Part shown: positions 1 to 64,000 of the stretch, one piece after another | Layout: every line of letters begins with the position of its first letter | Position numbering within the stretch: position 1 is the stretch's first letter | Source of the DNA: an uncultured SAR86 cluster bacterium | GTDB taxonomy: Bacteria; Pseudomonadota; Gammaproteobacteria; Magnimaribacterales; AG-339-G14 | DNA: 64,000 nt | Direction of reading: 5' to 3' | NCBI GenBank assembly: GCA_902524805.1 | Contig: CABZES010000001.1 | Coordinates: 1-64,000, forward strand | The notes under the pieces: generated by a model | What the model was told of the DNA's origin: nothing | Seen by the model: only the letters and a program-made list of their open reading frames with translations | The model's database searches: none | Program-made: the position numbers and the translations under genes

Positions 1-1096
1 CCACTGTGATGGCTTCGGATGATGAGGATTCGGCTCCATTCGAACTAGTAGTGTTGAAATCAACTACTGGAGGATTGTCGTTATCAATAATTGTATAAGT
101 ATGAACGCTGTCACTACCCAAGGTTGCATTGGTAGGACTTGATAAAGTGACGATCACCGTTTCATCTAGTTCGTCCAAAGAGTCATTAACAATGCCGGCA
201 ATACTAATGGAACCGCTGGTTAAACCAGCGTTTATAGTTAAGGAACCATTGGCCAGAGTGTAATCGGTACCCGAGCCAGTCGCGGTGCCAGTTAACGTAT
301 AATTAACAGTTACATTTTGAGTTGATGCAAATGATAAATCTACAGTTAAAGCTGCAGAGGAAACCGATTCAGCTCCATTAGAGCTAGTAATATTAAAATC
401 AACCGTCGGATTGGCTGCTCTAGTAATAACTCGAATAAAGTCACCTGGCTTACCGTTTTTCGCACCAAATCTTAACGTTCTTTTATCAGAGCCAATAGAT
501 ACCCAATCACCGGATGTAGTTGAGGATGTTGTGCTGCTGCCATAATGAACGTGGTTTTCTGTCTGCCTCGCACTAAAACCATTATTTCCCGAGTTTGGAT
601 AGACTGCATCTGATTTATCTACTTCTGGAAAGTCCACGGTCATTGAAGGGTCTGTCCAGTAGCCCAATATTTCGTTATCAAATACTATTTGACCAATCTT
701 TGAGGTTCTATCAGTACCGTTGTTGTGATCGTCGTTGATAAAAACTAAGTAAGAATTAGCTGGAGTATTCCCAAAATGAATCGAAGTTAGGCTTCCAGTT
801 GGTACGTAGCCAAGGCCGCTAAAGTTATAGGTAGTGGTGCATTGAGAGACAGTCTGGCCTTGTTGACAAATATTTGTTCTCTCAGGAACGATTATAAAGT
901 CTTCTCCCGAAGATGATCTTTGGCTACCATTCTTATCTTGTTTTCGAGCTTTTAGATTAGTGGCACCAGGAATAAGTTCTACAAAGGAATTAAAACTTGC
1001 TATCCCATCAGCATGAGCTTGCATAGATTGCAAACCGGCTAGTACTAGAAAAATGCTAATACAAAAAGATCTAAACAAATCTAGCCTTATTTTCAT
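1..1096 (-). CDS. Secreted Calx-beta repeat protein (3' part outside the window)
   Basis: This frame is absent from the ORF track because it runs off the left edge. I translated it from the ATG at 1096. It begins with a signal peptide of about 29 residues (MKIRLDLFRSF..., ending near QAHA). A unique region of roughly 200 residues follows. Then come tandem Calx-beta-like repeats recognisable by VDFNxTSSNGAES and by acidic endings such as DSLDELDETVIVTL. The repeat period is about 340 bases, visible in the DNA as two near-copies around 25-70 and 366-410. Calx-beta domains bind calcium and occur in large surface or adhesion proteins, so a cell-surface or secreted role is inferred. About 365 residues are visible and the C-terminus is missing. 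The 90-base gap before the next gene is AT-rich and may hold the promoter. Confidence 0.8.
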   Translation of the reverse strand, partial: MKIRLDLFRSFCISIFLVLAGLQSMQAHADGIASFNSFVELIPGATNLKARKQDKNGSQRSSSGEDFIIVPERTNICQQGQTVSQCTTTYNFSGLGYVPTGSLTSIHFGNTPANSYLVFINDDHNNGTDRTSKIGQIVFDNEILGYWTDPSMTVDFPEVDKSDAVYPNSGNNGFSARQTENHVHYGSSTTSSTTSGDWVSIGSDKRTLRFGAKNGKPGDFIRVITRAANPTVDFNITSSNGAESVSSAALTVDLSFASTQNVTVNYTLTGTATGSGTDYTLANGSLTINAGLTSGSISIAGIVNDSLDELDETVIVTLSSPTNATLGSDSVHTYTIIDNDNPPVVDFNTTSSNGAESSSSEAITV

Positions 1097-1186
1097 TATT
1101 TAAGTAACTTTTCCCCCGAGGGATTTCCGAGCTGAATTATATATAAATTATAAAACTTTATATATTTCTCTTCCCATAAATTTATT

Positions 1187-1873
1187 TTATCGTCGCAGTA
1201 ATATAACGATCCAACGACTGAGGTTTAAAATGTCGGCTAGCGCAGCCGATACATAGGTAAGAGCTGCTGCCCTCAGAATTTGACTTACGGCTTTTTCGTT
1301 TGAATGCGATACATAATTCCCTTCCCTCAATATAGGGAGAGCTTTAGAAAAACTTGCATCAAATTCGATTGGCAGAGTCACCGCGTGAATCATCATACGA
1401 GCTATAAAACCGGATAACCCCAGAAAAAGCAATAATGAAAATGGCATTGGATGCCGCGTAATAATGCCGATCACTGGCGATAAAGATATTATGGCAACAC
1501 TCCAACGGGCCACCTTATCAACAATAGGGACCATCTTTGTTCTAGTAGCAAGACGTTTATCGCCTTGCTGATCCTGGATTGCGTGTCCAACCTCATGCGC
1601 TGCAATAGCAATTGCGGTTAATGATTTAGAATCGTAATGTTCTGGCAAGAGCCTAACCTTTTTTTCAATTGGATCATAATGATCTCCTAACTCAGTTACT
1701 TCTACCTTCACATCTTTTAAAGAGAATCGCTCAATTAAGTGCTTCGCAAGCTCTCCACCTGTGCCGGGAATTTCAGGCTGTTGCGATGAATACCTTCTCA
1801 TAACCAACTTCACCCATAAAGAAGGTCCAAATATCAACGCCAAAACTAAGAGCACTCCTGTCGCTAAAACCAT
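1187..1873 (-). CDS. Membrane zinc metallopeptidase (Zn_peptidase_2, YugP-like)
   Basis: The 228-residue product has an N-terminal membrane segment (about 2-20) and the zincin motif HEVGH at about 93-97. Further hydrophobic stretches follow around 117-165 and at the C-terminus. This layout, with IAAHEVGHAIQ placed between membrane segments, is that of the YugP-like zinc-dependent membrane proteases (Pfam Zn_peptidase_2). The two histidines would bind zinc and the glutamate would activate water. Substrates are not established for the family. It lies just beyond the glmS-linked accessory island and could be the ancestral chromosomal neighbour, although no clear island boundary is visible here. 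Length is normal for the family. Confidence 0.85.
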   Translation of the reverse strand: MVLATGVLLVLALIFGPSLWVKLVMRRYSSQQPEIPGTGGELAKHLIERFSLKDVKVEVTELGDHYDPIEKKVRLLPEHYDSKSLTAIAIAAHEVGHAIQDQQGDKRLATRTKMVPIVDKVARWSVAIISLSPVIGIITRHPMPFSLLLFLGLSGFIARMMIHAVTLPIEFDASFSKALPILREGNYVSHSNEKAVSQILRAAALTYVSAALADILNLSRWIVILLRR

Positions 1874-1892
1874 ATTTTATTATCCTTGTAAA

Positions 1893-2690
1893 TTAACCGT
1901 GTTTTTTTATTAGGTTTACTGCCCACTTTATTACACTCGGATTTTTCTCAATGTCAAGGATGAACTCTTGTCCAAACCCTTTATAGAAGATTTTAGATTC
2001 TTTTTCATTCTCCCACTTCATTCTGTTTAAGAATAGTCCTTCTGTATTTGAAAAATATTTTTGAGGCAGTTTCCATCTAGATCGTGTTTTATATGCTTCA
2101 GTCAAAATTAAATCATTATGTGTCTTTTTGAATAAACCGTGCCCCTTGTCAAAGATTTTTTTTCCATTTATCTCTAAAATTTTCTTACTTATATAAATGG
2201 TATTATTTGAAAATCTAGAGGTGTCTCCATACCCATGAGGATGGGCAATATTCTTTTTTTTGAGATAAGTGGTTATTGCTTTGGGCCCTTCAATTATTTC
2301 TTTTATCTGCAACCATCCAAAAAGATGATGTAGATCTCTTCCCTTAATTGAAAAGTTCTTAAACCATCCAAAGAATAAAAATAAGTCTCCTGGACTTACA
2401 CCATTATTTTTTAATTCTGTTTGTGAAGAGCCTGCTTGACCGAAAATACCAACTTCTTCATTTAGCAGCGGGTCATAATGACAATAATCTGTAGGTTTAA
2501 CCTTGGCAGATACTTCTTTTAATAGCTCTGTACCCGATGTTCCATAAAGGTCTAAATCTTTATATTTTTTAGGTGAGGGGTGGTTTTGAGGAATCGGTAT
2601 AGAAAAGATCCTTCCATCACTAAATATAGGTGATGCACTTCCACCCGCTTTAGCATCAAATCCTTTTCTGCTAAGTATTATTCTTTTCAA
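1893..2690 (-). CDS. Nucleotide modification associated domain 3 (Nmad3) protein
   Basis: The 265-residue protein opens with KRIILSRKGFD and continues with an SPIF.DGR..SIPIP stretch, followed by a conserved core (FLFFGWF, HLFGWLQI) and a C-terminal GFGQEFI. I recognise this as the Nmad3 family, whose members are found with DNA modification and phage genes. The biochemical activity is not known to me. The start is TTG at 2690. It lies downstream of a displaced glmS 3' end (2721-2741) and, one module away, of an SRA-HNH nuclease, which suggests both are island cargo concerned with modified DNA. That link is inferred from context. The family call rests on recognition of the N-terminal pattern and should be tested with a profile search. 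Confidence 0.7.
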   Translation of the reverse strand: MKRIILSRKGFDAKAGGSASPIFSDGRIFSIPIPQNHPSPKKYKDLDLYGTSGTELLKEVSAKVKPTDYCHYDPLLNEEVGIFGQAGSSQTELKNNGVSPGDLFLFFGWFKNFSIKGRDLHHLFGWLQIKEIIEGPKAITTYLKKKNIAHPHGYGDTSRFSNNTIYISKKILEINGKKIFDKGHGLFKKTHNDLILTEAYKTRSRWKLPQKYFSNTEGLFLNRMKWENEKESKIFYKGFGQEFILDIEKNPSVIKWAVNLIKKHG

Positions 2691-2720
2691 CTTTTGTAAA
2701 TAAAAACTCCACCTGAAGAT

Positions 2721-2741
2721 CTACTCCACAGTGACTGACTT
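2721..2741 (-). repeat. Displaced glmS 3' end, copy A
   Basis: On the minus strand these 21 bases read AAGTCAGTCACTGTGGAGTAG, encoding KSVTVE-stop, the same C-terminus as the intact GlmS at 6850. Codons differ from the native copy only at synonymous positions. It is the outermost of three extra glmS tails and sits between the Nmad3 gene and the inverted-repeat module at 2744-3406. Confidence 0.85.
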
Positions 2742-2743
2742 GT

Positions 2744-3406
2744 TTTGGGTGTAGGAGTTTAATGTTCATATAACTAAATTAAAACTTGTTTTTTCCAGGT
2801 AATTTACATGTTCCCTTGTGTTCTAAATTTACTTCAAAATCAGGAACCTCTTCATTTGGAAAAATATAAAAAGCGATTTGATTGCTATAAAAACTTCCAG
2901 TTTCTCTATTTATGAATAACTTTTCGGAAACAGAACCCAGATGTACCTCGGAATTAAAATCTTTGCTTAAGAATGAAACATCTTTGTTTCCAAGAGGTTT
3001 GTTAATCCTATTATATTGCCATTCAAAAGAGGCGCTATTTATCTGCATGTCGTCTAGGAGAATCCATTTTGAGGAAAATTTCCTGAAAAAGTATTGATCA
3101 TTAAAAGCAAAATATTGAATCGATTCTCCCCAATCATCTAGTGATTCAAATCCGTTCGGAGAATTGATCTCTTCTGTCTCTGATCCTGTACAAATTAACT
3201 TTATTAAATTTGGTTTTAATTTTTCATAAAGAGAATTTTCTTTTTCAAAAACTGAAATATCTTTATCCGTTATAAGACCAAGAAGATAAAGATCAGGATT
3301 ATCGATAATGTCATTTGTTTGTCCAAAAATATTCATCCCCGTGAGGAAATAAATTATGAGAAAAATGTGAGACAAATTTTTCATTTGGAAAACACCTACA
3401 CCCAAA
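2744..3406. mobile_element. Island module 3: single-gene unit bounded by 17-bp inverted repeats
   Basis: The left end is TTTGGGTGTAGGAGTTT (2744-2760). The right end at 3390-3406 is its inverted copy with one mismatch (16 of 17). Immediately outside each end lies a glmS tail (2721-2741 and 3408-3428). The module carries only one gene, encoding a predicted exported protein. No transposase or recombinase is present. The boundary is seen directly in the sequence; mobility is inferred. Confidence 0.6.
2779..3384 (-). CDS. Predicted secreted protein of unknown function
   Basis: I place the start at the ATG at 3384 rather than the upstream ATG at 3456 of the ORF track. The 24 extra codons would be translated from the displaced glmS tail and inverted repeat, whereas from 3384 the product begins with a classic signal peptide (MKNLSHIFLIIYFLTGMNIFG). 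The mature protein of about 180 residues is acidic, with SFEWQYNRINKP and a C-terminal part containing NLEHKGTCKLPGK. I do not recognise a family. It is the only gene of its module, and the flanking repeats hug it closely. A periplasmic or secreted location is predicted from the signal peptide; nothing further can be said. Confidence 0.6.
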   Translation of the reverse strand: MKNLSHIFLIIYFLTGMNIFGQTNDIIDNPDLYLLGLITDKDISVFEKENSLYEKLKPNLIKLICTGSETEEINSPNGFESLDDWGESIQYFAFNDQYFFRKFSSKWILLDDMQINSASFEWQYNRINKPLGNKDVSFLSKDFNSEVHLGSVSEKLFINRETGSFYSNQIAFYIFPNEEVPDFEVNLEHKGTCKLPGKNKF

Positions 3407-3407
3407 T

Positions 3408-3428
3408 CTACTCCACCGTGACTGATTT
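3408..3428 (-). repeat. Displaced glmS 3' end, copy B
   Basis: The minus strand reads AAATCAGTCACGGTGGAGTAG, again KSVTVE-stop. It sits exactly between the right repeat of module 3 (ending 3406) and the left repeat of module 2 (starting 3429). The tail therefore forms the junction between the two modules. Confidence 0.85.
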
Positions 3429-4629
3429 GATTTGTGTGTGACTGTTTTTTATTCATTTTAAGTTCATGAACCTATTTTTATGATACTCCAAAAAAACTTT
3501 GTCTAATTTGTGCTTTGAGTCTACTGTAAGTTTTTTCCCTTCGAAGTTTTTTAAACCTACTATTTCTAAATTTTCTGGTTCAATATAAAAAGAATAGGCA
3601 TCAAACTGGTCGTGATGATTAGGACATAAACAAAGCATGTTTTCTAGAGTATCGGGTCCATTATGGGGTTTACCTAATCCCTGAATATGTGCGCCGATAG
3701 CAATTCCCATTCCGCCAGGTTTTTCCAAAAAAATTCCGCAAACTTGGCATTTATAATCATAAATATCCTTTATCTTTTCTCTTAAACGAACACTTCGCTG
3801 GACTTTAGTTGTAATTGTCTCTTTTCTTTTTGCAGGCGAATAATCTCTTGGCAGAGTGTCTTGAATATTTTCTTCGATTTCCTGAACAGATTTCTCACTC
3901 TCTAAATGAAATCGACAGATATAGTAACCACTTTTACCCTTTATCCTTTCGTAATCTTTTACGAAAAACAAACCATCATATCTATAACCTTTCTCTGGAC
4001 CGTTTTGAACCTGATATCCTCTTGTTACTCTTACCGGCAAATTATATTCTTTGCTTAAAACCAATCCTTTATTACCTCTTATAAACTCTTGGTCTGATAC
4101 TTGCTTGCCTCCAGGTGAATCCTGACCACCTTGCCCTGTATAAAGAATATAATCGAGTTCATCTACATCATCTTCGTAACCTCCTGATAAGACAATTGAG
4201 CACGCTCCTTCTTTTTCTCTTCCCCAAATTCCATTCATTGGAGGTGTATGAATTCCTGACAAAGAGAGTTCCTCTCTTGATTCAAAGATCTCGCCTTCCT
4301 TTATCCCGGTTATATGACCAAATACAAGGTCAGTATCTTGATTGACCTTCTTAATCATTTTTACTCGGGTTATATCATAGGTTAAGTGATGATGTATCTC
4401 TGAATCGTTCCCTCTATAACCAACTTCATTTGACAATGTGTTTCTATATTCAGAATTTGGTGAATTTATTTCATAAAAAAATTTTCCTTCCTCTCCTATG
4501 AAACTCCATCTTTTTATGTGTTCTTGAGTATGTCTATTTTGATCAATTTCTTTGGAAGTTCTAACAAATTTATCATTATCTTTATATTTCATTTGATTTT
4601 TTAATTCAAAAAACAGTCACACACAAATC
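3429..4629. mobile_element. Island module 2: SRA-HNH gene bounded by perfect 22-bp inverted repeats
   Basis: GATTTGTGTGTGACTGTTTTTT at 3429-3450 is perfectly inverted at 4608-4629. A glmS tail lies directly outside each end (3408-3428 and 4629-4649). The only gene inside is the SRA-HNH endonuclease, which nearly fills the module. No recombinase or transposase gene is present. Movement must depend on a factor supplied elsewhere, or the unit is now immobile. The ends are seen directly; mobility is inferred. Confidence 0.65.
3453..4592 (-). CDS. SRA(YDG)-HNH modification-dependent restriction endonuclease
   Basis: The 379-residue product has an SRA/YDG domain at about 92-240, shown by GHITGIKEGEIFESREELS, SIVLSGGYEDDVD, YTGQGGQD, PVRVTRGYQ and GYRYDGLFFV. 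An HNH nuclease domain follows at about 270-335 (CQVC, AHIQGLGKPHNGPDTLENM, CLCPNHHDQFD), with paired cysteines likely binding zinc. In characterised SRA-HNH proteins the SRA domain flips out 5-methylcytosine or a related modified base and the HNH domain cuts. This makes it a probable type IV restriction enzyme against modified phage DNA. Residues 1-90 are unassigned. No partner methylase is nearby, as expected for type IV. It lies alone between perfect inverted repeats. The exact base recognised cannot be read from the sequence. Confidence 0.85.
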   Translation of the reverse strand: MKYKDNDKFVRTSKEIDQNRHTQEHIKRWSFIGEEGKFFYEINSPNSEYRNTLSNEVGYRGNDSEIHHHLTYDITRVKMIKKVNQDTDLVFGHITGIKEGEIFESREELSLSGIHTPPMNGIWGREKEGACSIVLSGGYEDDVDELDYILYTGQGGQDSPGGKQVSDQEFIRGNKGLVLSKEYNLPVRVTRGYQVQNGPEKGYRYDGLFFVKDYERIKGKSGYYICRFHLESEKSVQEIEENIQDTLPRDYSPAKRKETITTKVQRSVRLREKIKDIYDYKCQVCGIFLEKPGGMGIAIGAHIQGLGKPHNGPDTLENMLCLCPNHHDQFDAYSFYIEPENLEIVGLKNFEGKKLTVDSKHKLDKVFLEYHKNRFMNLK

Positions 4630-4649
4630 TATTCCACAGTCACAGACTG
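4629..4649 (-). repeat. Displaced glmS 3' end, copy C
   Basis: The minus strand reads CAGTCTGTGACTGTGGAATAG, encoding QSVTVE-stop. It is the most diverged of the extra tails but still preserves SVTVE through synonymous codons. It separates the right end of module 2 from the left inverted repeat of module 1 (4653-4671). Confidence 0.8.
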
Positions 4650-4676
4650 ATTGAAAGTAGTGATTTAACATGTCAT

Positions 4677-4991
4677 TTATATTTCCTCATCAAGGATATC
4701 TTTAAACTTCTCTCCTGATTCTTTGAAATAATCCCACGATTTTTTATTTGGAAACCTTTCATTATTTTTATAGTACCCTCTACTGAATAATTCTCCATTT
4801 TGATAAAAATATTGCCATGCTCCCTCTTTAAATCCATTAATCCAAGTTCCTACTGCATTCAAAGAACCATTTTTATAATGCTTGTAGTGACCATGCATGA
4901 TTAGTCCGTCTTTTTTTGAATATGCTCTTTCGGGATTGCCTTTCCAAGATATTCCTTCTTCTATAAAGTGTTTCCTTATAAGTTTCTTCAC
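4677..4991 (-). CDS. Small YwqK/MORN-like repeat protein
   Basis: The 104-residue protein carries short repeats of the form HGHYKHYKNGSLNAVGTW, EGAWQYFYQNGELFSRGYY. These match the G-x-W-x-x-Y-x-x-N-G-x-L pattern of the MORN-like repeats in proteins annotated as YwqK-family antitoxins. The start is GTG at 4991, only a few bases after the stop of the upstream gene (4995-5528), so the two are probably co-translated. Despite the family name, an antitoxin role has not been shown for most members and I do not assign one here. The partner gene would be the obvious candidate if a toxin-antitoxin pair were suspected. Confidence 0.55.
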   Translation of the reverse strand: MKKLIRKHFIEEGISWKGNPERAYSKKDGLIMHGHYKHYKNGSLNAVGTWINGFKEGAWQYFYQNGELFSRGYYKNNERFPNKKSWDYFKESGEKFKDILDEEI

Positions 4992-4994
4992 TAT

Positions 4995-5528
4995 TTAATC
5001 CTTTAAAATGTCGTCTATAATTTTTTTTAAATTTTGGGGGGTTTCTTCAATTTTTTTATCGTGTATTTTTTTCTCTTTTAATGGTTCTGAAGATTCCTTT
5101 TTATCCTCCCAAGGTCTTTCGTATCTGGGATCTTTTGTTGGCGAAAAAACTAACTTGTTATTCCTAAAGTAATCGTCTATGTCATGAAGGAGTTGTATAT
5201 CAATTTTGTTATTACTTCTTGCAACAATTAAAAAAAATAAAATATCTGGGAAGAAAAAAGAACTAATTGCTGGGCAGTGCCCCGAAACAGAATGCATAGA
5301 CCCCATGCCAACCAACTCAAATTCAGTAATTATCTCAGATATGAGTTTAGGGTTAATTTTCCTGAATGTTTCATCATTCCTTAATAAATCACTGAAAGGG
5401 TGATTATTTTGCAAAAAAGAGAAGATTTTTTCGGAAATATTTTTATTATCTGATAGAAGATTTGAATTGTAAGCAGATGTAATATTTTTTATTGCTCTCG
5501 ACTTTTTTATTGAACCCAGAATGCCCAA
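4995..5528 (-). CDS. Hypothetical protein, first gene of a two-gene unit
   Basis: The 177-residue product is not recognised. Residues 1-15 are basic (MGILGSIKKSRAIKN). The middle contains a semi-hydrophobic stretch (SSFFFPDILFFLIVARSN) following HSVSGHCPAI. The last 40 residues are charged and lysine-rich (KKESSEPLKEKKIHDKK) and probably disordered. It is followed almost directly by the YwqK-like gene, which suggests functional pairing. The codon use and AT content match the rest of the island. No catalytic motif could be identified. Confidence 0.5.
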   Translation of the reverse strand: MGILGSIKKSRAIKNITSAYNSNLLSDNKNISEKIFSFLQNNHPFSDLLRNDETFRKINPKLISEIITEFELVGMGSMHSVSGHCPAISSFFFPDILFFLIVARSNNKIDIQLLHDIDDYFRNNKLVFSPTKDPRYERPWEDKKESSEPLKEKKIHDKKIEETPQNLKKIIDDILKD

Positions 5529-5531
5529 TGT

Positions 5532-5675
5532 TTACAAATAAAAAATTATATAAGGTAATCCGAAAACTAAATACCACACAATTAATTTGGGCATTTCCGA
5601 AGACAAGTCCTGAGATCCTGGGAGAATAAACAGTAATATAGGCAAAATAAGCATAATTACTAAAAAGATTTCCAT
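5532..5675 (-). CDS. Small two-helix membrane protein (47 aa)
   Basis: This ORF is too short for the supplied track. It begins with ATG at 5675 and ends with TAA at 5532-5534, three bases before the next gene. The product starts MEIFLVIMLILPILLFILPG and ends with a second hydrophobic stretch (LIVWYLVFGLPYIIFYL), giving two predicted membrane segments joined by a short polar loop. It is in the same orientation as, and very close to, the genes on both sides, so it is probably a real member of the module. Function is unknown. Confidence 0.5.
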   Translation of the reverse strand: MEIFLVIMLILPILLFILPGSQDLSSEMPKLIVWYLVFGLPYIIFYL

Positions 5676-5696
5676 TGCGTATATTAACTAAAAAAT

Positions 5697-5990
5697 TTAA
5701 TTACTTTCAATCCTTAATTCAAAATCTTTTATTACGAATCTAGTGGGAATCTCAAAATATTTTGAGAACATGTTCCATGCTTCTTTTTGAGATTTAAATT
5801 TTATTTTGCTGCCCATGCCACCACGAGACCATCCCATCCCAGTTATTTTTGCGCCCTCCTTGTCAGAAAAATCTATAAAAACGTAAGTGTGAACGCTGGT
5901 AGTAAAACAGAAAATTATTTTATCAGGGTCTGGTTCTCCCTTTTCCCAATGAAATTGATTAAAAACATAAAGTTCAGATGGTTTTGACAT
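5697..5990 (-). CDS. Hypothetical protein (97 aa)
   Basis: The 97-residue soluble-looking protein reads as an alternating beta-type domain (ELYVFNQFHW, DKIIFCFTTSVHTYVFIDF) with a glycine-rich turn (GMGWSRGGMGSKI) and a C-terminal helix-strand (EAWNMFSKYF, RFVIKDFELRI). It starts with ATG at 5990. I do not recognise a family. It belongs to module 1 of the glmS-linked island. A minus-strand run of short genes around it suggests a shared transcript. Confidence 0.45.
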   Translation of the reverse strand: MSKPSELYVFNQFHWEKGEPDPDKIIFCFTTSVHTYVFIDFSDKEGAKITGMGWSRGGMGSKIKFKSQKEAWNMFSKYFEIPTRFVIKDFELRIESN

Positions 5991-6096
5991 GTTGCCTCCA
6001 TTAATTGTTGATTAACCGCATCATTTTTCCACCTTGCCGGAGTGGGCAGGTTGGAGAGGAATTTAATCCTGCTCTTGATACAAAATTTATTATACT

Positions 6097-6453
6097 TTAT
6101 TTTTTTAGAAAATTTGATACAAAATCATCGCAAATTTTTGCTACTGCTTGCGCATCTTCGTCATTAAAACTTTTGTCTGGTCTGTTTTCATAGTTGTTGC
6201 AAAATGTTTCACAAGCGTCGCTAGAACAGAATGCTGTAACGCTAAGATTAAGTAGGCGTAAAATTTCGTTTGAAGGAATTATTTTTTGCTGGTTTAAGAC
6301 CGATCTACAAATAGAATTAATTTCTTCATCTGTGGCAACTCTGCTGTTCTCAGATTCCCATTTTCTAAGGTGATTTCCTGCCTGAAAAACTAAAGCGTAT
6401 TGAAGGACATTATAAGACCCAAACAATTCTTGGACACTTAGTTCTCTACTCAT
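6097..6453 (-). CDS. Hypothetical helical protein (118 aa)
   Basis: The 118-residue product looks entirely helical (MSRELSVQELFGSYNVLQYALVFQ...). It has three cysteines in the centre (ITAFCSSDACETFCNN-like spacing) that could form a disulfide or bind metal. No signal peptide or membrane segment is visible. The gene starts with ATG at 6453 and ends with TTTTTTA-rich sequence downstream. It lies in module 1. The 106 bases between it and the next gene contain an imperfect GC-rich hairpin around 6030-6052. No family was recognised. Confidence 0.45.
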   Translation of the reverse strand: MSRELSVQELFGSYNVLQYALVFQAGNHLRKWESENSRVATDEEINSICRSVLNQQKIIPSNEILRLLNLSVTAFCSSDACETFCNNYENRPDKSFNDEDAQAVAKICDDFVSNFLKK

Positions 6454-6509
6454 AACTACTTCGACTTCAAGGAAGTTTTAAAATAATGCATCTTCATATT
6501 TTTATACTA

Positions 6510-6841
6510 CATTATTTAATAATCAATTTGAATTTTCCCAATCTACTACGATATTTCTTATTTCGAATTTGCTGATATCGTTCATCTCGTTCAGAAAATC
6601 TTTTCAAGATTGCATGTACATGATTATTTTTGAAGTCTTTATTTGTATGAGTTTTTATTCCAGAAACATTTAACCAATTTGCAATTCTTCGATAACCCAG
6701 ACCTTCGCGTTTAAGGGTTCTGATTATTTTTAAGAGAATAAATTGTCGTTTTGAAATTTCTTTTTCCCAAGTCAGATTATTGCTTCGACAATAAAGTTTA
6801 AAAACTAGATAGTGATGTTTTTTGAGTGATGTTAAATCACT
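6510..6841 (-). pseudogene. ORF fragment resembling a serine-recombinase DNA-binding segment, no start codon
   Basis: This reading frame is missing from the track because it has no ATG, GTG or TTG near its 5' end. It reads SDLTSLKKHHYLVFKLYC, then EGLGYRRIANWLNVSGIKT, then HVHAILKRF and a basic tail, ending TAA at 6510-6512. The pattern G-x-x-Y-R-x-I-A-x-W-L-N-x-x-G-I-x-T followed by V-x-x-I-L resembles the 'Recombinase' region of large serine recombinases, without the catalytic domain. Its 5' end lies inside the inverted repeat at 6829-6847, right against the glmS stop. It may be a truncated gene, or a real one with a non-standard start. The family assignment is tentative. Confidence 0.45.
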
Positions 6842-6849
6842 ACTTTCGC

Positions 6850-8676
6850 CTACTCTACCGTAACGGACTTAGCTAAGTTTCTTGGTTGATCGATATCTGT
6901 GCCTCTGATCAGAGCTACCTCGTAAGACAATATTTGCAGCGGGATAGTATAAAGAATTGGCGTTAATAAAAAGTCACATTTTGGCATGGTCATTAACTTG
7001 CCAGAATCGATTTGCATATTGCTAGATGCATCTCCAAAAACGTACAAAGTCCCGCTCCTTGCTTTTACTTCCTCCAAGTTTGAAATAAGTTTTTCGGCCA
7101 ATTCGCTTTCTGGAGCAAGCGCCACGACAGGCATATTCTCATCAATCAATGCTAGTGGTCCGTGTTTTAACTCGCCTGCTGGATAAGCTTCAGCATGAAT
7201 ATAAGAAATTTCTTTTAACTTTAATGCTCCTTCTTTAGCGATTGGATAAAACATACCGCGTCCAAGAAAAAGAGCATTGTCTTTTTCTGCAATTTTGGGC
7301 GAAATCTCTTGAATTTCTTTTTTTAGTTTTAAAGATTCTTCAACAATCTCAGGCAATGCTCTTAAAGCTGTAACAATTCTTGTTCTAAGTTTGGGATTAA
7401 CATTTTTTGCCTTGGCAATCGACATTGCCAACATCATCAATGCGACTAACTGAGTTGTAAAAGCTTTGGTAGAAGCAACACCTATTTCTGGACCAGCATT
7501 AGTGAGTAAGAGAAAATCAGATTCTCTAGCAATGGAGCTGGTTGGTACGTTGCAAATAGTTAAGGAGCCTAAGTAGCTTTGATTTTTTGCATGCCTCAAA
7601 GAAGTCAATGTATCCGCAGTCTCGCCAGATTGAGAAATAGTTACTAGCAAAGTATTTTCATCAATATAAGGATTTTTGTATGTATATTCACTCGCAAAAT
7701 CTATTTGCGTTGGTACTTGAGAAATTGCTGAAAACCAGTTTGCCGCAACTCTGCCTGCATGCAAGCTAGTGCCAGCAGCGACAATTTGGATTCTTTTTAC
7801 TTCCGCTAGCAACTTTGAAGAGCCTTCTCCGAAAATATTCTCTAAAACGTCTTCGCCACCGATTCTTCCATCTAAGGTATTTCTGATGGCTTGAGGTTGT
7901 TCGTAAATCTCCTTTTCCATGAAATGCTTATAATTCCCTTTTGAAGTCGTCTCAGCAGAAATATCAATTTTTGTGACATTTCTTTCAACAGCTTTTTGAT
8001 TTTCATCAAAGATTTCTAAGCCTGATGCCGAGACTGCTGCTGTGTCTCCATCTTCCAAAAAAATAAACTGATTTGTTAATTCGCCAATTGCCAAAGGATC
8101 TGAAGCAGCAAAATACTCATCTTTCCCCAAACCTAAAAGCAAAGGAGATTTGTTTCTGGCTAAATAAAAATAATTTGAGTCTTCCTTATCTATTGCTGCA
8201 ATTGCGTAGGCTCCCTCAAGACTAGTTTTAAGCGCCTGCATGCCTTCAATCATACTTTTGCCATCATTTAGAAAACTATCAATAAGGTGAGCTATCAATT
8301 CTGAATCCGTTTGAGACTGAAATAAATAACCTTTTTTTGATAAAGCAGCTTTCAAAGCTAAATAGTTTTCAATGATGCCGTTGTGCACAATAAACACTCT
8401 ATTTTTTGACGAATGAGGATGGGCATTTGATTCAGAAGGCTCGCCATGAGTTGCCCATCGAGTGTGCGCAATGCCTACTTTGCCTTTCGGCTTTTCTTGT
8501 ATCATTCTTTCTTCGAGCAAATTGACTTTCCCGAGCGTTCTTAAATGTGCAACACCATCCTCTTGGTGCAAAGCAATACCCGCCGAGTCATAACCTCGGT
8601 ACTCCATTTTATGAAGCCCCTGAACTAGAAGTTTTCCGACACTTCTGTCAGTAGCTGCTGCAATTATTCCGCACAT
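6850..8676 (-). CDS. glmS: Glutamine--fructose-6-phosphate aminotransferase (isomerizing)
   Basis: The 608-residue protein makes glucosamine-6-phosphate from fructose-6-phosphate and glutamine, the first step to UDP-GlcNAc for peptidoglycan and lipid A. The N-terminal glutaminase begins MCGIIAA, with Cys2 as the nucleophile. Two SIS domains (about 290-430 and 460-600) follow, with SQSGETADT in the sugar-binding part, and the protein ends in the conserved tail KSVTVE. It overlaps the end of glmU by one base, as part of an atp-glmU-glmS run. Its 3' end is the target of the neighbouring island: three further copies of the last seven codons lie downstream. The gene itself is intact and of normal length. 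Confidence 0.97.
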   Translation of the reverse strand: MCGIIAAATDRSVGKLLVQGLHKMEYRGYDSAGIALHQEDGVAHLRTLGKVNLLEERMIQEKPKGKVGIAHTRWATHGEPSESNAHPHSSKNRVFIVHNGIIENYLALKAALSKKGYLFQSQTDSELIAHLIDSFLNDGKSMIEGMQALKTSLEGAYAIAAIDKEDSNYFYLARNKSPLLLGLGKDEYFAASDPLAIGELTNQFIFLEDGDTAAVSASGLEIFDENQKAVERNVTKIDISAETTSKGNYKHFMEKEIYEQPQAIRNTLDGRIGGEDVLENIFGEGSSKLLAEVKRIQIVAAGTSLHAGRVAANWFSAISQVPTQIDFASEYTYKNPYIDENTLLVTISQSGETADTLTSLRHAKNQSYLGSLTICNVPTSSIARESDFLLLTNAGPEIGVASTKAFTTQLVALMMLAMSIAKAKNVNPKLRTRIVTALRALPEIVEESLKLKKEIQEISPKIAEKDNALFLGRGMFYPIAKEGALKLKEISYIHAEAYPAGELKHGPLALIDENMPVVALAPESELAEKLISNLEEVKARSGTLYVFGDASSNMQIDSGKLMTMPKCDFLLTPILYTIPLQILSYEVALIRGTDIDQPRNLAKSVTVE

Positions 8677-10022
8677 TATCTTTTCTTAATATTTTTTTGT
8701 TTGCTTCTGCCCAAAGCCAATTTATTTTCTGAAACGTTTTTTGTTATGACTGAACCAGCCCCGATCATGCTGTTTTTACCAATTATCAAAGGGGCAACAA
8801 GAGAGCTATTGGAGCCTATAAAAGCGTTTGATCCAACTTTGGTTTTGTTCTTATTTTTACCGTCGTAATTTACGAAAATTGTTCCAGCACCAACATTTAT
8901 CTCCGCCTCCAATGCGCCATCTCCTATGTAGGCTAAGTGCTTGGCTTTTGTTTTTTTGCCAATCTTGCTTCTTTTAACTTCAACAAAATTTCCTACTTCG
9001 ACGCCTTGTTCTAATTCTGCCCCTGGGCCAACATGGGCAAATGGGCCAATAGATGAATTGTCGCCAATTTGAGAATTTTCTATTACCGAATAAGGTTCTA
9101 CCTTAACTTTTTTATTTAATTTTGAATCTTTAATTACAGCGCCTGCTGAGATGATGCAATCATTTCCTAGTGAAACGTTTCCTTGTAAAACCACATTAAT
9201 ATCAATGAAGACATTTTTACCAATAACTATTTCACCTCTAAAATCTACTCGATTAACATCAGCAAATTTAACGCCCTTTTCTATGAAACTTTTTGCCATT
9301 TCTTTTTGATAGATACGCTCTAAATTTTGCAATTCTTGAGCATCGTTGGCGCCTAACAATTCTTCAGAATTTCCAAGGTTTATTACTGTTATGCTTTTTT
9401 CTTCATTGTGACAACAAGAAACAACATCCGTTAAATAATATTCCTTGGCAGCATTATTATTTTTGAGTTGAGGCAGCCAAACTTTTAAATTTTTAGATGA
9501 AGTGGCCATAATTCCTGAATTAACCTCAGTAATTTTTCTCTCACTAACAGATGCATCTTTTTCTTCAACTATGCCGACTACCTTTGAATTGCTTTGTCTA
9601 ATGATCCTACCTAAACCTTTTGGATTGGACGCTTCAAAAGTTAAAAGAGACAAATTATCTTTAGAAGTTCTTGAAATAAGTTTTTTTAAAGTTTTAATTC
9701 TTACCAAGGGCCCATCGCCGTAAACTACAACTACACAGGAGTTAGGTCTTAAACTCGATAGAGTTTGTTTGACTGCATGGCCCGTTCCAAGTTGCTTTCT
9801 TTGTAGCACCCAATTAGTTGATCTTGGAGCTTTTACAGAAGATTGAATGAGTTTGTTATGACCGCCGACTACTATATGAAGTTTTGACTTATTTATTTGA
9901 GAGCAAGTATCGATTACGTGTTGCAAAAGCGGTTTGTTGCCTAAAGGCTGGAGAACTTTGGGTAAATTAGACTGCATCCTCTTCCCTTCTCCAGCAGCTA
10001 ATATGATTATGTCGACATTCAT
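8676..10022 (-). CDS. glmU: Bifunctional GlmU: GlcN-1-P acetyltransferase and GlcNAc-1-P uridyltransferase
   Basis: GlmU catalyses the last two steps to UDP-GlcNAc. The N-terminal half is the uridyltransferase (LAAGEGKRMQSNLPKVL near the start, VVYGDGPL around the metal site). The C-terminal half is a left-handed beta-helix of hexapeptide repeats with GDGALEAEINVGAGT and NYDGKNKNKT in the acetyltransferase site. I prefer the ATG at 10022 (MNVDIIILAAGEG) over the TTG at 10037, because GlmU proteins start just before the LAAGxG motif. Length is about 448 residues, normal for the family. It follows atpC and precedes glmS, the usual gammaproteobacterial order. Confidence 0.96.
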   Translation of the reverse strand: MNVDIIILAAGEGKRMQSNLPKVLQPLGNKPLLQHVIDTCSQINKSKLHIVVGGHNKLIQSSVKAPRSTNWVLQRKQLGTGHAVKQTLSSLRPNSCVVVVYGDGPLVRIKTLKKLISRTSKDNLSLLTFEASNPKGLGRIIRQSNSKVVGIVEEKDASVSERKITEVNSGIMATSSKNLKVWLPQLKNNNAAKEYYLTDVVSCCHNEEKSITVINLGNSEELLGANDAQELQNLERIYQKEMAKSFIEKGVKFADVNRVDFRGEIVIGKNVFIDINVVLQGNVSLGNDCIISAGAVIKDSKLNKKVKVEPYSVIENSQIGDNSSIGPFAHVGPGAELEQGVEVGNFVEVKRSKIGKKTKAKHLAYIGDGALEAEINVGAGTIFVNYDGKNKNKTKVGSNAFIGSNSSLVAPLIIGKNSMIGAGSVITKNVSENKLALGRSKQKNIKKR

Positions 10023-10064
10023 TTTAAAAGAAGCCAATAAAATTGGCTTATGTGAGGTATTAAA

Positions 10065-10478
10065 CTACTTCTTGCGTAATTTGCGCAAGGTTTGAAGTCT
10101 TGCAGCGGCTTCAGCCAATTCAGCTCTAGCTCTTGAAAAATCTAAATCGGAGTCTGCATTTTCTTTAATTTTCTCAGCAGCTTCTCTGGCTTTTTCAGCT
10201 TGTTCTTCGTCAATATCTTCAGCTCTAATTGCAACATCGGACAAAAGCGTCACCACATCAGGTTGGACTTCTATGAAACCACCGGATAAAAAGAATACTT
10301 CTTCCTCGCCATTCTCTTTAACTATTTTTACTGGTCCAGGCTTGATGCCGGTTAAAAGTTGCGAGTGTCCTGGCGTGATTCCTAATTCGCCCATTGATCC
10401 TGTTGCAACAACCATGGAAACGCTCTCGGAGAAGATTTCCTTTTCGGCACTTACAATACTGCACTGAATGGTAGCCAT
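10065..10478 (-). CDS. atpC: ATP synthase F1 subunit epsilon
   Basis: The 137-residue protein is the epsilon subunit of the central stalk, which links rotor and catalytic head and can inhibit ATP hydrolysis. The N-terminal beta-sandwich shows EKEIFSESVSMVV and GELGITPGHSQLLTGIKPG, and the C-terminal two-helix part is alanine- and arginine-rich. It is the last gene of the atp operon, three bases after atpD. Length and layout are normal. Confidence 0.96.
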   Translation of the reverse strand: MATIQCSIVSAEKEIFSESVSMVVATGSMGELGITPGHSQLLTGIKPGPVKIVKENGEEEVFFLSGGFIEVQPDVVTLLSDVAIRAEDIDEEQAEKAREAAEKIKENADSDLDFSRARAELAEAAARLQTLRKLRKK

Positions 10479-10481
10479 GCT

Positions 10482-11861
<1,380 letters not shown>

Positions 11862-11874
11862 TTACCTCAAAAAT

Positions 11875-12735
11875 CTATATTGCTTCAGCTCCAGCAACAA
11901 TCTCAGAAAGTTCTTGAGTGATTGCTGCTTGCCTAGCATTGTTGTAAATAAGTTGTAATTCATCAATTATCGTTCCAGCGTTCTCTGTTGCATTTTTCAT
12001 TGCCACCATTTTTGCCGCTTGTTCACAGGCTATGTTTTCAATAACGGCTTGATATACCAGCGACTCGATGTATCTCTGCATCAATCCATCTAATAATTCT
12101 TTTGCGTCTGGTTCATAAATATAATCCCACCTATGTTTTAGTTCTGGCGTGTCCTCGGGCAACAAAGGGAGCAGTTGCCTAATTTCTGGCTGCTGGGTCA
12201 TTGTGTTTTCAAACCTGTTGCTGGCTAAGTAAACTTTATCTATCTCTCCTTGTTCAAATTTATCCAATAAAACTTTAATAGAGCCAATTAGATCTTCCAG
12301 AGAAGGAATATCACCTAACTTTTCAGAAGCAGCCACCACGTCTCCTCCAAAGGAATTAAAGAAAACTTTTGCTTTGGTGCCGATTGGGCAAAACATTTGT
12401 CTTATTCCGCTGTCAGTTTGTTCTTTTAGAAAAGGCAGCAAAGTTCTAAAGAGATTTATATTCAAACCACCACAAAGACCTTTATCAGACCCAATTACTA
12501 TAACTCCAGTACCTTTAACTTCTCTTTCCGACATATAAACTGGTTTATATTCTGGATTTGAATTAGCTAAGTGACCAATTACAGAAAGCATTCTATCGGC
12601 ATATGGTCTACCCATTTCCATTCTGTCTTGGGTTTTTCTCATTTTACTTGACGCAACCATTTCCATTGCGCTAGTTATCTTCTGCGTATTTGTAATACTT
12701 GAAATTTGTTTTCTTATTTCTTTAGTATTAGCCAT
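11875..12735 (-). CDS. atpG: ATP synthase F1 subunit gamma
   Basis: The 286-residue subunit forms the rotating shaft inside the F1 hexamer. Long N- and C-terminal helices ([53 protein letters not shown]) form the coiled coil, and a Rossmann-like middle contains [11 protein letters not shown]. It lies three bases after atpA and before atpD. Length is typical of bacterial AtpG. Confidence 0.97.
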
Positions 12736-12738
12736 AGA

Positions 12739-14283
12739 TTACCAAGTTTGCGTTGATTTAAATTTGTCGATGGCATCGGCAAAAGTTTTAATCACTTCAT
12801 CAGAGTACTCTCCCGAAACAGCCAAAGCGTCCATAAAGTCTTTGTGTTCGGTTGCCATATAAGAAAGGAGAGCAGATTCGAAGTCAGCAATTTTTGTTAA
12901 CTCCACGTCTTTTAAATGTCCTTTTTCAACTGCAAATAATACGAGTCCCATTTCCGAAACTGACATTGGTGAATACTGCTTTTGTTTCATCAGCTCAGTT
13001 ACTTTTTGACCAAGCTCAAGTTGCTCTCTTGAGGCATCATCTAAATCCGAGGCGAACTGAGCAAAAGCTTCTAACTCTCTAAATTGTGCCAAGGCAATCC
13101 TAACTCCACCTCCAAGTTTTTTGATAAGCGGCGTTTGAGCTGCTCCACCGACCCTGGAGACTGATATTCCAGGATTCATTGCTGGCAAAAGCCCTTTGTT
13201 AAAGTAGGAAGTTTCTAAGAATATTTGTCCATCAGTAATTGAAATAACGTTGGTTGGCACAAAAGCAGATACATCGCCTGCTTGCGTTTCAATAATTGGT
13301 AAAGCAGTTAAGGAGCCTGTTTGTTCTTTTACTTTTCCATCGGTTTCTTCAGAGACGTATTCCTCATTAACCCGGCAGGCTCTTTCTAAAAGTCTTGAAT
13401 GCAAATAAAAAATGTCTCCTGGATATGCCTCTCGTCCTGGCGGTCTCCTCAACAAAAGAGAAATTTGACGATAAGCGACTGCTTGCTTAGACAGATCATC
13501 ATAAATAATTAAAGCATCCTCACCTTTATCTCTAAAGTATTCTCCCATTGAGCAGCCAGAATATGGTGCTAAAAATTGCATTGGTGCAGGATCAGCCGCA
13601 CCTGCAGCAACGACAATGGTGTGCTCCATTGCGCCGAATTCTTCTAGTTTTCTAACTACTGCTGCAATAGAAGATTGTTTTTGTCCCACTGCAACATAGA
13701 CACAGGTTACGCCTGTGCCCTTCTGATTAATGATCGCATCTAAAGCGATCGCTGTTTTTCCAGTTTGCCTGTCTCCGATAATAAGCTCTCTCTGACCTCT
13801 GCCAATGGGCACCATGCTGTCAACAGCTTTTAAGCCAATTTGAACTGGTTCATCTACGGGTTTTCTAGTCATGACCCCGGGCGCCACTTTTTCCACCGGC
13901 GAAGTAAGCTTGCTGTCAATTGGGCCTTTGCCGTCAATTGGATTTCCAAGGGCATCGACTACCCTGCCTACTAGTTCCGGCCCTACTGGAACCTCTAAAA
14001 TCTTCCCAGTACATTTTGCTGTATCGCCTTCTGCTAGCTGTTTGTAATCACCAAATATGACGACGCCAACTGAATCTCTTTCTAAATTAAGGGCCATACC
14101 AAAAATGCCGCCTTGAAACTCAATCAATTCCCCATACATGGCTTCGCTTAAGCCATGCACTCTTGCGATTCCATCGGAAAGGAATACAATTGTTCCTTCG
14201 TTAGATTCGTCTGAGGACACCTCTAAATTATTTATTCTATCTTTAATAATTTTGCTTATTTCTGATGGGTTTAAGTTATCCAT
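12739..14283 (-). CDS. atpA: ATP synthase F1 subunit alpha
   Basis: The 514-residue non-catalytic nucleotide-binding subunit carries the P-loop GDRQTGKT at about 170-177 and the signature [14 protein letters not shown]. It alternates with beta in the hexamer and provides the arginine finger region. It stands between atpH and atpG, with short spacers. Length and motifs are normal. Confidence 0.98.
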
Positions 14284-14293
14284 TTCGTACCTA

Positions 14294-14830
14294 CTAGTTT
14301 CTAAGTTCTGCCTTTAAGGCCTCAAGTTTGTTTTTTAATGACAAATCAATTACTTGATCGTCATATGAAATTTTTATCCCGCCTATCAAAGATTTATCTA
14401 TATCTGTTGAGGCGTTAATTATTGATCCCGTTCTTTTTTGCATTGCTTTTTTAATTTTTTCGACTTGTTCAGAATCCAAGGCATAAGAAGACGATATGAC
14501 TATATTTTTTTCATTTTTCTCTAAAGCAACCAAATTTTTAAAATTATCAAGTACACTTTTCAAAAGTTTTAGTCTATTAGCCTGCCCCAGAACTAATACA
14601 AAATTGAGCACTTTATTCGATATTTCTCCTTCAAAGAGTTTTGCAAAAGTTTCAGCTTTTATTTTTTGAGAAATGTCCGGAGAATCAATCAAGCGTTTGA
14701 CTTCGACTTCAAGCATGGAGATAGCTACAAGGGTTAAATCAGAAACCCAAAGGTCCAGAGCATTTTCTTCTTTTGCAATTTCAAAAATTGCTTCAGCATA
14801 AGGCCTTGATTGAGTGAGTAATTCCGACAT
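14294..14830 (-). CDS. atpH: ATP synthase F1 subunit delta
   Basis: The 178-residue subunit sits on top of F1 and anchors the peripheral stalk. It starts [18 protein letters not shown], the usual N-terminal pattern, and ends with the conserved [24 protein letters not shown]. It lies between atpF and atpA in operon order, four bases after atpF. Length is normal. Confidence 0.95.
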
Positions 14831-14834
14831 GCTT

Positions 14835-15305
14835 TTATAAATCTTTAATTAACGAATCGACGATATCTTTGTTTGAAGATTCATCGACTTCTTTGTTTAA
14901 TATTTGTTCAGCTCCTGCGATGACCAATGCAGCAACTTCTTCTCTAAGGCCTTCTTTAGCTTTTGTTATATTTTGTTCTATGTCAGCTTCAGCGCTATCT
15001 TTTATTTTCTTTTGTTCTTCAATAGCTTGATTTTTAGCTTCATCGACAATTTGATCTCCTCTAGAGCCAGCCTGCGCAATAAGCATAGAGGCTTCAGACT
15101 TTGCGTCTTCTACTAGCTTTCTCGATTCTTCATTAGCCTCTTCAAGCTTTCTTTGTGACTGACTAGCAGCCTCTAAACCCTCAGAAATTTCTTCTTGTCT
15201 AGCTTCTAGAATGTTTGAAAAACTTGGCCAAAGATATCTGTAAGTGATAAAAATAAAAATGCAAAAAGCTATTAGCTCCGCAAAAAAAGTAGCATTAACG
15301 TTCAT
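14835..15305 (-). CDS. atpF: ATP synthase Fo subunit b
   Basis: The 156-residue protein has one N-terminal membrane helix (ATFFAELIAFCIFIFITYRYLWP) and then a long charged coiled coil rich in Ala, Glu and Lys, the peripheral stalk. It ends in a helical region that would contact delta. Only one b subunit gene is present, as in other gammaproteobacteria. It lies between atpE and atpH. Confidence 0.96.
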   Translation of the reverse strand: MNVNATFFAELIAFCIFIFITYRYLWPSFSNILEARQEEISEGLEAASQSQRKLEEANEESRKLVEDAKSEASMLIAQAGSRGDQIVDEAKNQAIEEQKKIKDSAEADIEQNITKAKEGLREEVAALVIAGAEQILNKEVDESSNKDIVDSLIKDL

Positions 15306-15318
15306 TTATTATTTTCTT

Positions 15319-15540
15319 TTACGTGAATAAAAACAATAATCCAACGGCCAACGAAATTACAGGCAATGCATCGATCAAACCCATAGCAATTAGAAGTTGA
15401 CCAAATAAAAGTCCTTGTAATTCTGGCTGTCTAGCCAAAGCTTCTATGTATTTTGAAGTTAAAGTACCAATCCCGATTCCGGCTCCAAGCGCACCGAGTC
15501 CGGTGAGCAAAGCTCCTGCAACCAATCTTAACTCTTCCAT
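15319..15540 (-). CDS. atpE: ATP synthase Fo subunit c
   Basis: The 73-residue hairpin of two membrane helices forms the rotor ring. The glycine-rich first helix (GALLTGLGALGAGIGIG), the polar loop ARQPE and the ion-binding Asp57 in MGLIDALPVI are all visible. An aspartate there, without the Glu-Ser pair of sodium-type rings, points to proton coupling. The gene follows atpB, with AGGAGAAAAAA upstream as the ribosome binding site. Confidence 0.97.
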   Translation of the reverse strand: MEELRLVAGALLTGLGALGAGIGIGTLTSKYIEALARQPELQGLLFGQLLIAMGLIDALPVISLAVGLLFLFT

Positions 15541-15562
15541 TTTTTTCTCCTTTTATTTTGGG

Positions 15563-16447
15563 CTAGTGTTTCGCACAAGCCAAGTTAATGTAAGCAATGG
15601 TCAGCATCATAAAGATATATGCCTGCAAAGCAATTATAAGTATGTGGAAAAGAGCCCACACCAAATTCATCATAAGCCCTGGTATAAACCACAGCGTTTG
15701 TCCAAATGACAATAGAAACTGTCCGAACATAATTCCTATTAAGATGAAAATCATTTCTCCGGCGAAAAGATTTCCATAAAGTCTTAAAGCAAGAGCCACA
15801 TGTTTTGAGAAGTAGCCTACCAATTCTATGGGGTTTATGAATTCTTTCAAAAACCCGCCGAGGCCGTGATTGGCTATTGTGTAATAAGTTACGAAAAACA
15901 TCACAACTAAGGCTAATGCTAACGGAGCATTTACATCTGCTGTTGGCAAAACCTTAAAATATCCTACGTAACTAGTCCCCTCAGAATTAACCAAGTTAGC
16001 TCCGAAAAAGTTTGTCATCTCTACAGGAAGCAAGTCCATTAAGTTCCAAGACAAAATCCAAACACATGATGCAAAAGCGAGCGGTCCAATGATTTTTGAA
16101 GTGCCATGAAAATTACTTTTCACCGCCCCGCTTATAAACTCAAAAACGAATTCAGCGAAGTTTTGAACTTTTCCTGGGACGCCCTTTTTGGCGCCCATCA
16201 ATACCAGACCAAAAAAACCAAAAAAAATTAAACCCAGAAAAGTGGACATAAAAATTGTATCAAGGTGGAAAGACCAAAAACCCATCTCTGAAACCTTGCA
16301 TGAAGTTTCTTTAAAAATATTTTGCTGATGATTTGCAAAACCCCAGCTTTGGGATTTTTCGCACCAACCATAAGTTAAATTGGTCAAATGGTGACTAATA
16401 TAATCAGCCGTTGATGTTAGATTTTCTGTAAGATTTTTCTCTGCCAT
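15563..16447 (-). CDS. atpB: ATP synthase Fo subunit a
   Basis: This is the proton-channel subunit beside the c ring. It has several membrane helices, including one with the essential arginine in HVALALRLYGNLFAGE and the C-terminal ALFHILIIALQAYIFMMLTIAY. I chose the ATG at 16447 (MAEKNLTENLTSTADYISHHL), which matches the usual gammaproteobacterial N-terminus, rather than the TTG at 16495. About 294 residues result. The regulatory gene atpI, which normally stands upstream, is absent: parB follows after a short gap. Confidence 0.95.
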   Translation of the reverse strand: MAEKNLTENLTSTADYISHHLTNLTYGWCEKSQSWGFANHQQNIFKETSCKVSEMGFWSFHLDTIFMSTFLGLIFFGFFGLVLMGAKKGVPGKVQNFAEFVFEFISGAVKSNFHGTSKIIGPLAFASCVWILSWNLMDLLPVEMTNFFGANLVNSEGTSYVGYFKVLPTADVNAPLALALVVMFFVTYYTIANHGLGGFLKEFINPIELVGYFSKHVALALRLYGNLFAGEMIFILIGIMFGQFLLSFGQTLWFIPGLMMNLVWALFHILIIALQAYIFMMLTIAYINLACAKH

Positions 16448-16519
16448 AAGTAGCTCGGGCAAAGCATTATAGTTAGGTCTGTGCTCTCTATTCAAGAGCT
16501 TAATAGATTTTTTTTTAGC

Positions 16520-17377
16520 TTATTCTTTTTTTCTAAGCGGCTTTATTATTTGATCCAATTGTTCCAAATTCTTGTAAGAAAAAGTTATTTTTCCAGAGCC
16601 CTTTTTTTGGTGAGAAATAATTACTTTGGCTCCTAAAGTATCGCCCAATTCCGTCTCTAAGTTAGTTAAATTTGGATCTTTTGGTGACTGCGGCTTCGCC
16701 CCTTTTTCTTGCTGATAAGATTTAGCTAAATTCTCCGCTTGTCTTGTAGAAAGGCCTGACTTGACTATCTTATTGGCAAATTTTTCTTGTATAGCTTCAG
16801 GCAAAGTTAGCAACGGTCTGGCGTGTCCCATGCTTAAGCTACCTTCTTCAAGCATTGCCTGAACTGGCATAGCCAGTTGAAGCAGCCTTAAAGAATTCGT
16901 AATGGCCGTTCTTGATTTACCTAAAGATAGGCCAAGGTCTTCTTGGGTGACGTTAAATTCTTTTTGCAGCCTTTGAATCCCTTTTGCTTCATCAAGGGGG
17001 TTTAAGTCTTCTCTTTGTAGATTTTCTATCAGCCCCATCTTTATTATTTCTTCGTCACTTAGATCTTTTACTACAATGGGGACCTCAGAAAGGCCTGCCC
17101 TTTTTGATGCTCTCAATCTTCTTTCTCCTGCAACCAGTTCAAAATTTCCTACCGAAGTTTTTCTTACTATTAGAGGCTGTATTACTCCTTGAGATTTTAT
17201 GGAAGCCGTTAAATCCTCAAGGCTTTCTTCTGATATATCTGTTCTAGCTTGAAATCTGCTAGGCGAGATATTGTCTATGCTCGCCATGGATGAATCTGTA
17301 TTCTTAATTGAAGAAATTTCTTCTCCAAGCAATGCGCCTAAACCTTTTTTTAGAGTTTTCTTTTTGTCGTCAGTCAT
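16520..17377 (-). CDS. parB: Chromosome partitioning protein ParB
   Basis: The 285-residue protein binds parS and spreads on DNA to form the partition complex. The N-terminal ParB/CTPase domain shows QARTDISEESLEDLTASIKSQGVIQPL and GERRLRASKRAGL. The central helix-turn-helix (LGLSLGKSRTAITNSLRLL, GHARPLLTLP) reads parS, and the C-terminus would dimerise. The start overlaps the end of parA by eight bases. A perfect parS lies in recF at 27640-27655, within the same origin region. Confidence 0.95.
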   Translation of the reverse strand: MTDDKKKTLKKGLGALLGEEISSIKNTDSSMASIDNISPSRFQARTDISEESLEDLTASIKSQGVIQPLIVRKTSVGNFELVAGERRLRASKRAGLSEVPIVVKDLSDEEIIKMGLIENLQREDLNPLDEAKGIQRLQKEFNVTQEDLGLSLGKSRTAITNSLRLLQLAMPVQAMLEEGSLSMGHARPLLTLPEAIQEKFANKIVKSGLSTRQAENLAKSYQQEKGAKPQSPKDPNLTNLETELGDTLGAKVIISHQKKGSGKITFSYKNLEQLDQIIKPLRKKE

Positions 17378-18161
17378 TTATAAGGCTTGCTGAATTGGTT
17401 TCGTATTTGTTTATTATTTCTCCTGCTAATGCTAAATACGCCAGTGTTCCCTTTGCCTCTGGCTCATAATAGAGAGCAGGCATGCCAAAACTTGGGGCTT
17501 CTGCTAATTTAACATTTCTAGGAATTACTGTGTCGCATAGCTGTTCAGAAAAGTGTTCTTCGAGCTCTTGGGAAACCTCTCTTGAAAGTCTTATCCTTGA
17601 GTCGTACATTGTTCTTAATATACCGTTTATTTCAATCTTTTCTCCTGTAGCATCATTTATTTCATTTATTGTTTTATTCATTGAAGCCAGCCCTTCTAGA
17701 GAATAGTATTCGCACTGGAGTGGAATTAAAACTTTTGACGCCGCTCTCAATGCGCTGACAGAAAGCATCCCAAGTGACGGAGGGCAATCAATCACTGTGT
17801 AGTCGTAATCTTCACCTAAATCTTTAAGTTTTTCTTTAAGGATAGCAGTAGGGCTCGGCAAAGGACTTAGCTCTATTTCAGCAGATATCAAATCGGTACT
17901 GGCTGGAATAAGGTCGAATTTATATCTCGTTTCTTCAATGACTTTCTCAAGAGAGCTGTCATTGTCAACCAAGACATCAATAAGAGAAATTTTTTTTTGC
18001 TTTTTTTCTTCGCCTGTCCCTGTTGTCGAGTTGGCTTGGGCGTCTAGATCTATTAATAGAACTTTCCGAGAAGCTGCCGAAAGTGAAGCCGCAAGATTTA
18101 AGGCGGTTGTGGTTTTGCCCACACCTCCTTTTTGATTTGCAACAACTAGAGTAATCAACAA
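17370..18161 (-). CDS. parA: Chromosome partitioning ATPase ParA
   Basis: The 263-residue protein is a Walker-type ATPase that moves ParB-parS complexes over the nucleoid. It begins LVVANQKGGVGKTTTALNLAASL with the deviant P-loop KGGVGKTT, followed by LLIDLDAQANSTTG and VIDCPPSLGMLSVSAL. It overlaps parB by eight bases, so translation is probably coupled. It stands directly after rsmG, the usual arrangement near the origin. Confidence 0.96.
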   Translation of the reverse strand: MLITLVVANQKGGVGKTTTALNLAASLSAASRKVLLIDLDAQANSTTGTGEEKKQKKISLIDVLVDNDSSLEKVIEETRYKFDLIPASTDLISAEIELSPLPSPTAILKEKLKDLGEDYDYTVIDCPPSLGMLSVSALRAASKVLIPLQCEYYSLEGLASMNKTINEINDATGEKIEINGILRTMYDSRIRLSREVSQELEEHFSEQLCDTVIPRNVKLAEAPSFGMPALYYEPEAKGTLAYLALAGEIINKYETNSASLIND

Positions 18162-18171
18162 AATTACTATA

Positions 18172-18774
18172 TCAGTTTTTGTTGTTGGTAATATTTAAAA
18201 ATCCGCGTTTTTTTTGAAGCAGGTTTTGGGCCTCTGATTCAAAATACCTAACTTTCCAATCAGGGCCAAGATCTGATTTTGGTTCAGAAACCATCATAAT
18301 TATTTTAAATTCCTTTTTGCTCGACTTTGGAAGTGAAGCTAAAAATTTTTTAGGTTCCATTACGGCTCTAGTCATTATTATTTTATCTTTTATTTTTTTT
18401 AAGTTTTCGACCCTTCCCTTTTCGATTTTTAAGTTTGATAGGCCAAGTTCTGCCTGAACATGCATCAAAAAAGAAACTTTTTTTTGATTTGGCTCCAACA
18501 AAGTTACCTTTTTTTTGCTCTCTAAAATGCTTACTACTATTCCTGGCAGTCCTGCTCCCGTTCCTACATCTAATATTTCATTTTCATCTAAAAGTGGGGT
18601 TATACAAGCACAGTCAAATATATGTTCGTTAATTTGCTCTTTGTTGGTGTTTCTTGATACCAAATTTCTCGTAGAGTTCCACTTTAAGACTAGCTCAGCA
18701 TATTGCTCTAAAATATTAATTTCCCTAAAGTTTATTTTTAAGTTTGTTTTTTCAAACAGAGCTGCTAGAGACAT
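18172..18774 (-). CDS. rsmG: 16S rRNA (guanine527-N7)-methyltransferase RsmG
   Basis: The 200-residue SAM-dependent methyltransferase modifies G527 of 16S rRNA. The SAM-binding motif is [17 protein letters not shown], followed by [15 protein letters not shown] and [14 protein letters not shown]. Its start lies inside the last 23 bases of mnmG, so the two are translationally coupled. It forms the conserved mnmG-rsmG-parA-parB group. Confidence 0.93.
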
Positions 18775-20638
18775 CCACTTTTTTCCAATTCTCTGTTTTC
18801 TTTAAATGAACCAACAATAAAGAAATGGTTGCAGGTGTTATCCCTGGAATTCTCTGAGCGTGAGCAATTGTTCTTGGCCTCACGTCTAAAAGTTTTTGTT
18901 TTGATTCGTTAGACAAGCCTTTTATTTTTTCATATGACATTTTTTCTGGAATCAAAGCATTTTCATTATTTAGTATTTTTTTTATTTCTTTCTTTTGGCG
19001 AGCGATATACCCTGCGTATTTTTCTTCTGTTACAACATCAAGAAAGATTTCTTCAGAAGCTTTCTTAATTTTTAATTTTTCGCAAAGTTCAACATAATTT
19101 ACTTCGGGTCGCTTGAGAGCCTCCAATGCTGTTATCTTTTGCTGGCTTTTCTGGCTGTTTGAGTTGGATTGCTTTGGAAGATCTTCTCTTTTTATCTTTA
19201 AAGAAGCTAACCTTTGTTTTTCTTTAGCAATTAGGTTCATTTTATTTTGGAATTTTTTCCATCTTTCGTCATTAATTAAACCCATTTTTTGAGCAATTGG
19301 AGTTAGCCGCTGATCTGCATTGTCTTCTCTTAGCAGTAATCGATGTTCTGCCCTGCTTGTAAACATTCTGTATGGCTCCTTAGTGCCTAATGTAACTAAA
19401 TCATCTATTAGAACGCCTATGTAGCTCTCGTCTCTTGGAGATACCCAGGGTTCCTGATCATCTATAGAGAGACATGCGTTTATTCCAGCAACTATTCCTT
19501 GCGCTGCTGCTTCTTCATATCCTGTTGTGCCATTTATTTGGCCTGCAAAATAGAGGTTTTTTATTTTTTTTGTTTCTAAAGAATGTTTAAGCTCTCTTGG
19601 ATCAAAAAAATCGTATTCTACTGCGTAGCCATATTGCTCTATTTTTGCTTTTTCAAATCCGGGAATTGAGAATATCATTTGTTCTTGAATTTCTGCAGGC
19701 ATGCTTGTTGAAATACCATTTGGATAAACTAAATCCGAATTTAAGCCTTCAGGCTCTATAAAAATTTGATGTGAAACTTTATCGGCAAACCTATAAATCT
19801 TATCTTCTATGGAAGGACAGTAACGAGGACCAACTCCTTCTATTTTTCCTGAGAACATTGGCGATTTATCTATACCTTTTTTTATAAATTCATGAGTTTT
19901 CTCGGTTGTTCTGGTTAAGAAGCAGCTTATTTGTTTGGGGTGAATTTTGGGTGTGTTTAAAAATGACATTGTTGGTCTAGGATTGTCTCCCGGTTGCTCT
20001 ATTGTTTTACTCCAGTCTATTGAATTGATATTCAGTCTAGGAGGTGTTCCTGTTTTTAATCTACCGGTTTTTAGATCTAAATCTGACAAAAAATTAGCCA
20101 AGTTTTTTGAAGAATGTTCTCCTACTCTCCCGCCTTCTAAAGACTCATCTCCAGTAAATAACTTACCGTTAAGAAAAGTTCCAGCAGTCAGAATTACTTT
20201 ATTGGAATAGACTTTTTTATCGTTTTCCAAAACAACTCCAGAAACTTCAGAGTCCTTGATTAAAAGCTCTTTAACTTCTGATTCTACTACAGTTAGTAAG
20301 TGTTCACTATTTATTATACTCTTTACTGAATAGGAATAAAGTTCTCTATCTGATTGTGATCTTGTAGCTCTAACCGCTGGACCTTTTGAAGAATTCAATA
20401 CTCTGAAATGAATTCCTGCCTTGTCTGCGCTCATGGCCATCAAACCGCCCATGGCATCAATCTCTCTTACGAGATGACTCTTACCAATGCCTCCTATCGC
20501 CGGGTTGCAGGACATCTTACCAATTGCCTTTTCAGACTGAGTAATAAGGCAAGTCTTCTTTCCATATCTTGCGCACACAAAAGCCGCTTCTGCGCCTGCA
20601 TGCCCTCCACCTATAACTATGATTTCAAAGTTACTCAT
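18752..20638 (-). CDS. mnmG: tRNA uridine-5-carboxymethylaminomethyl modification enzyme MnmG
   Basis: The 628-residue FAD protein works with MnmE to add the cmnm5 group to U34 of several tRNAs. The N-terminal dinucleotide fold reads [25 protein letters not shown], with [26 protein letters not shown] as a family signature and GTFLNGKL further on. The helical C-terminal part ([39 protein letters not shown]) binds tRNA and MnmE. Its partner gene mnmE lies upstream across a 244-base AT-rich gap. Length is normal. Confidence 0.97.
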
Positions 20639-20882
20639 TACTTTATAAATTATATTGTTTATATATTTATATATATATTCATATTGTTGTTGTTATTGTT
20701 GGCATTAAGGTTTTCTGTTGATAACTCTTAAAACGCAACTATAAAACAGATCCGGGGATTTAAAAACCTTGTTTATAAAAAGATACTTTGTTTGTGGAAA
20801 AATTGTAAATTTGTGTTAGTAAAATAGAGAGGCAGATTTTGAAAAAAACCAACCAACAACTAACTAACAAATATTCAACAAT
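20639..20882. other. AT-rich intergenic region between mnmG and mnmE
   Basis: This 244-base gap has no gene. It includes a TA-rich run (20640-20700), a TGTTGATAACT element near 20717 and the segment GATCCGGGGATTTAAAAACC at about 20751-20770. That segment is reminiscent of the AT-rich left edge of oriC in enterobacteria, which also lies next to mnmG. No perfect DnaA box is visible here, unlike at 24640-24760. It probably contains the mnmG promoter; an origin relic is only a possibility. Confidence 0.35.
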
Positions 20883-22193
20883 TTATTTGCCAATACAAAA
20901 ACTGGAAAAGATTTCCCCTAGCAGGTCGTCCGAAGAATAAGGGTTTTGAATTTGACCTAAAAGATCGCTTGCCATTTTTAAATGTTCTGCACATAGCTCT
21001 ATAGAGCTCTCATCACACATGCTCTCAGCTACAAGAGACTCTTTCAAAGAAAGGGTTAATAGTTTTGAATGCCTAGATCTTGCTGAAAACCCATTTAAAG
21101 CTTTATTCTTATTAAAGAAGACAGCGCTTATTAAAACTTCTTCGAGCTCTTGTATATTTTCTTCAAACTTAGCCGAAATATAAAGCTGATTTTCTAACCT
21201 CTCTTTCGATAAGTCGCTTTTATTAATAACTTTTATGACCTTCAGTTCTTTTGGATAGGACATCTCATACTCTAAATTTTTAGGATCCCTAAGCTCGATT
21301 ACAAGATTTGCTTCTTTTAAAGCCTCCTTGGCTCTATCAGCTCCAATTTTTTCGAGTGTGCCTTGCTGTTTTGTGCTAAAGCCCGCAGAATCTATAAATT
21401 CGAATTTTATTCCTTGAATTTTAACAGATTTAGAGACCAGATCTCTGGTAGTTCCAGGTATTTCAGAGACGATAGATGTATTATTTTTAGTTAATATATT
21501 CATTAATGTAGATTTTCCCGCATTTTCTGGACCAGTAATGATGGTCTTAACCCCCTCACCTACAAGTATTGCGTCTTCTATCTTACTGTTAAATTCTGCT
21601 AAAGTGCTGTTAAAAGCTTTGATTTTAGTCTTAAGTCTCGATAAATCAATATTTGTTTCTTGATCATTGAAATCTATTTCTCCCTCAGTTTCTGCTCTTA
21701 GTTTCTTCAAACCTAAAATTATTTTATTTATTTCTTTTTGAAACTCACCTTTAAGAGATTTATTCACCATTTTTATTTCTTCCAGGGATTCGGAAGAAAT
21801 AAGATCAGAAATTGCTTCTGCTTCAATAAGGCTAATTTTTTCATTCAAATAGGCGCGCATAGTAAATTCGCCTGGTTCTGCATATCTGCACCCCAAATCA
21901 TTTAAGAAAGACAAAACAAGCTCTACAATTATGGGATTACCATGACAAGAAATCTCAATAGTGTCTTCGCCAGTATAAGAATTAGGAAAAAGATAAGAAG
22001 TAAGCACACACTTTTCTTTAATTCCCTTCTTTAATGGAATTTCAGCAATAATGACTTTTTTGTGTTTTATCTCCTTTTTGGTTATTTTTTTAAATATTTT
22101 GGGACAATCTTTGCCGGAAACTCTAATACAGGAGATGGCACCAGACCCCAGGGGGGAGGAGCACGCAATTATTGTGTCTTCGAAATTTATCAA
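20883..22193 (-). CDS. mnmE: tRNA modification GTPase MnmE
   Basis: The 436-residue GTPase partners MnmG in U34 modification. It has an N-terminal folate-binding domain (DTIIACSSPLGSGAISCIRVSG; SYTGEDTIEISCHGN) and a helical region. An inserted G domain carries GPENAGKST (G1), GTTRD (G2), DSAGF (G3) and NKSD (G4), and the protein ends with the conserved CIGK containing the catalytic-site cysteine. The start is TTG at 22193, three bases after the yidC stop, so the genes are likely co-transcribed. It is slightly shorter than the E. coli protein. Confidence 0.96.
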   Translation of the reverse strand: MINFEDTIIACSSPLGSGAISCIRVSGKDCPKIFKKITKKEIKHKKVIIAEIPLKKGIKEKCVLTSYLFPNSYTGEDTIEISCHGNPIIVELVLSFLNDLGCRYAEPGEFTMRAYLNEKISLIEAEAISDLISSESLEEIKMVNKSLKGEFQKEINKIILGLKKLRAETEGEIDFNDQETNIDLSRLKTKIKAFNSTLAEFNSKIEDAILVGEGVKTIITGPENAGKSTLMNILTKNNTSIVSEIPGTTRDLVSKSVKIQGIKFEFIDSAGFSTKQQGTLEKIGADRAKEALKEANLVIELRDPKNLEYEMSYPKELKVIKVINKSDLSKERLENQLYISAKFEENIQELEEVLISAVFFNKNKALNGFSARSRHSKLLTLSLKESLVAESMCDESSIELCAEHLKMASDLLGQIQNPYSSDDLLGEIFSSFCIGK

Positions 22194-22196
22194 TTA

Positions 22197-23846
22197 CTAA
22201 GCGCTGGCTTTTTCTTTTCTGGGGCCATGCATAACCATTTGCACAGCAGAAACTAGGGAATTTAAAAACCAATAGAGCACTAATCCAGCAGGAAACAAGG
22301 CGAACAAAACACCAAATATAAGCGGCATATATTTAAACACATTAGCCTGAATTGGGTCTGCACCAACCGGTTGAGGCTGAAGTTGCTGCATTCCCCACAT
22401 GGCTGCCATATTAAGAATTGGCAAGATAAAAAAAGGATCTCGGGCGGATAAGTCTGTGATCCAAAACAAAAAAGGCGCATATCTAAGCTCTACTGTCTCT
22501 ATTAACACCCAATAAAAAGCCAGAAAAAAGGGCATTTGCATAAGCATTGGTAGACAGCCGAGGGCCGGATTTACTTTTTCTTTTTTATAAAGCTCCATCA
22601 TTGCCTTCGATAGGGCTTGCCTGTCATCAGCATGTCTTTCTTGAATTTCTTGCATCTTCGGCTGAACAGCTCTCATTTTTCCCATGTTTCGGTATGAAAC
22701 CATCGAAAGAGGCCATAGTAGAAGCTTGATAAGAATGGTGACTAAAACTATTGACCAGCCCCAATTTCCAGTCAAATCAAAGAAAACCGTCATCGCAGAG
22801 TACATTGGCTGACCAATCCACCACAACCAACCATAATCAACCGCTAAATCCAGCTCCGGATGAGCTTTTTGAAGTTCTTTTTTTATCTTAGGGCCAAAAT
22901 ATACTTTCTGATTAAAAGAAACCTCATTATTTGGTGAAATAGAACTTGTCTCTCCTACTAAACCGACAGAGTAAATATCAGATTTAGAACTTTTTCTTGC
23001 TTGAAATATTAAGTTCGTTCCTTCTTCAGGAATAATAGAGCTAATAAAATAATGCTCAAGCATAGAAACCCAACCTTTAGTAGATAGCTCTCTATATGAA
23101 TCTTCATTTAAATTTGAAAAAGATATTTTGTTGTAGTTATCTGAAGAGGTTTGAAAAGCAGGGCCCAAATACGCAAAACTTGCTGGATTAAAAATAGAAC
23201 TTTCATCAGCATATAAATCGACACTTGATCTGTCTATTTTTGAGAAGGGCGCAAATGTAACTTCAGTATTTGAAAGATTTAAAATGCTGTCTGTTACTGA
23301 AACAAAATAATCGTCATTTTTAAAACTAAAAGTTTTTTTAAAAATTAAATCTTTTTCTCTTTTTTCTAATACAACAAAAGTTTTATTATTAGAGTTGTAT
23401 TTTTCTTTGACAGAAAAGAGATTATCTTTTGGATTTAATTCTTTATTTAAAAATTCAAAACCACTTAATTGTGAATATTTTTCAGCGCCGCACTTATTGA
23501 ATAAAACTTTTTTTTCTGAAGAATTAATTTCAGTAGGGTAGTTATCTAATGTGGCTTTAACTATTTCGCCTTTGTTAAGATCTATATCTAAAGACCAATA
23601 GGGAGTCCTTAAAGTTTCTATATTTTCTAATGAGCAAATTTCGGTTAAGGGCTCTTTATACGAAAGATCTTCATTAAACGGAGTTGACTCTTGGTAATCG
23701 TTTGAAGGCCCTGTAAGTGAGCGCCCACTATCACTGTATGTATCATCTATGCTGCTATTATCTGAAGGCGGATCCCATCTTATAAGCAAAAAATAAGAGA
23801 AAATCAAAATCGAAAACATTAAAAAATATCTTTGAAAATTCTCCAT
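22197..23846 (-). CDS. yidC: Membrane protein insertase YidC
   Basis: The 549-residue insertase begins with a membrane anchor (YFLMFSILIFSYFLLI) and a long periplasmic beta-sandwich domain to about residue 330. The Oxa1 core follows (YSAMTVFFDLTGNWGWSIVLVTILIKLLLWPLS; KYMPLIFGVLFALFPAGLVLYWFLN), which inserts proteins such as AtpE. This is the gammaproteobacterial form with the large periplasmic domain. It follows yidD by two bases in the rpmH-rnpA-yidD-yidC-mnmE string. Confidence 0.96.
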   Translation of the reverse strand: MENFQRYFLMFSILIFSYFLLIRWDPPSDNSSIDDTYSDSGRSLTGPSNDYQESTPFNEDLSYKEPLTEICSLENIETLRTPYWSLDIDLNKGEIVKATLDNYPTEINSSEKKVLFNKCGAEKYSQLSGFEFLNKELNPKDNLFSVKEKYNSNNKTFVVLEKREKDLIFKKTFSFKNDDYFVSVTDSILNLSNTEVTFAPFSKIDRSSVDLYADESSIFNPASFAYLGPAFQTSSDNYNKISFSNLNEDSYRELSTKGWVSMLEHYFISSIIPEEGTNLIFQARKSSKSDIYSVGLVGETSSISPNNEVSFNQKVYFGPKIKKELQKAHPELDLAVDYGWLWWIGQPMYSAMTVFFDLTGNWGWSIVLVTILIKLLLWPLSMVSYRNMGKMRAVQPKMQEIQERHADDRQALSKAMMELYKKEKVNPALGCLPMLMQMPFFLAFYWVLIETVELRYAPFLFWITDLSARDPFFILPILNMAAMWGMQQLQPQPVGADPIQANVFKYMPLIFGVLFALFPAGLVLYWFLNSLVSAVQMVMHGPRKEKASA

Positions 23847-23849
23847 TAT

Positions 23850-24107
23850 TTATTCCTTCTCAGGCACATTATCTATGCCTTTGCCGCCCCAAGGGTGACA
23901 CTTTGATATTCTTTTTATTCCTAAAATTAAGCCCTTTTTTAGTCCATGAACTTTTAAGCTTTCAATAAAATAGGCGCTGCAAGTTGGGTGATATCGGCAG
24001 TTGTTTCCAATTAGAGGACTTATAAAAATTTGATAAAATCTAATTACAAGAATTAGTGTTTTAGAACAAAGCAGACTAATTATATTATTCATTATTTGCA
24101 AACGCAC
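23850..24107 (-). CDS. yidD: Membrane protein insertion efficiency factor YidD
   Basis: The 85-residue protein shows the family signature ([22 protein letters not shown]) followed by [28 protein letters not shown]. The three cysteines of the family are present. It begins immediately at the end of rnpA and ends two bases before yidC. YidD aids membrane protein insertion with YidC. An in-frame start slightly downstream at MNNIISLL is also possible. Confidence 0.92.
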
Positions 24108-24440
24108 TTAAGTAGAGAATTCTATCTTTCTTTTTAGTTCAGCGAAATTTTTTTTTATACTGGCTTTTTCAAAAGCGTCTATTTTTAAACCAACTAAAAA
24201 AATAATCTTAAATCCTTTTTTCGATTTAATTGTCTTGAGCATTTCTTTAGCCGCTCTTTTAGCATAATTTCTATCTACTGCTAGCTTGATATATTTTTTC
24301 GGATATATGAAACCATAATTGATCTCCTTAATAGATTGGAATAATACATAAGCTTTAAAAAAATCTGAGGAAATGACTAAATCCTTTTCTTTAAAAATTA
24401 AGTCAAAATCTGACTTGCTTTTCAATGAAACCAATTTCAA
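24108..24440 (-). CDS. rnpA: Ribonuclease P protein component
   Basis: The protein subunit of RNase P, which processes tRNA 5' ends, is recognised by the RNR motif region VDRNYAKRAAKEMLK and by LKSKSDFDLIFKEKD near the N-terminus. The ORF track starts at the ATG at 24533, which lies inside rpmH in another frame and would add about 31 residues unlike other RnpA proteins. The TTG at 24440, just after the rpmH stop, gives about 110 residues, the usual length, and I use it here. An overlapping long form, as known in Thermus, cannot be excluded. Confidence 0.85.
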   Translation of the reverse strand: MKLVSLKSKSDFDLIFKEKDLVISSDFFKAYVLFQSIKEINYGFIYPKKYIKLAVDRNYAKRAAKEMLKTIKSKKGFKIIFLVGLKIDAFEKASIKKNFAELKRKIEFST

Positions 24441-24444
24441 AGGA

Positions 24445-24579
24445 CTAAACAGTAAGGGATTTGCGGCCTTTGGTTCTTCTATTTTTAAGAACTGATTGTC
24501 CGCCAAGAGTTGAGGATCTTTTTCTAAATCCATGAGTCCTTTTTCTTTTAAGTTTGCTTGGTTGATAAGTTCTTTTCAT
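24445..24579 (-). CDS. rpmH: 50S ribosomal protein L34
   Basis: This 44-residue gene is too short for the supplied track. Translation from the ATG at 24579 gives [20 protein letters not shown], then a middle of unusual sequence ([18 protein letters not shown]) and RKSLTV before TAG. It matches L34 throughout. It is the first gene of the rpmH-rnpA-yidD-yidC-mnmE string, next to oriC. The long rnpA reading frame overlaps it out of frame. Confidence 0.95.
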
Positions 24580-24630
24580 GATTAAAATATTTAAGAATCG
24601 CAGATAATATATAATTTTTTAAAAAAATCA

Positions 24631-24665
24631 ATTAAAATAACTTATCTACAAGTTATCCACAATTT
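24631..24665 (+). repeat. 35-bp direct repeat with paired DnaA boxes, copy 1
   Basis: ATTAAAATAACTTATCTACA plus AGTTATCCACAATTT recurs exactly at 24702-24736, 71 bases further on, a spacing close to seven helical turns. Each copy holds TTATCTACA followed by TTATCCACA. Confidence 0.85.
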
Positions 24666-24701
24666 GTATAATTGATACTCTATAGTTTTTTAGAAAATTA
24701 A

Positions 24702-24736
24702 ATTAAAATAACTTATCTACAAGTTATCCACAATTT
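24702..24736 (+). repeat. 35-bp direct repeat with paired DnaA boxes, copy 2
   Basis: This is an identical second copy of the repeat at 24631-24665. A third DnaA box in the opposite orientation follows at 24752-24760, close to the start of dnaA. Confidence 0.85.
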
Positions 24737-24812
24737 ATTTAATGGATACCCTGTGGATAAGTTGATATAAAAGTAATACTATCTTAACAAATGTCTTTTT
24801 AGGAGAAAGATT

Positions 24813-26144
24813 TTGCAAATTTGGAACAAATGTAAAAAAAGCTTTGAAAGCAGCTTGCCAATAGAACAATATGCTACTTGGATAAACCCCTTAGAATTTG
24901 CTGAGTCAGAAAAGGTAAATGGCTTGCGCTCTTTTTATATTTTAGCCCCAAATGATTTTATTAAAGAATATATAAGGACAAATTTAGATCAAGATTTTAG
25001 AAAACAAATCGAAAAAGCTTCAGGATTAAAGAACTTTTCTTTGTCATATGAGCTTGCAAATACTTATAACTTATTGAATTTAAAGGAGAAAAAAAATAAT
25101 AAAACTTCATTATTCTCTAATAAAGAAAATTCCTTAATTTCTAATTTTACCTTTGAAGCTTTTGTAGAGGGAAAATCTAACAATGTTGCTCTTGCAGCTG
25201 CTAAACAAATCGCTGAAATGCCAGATGGTGCTTATAATCCATTATTCATATACGGTGGAGTTGGACTTGGAAAAACTCATTTAATGCACGCCGTTGGAAA
25301 TAAACTAAAGGAAAAAGACCCTTCAAAAAAAATTGTATACGTTCATTCTGAAAGATTTGTAGGGGACATGGTTAAATCTCTTCAACTTGGAGCAATAAAT
25401 GAGTTTAAAAACTTCTACAGAACAGTAGATGCTCTGCTGATTGACGATATTCAGTTTTTTGCGGGAAAAGAACAATCTCAAGAGGAGCTCTTTCATACTT
25501 TTAATGCCTTGCTAGAAGGCGGGCAGCAAATGATCTTAACTTGTGATAGATATCCAAAAGAAATTTCAGGATTAGAAGAAAGATTGAAATCAAGGTTGGG
25601 ATGGGGGCTGCCAGTAGTTATTGAGCCGCCTGAATTGGAGACAAGAGTTGCTATTCTTTTGAGTAAATCTGAAGAAATGGGCATTGAATTACCACAAGAT
25701 AGCGCTTTTTACATTGCTCAAAAAGTAAGATCGAATGTTAGAGAATTAGAAGGGTCGTTAAAGAGGGTAGGAGCTAATTCAAAATTTACTAACAGGCCGA
25801 TTGATGTAAACCTAATTAAAGAATCTCTTAAAGATTTGTTAGCAATTCAAGCTCGACAGGTTAGCATTGATAATATACAAAAGACGGTTTCAGATTACTA
25901 TAACATTAAGCTTTCAGACCTTCTTTCTAGTAAAAGAAACAGATCTTTAGCAAGGCCTAGACAACTGTCAATGAGCCTAGCAAAAGAATTAACAAATCAT
26001 AGCTTACCAGAAATTGGCGAATCTTTCGGTGGCAGAGATCATACAACGGTTCTTCATGCTTGCAGAAGAATATTAGCTCTTAGAGAAGAAGATACTGGCA
26101 TAGAAGAAGATTATAAAAAGTTAGTAAGAGCTCTAACTGCGTGA
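24813..26144 (+). CDS. dnaA: Chromosomal replication initiator DnaA
   Basis: The 443-residue initiator binds the boxes just upstream and melts the origin. The N-terminal domain begins [27 protein letters not shown] variable linker of about 30 residues precedes the AAA+ domain, with Walker A GGVGLGKT at 148-155 and Walker [11 protein letters not shown]. The C-terminal DNA-binding domain has [15 protein letters not shown]. The start is TTG at 24813, preceded by AGGAGAAAG. It heads a plus-strand dnaA-dnaN-recF-gyrB operon with three-base spacers. Confidence 0.98.
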
Positions 26145-26147
26145 AAA

Positions 26148-27248
26148 ATGAAATTTACTGTTGAAAAAAAAAATATATCTGAAGCTTTGAGCCTTGTTGC
26201 GTCTGTTGCAGAAAAACGCCAATCTATTCCAGTACTTTCTAATATTTTATTAAAAGCTGAAATAGATGGATTAACTCTCATAGCAACAGATCTTGAAATA
26301 GAGCTTACTTTTAAAATTTCTAAAATTGAGCTTATTGATAAAGGAGAAACTACGGTTTCAGCAAGAAAACTAGCAGATCTTATTAGGTCCGTGCCTGAAG
26401 AAACTGTATTGACTTTTGAATTAATTGAAAACCAGTTAGAAATAAGTGCGTTAAAATTTCAGGCAGACTTTTCAACTTTACCTGTTGGAGATTTTCCAGT
26501 TACAGAAATTCAAGAATTTGAAAGAGAAGTCGCCCTACCTGGAAAAGAATTATCAGATTTAATTGAAAAAACGTCTTTTGCTATGGCTTCACAAGATGTC
26601 AGATATTATTTAAATGGAATTCTACTAGAAGTATCACCTTCTCAAATAAACGTTGTAGCGACAGATGGGCATAGATTGGCATGGTCTTCTTGTAAAATAA
26701 AGACAGATTTTACTGATGAAAAAATTATAATTCCAAGAAAATCAGCTCTAGAATTACAAAAATTACTTAATCTCTATCCTGATAATGTGAATATAGCTTT
26801 CAATTCGAATCAACTAAAAATTTTTTCAGATGAATATACTTTTATTTCAAAACTTATAGAAGGGTCTTATCCAGACTATGAAAAAGTCTTTCCAAAAGGG
26901 GCAGAACAAAAATTAAAAGCAAATAAGTCCTTAATTCAAACAGCTCTTAACAGGGCTGCAGTGTTATCTAATGAAAAGTACAGAGGGGTAAAATTTATCT
27001 TAGAAAAAGATAATTTAAAAATTTGTGCTAATAACCCAAGCAAAGAAAGCGCTGAGGAAGAGGTTTTAGTTGAATATTCTGGAGATTCTTTTGAAATAGG
27101 CTTTAATATTTCATATGTTCAGGAATCGCTATCCGTTATTTCAAATAATGAAGTTGAATTTATTTTTTTCGGTTCAGAAAATTCTTGTTTAGTAAAAAAT
27201 ATAGATGACGAAAGCTTGATACACGTAATCATGCCAATGAGATTATGA
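26148..27248 (+). CDS. dnaN: DNA polymerase III sliding clamp subunit beta
   Basis: The 366-residue clamp encircles DNA and tethers polymerase III. The three repeated clamp domains are visible, with VAEKRQSIPVLSNILL, VRYYLNGILLEV and ATDGHRLAW, and it ends with the canonical VIMPMRL. It begins three bases after dnaA and ends three bases before recF. Length matches the family exactly. Confidence 0.97.
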   Translation: MKFTVEKKNISEALSLVASVAEKRQSIPVLSNILLKAEIDGLTLIATDLEIELTFKISKIELIDKGETTVSARKLADLIRSVPEETVLTFELIENQLEISALKFQADFSTLPVGDFPVTEIQEFEREVALPGKELSDLIEKTSFAMASQDVRYYLNGILLEVSPSQINVVATDGHRLAWSSCKIKTDFTDEKIIIPRKSALELQKLLNLYPDNVNIAFNSNQLKIFSDEYTFISKLIEGSYPDYEKVFPKGAEQKLKANKSLIQTALNRAAVLSNEKYRGVKFILEKDNLKICANNPSKESAEEEVLVEYSGDSFEIGFNISYVQESLSVISNNEVEFIFFGSENSCLVKNIDDESLIHVIMPMRL

Positions 27249-27251
27249 TAA

Positions 27252-28277
27252 ATGCATCTTTCAAGAATTCATTTAATTAACTTTAGGCTTTTCTCTAACT
27301 CTGTTTTTGATTTAGAAGAAACCTCCCTTATAACCGGGAAAAATGGTTCGGGTAAAACTTCTTTATTAGAGGCTGTTCACGTTTTACTTAAATCTAGATC
27401 TTTTAGAACTTCATCTATGAACAGTTTAATCAATCATAAGCAAGACAATTTTATTTTAAATGCAAAACTTGAAGGAAAACTTTTAACTTTTGAAAAAAAA
27501 AGAAGAAATACTGCAAAAAATAATGGATATAAAACTGAAGAATACAAATACAGAAATTTTCCAATATTAATTAATAACTTTAGTTTGGCCTTTCTTGAGG
27601 CAGATAAAGAAATAAGAAGAAGATTCTTAGATTATTTCATGTTTCACGTGAAACATGACTATATAAATAGCCAAAGAAAGTTTAAAAAGATTCTTGCAAC
27701 TAGGAATAGGGCGCTGAAAAAAAATAATGAAGAAGAAATAAATATATGGACAAAGCTATTGGTCGATGAAGCAGAAAAGATAACCAAAAATAGAGAGGAA
27801 ATTTTTAACAAAGTTATAGCAAAAGTGCCTGAGTTCTTTAACAAATTACCTTTGGATGAAAGATGGAAAAAAATAGCAAGTCAGCTTAGTTTTAAATTCT
27901 TTAAAGGATGGGACCAGGAAGAGTTAATTGAGGTCCTTAGATCAAATTTTCAAGACGATATGAAAAGGGGCTTTACCAAATTCGGTCCACAAAGATTTGA
28001 CCTCGAGATAAATATCTTAAAAAATAAAGCAGGAGACGTGCTGTCAAGAGGAGAGCAAAAGCTATTGATTTTATTGATTTTTTTATGTTTTGGAGAATTT
28101 ATTTCAGAACATACTGAAAAAAATGTTTTTTATTTAATTGATGATGCCTCCGCTGAGTTTGACGAAGAAAACTTAATTTTAGCATTAACTTCATTAGAAA
28201 AAGTTAAAGGTCAAAAGATTATTTCTTCGATAAAAAAACCAGAAAACATTAAATTAAAAAGCGTTATTGATTTATAA
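27252..28277 (+). CDS. recF: DNA replication and repair protein RecF
   Basis: The 341-residue SMC-like ATPase loads RecA at gaps with RecO and RecR. The N-terminal INFRLFSNSVFDLEETSLITGKNGSGKTSLLE holds the P-loop at about 29-36. The C-terminal part shows LSRGEQKLLILLIFL (signature) and LIDDASAEFDEEN (Walker B). A perfect parS is embedded in the coding sequence around residues 130-135 (MFHVKH). It is slightly shorter than the E. coli protein. Confidence 0.95.
   Translation: MHLSRIHLINFRLFSNSVFDLEETSLITGKNGSGKTSLLEAVHVLLKSRSFRTSSMNSLINHKQDNFILNAKLEGKLLTFEKKRRNTAKNNGYKTEEYKYRNFPILINNFSLAFLEADKEIRRRFLDYFMFHVKHDYINSQRKFKKILATRNRALKKNNEEEINIWTKLLVDEAEKITKNREEIFNKVIAKVPEFFNKLPLDERWKKIASQLSFKFFKGWDQEELIEVLRSNFQDDMKRGFTKFGPQRFDLEINILKNKAGDVLSRGEQKLLILLIFLCFGEFISEHTEKNVFYLIDDASAEFDEENLILALTSLEKVKGQKIISSIKKPENIKLKSVIDL
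27640..27655. promoter_or_regulatory. parS: parS centromere site
   Basis: TGTTTCACGTGAAACA is a perfect 16-base palindrome identical to the known bacterial parS consensus, and the symmetry extends to 20 bases (27638-27657). It lies inside recF, about 2.9 kb from oriC. ParB, encoded at 16520-17377, is the expected ligand. No second copy was noticed in this window. Confidence 0.93.
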
Positions 28278-31239
<2,962 letters not shown>

Positions 31240-31240
<1 letters not shown>

Positions 31241-32589
31241 TAACCTGAGATTTTCTTTTTAAAAAAAGAAGAAACTTTTTCAATTTCCACTATTTCTTGG
31301 CTCATGTTATCTCGGTCTCTTATTGTGACTTTATTTTTTTCCAATGAGTCGAAATCTACTGTTATACAAATTGGTGTACCAATCTCATCATGTTTTCTGT
31401 AACTTTTGCCGATATTCCCAGTGTTTTCAACAACTACCCTTCCTAACTTCATGCTTTGCAGCTCATTCTTTAATTTATAGGCCAAATCAACCAAATCTTT
31501 GTTATTTTTTTTAAGAGGAATAACAGCTGCCTTGATAGGTGCCAAATGAGGTTTTAAAGACAACAAAACTCTTGTTTTTCCATCTGCTAGCTCTTCAACT
31601 TGATACGCTTCGTTCAAAATAGCTAAAAAGGCTCTTTCAACGCCTGCTGAGGGCTCAATAACGAAAGGAACCAGCCATTTGTTAGTATTTTGCTCTTGAA
31701 TAGCTAATTTTGAGTTAGAAGAAGCATTTTTAATGACTTTTGCTTCAATATTAAGCTCATCTTGATTTTTACTGTGAGAACCCAGGTCAAAATCAGTTCT
31801 ATTTGCAATTCCCTCTAATTCTTCAGTTCCGTGCGGAAATTTATACATCAAGTCGACAGTTTTTTTGGAGTAATGTGCTAATTCATCTCCTTCAACATAT
31901 AAAAGCTCTATGGCTTCTTTAGGAACGCCCTGTTCTTCCCACCAATTTAGTCTCAACTCAACCCATTTATTATGCCATTCATCATCGGATCCAGGATTCA
32001 CAAAAAACTCAAGTTCCATTTGTTCAAACTCTCTTACTCGAAATATAAAATTTCTCGGGGTTATTTCATTTCTAAAAGCTTTTCCTATTTGGGCAATACC
32101 AAACGGCAATGTTCTAGATGTCGAGTCAACTACATTCTTAAAATTAGTAAAAATCTGTTGAGCCGTTTCAGGTCTTAGGTACGCAAAACTTGAGCCATCA
32201 TCAACGGGTCCAACATTTGTTTTAAACATCAAATTAAATTGACGTGGCTCTGTTAAATCTTCTTCTTTACAATAATCTGGAACTTGATCTGCCCTGAATC
32301 TTTCGCCACAAGATTTACAATCAACCATAGGGTCTGTAAAAGTATCTTCGTGTCCAGAATATTTTAGAACCTCCTGATGAGTCAAAATAGAAGCGTCCAA
32401 ACCTTCAATGTCATCTCTGTCATAAACCATAGATGCCCACCAAGTTTGTTTAATATTATTCTTTAATTCAACGCCTAAAGGGCCATAATCGTATAAGCCC
32501 TGAAGGCCCCCATAAATTTCGTTCGATTGAAATATAAAACCTCTTCTTTTACAAAGCGCAACAAGTTCTTCCATTGTTTTAGCAGTCAA
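31240..32589 (-). CDS. glyS: Glycyl-tRNA synthetase, single-chain alpha2 type
   Basis: The 449-residue enzyme starts [34 protein letters not shown] and has a zinc-binding insert ([13 protein letters not shown]). Class II motifs follow ([41 protein letters not shown]), and the anticodon-binding domain is at the C-terminus. This is the homodimeric form found in Gram-positives, Thermus, archaea and eukaryotes. It is not the alpha2-beta2 GlyQ/GlyS of most gammaproteobacteria, yet it occupies the normal glyQ-glyS position beside gmhB. Length is normal for the short bacterial version. Confidence 0.95.
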
Positions 32590-32642
32590 TTCTGTTTCCT
32601 CATTTACTTCAATGTATGTTTTTTATTAGTAGTAAGCACTTA

Positions 32643-34094
32643 CTATGATCTCCAAAAGAAAGATGTAAATAATACTAATAACGTATAGATTTCTAGCCTA
32701 CCTAAGATCATAGCAAATGACAAAAATAGTTTGCTGATATCATTTAAAGAGCTATAACTAAATGCTGCATCTCCCAGTGCTGGACCCAAGTTATTTAAAC
32801 AAGAAAAAACAGCTGAAAAAGACGTTTCAAAAGATAATCCTGAGCCTACTAAAAGGATCGTTCCCACCAAAAGCGTCATAAAATAAACAGCAAGAAAACC
32901 CCAAACAGAGTCTTTGATTTCCTGGCTAATAATTTTATTTCCAATTTTGAGGGGCAAAACAGAATTAGGATGAACAAGTTTTTTTATTTCTTTAATACCC
33001 TGTTTAACAAATATTAAGATTCGGATGGCTTTTATTCCTCCTCCGGTAGAACCTGCGCAAGCTCCCATTCCAGCTAATCCTATTAAAAAATAAGGCAAGT
33101 AAGAGGGCATTGAACTGTGATCTTCTGAAGTAAAACCTGTCGTTGTTAAAAAAGAAATAGTTTGGAATAGCGACTTAAGTAATAAAGACAAGTCATTGCT
33201 ACTTGAATAATTAATGGTCGAAATGAAAACAAACAAAAATGATAAAAAAGCAACGCTCGAAAAAAATTTCAGTTCAGGATCTAGAAAGTATGCATTTAAC
33301 CTTCTCTTTTTTAAAGCTATGAAGTGCAAAGAAAAGCTCAACGCTGATAAAAACATAAAAATTGAGCCAAATAAATAAATAAAATTATTATCAAAATAGG
33401 CAAAGCTTTGGTCATAATTAGAAAAACCGCCTATTGCTACTGTTGTAAAAGAATGCGTAATAGCATCAAATAAACTCATACCAGAAAAGAAGTAACAAAA
33501 GCAACAGGTTAAGGTCAATATTAAGTATACAAGCCAAAGCGATTTGCCAGTTTCAGCCATTTTTGGTCTTAATTTAGTTCCAGATACAGATCCTTGCGTT
33601 TCTCCTCTGTAAAGCTGCATTCCTCCAACTCCTAGCAAAGGGAATAAGGCCAAAGCTAAAACTATAATACCCAAGCCACCAAGCCATTGAAGTAAAGCTC
33701 TATAAAAAAGGATAGATTTAAGTTCAGTATCCAAACTGGCCAAAATTGAGGCTCCAGTCGTTGTTAAACCTGAAACAGCCTCAAAGTAAGCATTTACTAT
33801 CGACAAATTACTTGAGTTTCCTATTATAAAAGGCAGACTTGCAAAGACTGAGTAAGTAAACCAGAGCAAAACAGTCAATAAAAAACCATCTCTGATTCTT
33901 AAATCTTCATAATTTTTATTAAAATTTACAGCTATCAAGAAAAGTCCTGCAGCTAATGTGATTAAAAAGGAATAGATAAATGAAAAATACGATTCTTCTT
34001 GATAAATTAAAGCTAATAGAACAGGAAGAAGTTGGAAAAGAGAAAAAATCACCAAACCAATACCTAAAATCTGTGAAATTAGTCTATATTTCAT
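32643..34094 (-). CDS. trkH: Trk potassium uptake channel TrkH
   Basis: The 483-residue membrane protein has about ten to twelve hydrophobic segments and the four P-loop filter elements of the family, for example SGLTTTGASIL, ITHSFTTVAIGGFSN, SFLTTTGFTSED and CLNNLGPALG. It forms the ion-conducting part of the Trk K+ uptake system, gated by the RCK protein TrkA encoded 24 bases upstream. The pair is transcribed together in the order trkA-trkH. Length is typical. Confidence 0.95.
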   Translation of the reverse strand: MKYRLISQILGIGLVIFSLFQLLPVLLALIYQEESYFSFIYSFLITLAAGLFLIAVNFNKNYEDLRIRDGFLLTVLLWFTYSVFASLPFIIGNSSNLSIVNAYFEAVSGLTTTGASILASLDTELKSILFYRALLQWLGGLGIIVLALALFPLLGVGGMQLYRGETQGSVSGTKLRPKMAETGKSLWLVYLILTLTCCFCYFFSGMSLFDAITHSFTTVAIGGFSNYDQSFAYFDNNFIYLFGSIFMFLSALSFSLHFIALKKRRLNAYFLDPELKFFSSVAFLSFLFVFISTINYSSSNDLSLLLKSLFQTISFLTTTGFTSEDHSSMPSYLPYFLIGLAGMGACAGSTGGGIKAIRILIFVKQGIKEIKKLVHPNSVLPLKIGNKIISQEIKDSVWGFLAVYFMTLLVGTILLVGSGLSFETSFSAVFSCLNNLGPALGDAAFSYSSLNDISKLFLSFAMILGRLEIYTLLVLFTSFFWRS

Positions 34095-34117
34095 TATATT
34101 CTTTTAAATTTAGCTAA

Positions 34118-35473
34118 TTAAGCCAAAGATCTTTCAAGTTGTTCAAAATTATTTTTATCCGCTAAAAAAATCACTAAATGATCGTTCTCTTCTATTTTCA
34201 AGTCGTGATGAGCAATTTTTACGTCCTTATCTCTCAAAAGAGCTCCAATCATGCAGCCTTCAGGCACATTTATTTCATCTATTTCTTTGCCAATAAGGCC
34301 CTTGTTCTTCTCTACATCTACTATCACTTCCAAAGCTTCAGCTTTTCCTCCTTTAAAAGAATACGCATTAGCAAGTCTTGAACTAACAACGTTTTGGAGA
34401 ACTACGCCGATAGTTATAAGAGTAGGAGCTATGGAAACCTCTAAATCCTCGTTTTTGATGAGTTCAATATAGTTTTTCTTGTTTACCAAAGTTAAAACAT
34501 TCTTAGCGCCTTGTTTTTTTGCTAACAATGACGACATGACGTTTGCTTCGTCATTATTCGTAACAGCACAAAAAACATCTATTTGATCAATGCCCTCTTC
34601 ATCTAATAATTCAGAGTCGGAAGTATCGCCATGGAGAACTAAACTGCTAGAAAGTTTTTCTGATAAATACACACATCTTTCTTTATCGGTTTCAATAATC
34701 TTAACTCTAAAATTTCTTTCTAAAGCTTTAGCAATTCTTCTTCCGATTCTGCCTCCTCCAGCAATCATTATATTTTTGTATCTTGCATCTTCTTCTCTAA
34801 TTTCTGACATTACTTTTCTTAGATTTGATCTTGCAGTTATAAAAAATACTTCATCTTTTTCTTCTATAAAATCATCTCCTGTTGGAATTATTAATTGATT
34901 GTTTCTATAAATAGCAGCTACTCTTGTATCAGCGCTCGGAATATGATCTTTCAATTCAGAAATTTTGTGACCGGTAATAGGGGCTCCTTTCGTGGCTTTA
35001 ACCTGAACCATTGATGCCATTGCATTTCCAAAATCTAGAACTTGCATAGCCCCAGGAAGTTCTATTAATTTAGTTATGTAATTAGTTATTAAATTTTCAG
35101 GGCTAATAATTACATCAATGGAATAATCCCCTGCTTCAAAAATTTCTCTCCCTTTTCCGGCTAAATATTGAGTGGCACGAATCCTTGCCATGGTTTTTGT
35201 TTTTTTATTAATATGCTTGATCATTTGGCAAGCGACCATATTTACTTCGTCCCATTGAGTCATTGCAACTGCCAAATCTGCTGAAGCTATATCTGCTGAT
35301 TCCAAAGTCCTTGGGAAACAACAATTACCACAAATAGTTCTTAAATCATTATGATCAGAAATTTTTTGCAGTTTTTCTTCATTAATGTCGATGAGGGTTA
35401 CATCATGTTCTTCTGCCAGAATTTGAGATAATTCTGATCCGACTTGTCCTGCACCAAGGATTACAATATTCAA
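34118..35473 (-). CDS. trkA: Trk potassium uptake regulatory protein TrkA
   Basis: The 451-residue cytoplasmic protein has two tandem RCK units. Each has a Rossmann NAD-binding part (IVILGAGQVGSELSQILAEEHDVTLID at 2-28; IMIAGGGRIGRRIAKALERNF near 235) and a TrkA-C domain. It binds nucleotides and gates TrkH. It lies directly upstream of trkH and after fmt. The rsmB gene that stands between trkA and fmt in pseudomonads is missing. Confidence 0.95.
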   Translation of the reverse strand: MNIVILGAGQVGSELSQILAEEHDVTLIDINEEKLQKISDHNDLRTICGNCCFPRTLESADIASADLAVAMTQWDEVNMVACQMIKHINKKTKTMARIRATQYLAGKGREIFEAGDYSIDVIISPENLITNYITKLIELPGAMQVLDFGNAMASMVQVKATKGAPITGHKISELKDHIPSADTRVAAIYRNNQLIIPTGDDFIEEKDEVFFITARSNLRKVMSEIREEDARYKNIMIAGGGRIGRRIAKALERNFRVKIIETDKERCVYLSEKLSSSLVLHGDTSDSELLDEEGIDQIDVFCAVTNNDEANVMSSLLAKKQGAKNVLTLVNKKNYIELIKNEDLEVSIAPTLITIGVVLQNVVSSRLANAYSFKGGKAEALEVIVDVEKNKGLIGKEIDEINVPEGCMIGALLRDKDVKIAHHDLKIEENDHLVIFLADKNNFEQLERSLA

Positions 35474-35520
35474 GTTTTTTACCTATAAAAATTATACTCT
35501 TACTTAAATTTTTGTGAACT

Positions 35521-36453
35521 TTAAGTGAGAAAATTTCCTATTTCAAAAAATTTTCTAGAACCATTGTAAAAATCTGCCACAGGCATCTTTCTTTTGCCTG
35601 GCCTAGACAGTTCTAATATTTCTACTGATAAATCTTTTGCGCCTATTAAAAGTTTCTCTCCTGAAAATTCCAATATCTTTCCTGGCCCTTTGCTTTTAGT
35701 AAAGCAAAGCCTAGCTTTATGAACATTTATTCTCTCTTTTTTATAAGTAGAATAAGCGCATGGGTTAGGGCTAAAACCATTAATCATATTTTTGATAATC
35801 TCAGCTTTGTTATCCCAATTAATACATGATTCGCTCTTCAGTAACTTATCTGCATAAGATGCTTTAGAATGGTCTTGCTCAGTATATTTAATATTATTTA
35901 ATTCAATATTTTCAATAGTTTGCAATATTTCTCTAGAAGAAGCTTTAGCCATTTTTTCCGCTAAACTTCCTGAGGTTTCTTCTTCCTCTATAGCTACTTT
36001 AAAAGTCTCAATGATAGGTCCTTCGTCTAACCCTTCTGAAAGTTTCATAAAAGTAATACCAGTAAATTTTTCTCCATTTATTATTGCTCTTTGAATAGGG
36101 GCAGCGCCTCGATAGTTTGGGAGAATAGAAGTATGAACATTGATTGATCCATAAGTTGGAAGTTCAAAAATATCTTTAGGAATAATTTTTCCGTAAGCGA
36201 ACACAATGAGTAAATCTGATTCTACCCCTTTAAAAATATTTTTAACCTCAATACTTTTTAAATTTTTAGGCTGTATAAAAGGTAGATTATTTTCCAGACA
36301 AAACTTTTTGATTGGACCAGGAAGCAATTTTTTCCCTCTCCCGGTAGGCTTATCCGGCATAGTTAAAATTAAACCTATTTCATGAGATGAATTCAATATC
36401 TCTTCTAAACAAGAAATAGAAATATCAGGCGTTGCTGCAAAAATAATTTTCAT
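35521..36453 (-). CDS. fmt: Methionyl-tRNA formyltransferase
   Basis: The 310-residue enzyme formylates initiator Met-tRNA using 10-formyl-THF. The N-terminal domain carries IIFAATPDISISCLEEIL and the active-site region INVHTSILPNYRGAAPIQRAI, with GLDEGPI supplying the aspartate. The C-terminal domain (residues 205 on) binds tRNA. It follows def by nine bases, the standard def-fmt pair. Length is normal. Confidence 0.96.
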   Translation of the reverse strand: MKIIFAATPDISISCLEEILNSSHEIGLILTMPDKPTGRGKKLLPGPIKKFCLENNLPFIQPKNLKSIEVKNIFKGVESDLLIVFAYGKIIPKDIFELPTYGSINVHTSILPNYRGAAPIQRAIINGEKFTGITFMKLSEGLDEGPIIETFKVAIEEEETSGSLAEKMAKASSREILQTIENIELNNIKYTEQDHSKASYADKLLKSESCINWDNKAEIIKNMINGFSPNPCAYSTYKKERINVHKARLCFTKSKGPGKILEFSGEKLLIGAKDLSVEILELSRPGKRKMPVADFYNGSRKFFEIGNFLT

Positions 36454-36462
36454 ATTTAGAAG

Positions 36463-36972
36463 TTATTTTTTTTGTTTTTTTAATTTTAATAACTTTGATC
36501 TAATTCTTTCTCTTTTAGTTGAAGAAATATAATCCACCATAAGTTTTCCATCTAAGTGATCAGTTTCGTGTTGAATGACAACGCTTAACAATCCAGCTGG
36601 TTTGATTTTTTTTTCTTTTCCATTTAAATCGTTATATGAAATTTCAACATTAACAGGACGAATTACCTCTTCATAAAAACTTGGCACAGAAAGACAGCCT
36701 TCTTCATATCCGGCCTTTTCTTCTTCTTCCAAAACTTTTATCTTGGGATTAATAAAGACTTGTGGCTCGTCTTTTTCTTCGCTTATGTCTATGACAATAA
36801 TTCTCTTTGGCACACCTATTTGTGTAGCAGCCAATCCAATACCTTTGAACTCATACATTGTTTCCAACAAATCTTCCGATAAAGATTTTAACTTTTCATC
36901 AAAAATTTTTACTTCTTGCGCAACTTCTCTCAATCTTGGATCTGGAAAAACTAAAATATTTCTTATTGTCAT
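36463..36972 (-). CDS. def: Peptide deformylase
   Basis: The 169-residue metalloenzyme removes the formyl group from new proteins. All three motifs are present: GIGLAATQIGV, EGCLSVP with the metal-binding cysteine, and QHETDHLDG with the HExxH metal site. It starts IRNILVFPDPRLREVA, the usual N-terminus. It is divergent from purE across a short AT-rich gap of 66 bases that must hold both promoters. Confidence 0.97.
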   Translation of the reverse strand: MTIRNILVFPDPRLREVAQEVKIFDEKLKSLSEDLLETMYEFKGIGLAATQIGVPKRIIVIDISEEKDEPQVFINPKIKVLEEEEKAGYEEGCLSVPSFYEEVIRPVNVEISYNDLNGKEKKIKPAGLLSVVIQHETDHLDGKLMVDYISSTKRERIRSKLLKLKKQKK

Positions 36973-37038
36973 TTAATTAATTACGATAAACATTTATTAT
37001 AGTTTATAAATTTTAATAAGCATTTAATGGAGTAGTTT

Positions 37039-37527
37039 TTGAAAGTTTCAATAGTAATAGGATCTAAAACAGATCTAGATTTGGCTAAAGCTTCTGCGGA
37101 AGTTTTAGATGGTTTTGGGGTGGAAAATTCTACCAATGTTCTAAGTGCCCATAGAATGCCGGAAGTACTTCAAGAACATATCCAAGCTGAACTTTCTTCG
37201 GGCACTAAAGTTTTTATTGGGATCGCTGGCATGGCGGCTCATCTTTCTGGAAATATTGCAGCACACACTTCGGTGCCAGTCATTGGCGTGCCCGGCGATG
37301 GTGGGCCACTTAATGGTTTCGACGCTTTATTGTCGACTGTTCAAATGCCAAAAGGAGTTCCAGTTGCCACAGTGGCTATTGGCAAAGCTGGGGCAATCAA
37401 TGCAGGGCATTTAGCTGCTCAAATGCTGGCGATCAGCGATGAAAAGCTTGAAAATGCCATAAAAGAGGCAAGAATCCAACAAAAACAACAATTAAAGAAG
37501 GAAAATGACGAACTTCAGGCCAGCTAA
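37039..37527 (+). CDS. purE: 5-(carboxyamino)imidazole ribonucleotide mutase PurE
   Basis: The 162-residue class I PurE interconverts N5-CAIR and CAIR in purine synthesis. It shows the motifs VSIVIGSKTDLDLAKAS, VLSAHRMPE with the catalytic histidine, and AGMAAHLSGNIAAHTSVPVIGVP. The start is TTG at 37039, preceded by ATGGAGTAG as a ribosome binding site. It overlaps tsaC by one base. The purK partner is not beside it, which is unusual because the two are often adjacent. Confidence 0.95.
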   Translation: MKVSIVIGSKTDLDLAKASAEVLDGFGVENSTNVLSAHRMPEVLQEHIQAELSSGTKVFIGIAGMAAHLSGNIAAHTSVPVIGVPGDGGPLNGFDALLSTVQMPKGVPVATVAIGKAGAINAGHLAAQMLAISDEKLENAIKEARIQQKQQLKKENDELQAS

Positions 37528-38063
37528 TGCCTGATTTAAAGAATTCTTTTCTAAAAGACCAGATTTTTGCTTATCCAACTGAAGGAGTTTGGGGCCTTGG
37601 ATGTAATCCTTTTTCAGAAAAGGCGGTAAAAAAATTAATTGCTCTTAAAAAAAGGCCTGAAAACAAAGGAATAATAATTTTAGGCGGATCTATTGAGCAA
37701 TTGATACCATTTACAGAACATCTAGATGAAAAACTTAAGAATAGAATGTATTCAAAATGGCCGGGTCCTCATACATGGCTTGTTTCATCTTCGACCAGGA
37801 CTCCAAAATGGCTTTTGGGCCCAACTGGATTGATTGCATTGAGATTGAGCAATCATAAAACTGTCGTAAAATTAACAGAGACACTTGGAATGCCAATATG
37901 TTCTACCTCAGCTAATCTTAGTGGGAACGAGCCTGCAAAAGATTCAAACGAAATAAGAACTTTTTTCAAAGATAAGGTTCTTATTATCGAGGGGAAATTA
38001 GGTGATTTAAAAAGACCTACACCAGTACAAGATTTGGAAAGCGAAGAATGGTTAAGAAAATAA
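37527..38063 (+). CDS. tsaC: Threonylcarbamoyl-AMP synthase TsaC
   Basis: The 178-residue protein makes threonylcarbamoyl-AMP for the t6A37 modification of tRNAs reading ANN codons. It has the YrdC motifs IFAYPTEGVWGLGCNPF, LIALKKRPENKGIIIL, WPGPHTWLV and PICSTSANLSGNEP. It is the short TsaC form without the Sua5 extension. It overlaps purE by one base and aroE by 16 bases, so translation is probably coupled. The tsaC-aroE pair is conserved in gammaproteobacteria. Confidence 0.94.
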   Translation: MPDLKNSFLKDQIFAYPTEGVWGLGCNPFSEKAVKKLIALKKRPENKGIIILGGSIEQLIPFTEHLDEKLKNRMYSKWPGPHTWLVSSSTRTPKWLLGPTGLIALRLSNHKTVVKLTETLGMPICSTSANLSGNEPAKDSNEIRTFFKDKVLIIEGKLGDLKRPTPVQDLESEEWLRK

Positions 38064-38896
38064 AACTAGCAGTAATAGGATCTCCAATATCTCATAGCCG
38101 TTCGCCTGAAATCCATCAAGAGTTTGCTGATCAAGCTGGAATAGATATTGAATTTAGTAAAGTTGAATTGAGCAAATCCAATCTAGACGATTGGGTGCAT
38201 TCATTTTTTCTTGATGGAGGCAAAGGCTTGAGTGTCACTCTTCCCTTTAAAGAAGATTGCCTAAGCTTAGCGGACGAAATCTCGGATAGAGCGGAAATAA
38301 CAAAGGCTATAAATGTTCTATTCAACAGCAAAGGCAAAATTTTGGGTGATTGTACGGATGGGGTCGGACTGGTAAAAGATTTAACTATAAATAAAAATCA
38401 AAGCATCAAAGAAAAATCTATTTTGGTAATAGGCGCTGGAGGAGCATCTCGAGGGATTTTGCCGTCTCTGTTAGAAGAGGCGCCAAAGTCAGTTGTAGTC
38501 GCTAATAGGACAGTAGAAAAAGCGGAGAGAATTGCTAAGGAATTCAGCTCTAAAGCCTCTCAGACAAGCAAAAGTTCTAATCTTATAGCGTCTAGTTTAA
38601 GCTTCGAAGCGTTGAAAGATTTTGAATTTGATGTAGTAATCAACGCTACTTCAGTATCGACAAATCCGAGCCAAAATCTAAATTTAGACGAATCTGTTTT
38701 TAGAAATACCTCTCTAGCCCTTGATTTATACTACTCTCAGGCTTTTACGCCTTTTATGGATTTAGCTGACAGAGCTAAAGTGCCCACAGTAATAGATGGC
38801 TGGGGCATGCTAGTGGAACAAGCTGCAGAGTCTTTTCTCCTTTGGACCGGCTTTAAACCTGATACTGCAGAGCTCATCGCCAAGCATGGAGAGTAA
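38048..38896 (+). CDS. aroE: Shikimate dehydrogenase (NADP+)
   Basis: The 282-residue enzyme reduces 3-dehydroshikimate in aromatic amino acid synthesis. The shikimate-binding motif is LAVIGSPISHSRSPEIHQEF, the catalytic lysine lies in LSVTLPFKEDCL, and the NADP fold reads ILVIGAGGASRGILPSL, with ANRTVEKA (the Arg indicates NADP). The C-terminal WGMLVEQAAESFLLWTG is canonical. It starts inside tsaC. The next gene, coxB, begins a different operon 43 bases on. Confidence 0.95.
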   Translation: MVKKIKLAVIGSPISHSRSPEIHQEFADQAGIDIEFSKVELSKSNLDDWVHSFFLDGGKGLSVTLPFKEDCLSLADEISDRAEITKAINVLFNSKGKILGDCTDGVGLVKDLTINKNQSIKEKSILVIGAGGASRGILPSLLEEAPKSVVVANRTVEKAERIAKEFSSKASQTSKSSNLIASSLSFEALKDFEFDVVINATSVSTNPSQNLNLDESVFRNTSLALDLYYSQAFTPFMDLADRAKVPTVIDGWGMLVEQAAESFLLWTGFKPDTAELIAKHGE

Positions 38897-38939
38897 CAGC
38901 CTAATAAGCTAAAATTATGCTCAATCACAATTATTGTTT

Positions 38940-40076
38940 ATGTTTAGAGCTATAAAATATTCATTAAGCCTTGCGGCAGCGCTGACTGCAAATTTTTCAT
39001 TTGCGGCCTGGGATGACTTGAATATGAGCCCTGGAGCTACTCAATTGAGCCAGGAAATATTTGGCCTTCACATGACAGTCTTTTACGTCTGCCTTGCTAT
39101 TGGTATTGCTGTGTTGTTAGCAATGGCCTTCATCCTTTTTAAGTACAGAAAAAAAGAGGGCGTAAAACCAGCTGATTTTGATGATAGCACCGCTTTAGAA
39201 ATCACTTGGACAGTATTATTTGCGTTGATATTAATTGTGCTTGCAGTTCCAGCGACCTCAGTAATGATCAAAGCTTACGATGATCAAGAAGGAGATATAA
39301 ACATATTAATCACAGGTCACCAGTGGAAATGGCAATACGAGTACATCGAAGACGAGGTTGGGTTTTTCAGCAATCTTTCAACTTCCTTAGACAAAAGAAA
39401 TAATTTGGCCCCTAAAGATGAAAACTATCTTTTGGAAGTAGATGAGCCTTTGGTAATACCAACTAACACAAGAGTTAGATTTTTAATTACTGCAAACGAT
39501 GTCATTCATTCTTGGTGGGTGCCAGATTTTGCTATTAAGCAAGATGCCATTCCAGGATTTGTTAATACGGGATGGACTTATGTCAATGAGCCTGGAGTTT
39601 TCAGAGGGCAATGTACGGAGTTGTGCGGACAATATCACGGCTATATGCCGATCGTGGTCAAAGCAGTGTCACCAGAAGAATATTCAACTTTTATTAGAGA
39701 CAAGAAAGAGGCAAAAATCCAACAAGCTCTTTTAACAGAGAAACTATGGAGCACTAGCGAGCTCATGGAAATTGGAGAAGGCATTTATCAAAAAAATTGT
39801 GTTGCTTGTCATCAAATTGGCGGTAGAGGAATACCGCCTGTTTTTCCTTCACTTGTTGGAAGTGAAATAGTCATGAGAAACAAAGCAAGACACATAGAAA
39901 TTCTCATGGAAGGAGTGCAAGGAGCTGCAATGGCATCGTACGCAGAGCAACTTTCTGAAGTTGAGATAGCAGCTGTTATAACCTACACAAGACAGGCTTG
40001 GGGTAATGCAGAAACTGGCGATGGCAAAATAGTCATCCCAAAAGAGATTTTAGATTATAAAACTAATAAACTATAA
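38940..40076 (+). CDS. coxB: Cytochrome c oxidase subunit II with fused cytochrome c domain
   Basis: The protein has a signal sequence (MFRAIKYSLSLAAALTANFSFA), two membrane helices, and a cupredoxin domain with the CuA ligands in VIHSWW and GQCTELCGQYHGYM. A C-terminal cytochrome c domain carries the haem motif CVACH near residue 290. The fused haem domain makes this a caa3-like subunit. I prefer the ATG at 38940 to the TTG two codons upstream. It heads the oxidase operon coxB-coxA-ctaG-coxC and accepts electrons from cytochrome c. Confidence 0.95.
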   Translation: MFRAIKYSLSLAAALTANFSFAAWDDLNMSPGATQLSQEIFGLHMTVFYVCLAIGIAVLLAMAFILFKYRKKEGVKPADFDDSTALEITWTVLFALILIVLAVPATSVMIKAYDDQEGDINILITGHQWKWQYEYIEDEVGFFSNLSTSLDKRNNLAPKDENYLLEVDEPLVIPTNTRVRFLITANDVIHSWWVPDFAIKQDAIPGFVNTGWTYVNEPGVFRGQCTELCGQYHGYMPIVVKAVSPEEYSTFIRDKKEAKIQQALLTEKLWSTSELMEIGEGIYQKNCVACHQIGGRGIPPVFPSLVGSEIVMRNKARHIEILMEGVQGAAMASYAEQLSEVEIAAVITYTRQAWGNAETGDGKIVIPKEILDYKTNKL

Positions 40077-40091
40077 AATAAGGAATAAATT

Positions 40092-41699
40092 ATGAGTGCA
40101 GTTATAGATTCACATCACGACGATCACCACCACGGACCAGCGAAAGGCTTTTCAAGGTGGCTTTACACTACAAACCACAAAGACATTGGTTCGATGTATC
40201 TTTGGTTTAGTTTGGTAATGTTATTTATTGGTGGAGCAATGGCCATGGTAATTAGAGCTGAGCTGTTTGAACCGGGAAGCCAGATCGTATCCCCTGAATT
40301 CTATAATCAAATGGTAACCAATCATGGGTTGATTATGGTGTTTGGTGTGATCATGCCCGCTTTTGTAGGCTTTGCCAATTGGATGATACCAATGCAAATT
40401 GGGGCGCCTGATATGGCCTTGCCAAGGTTAAACAATTTAAGTTTTTGGATACTACCTGTAGCCTTTGGAATACTTTTAAGCACCTTCTTTATGGAAGGCG
40501 GAGCGCCGAATTTCGGATGGACATTCTATGCTCCTTTATCTACTGAGTATGCGCCACCAACCGTTACATTCTTTATTTTTTCAGTGCACATCATGGGAGC
40601 TTCTTCCATTATGGGCTCGATAAATATCATTACCACAATTTTAAATATGAGAGCTCCAGGAATGACGCTCATGAAGATGCCTTTATTTGTTTGGTCTTGG
40701 TTTATAACAGCTTACCTATTAATTGCAGTAATGCCGGTTTTAGCTGGAGCAGTAACCATGATGCTAATGGACATACATGCTGGAACTAGTTTTTTCAAAG
40801 CCGGTGGAGGAGGAGACCCAGTTCTTTTCCAACACATTTTTTGGTTTTTTGGGCACCCCGAAGTTTATATTATGATTTTGCCAGCCTTTGGAATTGTCTC
40901 GCATATTATTGAGACCTTTTCAAGGAAGCCTATTTTTGGATATTCATCTATGGTTTATGCCATTGCATCAATTGCACTTTTGTCTTTCGTTGTTTGGGCT
41001 CACCATATGTTTACGGTTGGTATGCCAATTGCCGGAGAATTATTTTTTATGTATTCAACGATGTTGATTGCAATACCCACAGGAGTAAAAGTTTTTAATT
41101 GGCTTTCAACAATGTTCAAAGGATCACTGACTTTTGAAACACCCATGCTTTTTGCTATTGCTTTTGTAGCTCTATTTACAATTGGAGGTCTATCAGGAAT
41201 CATGCTTGCCATTGCACCCGCTGATTTTCAATATCACGATACTTATTTTGTTGTCGCGCATTTTCATTATGTCCTTGTCCCTGGAGCTCTTTTTTCATTG
41301 TTAGCAGCAGCGTATTATTGGATTCCAAAGTGGACTGGCAAAATGTATGATGAAACTCTAGGAAAAGTTCACTTCTGGATGTCATTTATTTCGGTTAACT
41401 TAACATTCTTCCCCATGCATTTTGTTGGACTTGCCGGGATGCCCAGAAGAATTCCTGATTACGCAATGCAATTCGCGGATTGGAACATGATGGTAAGTGT
41501 TGGAGCATTTTTATTCGGAATTTCACAACTGTTGTTTTTATTCATAGTGCTGAAATGTATATATAATGGGAAAGCAGCAACAACTGAAGTATGGGAAGGA
41601 GCAAAAGATAAAGGGTTCGAGTGGACTGTAGATTCACCCGCTCCTTATCACACCTTTAGTTCTCCACCTTCAATGGAAAGTTTAAAGTCTAGCTCTTAA
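40092..41699 (+). CDS. coxA: Cytochrome c oxidase subunit I
   Basis: The 535-residue subunit holds haem a, haem a3 and CuB, and reduces oxygen with proton pumping. The conserved helices show MVTNHGLIMVFGVIMPAFVGFANWMIP, the cross-linked His-Tyr region FFGHPEVYIMILPAFG, WAHHMFTVG and the haem ligands in YFVVAHFHYVL. A histidine-rich N-terminal stretch (SHHDDHHHG) precedes the first helix. It follows coxB by 15 bases, with AAGGAATAA upstream as the ribosome binding site. Confidence 0.98.
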   Translation: MSAVIDSHHDDHHHGPAKGFSRWLYTTNHKDIGSMYLWFSLVMLFIGGAMAMVIRAELFEPGSQIVSPEFYNQMVTNHGLIMVFGVIMPAFVGFANWMIPMQIGAPDMALPRLNNLSFWILPVAFGILLSTFFMEGGAPNFGWTFYAPLSTEYAPPTVTFFIFSVHIMGASSIMGSINIITTILNMRAPGMTLMKMPLFVWSWFITAYLLIAVMPVLAGAVTMMLMDIHAGTSFFKAGGGGDPVLFQHIFWFFGHPEVYIMILPAFGIVSHIIETFSRKPIFGYSSMVYAIASIALLSFVVWAHHMFTVGMPIAGELFFMYSTMLIAIPTGVKVFNWLSTMFKGSLTFETPMLFAIAFVALFTIGGLSGIMLAIAPADFQYHDTYFVVAHFHYVLVPGALFSLLAAAYYWIPKWTGKMYDETLGKVHFWMSFISVNLTFFPMHFVGLAGMPRRIPDYAMQFADWNMMVSVGAFLFGISQLLFLFIVLKCIYNGKAATTEVWEGAKDKGFEWTVDSPAPYHTFSSPPSMESLKSSS

Positions 41700-41705
41700 T
41701 AAGAT

Positions 41706-42242
41706 ATGAAAGCTCAAAAAAGCACTTTGAAATTAATCCTTTTTACTTTCGGAATGTTTGGATTTGGATTCGCATTGGTGCCACTGTATGATGTCTTTTG
41801 CGACATTACAGGATTAAACGGGAAAGTCACTGGACCAACTATCACTTCATATGATCAAGAGCTTTCTACTAGAGAAGTAAAAATTACTTTTATTACTTCA
41901 AATAACAAACAAATGCCCTGGTCTTTTAAATCCAGTTCGCCACAAATGAAGGTTGAAACAGGACAGGATTATTTGATGGATTTTACTTTTACAAATACAA
42001 CAAATAAACCCATGATTGCCCAAGCCGTTCCAAGCGTATCTCCAGGAAGAGGAGCTAAATATTTCCATAAGACAGAATGTTTTTGTTTTGAGCAGCAGTT
42101 TTTAGAAGCAGGGGAGTCTATTACAATTCCGGTTAAATTTATTATTGATCCGGAACTACCCGAGGATATTCCTTCTTTAGCTTTGGGATATACTTTATTT
42201 GATGTAACTGAGGAGTTCGCTAATCTGCAAGCAATAAATTAA
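41706..42242 (+). CDS. ctaG: Cytochrome c oxidase assembly protein CtaG/Cox11
   Basis: The 178-residue copper chaperone delivers copper to the CuB site of CoxA. One N-terminal membrane helix (LILFTFGMFGFGFALVPLYDVFCDITGLNGK) precedes a periplasmic immunoglobulin-like domain with the copper-binding motif ECFCFEQQ. It stands between coxA and coxC, sharing one base with coxC. Length is typical of bacterial Cox11. Confidence 0.95.
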   Translation: MKAQKSTLKLILFTFGMFGFGFALVPLYDVFCDITGLNGKVTGPTITSYDQELSTREVKITFITSNNKQMPWSFKSSSPQMKVETGQDYLMDFTFTNTTNKPMIAQAVPSVSPGRGAKYFHKTECFCFEQQFLEAGESITIPVKFIIDPELPEDIPSLALGYTLFDVTEEFANLQAIN

Positions 42243-43144
42243 TGAGTTCTGATTCTTCATACTATGTACCAGCAAGCAGCAGGATGCCAATTTTTATGGC
42301 TTTCGGGCTCTTGCTTTTTGTTTTAGGAGCCTCTTTTACAATGAATAATTGGGGTGAGGAAGGCTCAAATGCTCACTGGATTTTGATTGCTTCTTTTGCA
42401 GTTATCTGGGGCACAATGTTTTTTTGGTTTGGTAGTGTCATCAAGGAAAACGATTCCGGTATGTATAGCGGACAACTCAATCAATCTTTCGTTTGGGGTA
42501 TGGCTTGGTTTATTTTTTCCGAAGTCATGTTTTTTTTCGCTTTCTTTTTAGCTCTTGGCTATGTGAGGCTATTTGCAGTTCCTTGGTTGGGCGGAGAAGG
42601 GGAAAAAGCAATAACCAATATTTTATGGCCGGGATTTGAAGCCGCTTGGCCACTTTTAGTTACGCCAGACAATGAGCAATTTCCTGGAGCTCATCATAGT
42701 ATGTCTATTCCAGAATTATCAAAATTACACACTTGGCTCCCATTTTGGAACACGCTCTGCTTGGTTACTTCTAGTGGAACAATAGCTTTGGCTGAAGCAG
42801 GACTTAGAAAAGGCAACAGAACTGCTTTTAAATTATGGATGGTAGCAACTTTAAGTCTCGGATATATATTTGTTTTTCTCCAAGGATTGGAATATTACGA
42901 AGCCTATTCGCATATGGGTTTAACGCTTGGGGCAGGAATATATGGAACTACCTTCTTTTTATTAACTGGTTTTCACGGATTTCATGTTTGCCTTGGAGCA
43001 ATTATTCTTACAATTATGACAATAAGGGGTTTTGGTGGAGCTTTCAACGACCATGACCACTTTGGATTAGCAGCAGGCTCTTGGTATTGGCATTTTGTGG
43101 ATGTGGTTTGGATCTTTCTAGTGCTGGTAGTTTATATTTTTTAG
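42242..43144 (+). CDS. coxC: Cytochrome c oxidase subunit III
   Basis: The 300-residue subunit has seven predicted membrane helices and the family signatures FAFFLALGYVRL, WNTLCLVTSSGT, YEAYSHMGLTLGAGIYGTTF and the C-terminal AGSWYWHFVDVVWIFLVLVVYIF. It supports proton uptake into CoxA. The stop codon overlaps that of the convergent DUF2909 gene by three bases. Its place directly after ctaG matches the Pseudomonas cox locus. Confidence 0.97.
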   Translation: MSSDSSYYVPASSRMPIFMAFGLLLFVLGASFTMNNWGEEGSNAHWILIASFAVIWGTMFFWFGSVIKENDSGMYSGQLNQSFVWGMAWFIFSEVMFFFAFFLALGYVRLFAVPWLGGEGEKAITNILWPGFEAAWPLLVTPDNEQFPGAHHSMSIPELSKLHTWLPFWNTLCLVTSSGTIALAEAGLRKGNRTAFKLWMVATLSLGYIFVFLQGLEYYEAYSHMGLTLGAGIYGTTFFLLTGFHGFHVCLGAIILTIMTIRGFGGAFNDHDHFGLAAGSWYWHFVDVVWIFLVLVVYIF

Positions 43145-43350
43145 CCAAAAGGAATATTTACTCCAAGTTGCCCGGTATATATGCCAATCGCCACAGTAGC
43201 TAAAATTAGAAGAGCGAGAGTCACTCTAATTCTTAAAGTATTTTGTGCTCTTTTAGTATTTCCTTTATCTTTAACAAGAAAAAAAGCACTTGAGAAAAGG
43301 CTGATTAACATTGCAGCTGCTAGTAAAACTATGATTATTTTGAAGATCAT
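43141..43350 (-). CDS. Twin-transmembrane protein, DUF2909-like
   Basis: The 69-residue protein has two membrane helices (IFKIIIVLLAAAMLISLFSSAFFL and VTLALLILATVAIGIYTG) joined by a basic loop (KDKGNTKRAQNTLRIR). DUF2909 proteins of this shape are found antisense between coxC and the SURF1 gene in gammaproteobacterial oxidase loci, as here. Function is unknown; a role in oxidase assembly is only suggested by position. It diverges from the SURF1 gene across 14 bases. Confidence 0.8.
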   Translation of the reverse strand: MIFKIIIVLLAAAMLISLFSSAFFLVKDKGNTKRAQNTLRIRVTLALLILATVAIGIYTGQLGVNIPFG

Positions 43351-43364
43351 TTTTAGATTATAGA

Positions 43365-44072
43365 ATGAACAAGTTGAAAAGTAATTGGAAAGCCTCCTTA
43401 ACTTTTTTTTGTTTACTCTTATTAGTATTATCTCTCGGAGTATGGCAAATAGACAGAGGCTATAAGAAAAAGGAATTAGAAAATACTTTTTTAGAACGTC
43501 AATCTCAACCAGTCAAAGAGATCAAATATAATACATTTGAAAATTCTGACCTATATAGAAATGTTGTATTGGAAGGAAAATATTTAGATCAGATTTTTTT
43601 GCTTGATAACAAAATTCATAACGGAAAACCTGGGTTAAAAGTTTTTTCTCCTTTTGAATCGATTAACGAAAGTTTGGTTCTAGTTTCTAGGGGCTGGATA
43701 GAATTCGAAGATAGATCTAATCTACCAATGATAAAAACAGAAAGGAATGCTTTAAAAATACAGGGTATTTTGAGATATGAATCGAAAGATTTTATTTTAG
43801 AAAACGATAATATGAAAAAAAATACTAATCCAATATTGGTTCAAACTATTAACTTAGACGAATTATCTAATTATTTAGGAAAGCCTTTGTCGCCTTATAT
43901 ACTTGAATTATCTGAGCTTTCAAAATCAGCCTTTGTAAAAACTTGGCAGCCTATAAATTTAAGCTCCTTTCGGCATTTTGGGTATGCAGTTCAGTGGTTT
44001 GGGCTAGGGTTGGTTTTGATTATTGGTTATTTATTTTTCTTAAGAAAAGAGGGAACTAAAGAGAATGAATAA
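43365..44072 (+). CDS. SURF1 family cytochrome oxidase biogenesis protein
   Basis: The 235-residue protein has a membrane helix at each end (LTFFCLLLLVLSLGVWQIDRG and HFGYAVQWFGLGLVLIIGYLFFL) and a periplasmic domain between them. The family patterns W-Q-x-x-R near the start, LVSRGWI in the middle and the C-terminal H-x-x-Y-A-x-Q-W-F are all present. SURF1 helps insert haem a into CoxA. It overlaps the next gene by eight bases. Confidence 0.92.
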   Translation: MNKLKSNWKASLTFFCLLLLVLSLGVWQIDRGYKKKELENTFLERQSQPVKEIKYNTFENSDLYRNVVLEGKYLDQIFLLDNKIHNGKPGLKVFSPFESINESLVLVSRGWIEFEDRSNLPMIKTERNALKIQGILRYESKDFILENDNMKKNTNPILVQTINLDELSNYLGKPLSPYILELSELSKSAFVKTWQPINLSSFRHFGYAVQWFGLGLVLIIGYLFFLRKEGTKENE

Positions 44073-44643
44073 AGGATTCATTACAGCCTTGCTGATTTTT
44101 TTGACACCTATTATTGTTATTACAGTTAGCACCGTTTGGTACTATTCTGGATATGGTCCCGAAGAAAAAGTTAATTACGGACGCCTTCTTTCTGACCCAA
44201 TAGATGTTGGAACCCTCGAATTAGAGTTGGATTATCAGAATTTAAACGTAGACAGCATGGAAAGAAAATGGATGTTGGTCCATTTTATAAATGATGCATG
44301 TTTAGAAAGTTGTGCTGATTTAATTTATGTCGCAAGGCAAGTGAACGTTTTATTGGCAAGACAACAAACAAGAGTAAAAAGATATATAGCTGCTCCCATA
44401 GAAGTTAAGCCAAAATTAGAAAATTTTTTTACTACCTATCAAGATTTAAATTTCATTGAAGTTAAAGATCAATCTACTACTATTCAAGAGTTTAAAAAGA
44501 ATGGAATTGATCCATTTGCTCAACCAAATATGTTTGTGATTGACCCAATTGGAAATATTATCTTGCATTACTCTGGAGAAGTGGATGGTAAGAAACTACT
44601 GGCAGATCTAAAAAAGTTACTAGGAGCTTCAAAAATTGGTTAA
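44065..44643 (+). CDS. Membrane-anchored thioredoxin-fold protein of the oxidase locus
   Basis: The 192-residue product has an N-terminal membrane anchor (FITALLIFLTPIIVITVSTVWYY) and a periplasmic domain with a thioredoxin-like outline: MLVHFINDACLESCADLIYVARQ near residue 72 and a C-terminal MFVIDPIGNIILHYSG. The CxxxC pair resembles that of SCO copper chaperones, but the SCO histidine is not obvious. Similar unnamed genes lie between SURF1 and ctaA in other gammaproteobacterial oxidase loci. A redox or copper role in oxidase assembly is inferred. It overlaps both neighbours. Confidence 0.7.
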   Translation: MNKGFITALLIFLTPIIVITVSTVWYYSGYGPEEKVNYGRLLSDPIDVGTLELELDYQNLNVDSMERKWMLVHFINDACLESCADLIYVARQVNVLLARQQTRVKRYIAAPIEVKPKLENFFTTYQDLNFIEVKDQSTTIQEFKKNGIDPFAQPNMFVIDPIGNIILHYSGEVDGKKLLADLKKLLGASKIG

Positions 44644-45631
44644 CTTAAATAAACTCAAGATTATTTCCTTAATTGGAGTATTTTTAGCTTTTTCCGTAGT
44701 TGCATTAGGAGCTTGGACGAGGCTAGTTGACGCTGGCCTAGGTTGTCCGGATTGGCCAGGGTGTTATGGGTTCGTTTGGATGCCGACCACTGAATCTGAA
44801 ATAAGTCAGGCAAATGCTTTGTATCCAGAAAGAGAATTTGAAGTTGAGAAAGCAATTCCTGAAGTAGTGCATAGATATTTTGCAGGAAGTCTAGGCCTCT
44901 TAATTATCGCAATTTTTGCTATGTCATTTTTTCTAAAACCCAGAAATAATCTAGTCACAAAGCTTTCTGGAGCGCTTACTTTATTAGTGCTTTTTCAATC
45001 TACTTTTGGTTATCTAACCGTTAGTTTGAAATTATGGCCACAAATTGTATCAATTCATTTGCTGGGAGGTTTTGCTACTACTACTCTTCTTTTTTTAATA
45101 TATGTCAAATTGAAAGAATTAAATGATGGCAGTAAAAATTTATATCAAATGTCTAGTTCTTCAAAAATATTTTTAAACTGGGCTTTCCCGATATTAATAA
45201 TTCAGATTATTTTGGGCGTCTGGTTGAGCTCAAATTATGCTTCTTTGGCCTGTCCAGATTTTCCCCTTTGCCAAGGTAAAATTATTCCTAATGCAGATTT
45301 CAAAATGGGCTTCAATTTTTTACAAAGTATTGGCCCAGATTATTTAGGTGGTCAACTCGATCATGAGGCAAGGCTAGCAATCCACATTGTCCATAGATTT
45401 GGCGCTTACTTTGTAACAGCCTATTTCCTTTTTCTTGCTTTTATTTTTGTAAGAGAGAATCAATATAGGTTTGCTAAAATTTTAACTTCTTTTTTGTTTT
45501 TACAAGTAATTTTAGGAGTTTCTAACATTATATATTCTCTTCCTTTATATGTAGCTATAGCCCATAATCTCGGTGCTTTGTTATTGTTAATTTCAATTTC
45601 GTATTTCAGGTTAAAAGTAAGTGATAGCTAA
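44636..45631 (+). CDS. ctaA: Haem A synthase (COX15/CtaA family)
   Basis: The 331-residue membrane protein oxidises haem O to haem A. It shows GAWTRLVDAGLGCPDWPGCYG, PEVVHRYFAGSLGLLI, IVSIHLLGGF, LACPDFPLCQG and AIHIVHRFGAYFV, with paired histidines and cysteines in two similar halves. Eight membrane helices are expected. The start is TTG at 44636, inside the preceding gene. It overlaps ctaB by 11 bases, so haem O and haem A synthesis are coupled. Confidence 0.95.
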   Translation: MVNLNKLKIISLIGVFLAFSVVALGAWTRLVDAGLGCPDWPGCYGFVWMPTTESEISQANALYPEREFEVEKAIPEVVHRYFAGSLGLLIIAIFAMSFFLKPRNNLVTKLSGALTLLVLFQSTFGYLTVSLKLWPQIVSIHLLGGFATTTLLFLIYVKLKELNDGSKNLYQMSSSSKIFLNWAFPILIIQIILGVWLSSNYASLACPDFPLCQGKIIPNADFKMGFNFLQSIGPDYLGGQLDHEARLAIHIVHRFGAYFVTAYFLFLAFIFVRENQYRFAKILTSFLFLQVILGVSNIIYSLPLYVAIAHNLGALLLLISISYFRLKVSDS

Positions 45632-46508
45632 CGTAGAAAAAACAAATAACTTTTTGAATTTGGGCGCTTATATCCAACTTACCAAGCCTTCCATTATTTA
45701 CTTGCTGGTTTTAACTGCAGCCACAGCTATGTTTCTTGTCGATGGCCTTGAAACAAATATCTACAAAGCTTTAACTGGGATTTCTGGCATTGGTCTTATC
45801 GCTGCTTCAAGTGCCGCGATCAATCAGATTTTAGATTTAGAAATAGATGGAAAAATGAAGCGAACAGACAAAAGGCCTTTGGTTTCAGGGAAAATTCCTG
45901 TGATAAACGCCATTACTTTTGCAGCAATTCTTTTCATAATTGGATCTTTCCTTCTTTTATCATTTAATAACTTTCTTTCTTGGGCTCTTACCGTTGCAAC
46001 CTGGGTGTTCTATGCTTTTTTATATACAAGAATTTTAAAATTTGCTGGTCCTCAAAATATTGTTATTGGTGGGCTTGCTGGCGCAATGCCTCCAGTTTTA
46101 GGATGGGTTGCTCTAACCGGATCTATCTCTCCCTTGCCATTGTTGTTAGTTGCCATTATTTTTGTATGGACACCTCCTCATTTTTGGGCTTTGGCTATAG
46201 ATAGAATAGACGATTATAAGAATGCAAACGTTCCCATGATGCCGGTAGTTAAAGGGATTGAATATACAAAAATCCAAATACTACTCTACTCATTTCTACT
46301 TTTGGCCTGTTCGCTTTTGCCTTTTGCGATAGGTAGCCTGGGAATATTTTATTTTGTGTCAGCCAGTTCTTTAGGTTTGATTTTTATTTTTTTAGCAGCT
46401 AGGTTAATGCAAGATAAAAAAAATAGCGGGGCTATTCCATTTTTTCTATATTCCATAATTTATTTAACTATACTATTTGTTTCGATGATCTTAGACAGAT
46501 TAATATAA
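45621..46508 (+). CDS. ctaB: Protohaem IX farnesyltransferase (haem O synthase)
   Basis: The 295-residue UbiA-type prenyltransferase adds the farnesyl chain to haem B. The motifs NQILDLEIDGKMKRTDKRPLVSGKI (first Asp-rich site) and WTPPHFWALAIDRIDDYKNANVPMMPVVKG (second site) are clear among about eight membrane helices. The start is GTG at 45621, inside ctaA. It makes the substrate for CtaA. Length is normal; cyoE is an alternative name. Confidence 0.96.
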   Translation: MIANVEKTNNFLNLGAYIQLTKPSIIYLLVLTAATAMFLVDGLETNIYKALTGISGIGLIAASSAAINQILDLEIDGKMKRTDKRPLVSGKIPVINAITFAAILFIIGSFLLLSFNNFLSWALTVATWVFYAFLYTRILKFAGPQNIVIGGLAGAMPPVLGWVALTGSISPLPLLLVAIIFVWTPPHFWALAIDRIDDYKNANVPMMPVVKGIEYTKIQILLYSFLLLACSLLPFAIGSLGIFYFVSASSLGLIFIFLAARLMQDKKNSGAIPFFLYSIIYLTILFVSMILDRLI

Positions 46509-46512
46509 TTTT

Positions 46513-47160
46513 ATGACGGAAAATAAAGGCATCACTTATACAGTTATTTCATGTTTGGCTATTGTCTCAATGGTTATTGGCCTGTTTGTTTATAGTACTG
46601 TTGCCGAAAAAGAGCTGACAAACGATCAGTATAAACTTCTTAAATTTTATCAGCTTAATACCAAAAGGGATTTAAATGCTTTCTCTCTCTCAAAAAATGG
46701 AGAGGTTTTTTCGGAGGCAGATTTTATAGGCAAATGGGATTTGGTCTTTTTAGGATTCGCATCTTGCCCTGACATGTGTCCAATGACAATGCAAAAATTA
46801 GCCAAAACATTTGAGCTTCTTGCTCAAAAAGACGGACTGATCGAAAAAATAAATTTCGTGATGATTTCAATTGATCCGGATAGGGATACACCTGAGAGAA
46901 TGCATCAATACGCTTCAGCATTTAACGATGACTTCATAGGAGTTTCGGGAAATATAAAGGACACGTATCAACTTTCTCTCAATTTAACTTTACCCTTTAC
47001 TCCAATTATTAACTCTGAAAATAAAGACTATGACATGGATCATAGTATGAATTTAGCTTTAATTGATCCCAGCGGAAAATATCATGGGTTTTTTAAAACT
47101 CCTTACACACCTGAAATGATGTCAGAAGCTTTAGAAAGTATTATAAGGTTTTCAAATTAG
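46513..47160 (+). CDS. SCO1/SenC family copper chaperone
   Basis: The 215-residue protein has an N-terminal anchor (YTVISCLAIVSMVIGLFVYSTVA) and a thioredoxin-fold domain with the copper-binding CPDMCPMTM and the distal histidine in YDMDHSMNLALIDPSG. SCO proteins deliver copper to, or reduce, the CuA site of CoxB. It closes the oxidase assembly gene string four bases after ctaB. Length is typical. Confidence 0.94.
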   Translation: MTENKGITYTVISCLAIVSMVIGLFVYSTVAEKELTNDQYKLLKFYQLNTKRDLNAFSLSKNGEVFSEADFIGKWDLVFLGFASCPDMCPMTMQKLAKTFELLAQKDGLIEKINFVMISIDPDRDTPERMHQYASAFNDDFIGVSGNIKDTYQLSLNLTLPFTPIINSENKDYDMDHSMNLALIDPSGKYHGFFKTPYTPEMMSEALESIIRFSN

Positions 47161-47200
47161 CCGCTTCTCTGTCGTATAAATTTAATAACGACCCTCTTTT

Positions 47201-47215
47201 CTCTGCTATAGTTTT
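47201..47215 (+). promoter_or_regulatory. Candidate extended -10 promoter of the small membrane protein trio
   Basis: CTCTGCTATAGTTTT contains TGxTATAGT, an extended -10 element, 41 bases before the ribosome binding site of the first trio gene. No good -35 box is seen at the right distance. The 99-base gap after the SCO gene would be unusually long for this compact locus without a promoter. Confidence 0.35.
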
Positions 47216-47259
47216 ATTGAGAATTAATCTCATTAGTAACATATTAGGGAGGAGAGAAT

Positions 47260-47670
47260 ATGGAACCAATAGAACTGGCTTTAACAGCCTTTCAAAATGG
47301 CCGAATAATAGATGCTTTATCTTTTATTGGCGTCATAATAGCCATTTGGCTAGCTTTAAGAGTTGCGAACATGACTGGAGAAAATCCAGATAGCAACATA
47401 GCAACTAAAATAGTTTCAACGGCTTTTGGCCTAACTATCGTAGCAGGTACTTGGCAATCATTTACTTTTGCCACAACTACTTGGACAAATTTTGCTAGAA
47501 GATTAACTGATATGGGGTCTGAAAATTGGGGAGATCCAGTTGGAGCTCAAGCTTTAATAGATTATGTAGGTACAACTGAAAATGTTGGCATGCCTACTCC
47601 TTTAGGAATAACGTTTTGTGTAATCGTAGCAATAATGATTATTTCTTTAATTTGGGTGCCGAGAAAATAA
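47260..47670 (+). CDS. Small membrane protein of unknown function, trio member 1
   Basis: The 136-residue protein has a membrane helix near 20-37 (ALSFIGVIIAIWLALRVANM), a second around 50-65 (IVSTAFGLTIVAGTW) and a third at the C-terminus (ITFCVIVAIMIISLIWVPRK). A loop with aromatic and threonine residues (FTFATTTWTNFARRLTDMG) separates the second and third helices. The ribosome binding site GGGAGGAGAGAAT is very strong. It is a diverged paralogue of the next two genes: all three share helix, W-x-A-x-R or W-M-V-F-R-like turn, A-x-K-I-V or K-V-I/K-I-L helix, loop, then W-containing C-terminal helix. I do not recognise the family. Confidence 0.7.
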   Translation: MEPIELALTAFQNGRIIDALSFIGVIIAIWLALRVANMTGENPDSNIATKIVSTAFGLTIVAGTWQSFTFATTTWTNFARRLTDMGSENWGDPVGAQALIDYVGTTENVGMPTPLGITFCVIVAIMIISLIWVPRK

Positions 47671-47682
47671 ATAGGAGGAAAT

Positions 47683-48120
47683 ATGGAAGAAATTACTATA
47701 ACAGGAATCATGGATGCAAATATTGGCTTGCTTCAAGCTAACGCAATTTTTGCTGCAGGAAATATAATTTTACTTTGGATGGTATTTAGAGGAGTTACAA
47801 ACGCAAATTTATACGGTGCAAATCTTTTTTCAAAGGTTATCCACACTGTAATGTCTTTGTGTATTGTATTATTTAATACAGCTACTCTGGGAAATATTAG
47901 TTCTCTGGTAAACAACTGGGCAATGGCTTTGTCTGAATTTGAAGGAGAATTGCCTGGTGGGTTAGCTCAATTTGTTGAAAGAATGGGCGCAACGGAATAT
48001 ACAAATCCAGGTTTAATACCTGAAAATCCAGTTGCTTTAATTTTCTGGATTGCAGTTGTAATAGGCCTTGTTGGTGGAATGTGGACTGCTCCAGAACCAA
48101 AAGAACAAGCAGGAGGATAA
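47683..48120 (+). CDS. Small membrane protein of unknown function, trio member 2
   Basis: The 145-residue protein follows member 1 by 12 bases and has the ribosome binding site AGGAGGAAAT. Its plan repeats that of its neighbours: NAIFAAGNIILLWMVFRGV, then GANLFSKVIHTVMSLCIVLFNTATLGN, a loop (ALSEFEGELPGGLAQFVERMG) and a C-terminal helix (ALIFWIAVVIGLVGGMWTAPEP). It resembles member 3 more than member 1 (FRGV followed by GANL in both). No known function or family is recognised. The strong translation signals suggest a high expression level. Confidence 0.7.
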   Translation: MEEITITGIMDANIGLLQANAIFAAGNIILLWMVFRGVTNANLYGANLFSKVIHTVMSLCIVLFNTATLGNISSLVNNWAMALSEFEGELPGGLAQFVERMGATEYTNPGLIPENPVALIFWIAVVIGLVGGMWTAPEPKEQAGG

Positions 48121-48124
48121 GAAT

Positions 48125-48535
48125 ATGTCAGAACTAGAAATATTAACTCTTATGAATGCTCAATTTACTACAAATGGAGTATTTCTATTCGTGGGAGCAT
48201 TCCTACTATGGGTCGCTTTTAGAGGTGTAATAAGAATTCAGGATCAAGGGGCAAACTTGATACAGAAAATTTTATCTACTTTGTTTTCTTTAGGTATTGT
48301 TTATTTTAATTTGCTGCAGGTAAATTTTATTGGACAAAACTTTGGTAATAGTGCCGGAGCTTTATGTGAATTAGATAGCGTGTCTTCTGGATCGCAAGGT
48401 CTAATTGATTTAATAGGCTGTGATGGAGTAAGTAATTCATTAATTCCTTATGATCCAATTTTTGCTGTTTGGTGGTTAGTTATAACTATCATGCTAATGG
48501 CAGGCATCTGGATGAAAAAGGAAGACCTTTCATAA
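48125..48535 (+). CDS. Small membrane protein of unknown function, trio member 3
   Basis: I place the start at the ATG at 48125 (MSELEILTLMNAQFTTNG), which has AGGAGGATAAGA just upstream. The track start at 48068 would read 19 codons inside member 2. The 136-residue product has FLFVGAFLLWVAFRGVIRI, GANLIQKILSTLFSLGIVYFNLLQ, a loop with two cysteines (ALCELDSVSSGS, LIGCDG) that could form a disulfide, and a C-terminal helix (FAVWWLVITIMLMAGIWMKKEDLS). A terminator follows within a few bases, closing the three-gene unit. Confidence 0.7.
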   Translation: MSELEILTLMNAQFTTNGVFLFVGAFLLWVAFRGVIRIQDQGANLIQKILSTLFSLGIVYFNLLQVNFIGQNFGNSAGALCELDSVSSGSQGLIDLIGCDGVSNSLIPYDPIFAVWWLVITIMLMAGIWMKKEDLS

Positions 48536-48545
48536 AAGTCGAAAT

Positions 48546-48575
48546 AAAAAAGGGGGGTTTTTGCCCTCCTTTTTT
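48546..48575 (+). terminator. Rho-independent terminator after the membrane protein trio
   Basis: AAAAAAGGGGGGTTTTTG is followed by CCCTCCTTTTTT, giving an A/G-rich stem with one G-T wobble, a short T-rich loop and a run of T. On the opposite strand it can equally serve the convergent MDR gene at 48574-49548, whose stop codon lies at its edge. Confidence 0.85.
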
Positions 48576-49548
48576 ACATTTCTATTACAACTTTTCCAGT
48601 AGCTTTTCTATTTTCTAAGGACGATATCGCTTCCGCCGCATCATCTAAAGAATAGCTTTTAGTAATTTGTGGTTTGAGCTTGCCTTCAGCATGAAGGGCA
48701 AATAACTCATCAAAGTTCTTTGAATTCTCTTCAGGCTCTGCGCCTGTAAATCTTCCCCAAAAAACACCCACGATAGAACATCCTTTCAATAATGCTAAAT
48801 TTGTTGGTACCTCAGGGATAGGCCCACTTGCAAAACCGATCACTAGAACTCTTCCTTTCCAATTTACACATCTCATGCATTGTAAAAAAATGTCACCGCC
48901 GATTGGGTCATAAATAACATCTGCTCCTAAGCCATCGGTTAAAGCTTTTACTTTTTCTTTCAATTCGCCATCGCTGTAATTTATAACTTCGTCAGCACCA
49001 AGATTTTTTGCAATTTCTAATTTCTCATCAGTGCTTGCTGCTGCGATAACTTTTGCACCCATAGCTTTGCCAATTTCAATTGCTGTTGTGCCAACTCCTC
49101 CTCCAGCTCCAGTAACCAACAAGGTTTCACCAGCCTGAAGTTGACCCCTCTGTTTTAAAGCATGATAAGTAGTTCCATAATTAAGAGGAAAAGCCGCTCC
49201 ATCTCTAAAATCCATAGTCTCTGGTAAAGGCATTAAGGTCATTTCGAAGGCAACGACTTTCTCAGCAATTCCGCCGTTACCAGTCATAGCAATCACTCGA
49301 TCTCCTATTTTCCAGTCAACAACGCCTTCGCCAACTTCACTGATAACACCTGCTATTTCTCCGCCGGGAGAAAAAGGAAAAGGAGGCTGAAATTGGTATT
49401 TACCTTGAACAATTAAAACATCTGGAAAACTCACTCCTGCAGCCTTTACATCGACAACTACTTGTCCTGCTTCAGCTCTAGGATCTTCTATTTCTTCAAC
49501 CTTATGAGATTCAACTGGTCCAAATTCTTTACATACATATGCTTTCAT
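48574..49548 (-). CDS. MDR-family NADPH:quinone oxidoreductase
   Basis: The 324-residue zinc-free MDR protein starts MKAYVCKEFGPVESHKVEEIEDP, has FPFSPGGEIAGVISEVGEGV and the nucleotide fold LLVTGAGGGVGTTAIEIGKAMGAKVIAAASTDEK. The zinc ligands of alcohol dehydrogenases are absent, so a quinone or enone reductase using NADPH is likely. The substrate cannot be read from the sequence. It is convergent with the trio and shares its terminator. AAGGAGATACG is the ribosome binding site. The gene ten bases downstream of its start region is gshA. Confidence 0.85.
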   Translation of the reverse strand: MKAYVCKEFGPVESHKVEEIEDPRAEAGQVVVDVKAAGVSFPDVLIVQGKYQFQPPFPFSPGGEIAGVISEVGEGVVDWKIGDRVIAMTGNGGIAEKVVAFEMTLMPLPETMDFRDGAAFPLNYGTTYHALKQRGQLQAGETLLVTGAGGGVGTTAIEIGKAMGAKVIAAASTDEKLEIAKNLGADEVINYSDGELKEKVKALTDGLGADVIYDPIGGDIFLQCMRCVNWKGRVLVIGFASGPIPEVPTNLALLKGCSIVGVFWGRFTGAEPEENSKNFDELFALHAEGKLKPQITKSYSLDDAAEAISSLENRKATGKVVIEM

Positions 49549-49558
49549 TCGTATCTCC

Positions 49559-51109
49559 TTAAATAGCGTTTAAATAATCCTTTAAAAAAGTATCAAAATC
49601 AACTTCTTTCGAAGATTCAAGATTTTGGAACTCTTTAAGAGAAGCTTCAGCGGAAATTTTTATATTCGTAGTGTCTTTTTTCAAGACTTCATAGTATTTA
49701 TTATTTATTTTTACTCTGTTGTTACAAAACTCATTCCAAGAGATATTTTTTTCTTCCATTTCTTTCAAAATCATCCCAGAAGGAGTTAAGTCAGAATTTC
49801 GTAGTTTAGCTTTTTGAATATTCAAAGATCTTAGAATTTTCTTTTTGAGATCATCTGCTTCAATGGGAAGGGCATATGCATAATCGTAAATTTTACTAAA
49901 CACCTCTTCAGCAGCATCCTTAACTGAAATAGTTTTGCCGTCTCTTTTTAATAAGAGATTTGGATCTCTGCCATTCCTTACAGTATTTTGCCAATTTTCT
50001 TGTATTTCTTTGATTCTATTTGCATCAAAGGGATAATTTTCATCAATTAAGGAAACTATTAAATATGCTTCTATAAAATAAGCAGTATGCTTATCTATAC
50101 TACCTTTCAGAAAGGGATTGTTGTCTAGACACCGAACCTCTACATATTCTATACCTTCATTTTTTAAAACATTGATTGGCCTTTGCCCGCTTTGAACAAC
50201 TCTTTTTGGCCTAATTGAGCTGTAGTATTCATTTTCTATTTGAATTATTGAATCGTTTATTTGGATGTGTTTATCTCCTCTCTTTAAACCTATTTTTTCA
50301 TAGGGTTCATATTTCTTTGTGAGAGCATGCTTCAAATCAGAAATATATTCATCCAGATCGTTATATGCGATATTTAAGTCATCTTGGGCTTCAGACATAT
50401 AACCTAGCTCACTCATTCTTAAACAAGTCGCATTTTCTAAATAAAGATCTTCATTGTTTAGAGGCTTTAAAAAATTATTTCTGTTTGTGAGAAAAGTCTT
50501 CGGTACCACAGGACTTGCTCCAAACAAATAAAGAAGCAACCATGCATTTTTACGAAAATTTCTAATTAAGTTTAGGTATTTTTTATCTTGAAATGGTCGG
50601 AAATCCGAAGGTGAGCCTTGCCATTTTTTAAAGAAATCTTCATTTAATGAGAAATTATAATGAATTCCAGATACACATTGCATCATACTTCCATACCTAT
50701 AGCTTAGTCCTATTCGATAAAGTTCTTTAAGTCTTCCTGAATTGCTGTTTCCATAGTGTGCAATTCTAATATCTGACTCTTCTTTAATAGCGCACGGTAT
50801 GCTTCCTGGCCATACTATGTCGTCAATGCTTTGATGGGTGTAAGCTAAAATAATTTTTAAATCAGATAAAGCTTTTTCTACGGAAGAAGCCTTGGCCGTA
50901 ATTAGCTCTAATAACGCTTCAGAAAAATCCGTCGTAATATAAGGATTAGTCAATGCTGCTCCCAAAATTTCTGGGTGATCTGAAGTAGATATGTTTGAAT
51001 TGTTAACTCTTAGGGACTCTTTCTCGATTCCTCTTTGAGAAAATTTAGAAAAATCAACCAAATTAAGATCGCTCATTTTTTTAAGCGAATCTTTAAAAAA
51101 GTTTGACAT
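49559..51109 (-). CDS. gshA: Glutamate--cysteine ligase
   Basis: The 516-residue protein is a class I (gammaproteobacterial) GshA that makes gamma-glutamylcysteine, the first step to glutathione. It shows the typical early RGIEKESLRVN, then ITTDFSEALLELIT, SGIHYNFSLNEDFF, and the signature YVEVRCLDNNPF. It sits ten bases upstream of an MDR oxidoreductase in the same direction. The gshB gene is not in this window. Length is normal for the class. Confidence 0.94.
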   Translation of the reverse strand: MSNFFKDSLKKMSDLNLVDFSKFSQRGIEKESLRVNNSNISTSDHPEILGAALTNPYITTDFSEALLELITAKASSVEKALSDLKIILAYTHQSIDDIVWPGSIPCAIKEESDIRIAHYGNSNSGRLKELYRIGLSYRYGSMMQCVSGIHYNFSLNEDFFKKWQGSPSDFRPFQDKKYLNLIRNFRKNAWLLLYLFGASPVVPKTFLTNRNNFLKPLNNEDLYLENATCLRMSELGYMSEAQDDLNIAYNDLDEYISDLKHALTKKYEPYEKIGLKRGDKHIQINDSIIQIENEYYSSIRPKRVVQSGQRPINVLKNEGIEYVEVRCLDNNPFLKGSIDKHTAYFIEAYLIVSLIDENYPFDANRIKEIQENWQNTVRNGRDPNLLLKRDGKTISVKDAAEEVFSKIYDYAYALPIEADDLKKKILRSLNIQKAKLRNSDLTPSGMILKEMEEKNISWNEFCNNRVKINNKYYEVLKKDTTNIKISAEASLKEFQNLESSKEVDFDTFLKDYLNAI

Positions 51110-51170
51110 GATTTTTATAAAGTATTTTTAAGACCTATTTTTAAAACCAATTAAAATATCTTAGTTTTAT

Positions 51171-52694
51171 TTAGGTAGATGGGCCAGAGGCAAGAATTTC
51201 ATCAGTCACGTCAAATTTTGACATGTTTTCATTAAATTTGATTGCTAAGTCTTCTGCAGCTTTTTTATATTGACCTTGATCAGACCAAGTTTCTTCGGGG
51301 TTAAGTATTTTTGTTTCAACGCCCTCCAATTCAGTAGGAATTTCTACATTCATTATCTCGAGTGTAGATTTAGGGCTTTCTTCAATAGAACCTGATTGAA
51401 TGGCTTTTATTATATTTCTCGTAGTGGGAATATTGAACCTTTCTCCGACGCCATAAGACCCGCCCGTCCATCCTGAATTCACTATGTATACTTTGCTACC
51501 AAATCCTTCAATTCTCTTCATAAGAAGATCAGCATAAACTTGAGCTTTTCTTGGAAAGAATGGAGCACCGAAACAATTTGAAAAAGTAGAAGATATTTCT
51601 TCTGTCGAGCCCAATTCAGTTGAGCCGACTTTCGCGGTATAACCACTTAAAAAATGATACGCAGCTTGCTCCTTAGATAAAATTGAAACTGGAGGCATTA
51701 CGCCAGATAAATCACAGGTTAGAAAAATGATATTTTGTGGCTCTCCACCATAATTTTTTTCAAGATGTTGATCAACATGACTTAATGGGTAACAAGCTCT
51801 AGTATTTTCAGTCAATGTTTGGTCTGCGTAGTCAACTTCCAAGCTAGAAGGATCGAAGATTACATTCTCTAAAATTGCACCATTTTTAATTGCGTTCCAG
51901 ATTACTGGCTCATTTTTTTGGGACAGATCGACAGTTTTTGCATAACATCCACCTTCGATATTAAATACTATTCCATCTCCCCATCCATGTTCATCGTCAC
52001 CAATAAGCCATCTATTAGGATCAGCTGAAAGAGTAGTTTTACCAGTTCCTGATAATCCAAAAAATAAAGATACATCGCCATCATTTCCAGCATTTGCTGC
52101 GCAGTGCATAGACAAGACATCTTCTTCTGGAAGAATAAAATTCATAATACCGAACATTGATTTTTTCATTTCACCTGCATAACCAATGCCAAGAATAAGT
52201 ATTTGTTTAGTTGAGAAATTAATCATTACAGTACCGTCCGAATTAGTTCCATGACGACTAGGATCACACTTAAAACCTGGAGCTGATCTTAATTGCCAGA
52301 CATCTTTTGCTTTATGATTAAAAGATTCAGGCTGAATAAAGAGGCTTTGGCAGAACATATTGTGCCAAGCAAATTCATTTTCAATCCTAACAGGCTGATA
52401 ATGTTCAGAACTTGCGCCAACATGCAAATCAGCAGTGAATTTTTCTTTATCCTTAAGATATTCTTCTGATTCATCCCAAAGATTGAGAAATTTTTTAGCT
52501 TCAATTGGTTGATTATTTTCGCCCCAGTCTACAACATCATGAGTTAAAGCATCATCAACGAGAAATCTATCAGCTGGACTTCTTCCGGTTCTTGTTCCCG
52601 TTGTAACAACAAAGGCACCATTATTAACTTGAAAACCTTCGCCTTTCTTTAATGCGATATCTAATAAATTAGGTATTGGTATGTTATGGTTCAA
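51171..52694 (-). CDS. pckA: Phosphoenolpyruvate carboxykinase (ATP)
   Basis: The 507-residue enzyme converts oxaloacetate and ATP to PEP and CO2 in gluconeogenesis. It shows [17 protein letters not shown], the kinase-1a loop [41 protein letters not shown] and TENTRACYP. The first residues are shorter than in the E. coli enzyme, as in alphaproteobacterial-type PckA. It is divergent from the next gene across 128 bases of AT-rich sequence. No partner genes are linked. Confidence 0.96.
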
Positions 52695-52822
52695 TATTCT
52701 TCTCTCAAATTTCCTTTTCTAAAAAGATACTGGATTCAGTAAAAGGAAAGCTATTATGCCAAATTTTATTGATATATCATATCTAAAATATAATAAATTC
52801 TTTCGCAAACTATTAGACAATT

Positions 52823-53761
52823 ATGAACGAAGATCTAACCTTCAAAAAAGGAGAATTTGGTTTTGTTAAGTACAAATCAAAAAATCCATTTGAATTCTTT
52901 CACATCATTAACGAACTAGACGAATCTCCCGAACAAGACTTAGAAGGTTGGTTGCTTTTCCCTGAAGAGGGTAAAAAACCTTATTCATGTATGGTTTGTG
53001 TTCATCACAGCGGCGGATGGGGCGCCGCGCAATACGAGATGATTCGAGATATATTAGAATCAGGAATAGCCGTATTTCAAGTAAATAGTTTTGAAGCTAG
53101 AGGAGTTACTTCAACAACAGAAGAACAAATGGCGGTCACTACAGCTATGATTATGACTGATGCATTTGAGCCTTTAAAATTTCTTTCAAAACATCCAGAT
53201 ATCGATAAAACAAGAATCGGAATTTGTGGTTGGAGTCTTGGAGCAGGTTCCTCTTTATATGCAGGATGGCTTCCTTTGGCAGAAAAACTTGCGCCTGAAG
53301 GAGAAAGATTTGCTTTGCATTTAAATTATTATCCTTTGGCTTCCTATTGGCCAGATGAGATGAGATGGACAAATGCCCCAATTTTGAATCTTATCGGAGA
53401 TCAAGATGATTACACTCCATTTGAACTTGCTCAAAAATTAACAATTGGCATTAATGAATCTGGTGCAAACTGCAAAGACATTCTTTATGCTGGCGGACTG
53501 CATGGTTTTGATTCGATGTATCCTAAAACTTTTTGGCCAGATTCGATAGCTCCTAAAGTTTCTAGATTTGCAAAGATTGATTCTAAAGGAGACATGACTT
53601 ATGAAACAGATGATGGAAAAGTCTTAGCTTTAAATAGCCCTGAAGATCGTTTAAAACTATTTGAAGAAGTCGCAAAGTTTGGCGCTTGGACAGGTGGAAC
53701 TTGGCAATTAAGGAGGGATTGCAAAAAAGACGCTTTAAACTTTTTAAAGGAAAATCTTTAA
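52823..53761 (+). CDS. Dienelactone hydrolase family alpha/beta hydrolase
   Basis: The 312-residue protein has the alpha/beta hydrolase outline: an early LLFPEEGKKPYSCMVCVHHSGGWG region for the oxyanion hole, the nucleophile elbow ICGWSLGAGSS, an acid after LIGDQDDYTPF, and the catalytic histidine in GGLHGFDSMYP. It resembles prolyl oligopeptidase-like or dienelactone hydrolase proteins with no signal peptide. The substrate is unknown. Its stop overlaps that of the convergent DUF4345-like gene by four bases. Confidence 0.8.
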   Translation: MNEDLTFKKGEFGFVKYKSKNPFEFFHIINELDESPEQDLEGWLLFPEEGKKPYSCMVCVHHSGGWGAAQYEMIRDILESGIAVFQVNSFEARGVTSTTEEQMAVTTAMIMTDAFEPLKFLSKHPDIDKTRIGICGWSLGAGSSLYAGWLPLAEKLAPEGERFALHLNYYPLASYWPDEMRWTNAPILNLIGDQDDYTPFELAQKLTIGINESGANCKDILYAGGLHGFDSMYPKTFWPDSIAPKVSRFAKIDSKGDMTYETDDGKVLALNSPEDRLKLFEEVAKFGAWTGGTWQLRRDCKKDALNFLKENL

Positions 53762-54138
53762 AATATGAAATCTCTCTTAGAGTATCTCCAAAAACATATT
53801 CCAAAAACAATAATTTCATTTAAGAAGATATAAAAAGTTGTAGTATTTAAACTGTCATCTAGAAAGAAACTTATAATTCTTCCTGCAACAAAGCTTCCTA
53901 GGAATATTGCATAGGTTAAATAGACTTTTTTTCTTAAATTTATTCTATACATGCCGATAAAAGACATTAGTCCTACAAAAGTAAAAAACGCATATAGCGC
54001 TCTAGTCTCGTTTAAAAAAACTATGGAGTAATCATAAACTCCTAGCAAGCCAATGATGATTTCCGGAAAGAAAAGGCCCAGAATTCCGAAGCCGAACCAC
54101 TCAAGTCCAAATAGAAATAAAAAAACTTTGTCTAACAT
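53758..54138 (-). CDS. Four-helix membrane protein, DUF4345-like
   Basis: The 126-residue protein has four hydrophobic segments (FLFLFGLEWFGFGILGLFFPE, ALYAFFTFVGLMSFIGMY, VYLTYAIFLGSFVAGRIISFFL, TTFYIFLNEIIVFGICFW). The pattern NETRALYAFF after the first helix and FVAGRIISF in the third is like DUF4345 proteins. Function is unknown. It is divergent from the GST gene across 66 bases and convergent with the hydrolase gene. Confidence 0.65.
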   Translation of the reverse strand: MLDKVFLFLFGLEWFGFGILGLFFPEIIIGLLGVYDYSIVFLNETRALYAFFTFVGLMSFIGMYRINLRKKVYLTYAIFLGSFVAGRIISFFLDDSLNTTTFYIFLNEIIVFGICFWRYSKRDFIF

Positions 54139-54204
54139 TTATCTATAATTGATATCTTTAATCTAAACTATAGTATATAAACATTAGTTGCAACTAGTTC
54201 AAAA

Positions 54205-55062
54205 ATGACACAACCAAAACTTATGCTTTATCATGCCAATTGGTCTCTATGCAGCCAGATGGTAAGAGTTGCGCTATATGAAAAAGGCCTTGAATTTGAT
54301 CACGTGCCCATTAAGTTATGTGACCATTACGAGGAAGCAGAAAATATTTCCAAAGATTTTCTTAAAAATATTAATCCTACTGGAGTTGTTCCGGTTTTAA
54401 AAATTAACGACGAAATAGTTAGAGATAGTGCTTACATTATTGAAAGATTAGATGAGCTGCAAGGAACAAATAATATAAATCTTTGGCCAAATGAAGAAAG
54501 CGAGCGAGAGCGTTTAAGGAATTGGGTTTATGACACAACTATCACTGAGGGAGTTCCTATGGGAAAAACTTTAGGTATGACTATTCCTCTTTTTTCTTTG
54601 GGATTGATAGAAAATTTAATAAAGAGTCTCAGCTTTAAAGCCATTTGGAATATAATTTTAAGGCACCCCCGAAGGGAAAGAAAAATTGGTTTTGTAACTA
54701 TGTACTTTACGTCCCTTAAAGACAGGATTGGACCTCTTGCCTATAAGGGCTTTGTTGAAGGGATATTAGAACTAGAAAAAAACTTGTCGAGTGATGAATA
54801 TCTTTTCGGAGATTTTAGCCATGCAGATATAAATTTAATGTGTTGTTTTTATAGGCTGCAAGATTTAAGACTAGATCCTATATTAGAAATGCCTGAACTT
54901 CCCAGAATTAATTCATATTGGCAAAAACTAAAAAATAGAGAAAGTTACACAAAAGGCATCTTAGAATTTAAAGATCATGAAGAGAAACTTGATGAAATTT
55001 TCTTCAATGGAATAAATCCTCATACCAAAAATTTAAAAGAAAAAATTAAACAGAATATTTAG
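54205..55062 (+). CDS. Glutathione S-transferase family protein
   Basis: The 285-residue protein has an N-terminal thioredoxin-like domain (LMLYHANWSLCSQMVRVALYEKGLEFDHVPIKL; NPTGVVPVLKINDEIVRDSAYIIERLDE) and a long helical C-terminal domain. The SxxCSQ segment holds the likely glutathione-activating residue, and the VP-V and ESxxI-like motifs bind glutathione. At 285 residues it is longer than a typical GST because of an insert around 110-170. gshA nearby shows that glutathione is made. Substrate unknown. Confidence 0.85.
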   Translation: MTQPKLMLYHANWSLCSQMVRVALYEKGLEFDHVPIKLCDHYEEAENISKDFLKNINPTGVVPVLKINDEIVRDSAYIIERLDELQGTNNINLWPNEESERERLRNWVYDTTITEGVPMGKTLGMTIPLFSLGLIENLIKSLSFKAIWNIILRHPRRERKIGFVTMYFTSLKDRIGPLAYKGFVEGILELEKNLSSDEYLFGDFSHADINLMCCFYRLQDLRLDPILEMPELPRINSYWQKLKNRESYTKGILEFKDHEEKLDEIFFNGINPHTKNLKEKIKQNI

Positions 55063-55127
55063 GTTTGAAGAAAGTTTTAAAATCTACTAACCTTAACTCT
55101 CTTATAAATTTTTCAAAGGAGAGAAAA

Positions 55128-55925
55128 ATGAAAATAAAATATCAAATAGCAACGCTTTTTGCTTTGCTTGGAGTAATAACTGCTTGCAGCAGTGAATCTA
55201 CTCCAACTTATTCCGATTTAGGATCGGATACTTATCCCCAAAAATTTTACGTGGAGTATGTTCCCTGTACTGGCGGCCCTGATTATTCACCAGAGGCATT
55301 TGCAGAAACAATGCTGCCTGTTTGGCAAGAAATTCAAGTAGAAATTGATTCAACTATGTTTCAATCTTTCGGGATAGCTTATGAAGAGCCAAGAGAAGAA
55401 GATATGGAAGGAGGTTTTTGGCAATTAGTCTGGAATTCAAAAGAAGATTCTCAAACAACTTGGGAAAATTGGAACAATTATGAAAGAGCTCAAAATTTTC
55501 TTACCGATAATGAAAATATTCTTAAATGTGAACCAGAAAGAACTTTTTCTTTTGATGCTTATATGCCAAGAGATCCATATGCAATGGGTGATTGGGATCT
55601 GACTAATTTTTCATCAGAATATCAACTATGTACTTACAATGAGGGAAAAGGAGTTGATGATCTAAGGGCAGCAATAGATAAATTTGAGGATTGGTTAAAT
55701 TCGGGTTTGGAATATGATGAGCCTTACAATTACATGATTCTTGCGCCTGATTATGAAGCAGAGTTTGATTACGCGTGGGGTAATTTTCATCAGACTATTG
55801 AAGGAAGAAAAGAGGGCGATGCAGAATTTCAAGCAACGGCTTCTTCTTTAAACCAGGAGTTTCAAGATATTGCGTCTTGTGATGACATAAGAGCTTATGG
55901 CAGTGGAGAAATTCCTCTAATTTAA
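55128..55925 (+). CDS. Putative lipoprotein of unknown function
   Basis: I chose the ATG at 55128, which has AAAGGAGAG seven bases upstream, instead of the track start at 55065. From there the product begins MKIKYQIATLFALLGVITAC, a lipoprotein signal with the lipobox cysteine after ITA. The mature protein of about 245 residues is acidic and aromatic-rich. It seems to hold two related halves: each has a YVPCTGGPDYS/YQLCTYNEGKG-type start and a W-x-x-W or YEPYN segment. No known family is recognised. A strong terminator follows directly. Confidence 0.65.
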   Translation: MKIKYQIATLFALLGVITACSSESTPTYSDLGSDTYPQKFYVEYVPCTGGPDYSPEAFAETMLPVWQEIQVEIDSTMFQSFGIAYEEPREEDMEGGFWQLVWNSKEDSQTTWENWNNYERAQNFLTDNENILKCEPERTFSFDAYMPRDPYAMGDWDLTNFSSEYQLCTYNEGKGVDDLRAAIDKFEDWLNSGLEYDEPYNYMILAPDYEAEFDYAWGNFHQTIEGRKEGDAEFQATASSLNQEFQDIASCDDIRAYGSGEIPLI

Positions 55926-55933
55926 TTTATTTT

Positions 55934-55962
55934 AAAAAAGGCTGTTTAAAACAGCCTTTTTT
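55934..55962. terminator. Bidirectional rho-independent terminator
   Basis: AAAAAAGGCTGTTTAAAACAGCCTTTTTT is a perfect inverted repeat with a TTAA centre, an A run on one side and a T run on the other. It lies between the convergent lipoprotein gene and the HupE-like gene and can end transcripts from both directions. Confidence 0.92.
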
Positions 55963-56914
55963 AAATCACAATGCCGATTACTCTTTCGATCAACCAATAA
56001 CTCCCTAAACCACCTAAAAGAAAAGAAGCGCCTTGATAAGAAATTTTTTCCAACTTTACTTTCGAGAGGACATATATTCCCGAAAGAAAAATTGGAATCA
56101 TAATTAGTTGACCTATTTCAATTCCTACATTGAAAAAAAGCAAAGATAATAAAAGCTGGTCGTTAGATATTCCAATTTCTGAAAGGGCGCCTGCAAAACC
56201 AAAGCCATGAAGCAAGCCAAAGCCAAAAGCCATTAACCATGGAGTTTTATTTAGCTTTTCCTTTGAATTAATTTCTAAAGCTAGATAGATAATTGTTAAA
56301 GCTATCAAGGCCTCTATGCTTCCTGACGGTAGTTGGACAATGCCTAAAACCGAAAGTGCTAATGTAATGCTGTGAGCTAAAGTAAACGCAGTAATTGTTT
56401 TTAATAAATTTTTCCAACCAAAAACTATAAACAATAGGCCCATAACAAATAAAAGATGATCTGGACCACCTAACAAATGCTCTACGCCGAGAATAAAATA
56501 AGCAGTAGGAAAAGTTTGCTCTATCTCTGGAATTTTAATTACAGAGTTTTTTAGATTCATTAACCCTTCAAACCTTTTTTTATCTAAAAAGTTTATTGTG
56601 ACTAAGGCGTCATTTAAGACGCTAAGCCCAACCACTTTAATTTCGGCTCCTCTAATTGTCGTTTCGCAATCAAGATTTATTTTTTCAATGGAATATTTTC
56701 CTTGTTTGTATGGCGGTTGAGTTAAAGCGATACAGTTCTCAGGAAACATCAAAGATGCTCTCGCTCCAATTGATCTAATTGGATACATCCAAGTTGCTTC
56801 GTAATTAGTTTCCATTTTCTCATCCATGATTAGATGAGCTGGACTAAATTCATGGCTAGATAAAGTTACGCTGGCTGAAATAAAAAGGAAAAGTAAGGTC
56901 TTTTTCAAAAACAT
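55961..56914 (-). CDS. HupE/UreJ-family membrane protein
   Basis: The 317-residue product has a signal peptide (FLKKTLLFLFISASVTLSS), a periplasmic domain of about 120 residues and then six or seven membrane helices. The helical part carries GVEHLLGGPDHLLFVMGLLF, TLAHSITLALS and FGFGLLHGFGFAGAL, the histidine-rich pattern of HupE/UreJ-type metal (nickel or cobalt) permeases. In this N-terminally extended subfamily the substrate is not established, and no urease or hydrogenase gene is nearby. It overlaps the parvulin gene by one base and so belongs to one operon with the two upstream genes. Confidence 0.8.
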   Translation of the reverse strand: MFLKKTLLFLFISASVTLSSHEFSPAHLIMDEKMETNYEATWMYPIRSIGARASLMFPENCIALTQPPYKQGKYSIEKINLDCETTIRGAEIKVVGLSVLNDALVTINFLDKKRFEGLMNLKNSVIKIPEIEQTFPTAYFILGVEHLLGGPDHLLFVMGLLFIVFGWKNLLKTITAFTLAHSITLALSVLGIVQLPSGSIEALIALTIIYLALEINSKEKLNKTPWLMAFGFGLLHGFGFAGALSEIGISNDQLLLSLLFFNVGIEIGQLIMIPIFLSGIYVLSKVKLEKISYQGASFLLGGLGSYWLIERVIGIVI

Positions 56915-57714
56915 TACTGGGTGAAACTTGGGCTAATTATCACTTGATAATCTATTTTTAATTCATCAACAAATTCTTTAATCTGTTTGTCTCTTTGCTT
57001 CAGTAAAAAATCTACTTTGACTCGAGAAATCACTTCTTCAAAAGTTGGCATATATTCTTCCCTTATGTCCAGAATTTTAATGAGATGACTCCCATATGTA
57101 GATTTGATTGGCCCTTCCCAATTATCGATTGATAAATCTAAAAAGGCTGTGGCAAAAGCTTCTCCAAAATCTCTTTCGATATCCAACAAACTCCGGTTAG
57201 AGAAATTTTTTCCCAATAAAAAAGGATCGGCATTTGAAACAGATTTATTATCTTTGAGATCAAGTTTTGCCTGTTTAGCTTTTAAGTCTCCATCTTTATT
57301 TTCTGCAAAATAAATATGAGTAAAACTAAAACTTTTAGGAAGTAAATATGAGTCCTTAGTTTTTTCATAAAATTCTTCAAGTTCCTTAATTTCTGGTTCA
57401 GTCGAAATCGTTTCTTGTTTCAGAAAGGTTATCTTTTGAGCAAGTCTTCTTTTAATTATTCTATCTTCGCTATCAAGTCCAAGTCTCAAAGCTTCCCTAT
57501 AAAGAATTTCCTCTTCAACCAAACTATCTATTATCGATCTAATTTCATCATTGTTAGGTTCCCTAGCCATTTGAAGACTCCAAGTATTGATTAGAGCAAT
57601 CACCTCTTCATTGGAAATATAAATAGTCTTTTCTTCGTTAGGAGGATTAAGAAAGAGATCTACCAAAAAAATTGATAAACCTATTCCTAAAAATAAGATT
57701 AGTTTTCTAGACAC
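56914..57714 (-). CDS. Membrane-anchored parvulin-type peptidyl-prolyl isomerase
   Basis: The 266-residue protein has an N-terminal anchor (LILFLGIGLSIFLVDLF) and a SurA/PpiD-like helical region with IDSLVEEEILYREALRLGLDSEDRIIKRRLAQK. A PPIC domain of parvulin type follows (SFSFTHIYFAENKDG, WEGPIKSTYGSHLIKILDI). It should act in the periplasm as an isomerase or chaperone for exported proteins. Its place between a DUF3604 lipoprotein and a HupE-like protein suggests it helps one of them fold; that is inference. It overlaps the HupE-like gene by one base. Confidence 0.8.
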   Translation of the reverse strand: MSRKLILFLGIGLSIFLVDLFLNPPNEEKTIYISNEEVIALINTWSLQMAREPNNDEIRSIIDSLVEEEILYREALRLGLDSEDRIIKRRLAQKITFLKQETISTEPEIKELEEFYEKTKDSYLLPKSFSFTHIYFAENKDGDLKAKQAKLDLKDNKSVSNADPFLLGKNFSNRSLLDIERDFGEAFATAFLDLSIDNWEGPIKSTYGSHLIKILDIREEYMPTFEEVISRVKVDFLLKQRDKQIKEFVDELKIDYQVIISPSFTQ

Positions 57715-57722
57715 TAAGCTAA

Positions 57723-59786
57723 TTATTCAACGTACTCAGCCAAATCGGATTGCATTGATTGAGCTGGAGCAAGATTATTAGATCCTGTCGGCACAAACCA
57801 AATCGGGGAAGACCAAGCTCTTTCCTGAATTGTGTCATGAATATCTGGTCTTGGAGCAAGACCTCTTCGGATGGCATCCCAAGTAGACCAACGGCAAGTC
57901 GGGTTTTCAAGAACTCTTACGTAATAAAAAGCTCTATCATTTGGATTGAAATCTGGATCTGTCCAAGTTGCTTTTAATTCAGCAGAACCAACATCCTTTG
58001 AGAAGGCGCAGGTTTCTATATCGACTCTGGCGCCATTGTCTGGACATCTATTTGTAAGTGGGTCTACCTGCAAGCCATTGGAACATGCAACATCATAGAT
58101 AACTTCTGTTGGAGATGAATCAAATTGATCAATGGAACCTTTGATGATTTGAACTCTTTGCAATGGTGCACCATTTTTGTCTCTTTGCGCCCAAACCAGG
58201 AAGCTAGGTACTTTATCACCATCAGCTAAAATTTCTCCACCCATTGTTGAACTGTTTGCATATGCTGCTTTAACAAGATTTTCATCATCTAGGTCGAGTT
58301 GATTTGTTTCGAAGCCTCCAAAAAATCTTACTTTCATTCTGTTTCCAGTGGTGGCAAAAGTTTCTTTTCTTCGCATGGCAGAAAAAAGAGAATCTCTAGT
58401 ATTTTCTTCTGCCCATACACCAGCAAGACCAGATGCTCCCCAAGTTTCAAAACCAGTGTTCGCATAAGTTCCCTGGTCAGTTTTAGTTAAACTGACACCA
58501 GCTCCTCCTTGAGGTAATTGCGATGCTTGGAGCTCGCTTAGAGGAACACTTCCTCTTCCTTCAGGAGTCCCATCAATAATTCCTATTTTCGACCAGTAAT
58601 CATTCTCACTATATGCACCGGCGCCGGTATGAGAATCACTAGCCCCAATTAGACCAAATTTAAAAGGGTTTCCTTGAGCGCTATATTCTAGAACCATTCC
58701 TCTTAAGAAGGCTTCTCTAACGTAACCACCTGAAGGAAAACTATAGGTTCTCGGAAAAGAACCAATTCTTGAATCGTAAATTCCAAAATCTGCAAATTCA
58801 TCATTTGGAGATAGAAGAGGGTGTGTATCAGAAGTTCCCTTAACTTGTGTCATCTCTACTAAAGGCTCATTTCTCATTCGCATTTCAGCATAATCTTGTG
58901 TGATAGGCTTTCCTTTAAAGGTTCGCATATCAAACATAGCTCCATTCGAGCCATTTGAATTGTGAGGAATAGCTATTGAATCAACTCCCATTTCTCTTAA
59001 GCCATCCATCCATTTCCATAAATTCTCAGGATTTATAGAATCAATCCTTGAGTGTGGTCTCACAGGTATTTGATCATCTTTAAAAATTACATTTCTATGT
59101 AAATTTCCATTTCCTACATCCGTTGAAGTTGTAAATTCATAAGCCGTAAAAGTAGTAAATTTTCCAGGATTATTAGCCTCTTCTGCGGCTCTGACAATAT
59201 CTGCCCAAGCAGAAATGTGAGTATCATGATCGAAAACTTTAGAACCAAGCTGTAAGTGAGGAATCAATATTGCTCGCCACAATGTTGGATCCCACCAGGG
59301 ACGAACGTCCGCAAGAATATTTCTTACTTGATTACCAAATAAATTAAATCTATCCACAATTGAGTCAACGCCTCTATTTCCATCGCGATTCAAATTATGA
59401 AAAGCCTCTACCCCTGGTAAAGTTGAGGCATAAGATGAAGTATCAGACCAAGCACTAATCATACCTAAGAAGAACGCATGATCTGTTACAGCATAAAAAT
59501 CCAATGGTTCATTTATCTTCATGTCAAAACCTAATGGATGTTGAATTGTTTCACCTTGAGCAAATCTGTAAGCATCATCTGGGGTAGCGGTAGTACCAAA
59601 TATATAAGCGTCAAACGAATATTTTGTGTGAATGTGAGTATCGCCAAAGTAGGCATTTCGGTCTTCGTTGTAGTCTGGTGTATTACTTACTGCGGAGACA
59701 ACTCCAGAATAGTCAACCAATTCATAACGTGTATCAGTACAACTAATAAAAGTTAAAATTAAAACAGTTATAAATAAATTTCTCAT
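57723..59786 (-). CDS. DUF3604 domain lipoprotein
   Basis: The 687-residue protein begins with a lipoprotein signal (MRNLFITVLILTFISC, Cys16). It continues with NAYFGDTHIHTKYSFDAY, a PHP-like metal-binding HxH motif, then YAVTDHAFFLG, IPHNSN, GASDSHTGAGAY and later WAEENTRDSLFSAMRRKETFATTG. These are the hallmarks of DUF3604 proteins, whose fold resembles PHP phosphoesterases; the true substrate is unknown to me. It heads an operon with a parvulin and a HupE-like protein, nine bases before the parvulin gene. Location is probably the inner leaflet of the outer membrane. Confidence 0.85.
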   Translation of the reverse strand: MRNLFITVLILTFISCTDTRYELVDYSGVVSAVSNTPDYNEDRNAYFGDTHIHTKYSFDAYIFGTTATPDDAYRFAQGETIQHPLGFDMKINEPLDFYAVTDHAFFLGMISAWSDTSSYASTLPGVEAFHNLNRDGNRGVDSIVDRFNLFGNQVRNILADVRPWWDPTLWRAILIPHLQLGSKVFDHDTHISAWADIVRAAEEANNPGKFTTFTAYEFTTSTDVGNGNLHRNVIFKDDQIPVRPHSRIDSINPENLWKWMDGLREMGVDSIAIPHNSNGSNGAMFDMRTFKGKPITQDYAEMRMRNEPLVEMTQVKGTSDTHPLLSPNDEFADFGIYDSRIGSFPRTYSFPSGGYVREAFLRGMVLEYSAQGNPFKFGLIGASDSHTGAGAYSENDYWSKIGIIDGTPEGRGSVPLSELQASQLPQGGAGVSLTKTDQGTYANTGFETWGASGLAGVWAEENTRDSLFSAMRRKETFATTGNRMKVRFFGGFETNQLDLDDENLVKAAYANSSTMGGEILADGDKVPSFLVWAQRDKNGAPLQRVQIIKGSIDQFDSSPTEVIYDVACSNGLQVDPLTNRCPDNGARVDIETCAFSKDVGSAELKATWTDPDFNPNDRAFYYVRVLENPTCRWSTWDAIRRGLAPRPDIHDTIQERAWSSPIWFVPTGSNNLAPAQSMQSDLAEYVE

Positions 59787-59862
59787 AATTCCCCACTAAG
59801 ATATAAATCCTTTCTCTAGGATTCTAAATTAAAACTCATTCGTCATACAAATGTCTTAAATT

Positions 59863-61542
59863 TTAAGCCCACTCTCTCGCGATCATGTCCGAAGCTTTTT
59901 CTCCAATCATAATAGTCGGAGCATTAGTGTTGCCCCCAATTAAAGTTGGCATAATAGACGCATCTGCAACTCTCACATTTGCAAGTGCATGCACTTTTAA
60001 TTCTTGATTCACTACACTCATATCATCCGAACCCATTTTACAAGTTCCTACAGGATGATAAACGGTATCGGCTTCCTCTCTTATAGCTTCTTCAATTTTC
60101 TCGTCACTGCTAAGATCAACAGGCCTAAGATTATTCATTGTATGTGCTTTTAGAGGTTCGGTGTTCATGATTTCCATCATTTTTTTATAACCCTCTATAA
60201 GTAAATCGACGTCTTCTCGAGCGCTTAAATAGTTAGGATCAATTTTAGGCGAATCTTTTGGATCACTGGAATTAAGCGTCACCTCACCAACAGATTTAGG
60301 CCTAAGCAAACACACGTGACAACTGAGACCATTACCGAACATAAATTCTCTGCCATGATCTTTTACTGGACCAATGACAAAATGCAATTGCAGATCTGGA
60401 ATTTCCTTTTCAGGAGAAGATTTTATGAAGCCTGCTCCCTGAGCAATATTTGAGGTAAAGAGACCTTTTCTCGTTAGAAAATATTTTATAATTTCTAAAG
60501 GATATTTAATAAATATAGATTTAAAAGAAAATCCAAATAAATCAATACTTTTATTCATGTGGACCGTGACGTAATCAATGTGATCTTGTAAATTTTTACC
60601 TACCCCAGGAATATTAAACAAAGTATCAATCCCATGTTTTTTTAACTCTTCTGTTGGACCTATTCCCGAGCGCATCAATATTTGTGGAGAACCAAAAGCA
60701 CCAGAAGATAATACAACCTCTTTCTTTACGCCGATTTGAAATGAGTTATTTTTCTTATCTAAGCACTCAACTAAAGTGGCCTTGTTTCCATCAAAAATAA
60801 TTCTATCTATTATTGTGTCAGTCAAGATCGTTAAATTTGGCCTATCTTTAATAGGATGAAGATAAGCATTTGCTGCGCTGCACCTTTTACCATTTTTTTG
60901 AGTTGTTTGATAAACGCCTATCCCTTCTTGATCTTTACCATTGTAATCATCATTAATTTTATAAAACTTAGAAGCTGCTTCGATGAAGTAATCAATAAAT
61001 TTATTTTTATATGGAGTATTTGTAACGTTTAGAGGCCCATTTTGCCCATGGTATTCATTATCAATCATTTCGTTGTGTTCCGCTTTTTTAAAATAAGGTA
61101 GGACCTCCTCATAGGACCAGCCTTTATTTCCAAGACTTGCCCAATGGTCGTAATCCCATTTATTACCGCGAACATAAGCCATTGCGTTTATAGAGCTAGA
61201 ACCGCCTAAAGTTTTGCCTCTTGGTTGGTATCCTTTTCGATGCTCTTCAATTTCCTCTTTAAGTTTATGAGTTTGCCCAGTGGTATCAACCACAGCAACT
61301 TCGTGCTCAAGAGTTTTTTCCTTTGCAAAAGCTTTTTGAGGTTCAGTTAAAAAAGCCCAATTAAATTTACTTTTATCTCCCATGAAAGCAAAAAAAGCTG
61401 GCGTACTTATTAGCACGCTTTTGTCTTTAGATCCGGCTTCAATTAGACAAACAGAATGATTTGGATTGGCGCTTAACCTATTTGCTAGAACGCAACCTGC
61501 AGAACCACCGCCCAGAACGACAAAATCAAAACTTTTCATCAA
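59863..61542 (-). CDS. GMC-family FAD-dependent oxidoreductase (choline dehydrogenase-like)
   Basis: The 559-residue flavoenzyme begins FDFVVLGGGSAGCVLANRLSANPNH, a dinucleotide-binding fold. It has the GMC signatures PRGKTLGGSSSINAMAYVRG and SSGAFGSPQILMRSGIG, and ends with YHPVGTCKMGSDDMSVV and the FAD-binding NTNAPTIMIGEKASDMI. An insert near residues 75-95 (LEHEVAVVDTTGQTHK) is not usual. Such enzymes oxidise alcohols; choline is only one possibility, and no betaine aldehyde dehydrogenase is linked. It overlaps the upstream MDR gene by four bases (ATGA), so the two are probably coupled and may act on related substrates. Confidence 0.9.
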   Translation of the reverse strand: MMKSFDFVVLGGGSAGCVLANRLSANPNHSVCLIEAGSKDKSVLISTPAFFAFMGDKSKFNWAFLTEPQKAFAKEKTLEHEVAVVDTTGQTHKLKEEIEEHRKGYQPRGKTLGGSSSINAMAYVRGNKWDYDHWASLGNKGWSYEEVLPYFKKAEHNEMIDNEYHGQNGPLNVTNTPYKNKFIDYFIEAASKFYKINDDYNGKDQEGIGVYQTTQKNGKRCSAANAYLHPIKDRPNLTILTDTIIDRIIFDGNKATLVECLDKKNNSFQIGVKKEVVLSSGAFGSPQILMRSGIGPTEELKKHGIDTLFNIPGVGKNLQDHIDYVTVHMNKSIDLFGFSFKSIFIKYPLEIIKYFLTRKGLFTSNIAQGAGFIKSSPEKEIPDLQLHFVIGPVKDHGREFMFGNGLSCHVCLLRPKSVGEVTLNSSDPKDSPKIDPNYLSAREDVDLLIEGYKKMMEIMNTEPLKAHTMNNLRPVDLSSDEKIEEAIREEADTVYHPVGTCKMGSDDMSVVNQELKVHALANVRVADASIMPTLIGGNTNAPTIMIGEKASDMIAREWA

Positions 61543-62549
61543 CTCTCCATAGTTATAGATATTTTACCAAAGTGTTTATTATCAATTTGATGTTGAAACG
61601 CTTTTGATAGGTCAGCCAAATCAAAAGTGTCACTAATTATAGGCTTGATATTATTCTTTTCAATAAACTTAATCATAGCTAATTGTGATTGTTGATTAGC
61701 CATAGCGATCCCACTTAAACGAACTTGTTTAAGAAAAATTCTTGGCAGAATAATTTCGCTAACTGCCGGGCCGCTTAAAACTCCTATCAAAGCTATATGC
61801 CCTCCAAGCTTTGCCGCTCGAACTGATTCACCGAAAGTTCCGCCACCACCTACTTCAATGACGTGATCGACTCCTTCGTTGTTTGTGAGTTTTAAGACCT
61901 CTTTTCCCCATTCCGGATTTTCCTTGTAGTTTATTAATTCGTCAGCACCCAAATCTTTAAGTTTAGATAATTTTTCCTCAGACGATGAAGTTGCAATAAC
62001 TTTAGCACCCATACATTTGGCTAACTGAAGTGCAAAAATTGAAACGCCACCAGTGCCTTGAACTAAAACTGTTTCGTTTGCTTTGAGATTACCCTCGTCT
62101 ACTAAAGCTCTCCAAGCAGTTAAACCTGCACAAGGCAAAGTCGCTGCCTCAGCAAAATTTAAATTTTCAGGTATTTTTGTTATTGCCGACTCTTTAATGG
62201 CTATAACTTCGGTTGCATAGCCATCTTCATTATCACCGATGAAACTTAATAATTCGAATTTTGGAGGGCCATCAATCCAATTAGGAAAACACACGCTCAT
62301 AACTTTGTCGCTAACCTTCCAATTTGTAACCTCGTCACCAACTTCAATAATTTCTCCTGCTCCATCTGAGAGCGGTATTCTTTTATCTTCAGTAGGAATT
62401 AAACCCAAGGCCACCATTAAGTCGTGATAATTTAGGCTACTTGCAGAGATCTTCATTAAAACTTCATTGCTTTGCAAATCAGGAGAATCGACATTTTCTA
62501 GTTTTAGATTTTCTAAGCCACCTGGTTTTTGAATTTGAATCTGCCTCAT
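61539..62549 (-). CDS. MDR-family zinc-free alcohol dehydrogenase or quinone reductase
   Basis: The 336-residue protein has SSLNYHDLMVALG and PLSDGAGEIIEVGDEVTNWKVSDKV in the catalytic domain and the coenzyme fold VLVQGTGGVSIFALQLAKCMGAKVIATSSSEEKL. Zinc ligands typical of alcohol dehydrogenases are not evident, so an NAD(P)H-dependent reductase is likely. It overlaps the GMC oxidoreductase by four bases. Start is ATG at 62549 with AAGGAGAAACA upstream. Confidence 0.85.
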   Translation of the reverse strand: MRQIQIQKPGGLENLKLENVDSPDLQSNEVLMKISASSLNYHDLMVALGLIPTEDKRIPLSDGAGEIIEVGDEVTNWKVSDKVMSVCFPNWIDGPPKFELLSFIGDNEDGYATEVIAIKESAITKIPENLNFAEAATLPCAGLTAWRALVDEGNLKANETVLVQGTGGVSIFALQLAKCMGAKVIATSSSEEKLSKLKDLGADELINYKENPEWGKEVLKLTNNEGVDHVIEVGGGGTFGESVRAAKLGGHIALIGVLSGPAVSEIILPRIFLKQVRLSGIAMANQQSQLAMIKFIEKNNIKPIISDTFDLADLSKAFQHQIDNKHFGKISITMES

Positions 62550-62913
62550 TTTGTTTCTCCTTATTAATTGGGTGAACTATTTTAGATCATATCAATCTTA
62601 AAAAAATAGTATTAAAAAAATACTTTTTAAAAAAAAATTGAAAAATTGCATAAAAAAGTGTCTTTTTAATAACTTTTTGTAAAAACTTTATAACAATAGT
62701 GAGAAAAAAGGTAAAAATGAGGTTTCTTCTATAGCTTTAAATGCTTATTTGACTATACTTTGAGCCTTGTTGGTCCAAATAAGTAATAAAAAAGCTTATT
62801 TTGATAACATAAAGTGCAAATTTCAATCTTTTGTCCAATTTGTTTACAAATAATGCCTTTTTCTTATGGTCTATCATATGTTTCAACAATTCATGATTAA
62901 ACGGAGTTACAAA
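62550..62913. other. AT-rich intergenic region upstream of MDR gene and micro-ORF
   Basis: These 364 bases have no plausible gene longer than the micro-ORF that follows. The first part is dominated by A and T runs (62595-62720). TTGACTATACTTTG near 62752 and the A/T-rich stretch before 62910 could hold promoters. I see no RNA gene or repeat. Confidence 0.4.
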
Positions 62914-63015
62914 ATGAATGTTTACAGAGCGGTAATAGGCACAGTGGGTTATGTGGTTTGCTTCTCTACCCTACTTTACATAGGTAGTTTAGGAATATTA
63001 ACTTTCGGTGCGTAA
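62914..63015 (+). CDS. 33-residue membrane micro-protein
   Basis: This ORF is too short for the supplied track. It starts with ATG at 62914, preceded by ACGGAGTTACAAA as a ribosome binding site, and ends with TAA at 63013. The product, MNVYRAVIGTVGYVVCFSTL followed by LYIGSLGILTFGA, is almost entirely one membrane helix. A strong terminator lies 50 bases downstream, so a short dedicated transcript is likely. The only gene in a 590-base gap, it is well supported as a transcribed unit but has no recognised family. Confidence 0.6.
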   Translation: MNVYRAVIGTVGYVVCFSTLLYIGSLGILTFGA

Positions 63016-63066
63016 ATCGAAGTTAGAAACGAATAAAGTTTTTTAAAAGTTTCTTCTCCCCCCCTT

Positions 63067-63095
63067 GAACCCCTGAGACTTCGGTCTTGGGGGTT
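63067..63095 (+). terminator. Strong rho-independent terminator with TTCG loop
   Basis: GAACCCCTGAGAC, loop TTCG, then GTCTTGGGGGTTC forms a 13-pair stem with wobble pairs, followed by TACTTTTTAG. The UUCG tetraloop and C/G-rich stem make it one of the strongest hairpins in the window. It ends the micro-protein transcript, or a small RNA covering it. Confidence 0.88.
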
Positions 63096-63141
63096 CTACT
63101 TTTTAGTCTCTTTATTTTTGAAAAGCGCTTTTTGGCAAAGT

Positions 63142-64000
63142 TTAAGAAGAGCAAGATATTTCTAAAGATTTTCCCCATTCAGGAGATGGCTCTGAGTAAC
63201 CTTCATATTTTGGTTGTTCATCAAATGGGTTATTTAAAATATTAGCCAAAAGCTCTACCTCGGAAAAATCTCCACTTTCAGCTTTTTTGATCGCTTGATG
63301 AGCAAGGTAATTTCTTAATATAAATTTTGGATTATTTGTTAACATTTTTTCTTGAGATATTTCTTTGGAAATTTTTTCCTCTTTAAATCGTTCTAGAAAC
63401 TTCTCTAGCCAAGCCTTGCCCTTTTCATCTTGAAATAGATTATTTTTCGTTTCATGTACTTTGTGAAGATTTCTAAAAAAGTTAGTGTAATCGGTTTTTG
63501 AGTCTTGCAAATAGGAGAGCAAAGATTCAATAAGTTTAATATCACTCTCTCTTTTTTCTTCAAGGCCCAATTTATTTCGATAAAGATCAGTTAAAAAGCT
63601 ATAAAAATAATTTTGATAATTCTTTAGAGATTTTACAAGTTTATCTTCCTCAATTATCTCATCTAGGGCAGCTGCTAAAGCCTGACAATTCCATAATCCA
63701 ATAGCAGGTTGATTATTAAAAGCATACCTGCCACTGTTATCTGAATGGTTGCAGATAAAATCTGGATTATAAGATTCCATAAAACCAAAAGGACCAAAAT
63801 CGAAAGTTTCACCAAGCAAAGACATGTTATCCGTATTCATAACTCCGTGAGCAAATCCGACCGCTTGCCAATTGGCAATCATTTCTGCTGTCGATCTAAC
63901 CGTTAGATCAAAAAAAATCTCATACTTATCTTTTTTTTCAACCAAGTCAGGAAAATATTCATCTAAAACATGGTCAAGCAACTCTGTAATATATTCTTTT
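63142..64000 (-). CDS. selO: Protein adenylyltransferase SelO, C-terminal part (start outside the window)
   Basis: The frame is open to the right edge, so the N-terminal part of this roughly 480-residue protein is missing. The visible 286 residues contain the SelO core WQAVGFAHGVMNTDNMSLLGETFDFGPFGFME and YNPDFICNHSDNSGRYAFNNQP. These hold the metal-binding asparagine and aspartate of the pseudokinase fold. The C-terminus ends in EISCSS; the Cys three from the end sits where the usual conserved cysteine or selenocysteine is found. SelO transfers AMP to protein targets in redox homeostasis. The track start at 63981 is a TTG inside the gene. Confidence 0.93.
   Translation of the reverse strand, partial: KEYITELLDHVLDEYFPDLVEKKDKYEIFFDLTVRSTAEMIANWQAVGFAHGVMNTDNMSLLGETFDFGPFGFMESYNPDFICNHSDNSGRYAFNNQPAIGLWNCQALAAALDEIIEEDKLVKSLKNYQNYFYSFLTDLYRNKLGLEEKRESDIKLIESLLSYLQDSKTDYTNFFRNLHKVHETKNNLFQDEKGKAWLEKFLERFKEEKISKEISQEKMLTNNPKFILRNYLAHQAIKKAESGDFSEVELLANILNNPFDEQPKYEGYSEPSPEWGKSLEISCSS

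Follow-up and report, generated by a model that had tools for sequence, protein, structure and literature searches.

A startless reading frame beside glmS in a SAR86 bacterium is probably the C-terminal module of a serine recombinase system with attP inside its own coding sequence

The window, by which we mean the whole 64,000-nucleotide stretch of DNA that was analysed, comes from an uncultured SAR86 cluster bacterium. On its minus strand lies glmS (6850..8676, stop codon at 6850-6852), the host target gene with a putative attB at its 3' end, and next to it, on the same strand, an open frame (6512..6841) of 109 codons (6841..6515) and a stop (6512-6514). Upstream, the frame stays open through the glmS 3' end (6842..6868, minus strand) and enters the last glmS codons, giving a stop-to-stop span of 118 codons that contains no ATG, GTG or TTG; the plus strand across the interval is crowded with stops. 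A preliminary description of this sequence had drawn attention to the startless frame and to a recombinase-like signature within it, and both are there, the latter as Y-R-R-I-A-N-W-L-N-V-S-G-I-K-T. It had also placed the start of the ORF inside a terminal inverted repeat, and this proved correct: a right arm adjoining glmS (6829..6847) and a complementary left arm (4653..4671) match at 19/19 nt. The repeat does not enclose a single stand-alone element, as had been supposed: the stretch between its arms is unit 1 of a tandem series in which copies of the glmS 3' end mark the unit boundaries.

Comparison with relatives shows that the startless ORF is coding and under purifying selection, because differences between the window and the copy in genome G002 fall 8/8/28 over the three codon positions (dN 0.071, dS 0.554), a pattern absent from the other reading frames of the interval. 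dN/dS is approximately 0.13 against an 87%-identical relative, the G074/G076 pair has dN 0.126 and dS 0.893, and the ratio is 0.13-0.16 across the three pairs compared. This range speaks against the idea that an old integration left the ORF behind as a defunct piece of a recombinase gene with no further role, as do the intact arms and the in-frame, rejoinable 5' piece found in the window. Stop codons interrupting the copies in G050 and G082 and the lack of a catalytic half in the window weigh in favour of a remnant, which we nonetheless regard as unlikely. At a minimum, selection operates on the pool of free elements, although the window copy could have been stranded recently.

Profile searches, which the preliminary description had suggested as a check, connect the ORF with the DNA-binding domain of large serine recombinases. 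It matches PF07508 (Recombinase) at 1.7e-6 and 28.6 bits, above the curated cut-off of 21.1 and over only 39/102 profile positions, and an intact serine recombinase on a marine contig, L165, has a homologous C-terminal domain (37% over 79 aa, 8e-10). The earlier suggestion of a truncated recombinase was therefore essentially right, the ORF being homologous to this domain and cut at the att site. There is also a weak alignment (0.005) to most of PHROG 9120, a 127-aa family of unknown function, with residues 13-100 of the ORF against 33-119. The N-terminal Resolvase catalytic domain is absent from the ORF and none was found elsewhere in its own genome. Phage and plasmid collections returned no match to the ORF, and a scan of viral sequences with alignment A1 gave no conserved stretch. 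The predicted fold (pLDDT 81) is helix-turn-helix-like, with a helix-turn-helix between two strands, and a search of this model against the PDB gave no significant match. The conserved module may help to bind DNA or be needed for recombination. To this extent the ORF could be the protein that marks glmS for insertion, as had been proposed; a role in choosing the target did not find support.

The closest named relative of the ORF comes from an uncultured SAR86 bacterium, and homologues are present in 12 of 101 SAR86 genomes, its own included. Nine of the 12 lie directly 3' of glmS, also in families whose glmS is only ~50% identical to that of the window; the others lie further down the region behind glmS (G001 and G050) or on a contig without glmS (G082). 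Outside SAR86, matches in other gammaproteobacteria (G283, G207, G333 and G660) are again directly behind glmS; in G283 the two ends are not partners and the arms differ. The linkage to glmS that the preliminary description asked of homologues thus exists within SAR86 and beyond it.

The tandem units are delimited by copies of the final ~21 bp of glmS, AAGTCNGTNACNGTNGANTAG. In the window, this att core lies at the glmS 3' end (6850..6870, minus strand, AAGTCCGTTACGGTAGAGTAG, symmetry centre A6861|C6860) and recurs on the same strand at the ends of unit 1 (4629..4649), unit 2 (3408..3428) and unit 3 (2721..2741). Across 76 stretches downstream of glmS in SAR86 genomes, we counted 124 extra copies in the same orientation and none reversed. 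The central AC is invariant, and a sequence logo shows that most differences between copies are at codon wobble positions, a bias to be expected if each insertion has to restore a functional glmS end. Between close relatives, variation at the third base of each of the last three glmS codons approaches saturation (13, 18 and 19 of 25), in keeping with a supply of these bases by the units. Variation also reaches the third base in the codon immediately left of AC (15/25), which counts against the model, since a clean crossover at AC would not predict it. A transposon target-site duplication was considered and rejected, the two core copies of one unit differing at several wobble positions.

Each unit has an arm at its start and the reverse complement of that arm at its end (repeat I4 in unit 1), so arranged that rejoining the unit ends leaves the arms flanking the core. 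Arms pair only when centred exactly between A and C of GTNAC, every other register being at background. Mean pairing over positions 14-30 was 0.582 compared to 0.358 for mismatched units, and pairing of at least 70% was seen in 58 of 123 units where ~6 were expected. Serine integrase attP sites are pseudo-palindromic, with half-sites of ~25 bp on either side of a central dinucleotide (PMC3783163); the array sites resemble them in being symmetric about a central dinucleotide and in the distance over which pairing fades (~28 nt from the centre, against the 25-bp half-site). The arms vary so much from unit to unit that several recombinases may act on the glmS target. In the L048, L050, L110 and L116 arrays, several units share a long arm at their start (GTTTAATCGGTCTTTCATTTTAATCCCGCATTCTGCGG or a variant of it) that contains a second palindrome.

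An array at this site brings other systems to mind. The 3' end of glmS is the target of Tn7, and short, one-directional cargo units arrayed beside a fixed site are a likeness to integron cassettes. That the array is a Tn7-like or integron system, with the ORF as unrelated cargo, is nevertheless the least probable of the readings we weighed, and we give it very little credence: the homologous module physically belongs to a serine recombinase with the same att core, and the site architecture differs from that of integrons, where pairing is within a single attC site, in that here the arms at opposite ends of a unit pair with each other. In addition, no integron integrase (IntI) was found among the Phage_integrase proteins of SAR86 genomes, which mostly hold just two such tyrosine recombinases, as expected for XerC and XerD and most simply explained by them.

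Scanning viral contigs for the att core identified L165 and elements already integrated at glmS. L165, a single metagenomic contig of 7.4 kb, is probably circular because it has a 77-bp terminal repeat. It encodes an intact 733-aa serine recombinase with all three domains of large serine recombinases of the A118 and phiC31 type (Resolvase, PF00239; Recombinase, PF07508; Zn ribbon, PF13408), and the att core lies inside this gene, antisense, just ahead of the C-terminal domain. As the L165 orientation predicts, the module in G001 lies on the opposite strand, at a core. The integrated state is seen in L183, of which L198 is a longer stretch: a startless C-piece follows the glmS core, and a 601-aa N-piece carrying the Resolvase catalytic domain enters the second core; beyond it lie another C-piece and, at some distance, another recombinase, so that two elements stand in tandem. 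Rejoined at AC, the N- and C-pieces form a single frame of 724 aa. L186 and L153 encode the module as a gene of its own: the recombinase ends, and an ATG 13 codons ahead of the junction then opens the C-piece frame. The recombination site is thus inside the integrase gene in L165 and in rejoined L183, and the gene lies in two pieces at the element ends in L183/L198, L186 and L153, both being features of suicidal integrases. Further scans of viral contigs with the L165, L183, L134 and L090 proteins added only L198. PF00239 occurs in only 4 of 41 SAR86 genomes, that of the window not among them. It weighs against the account proposed below that no catalytic recombinase half was found in the window and that the L183 enzyme matched 0 of 101 SAR86 genomes, so that an enzyme acting on the SAR86 arrays has yet to be seen.

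Three further observations concern these and related elements. L134 and L135 (in G047 and G050) encode ~525-aa serine recombinases ending in VELRGIEPRTPCLQSRCSPS-type peptides that resemble antisense tRNA sequence, and may be relatives in which the split occurs at a tRNA gene rather than at glmS. Near the left end of both tandem elements of L198, in addition to the serine recombinase, there is a ~203-aa tyrosine-recombinase-like protein (667-1278 and 12949-13560). In L186 (8380-8886), a protein has an LHIHMTL stretch resembling an HUH replication initiator, suggesting an element that replicates by rolling circle.

A candidate 5' piece of the split gene is present in the window at the far end of unit 1 (4640..4671, minus strand; ATG TTA AAT CAC TAC TTT CAA TCA GTC TGT GA). 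When the unit ends are computationally rejoined at AC, the ATG at 4671 opens a frame, MLNHYFQSVCDGRVGESSDLTSL..., that continues in frame into 6860..6512 and encodes 126 aa, and we infer that it is this frame that is used in vivo. The window module is probably a separate ~126-aa gene with the site only in its 5' end. An in-frame ATG is also found in 31 of 124 random unit tails, against 5 of 7 ORF-bearing units, several of them related; the test across units is therefore positive but modest, and in G062 (L090) rejoining leaves the frame unrestored. Because the in-frame ATG of the window is weak alone, the account of attP within the gene rests mainly on the anatomy of L183, L186 and L153. Between the two pieces, unit 1 carries cargo ORFs of 118, 97, 177 and 104 aa (4677..6453, minus strand); those that were scanned contain no resolvase domain. 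Lacking a catalytic half, unit 1 is probably non-autonomous.

These split genes also bear on whether the ORF is a real small DNA-binding protein made while integrated, by way of a rare start codon or a frameshift out of glmS. The absence of stops through the glmS end and the purifying selection on the frame fit such a protein, but relatives carry the missing 5' part at the opposite end, and we consider it very unlikely that the ORF is translated in this way. Both routes were examined and rejected. The frame relative to glmS differs among homologues (1 in the window, L046, L055, L085, L102 and L106; 0 in L090 and L099), which rules out a conserved frameshift, and the codons listed for the homologues hold no shared candidate for a rare start. 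The unusual start raised in the preliminary description is likewise improbable: the start codon appears to sit at the far end of the unit, joined to the ORF only in the circular form.

On the basis of sequence comparison, we therefore propose, with a probability of roughly 85%, that the startless ORF is the C-terminal module, Int(C), of a large serine recombinase system that has attP within its own coding sequence. The gene would be whole in the circular element. The central AC of attP would recombine with the matching AC in the last glmS codons (attB), inserting the element and cutting the gene, so that the startless C-terminal piece stays beside glmS and the ATG-bearing 5' piece moves to the far end, ahead of the second att core. 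Integration would thereby halt production of the enzyme and lock the element into position, with excision then dependent on an intact recombinase from another copy. The module is fused to the catalytic part in some relatives and forms a separate ~126-aa gene in others, probably including the window, and units without a recombinase, such as unit 1, would be moved in trans by visiting elements. Recombination by this route, loss of activity on integration and mobilisation in trans are all predicted from the arrangement of the genes and sites.

The closest parallel is with the 'suicidal' tyrosine integrases of the archaeal SSV1 type, in which the site is inside the integrase gene and integration splits the gene into int(N) and int(C) between the element ends; a review describes suicidal integrases as exclusive to archaea (PMC8371274). 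The glmS system resembles these in having the recombination site within the gene and the pieces at the element ends. Unlike them, it is bacterial, targets glmS and uses a serine recombinase in place of the tyrosine recombinase catalytic domain of the SSV family proper, with the catalytic domain on the N-piece and a small helix-turn-helix-like C-piece. It would thus work like an SSV integrase without being a member of the family. Our literature search, with subscription papers and preprints outside its scope, found no report of a serine-type or bacterial self-splitting integrase. Large serine recombinases share the domains and the pseudo-palindromic att sites with a central dinucleotide and ~25-bp half-sites, but not an additional C-terminal module with attP ahead of it in the coding sequence; in phiRSM, for instance, attP lies between genes and not within the recombinase. 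At rlmH, a conserved housekeeping gene, serine recombinases insert SCC elements in tandem into the 3' end, and the elements carry gene-end repeats. The glmS units are like them in tandem insertion at such a gene end and in these repeats, but have another target gene, and most are less than 2 kb and without a recombinase.

A wider picture, which we put forward tentatively and rate at slightly under an even chance, is that SAR86 keeps an integron-like store of small mobile units at the glmS 3' end, run by self-splitting serine recombinases. Each unit would repair glmS with its own copy of the gene end, the enzyme would be made only from free circles, so that insertion shuts it off, and units without a recombinase would move when a complete element visits. 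Such a system would explain a class of startless ORFs overlooked by gene finders, as well as the gathering of cargo genes, some restriction-like, beside glmS in streamlined SAR86 genomes. A serine-type, bacterial version at a highly conserved gene end would mean that a second enzyme class had evolved this strategy independently, and would offer an integration tool that switches itself off.

The cargo of unit 2 (3453-4592, minus strand) is a protein with SRA and HNH domains, like modification-dependent restriction enzymes. The ORF listed at 2779-3456 (minus strand) begins within the end of the unit before it and runs across the third att core; translation probably starts instead at the internal M that precedes KNLSHIF. 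Finally, a 228-aa membrane protein encoded at 1187-1873 (minus strand) is also found at the far side of the glmS-downstream region in G001 and G050, and may be the original host neighbour after glmS.

What the first reader, a model, noticed from the sequence alone, without database searches (positions are those of the whole stretch)
47260..48575. Self-contained unit of three paralogous membrane proteins with very strong ribosome binding sites
Three genes of about 140 codons share the plan helix, FRGV-like turn, KxI helix, variable loop, tryptophan-rich C-terminal helix. Each has a near-consensus GGAGG site, rare in this window, and the unit has its own candidate promoter and a strong terminator. 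They look like subunits of an abundant hetero-oligomeric membrane complex. I recognise no family. Position after the oxidase genes hints at energy metabolism but is not proof.
Basis: partly seen in the sequence, partly recalled or inferred. Interest (0 to 1): 0.8.

Follow-up and report, generated by a model that had tools for sequence, protein, structure and literature searches.

The report
Iron-controlled membrane protein cassette in SAR86
Three look-alike small membrane proteins of the ocean bacterium SAR86 belong to a previously unnamed family found throughout that group; they carry the strongest translation signals sampled in this genome and an iron-repressor (Fur) binding site, which points to a role in surviving iron shortage rather than in respiration.

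Summary
The three tandem genes are paralogues of about 140 aa. Their ribosome binding sites rank 1, 2 and 3 of 147 ORFs, and they are the only three with GGAGG. They end at a good terminator. No match was found in Pfam, NCBIfam, PHROGs, PADLOC or PDB sequences, nor a fold match. Profile searches find the family in 145 of 203 genomes of the order (SAR86; all 40 of the window's family), and nothing above 20 bits elsewhere in about 365 other genomes of the class and 397 others of the phylum.

A palindrome (TGAGAATTAATCTCA, 47218-47232) sits between the -10 and the first ribosome binding site. In SAR86 genomes the same motif occurs 1 to 7 times and otherwise precedes iron genes (TonB siderophore receptor, FTR1, Fe3+-binding protein, ferritin). 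So this is very probably a Fur-repressed, iron-starvation operon.

The array is a variable cassette (11 classes, 1 to 4 genes), not a fixed 1:1:1 complex. The link to cytochrome oxidase is synteny limited to one family. The exact molecular activity is inferred only: an abundant oligomeric inner-membrane assembly with an acidic periplasmic head, most likely serving iron acquisition.

The parts
47204..47212 (+). extended -10 element TGCTATAGT
   Evidence: TATA[GTA]T lies 0-12 nt (mostly 3-7) upstream of the palindrome in 25 of 28 family promoters with the box, against 17% in shuffles
47218..47232 (+). Fur box TGAGAATTAATCTCA (one mismatch to TGAGAATNATTCTCA)
   Evidence: 1-7 sites per SAR86 genome; the other intergenic ones precede iron genes; PWM score 16.9, centre -34 from the ATG
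47247..47254 (+). ribosome binding site of gene 1, GGGAGGAG
   Evidence: -11.8 kcal/mol, rank 1 of 147
47260..47670 (+). gene 1, class A, 136 aa, 3 TM predicted N-out C-in
   Evidence: AlphaFold2 pLDDT 86.8
47673..47678 (+). ribosome binding site of gene 2, AGGAGG
   Evidence: -10.2, rank 3 of 147
47683..48120 (+). gene 2, class B, 145 aa, 3 TM
   Evidence: AlphaFold2 pLDDT 88.6
48111..48116 (+). ribosome binding site of gene 3, AGGAGG, inside the last codons of gene 2 (it encodes the terminal Gly-Gly)
   Evidence: -10.3, rank 2 of 147; sequence
48125..48535 (+). gene 3, class C, 136 aa, 3 TM
48545..48576 (+). intrinsic terminator, 14-pair stem with T-run
   Evidence: a G+C-rich hairpin with T-run follows the last gene in most relatives

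Best explanation
This is a Fur-controlled, iron-starvation operon for very abundant small inner-membrane proteins of a SAR86-specific family. SHOWN by sequence: three paralogous genes under purifying selection; a shared plan of three membrane helices; exceptional ribosome binding sites; a -10 / Fur box / ribosome-binding-site order; the same box at iron genes; one Fur-family gene in each of five genomes tested. INFERRED: when iron is plentiful Fe-Fur sits on the transcription start and blocks it; when iron runs short the operon is released and the mRNA is translated very efficiently, filling the inner membrane with these proteins. They place a basic, Trp/Arg/Lys-anchored base on the cytoplasmic side and an acidic periplasmic head (N-terminal helix, extension of helix 2, loop) outside, and assemble as homo- or mixed oligomers, since paralogue classes are swapped freely. 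My preferred role is a non-catalytic inner-membrane assembly that helps iron acquisition, for example by holding or presenting ferric iron or an uptake partner at the periplasmic face next to the co-regulated TonB receptor, Fe3+-binding protein and FTR1 permease. Likelihoods: Fur control about 0.85; a role in the iron-limitation response about 0.7; direct iron acquisition as opposed to another low-iron adaptation about 0.4.
For: Fur control: the 15-bp palindrome is rare genome-wide (15 genomes, 1-7 sites each). Its other intergenic sites precede TonB siderophore receptors, FTR1 permease, Fe3+ ABC binding protein (own genome G000:C8 too) and ferritin/bacterioferritin (Pfam). A PWM trained only on those sites scores 33 of 58 first-gene promoters of the family at 11.3 or more, with centres about 27-41 nt before the ATG in the window's family; of 502 promoters screened in the same loci 15 score 11.4 or more and 14 of them are the family's own. 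The -10 lies just upstream of the box in 25 of 28. Exactly one FUR-family gene in each of 5 genomes. A published Vibrio Fur box, AATGATAATAATTATCATT, binds Fur in vitro (PMC7536154). High expression: ribosome binding sites rank 1-3 of 147, strong in all 113 family genes. Constraint: dN/dS 0.01-0.12. Topology: periplasmic N-terminus net -1.8, periplasmic loop net -4.1, cytoplasmic loop +1.4. Structure: helices 2-44, 48-84, 92-101, 116-134, pLDDT 88.6; same layout for protein 1. No conserved His or Cys (at most 21% and 36% of rows at any column), so a haem or redox enzyme is unlikely. Oligomers and class swapping.
Against: No expression, binding or protein data. The Fur box is missing from one genus of the same family (g3, same locus) and from families f2 and f4, so Fur control is not a constant of the protein family and its core role may be wider than iron. 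No conserved metal-ligand residue was found, so direct iron binding would have to rest on a diffuse acidic surface. Direction (repression by Fe-Fur) is assumed from the position of the box. Ferritin/bacterioferritin genes, usually iron-induced, also carry a box nearby, so the motif alone does not prove repression. The window's box has one mismatch. Oligomerisation is a guess from anatomy.
Confidence: 0.6

Rival explanations
1. Accessory subunits of the neighbouring cytochrome c oxidase or of the respiratory chain.
For: In all members of the window's family whose neighbourhood was read, the array lies directly after the oxidase / haem A / SCO cluster. Small helical membrane proteins are common as oxidase accessory subunits (general knowledge).
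Against: Separate promoter and terminator; outside this family the genes lie at several unrelated loci, for example beside glutamate synthase. The Fur box is not explained by oxidase function. Number and classes vary freely, unusual for stoichiometric subunits.
Confidence: 0.08
2. A low-iron membrane adaptation that is not iron uptake: an abundant spacer, antenna-like or protective protein that takes over membrane area or shields complexes when iron-rich respiratory proteins fall (working like cyanobacterial IsiA, without being related to it).
For: Iron control and apparent abundance; several swappable paralogues, no catalytic residues; SAR86 genomes mostly carry a proteorhodopsin that could profit (161 of 203).
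Against: No pigment- or cofactor-binding signature. No tight co-occurrence with rhodopsin: G072 and G162 (92% and 96% complete) have rhodopsin but no family member found; G009, G027 and G044 the reverse.
Confidence: 0.25
3. A cation channel or transporter built from the three-helix subunits as a homo- or hetero-oligomer, carrying Fe2+ or another ion across the inner membrane.
For: Three-helix subunits, acidic periplasmic mouth, Fur control.
Against: No conserved polar residue inside the membrane helices; Foldseek gives no channel at E 0.001 or better.
Confidence: 0.12
4. The palindrome is the site of another regulator (Zur, PerR or unrelated) or merely a 5'-UTR hairpin, and the operon is constitutive.
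For: The box lies in the predicted 5' leader; box absent in some relatives that keep strong ribosome binding sites.
Against: The same motif occurs upstream of TonB siderophore receptor, FTR1 and Fe3+-binding protein in the same genomes; only one Fur-family gene was found per genome tested.
Confidence: 0.1

Closest known systems
Fur regulon operons of Gammaproteobacteria (iron-repressed promoters with a 7-1-7 box)
   Same: Palindrome TGAGAATNATTCTCA in the promoter next to the -10, shared with iron-uptake genes of the same genomes
   Different: The encoded proteins belong to no known iron-uptake family
FTR1 / Fbp-type ferric uptake genes of SAR86 (co-regulated)
   Same: Same box, same genomes
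   Different: Unrelated sequence; the family lacks substrate-binding or permease domains
CvpA (colicin V production protein, PF02674)
   Same: Small multi-helix inner-membrane protein; best, sub-threshold Pfam hit (E 0.0008 to 0.004)
   Different: Profile-profile probability 2.4% (positive control 100%); SAR86 genomes hold a separate true cvpA
IsiA (iron-stress chlorophyll protein of cyanobacteria), as an analogy only
   Same: Iron-stress-induced abundant membrane protein
   Different: No sequence or fold relation; no pigment evidence

Membership tests
Fur-regulated operon | Fur box overlapping the promoter | tested here: met
   47218-47232, one mismatch, between -10 and ribosome binding site; PWM 16.9
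Fur-regulated operon | same motif at recognised iron genes of the same genomes | tested here: met
   TonB receptor, FTR1, Fe3+-binding protein, ferritin
Fur-regulated operon | genome encodes Fur | tested here: met
   one PF01475 gene in G000 and four relatives
Fur-regulated operon | Fur binds and iron alters transcription | not testable with these tools
   needs gel shift or transcript data
CvpA (PF02674) | score above the family's curated cut-off | tested here: not met
   17.5 bits against 29.3
CvpA (PF02674) | profile-profile similarity | tested here: not met
   hhalign probability 2.4%
Cytochrome oxidase accessory subunit | conserved linkage to cox genes across the order | tested here: not met
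   linkage only in family f1
Fixed 1:1:1 hetero-oligomer | constant set of three paralogue classes | tested here: not met
   1-4 genes, 11 classes in many combinations
Any family with a solved structure | sequence or fold match | tested here: inconclusive
   no sequence match below E 0.01; Foldseek best E 0.65, VIA-align best Z 8.6 to designed helical bundles

The most novel reading that the evidence does not exclude
A so far unnamed, SAR86-specific membrane machine for life at low iron: Fur releases a cassette of interchangeable three-helix proteins that become major inner-membrane proteins and capture or hand over ferric iron (or protect the membrane) by a mechanism without known relatives.
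Probability: 0.35. Interest if true: 0.85.

Novelty: new variant of a known kind. Interest (0 to 1): 0.62.

Why it matters
SAR86 is an abundant, hard-to-culture surface-ocean heterotroph (general knowledge), and iron limits much of the surface ocean. A protein family that the group keeps throughout, translates with its best ribosome binding sites, and in two of its four families places under the iron repressor is invisible to current annotation. If it is part of the iron response, it would give a direct, SAR86-specific marker of iron stress in metatranscriptomes and a new type of iron-linked membrane protein to study. A California Current study already reports SAR86 TonB transporters for Fe-ligand complexes among genes that respond to iron additions (PMC11069385); whether this operon moves with them can be checked in the same data.

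Tried and rejected
CvpA relationship: rejected. DUF6541, DUF418, LPG_synthase_TM, ActD and other sub-threshold Pfam hits: each hits few members, below cut-off; treated as generic membrane-helix matches. PDB sequence hit 7zq9 (photosystem I, E 0.018): single weak hit, not followed. Fold searches: only common helical-bundle arrangements. Viral origin: no relatives in viral contigs or phage records; PHROGs and PADLOC empty. Weak hits in other orders (E 0.001-0.1, 20 bits or less) are short, lie in longer frames or carry stops; the one read, L071, shows nothing like the family. Rhodopsin partner idea: co-occurrence not tight. Sigma-70 consensus scan gave fewer promoter-like sites than shuffles, and its site at 47217-47245 would end at the ribosome binding site; replaced by the conserved TATAGT. 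A general extended -10 search did not exceed shuffles over all relatives; only the box-anchored search did. Codon bias: ranks 12, 30 and 32 of 147 towards ribosomal-protein usage, but bias in this genome is weak, so it is only mild support.

Full report
WHAT IS THERE. The window lies in a genome of order SAR86: its closest named relatives are SAR86 single-cell genomes and MAGs. Three genes of 136, 145 and 136 codons at 47260-47670, 47683-48120 and 48125-48535 follow the cytochrome oxidase / haem A / SCO cluster and precede a quinone-oxidoreductase-like gene on the other strand. They are paralogues. The third gene starts at ATG 48125; its ribosome binding site AGGAGG is written inside the last codons of gene 2. 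A 14-pair terminator closes the unit.

RIBOSOME BINDING SITES. Among 147 ORFs from the window and 80 kb of further sequence of the same genome, the three genes have the three best pairings with the 16S tail and are the only ones with GGAGG. In 113 family genes from four SAR86 families the site is always of GGAG type or better. The start-choice procedure favours good sites in both sets, so the contrast (median -7.3 against -3.7) is meaningful but not perfectly controlled. Codon usage agrees weakly with high expression.

FAMILY. No named family matches. A profile of 46 and then 50 members finds it in 145 of 203 SAR86-order genomes, including all 40 of the window's family f1. Nothing above 20 bits turned up in about 365 other genomes of the class or 397 others of the phylum. 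It is therefore, as far as sampled, specific to SAR86. In f1 the array always sits at the same place where the neighbourhood was read; in f2, f3 and f4 there are 1-3 copies at other, differing loci. Pairwise dN/dS of 0.01-0.12 shows constraint.

ARRAY CONTENT. A tree and class assignment give 11 paralogue classes in f1. The combinations vary: A B in genus g2; A B C in the window; B E, A B2 E, B3 D, C D B3 in g4; B C2 F and D C C2 in g3. So there is no fixed triplet. The genes behave as an interchangeable cassette at one site.

ANATOMY. AlphaFold2 gives confident models for proteins 2 and 1 with the same four helices. Two long helices (about 40 residues) form a hairpin, followed by a short helix and a third membrane helix. 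By the positive-inside rule the N-terminus and the 74-115 loop are periplasmic and acidic (net -1.8 and -4.1), and the turn after helix 1 and the C-terminus are cytoplasmic. The nearly invariant residues W32, R36, K51 and W134 all lie at the cytoplasmic membrane surface. There is no conserved His or Cys. Fold searches gave nothing beyond common helix bundles.

THE FUR BOX. Reading the upstream regions of all first genes side by side showed a 15-bp palindrome, TGAGAATNATTCTCA, about 30-35 nt before the ATG. In the window it is TGAGAATTAATCTCA at 47218-47232. In 15 SAR86 genomes with up to one mismatch it occurs 1-7 times per genome. I fetched 20 stretches around other sites. Those between genes lie before TonB siderophore receptors (L164, L170, L172, L175, L178, L179), FTR1 iron permease (L169, L173), an Fe3+ ABC binding protein (L176, L180, and L163 in the window's own genome) and ferritin-like genes (L168, L171, L174); the rest fall inside coding sequence. 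A PWM from 15 of the intergenic sites, none from this family, scores 33 of 58 first-gene promoters at 11.3 or more. In the same loci 15 of 502 screened promoters reach 11.4 and 14 of these turn out to be the family's own promoters, leaving one other (L081). Divergent family genes in f3 share a box, so the 58 rows are not all independent, and f1 promoters share ancestry; independent support comes from the separate f3 loci. A TATA[GTA]T hexamer lies just upstream of the box in 25 of 28 cases against 17% in shuffles. Each of five genomes holds one Fur-family gene. The motif resembles the Vibrio-type Fur box (PMC7536154). I conclude that the operon is very probably Fur-controlled in genera g1, g2 and g4 and in part of f3. 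Genus g3, f2 and f4 lack the box.

HOW IT MOST LIKELY WORKS. Shown: promoter order, box, ribosome binding sites, membrane plan, conservation. Inferred: Fe-Fur occupies the start site under iron plenty; iron shortage releases it; the proteins become abundant in the inner membrane and oligomerise. The role is most likely within iron acquisition or its membrane organisation at the periplasmic face; a low-iron membrane adaptation that is not uptake is the main rival. The oxidase neighbourhood is not evidence for a respiratory role, because it is confined to one family and the unit has its own control.

STANDING. The regulatory finding makes the question testable with existing iron-addition metatranscriptomes. 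The activity of the proteins remains unproved. I rate it a new variant of a known kind: a Fur operon with an orphan, lineage-specific membrane protein family as its product.

Noticed in passing
L082 (G067:C10) and L095 (G075:C2), upstream of the family gene: In family f2, instead of the Fur box, a different palindrome ACCTCA-N4-TGAGGT lies just before the ribosome binding site; regulator or 5'-UTR hairpin unknown.
   Followed up: no
family f1, genus g3 (L007, L018, L020, L044, L133, L134, L136): Same locus and genes but no Fur box, although G014 carries fur and a boxed TonB receptor: regulatory rewiring within one family.
   Followed up: partly
L093 (G166): An isolated family gene follows an HMA-domain protein, a MerT-like protein and a CsoR/RcnR-like small protein (the last by eye): a metal-related neighbourhood.
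   Followed up: partly
L081:3157-3501 (-): A 114-aa protein without Pfam match has a strong Fur box (GATGATAATGATTATCATT) in its promoter; possible further Fur-regulated orphan.
   Followed up: partly
L032/L094 (G109, family f2): A class B3 member of f1 type sits alone in f2 genomes; looks like transfer between SAR86 families (or a binning error).
   Followed up: no
window 48111-48120: The ribosome binding site of gene 3 doubles as the codons for the C-terminal Gly-Gly of protein 2.
   Followed up: no
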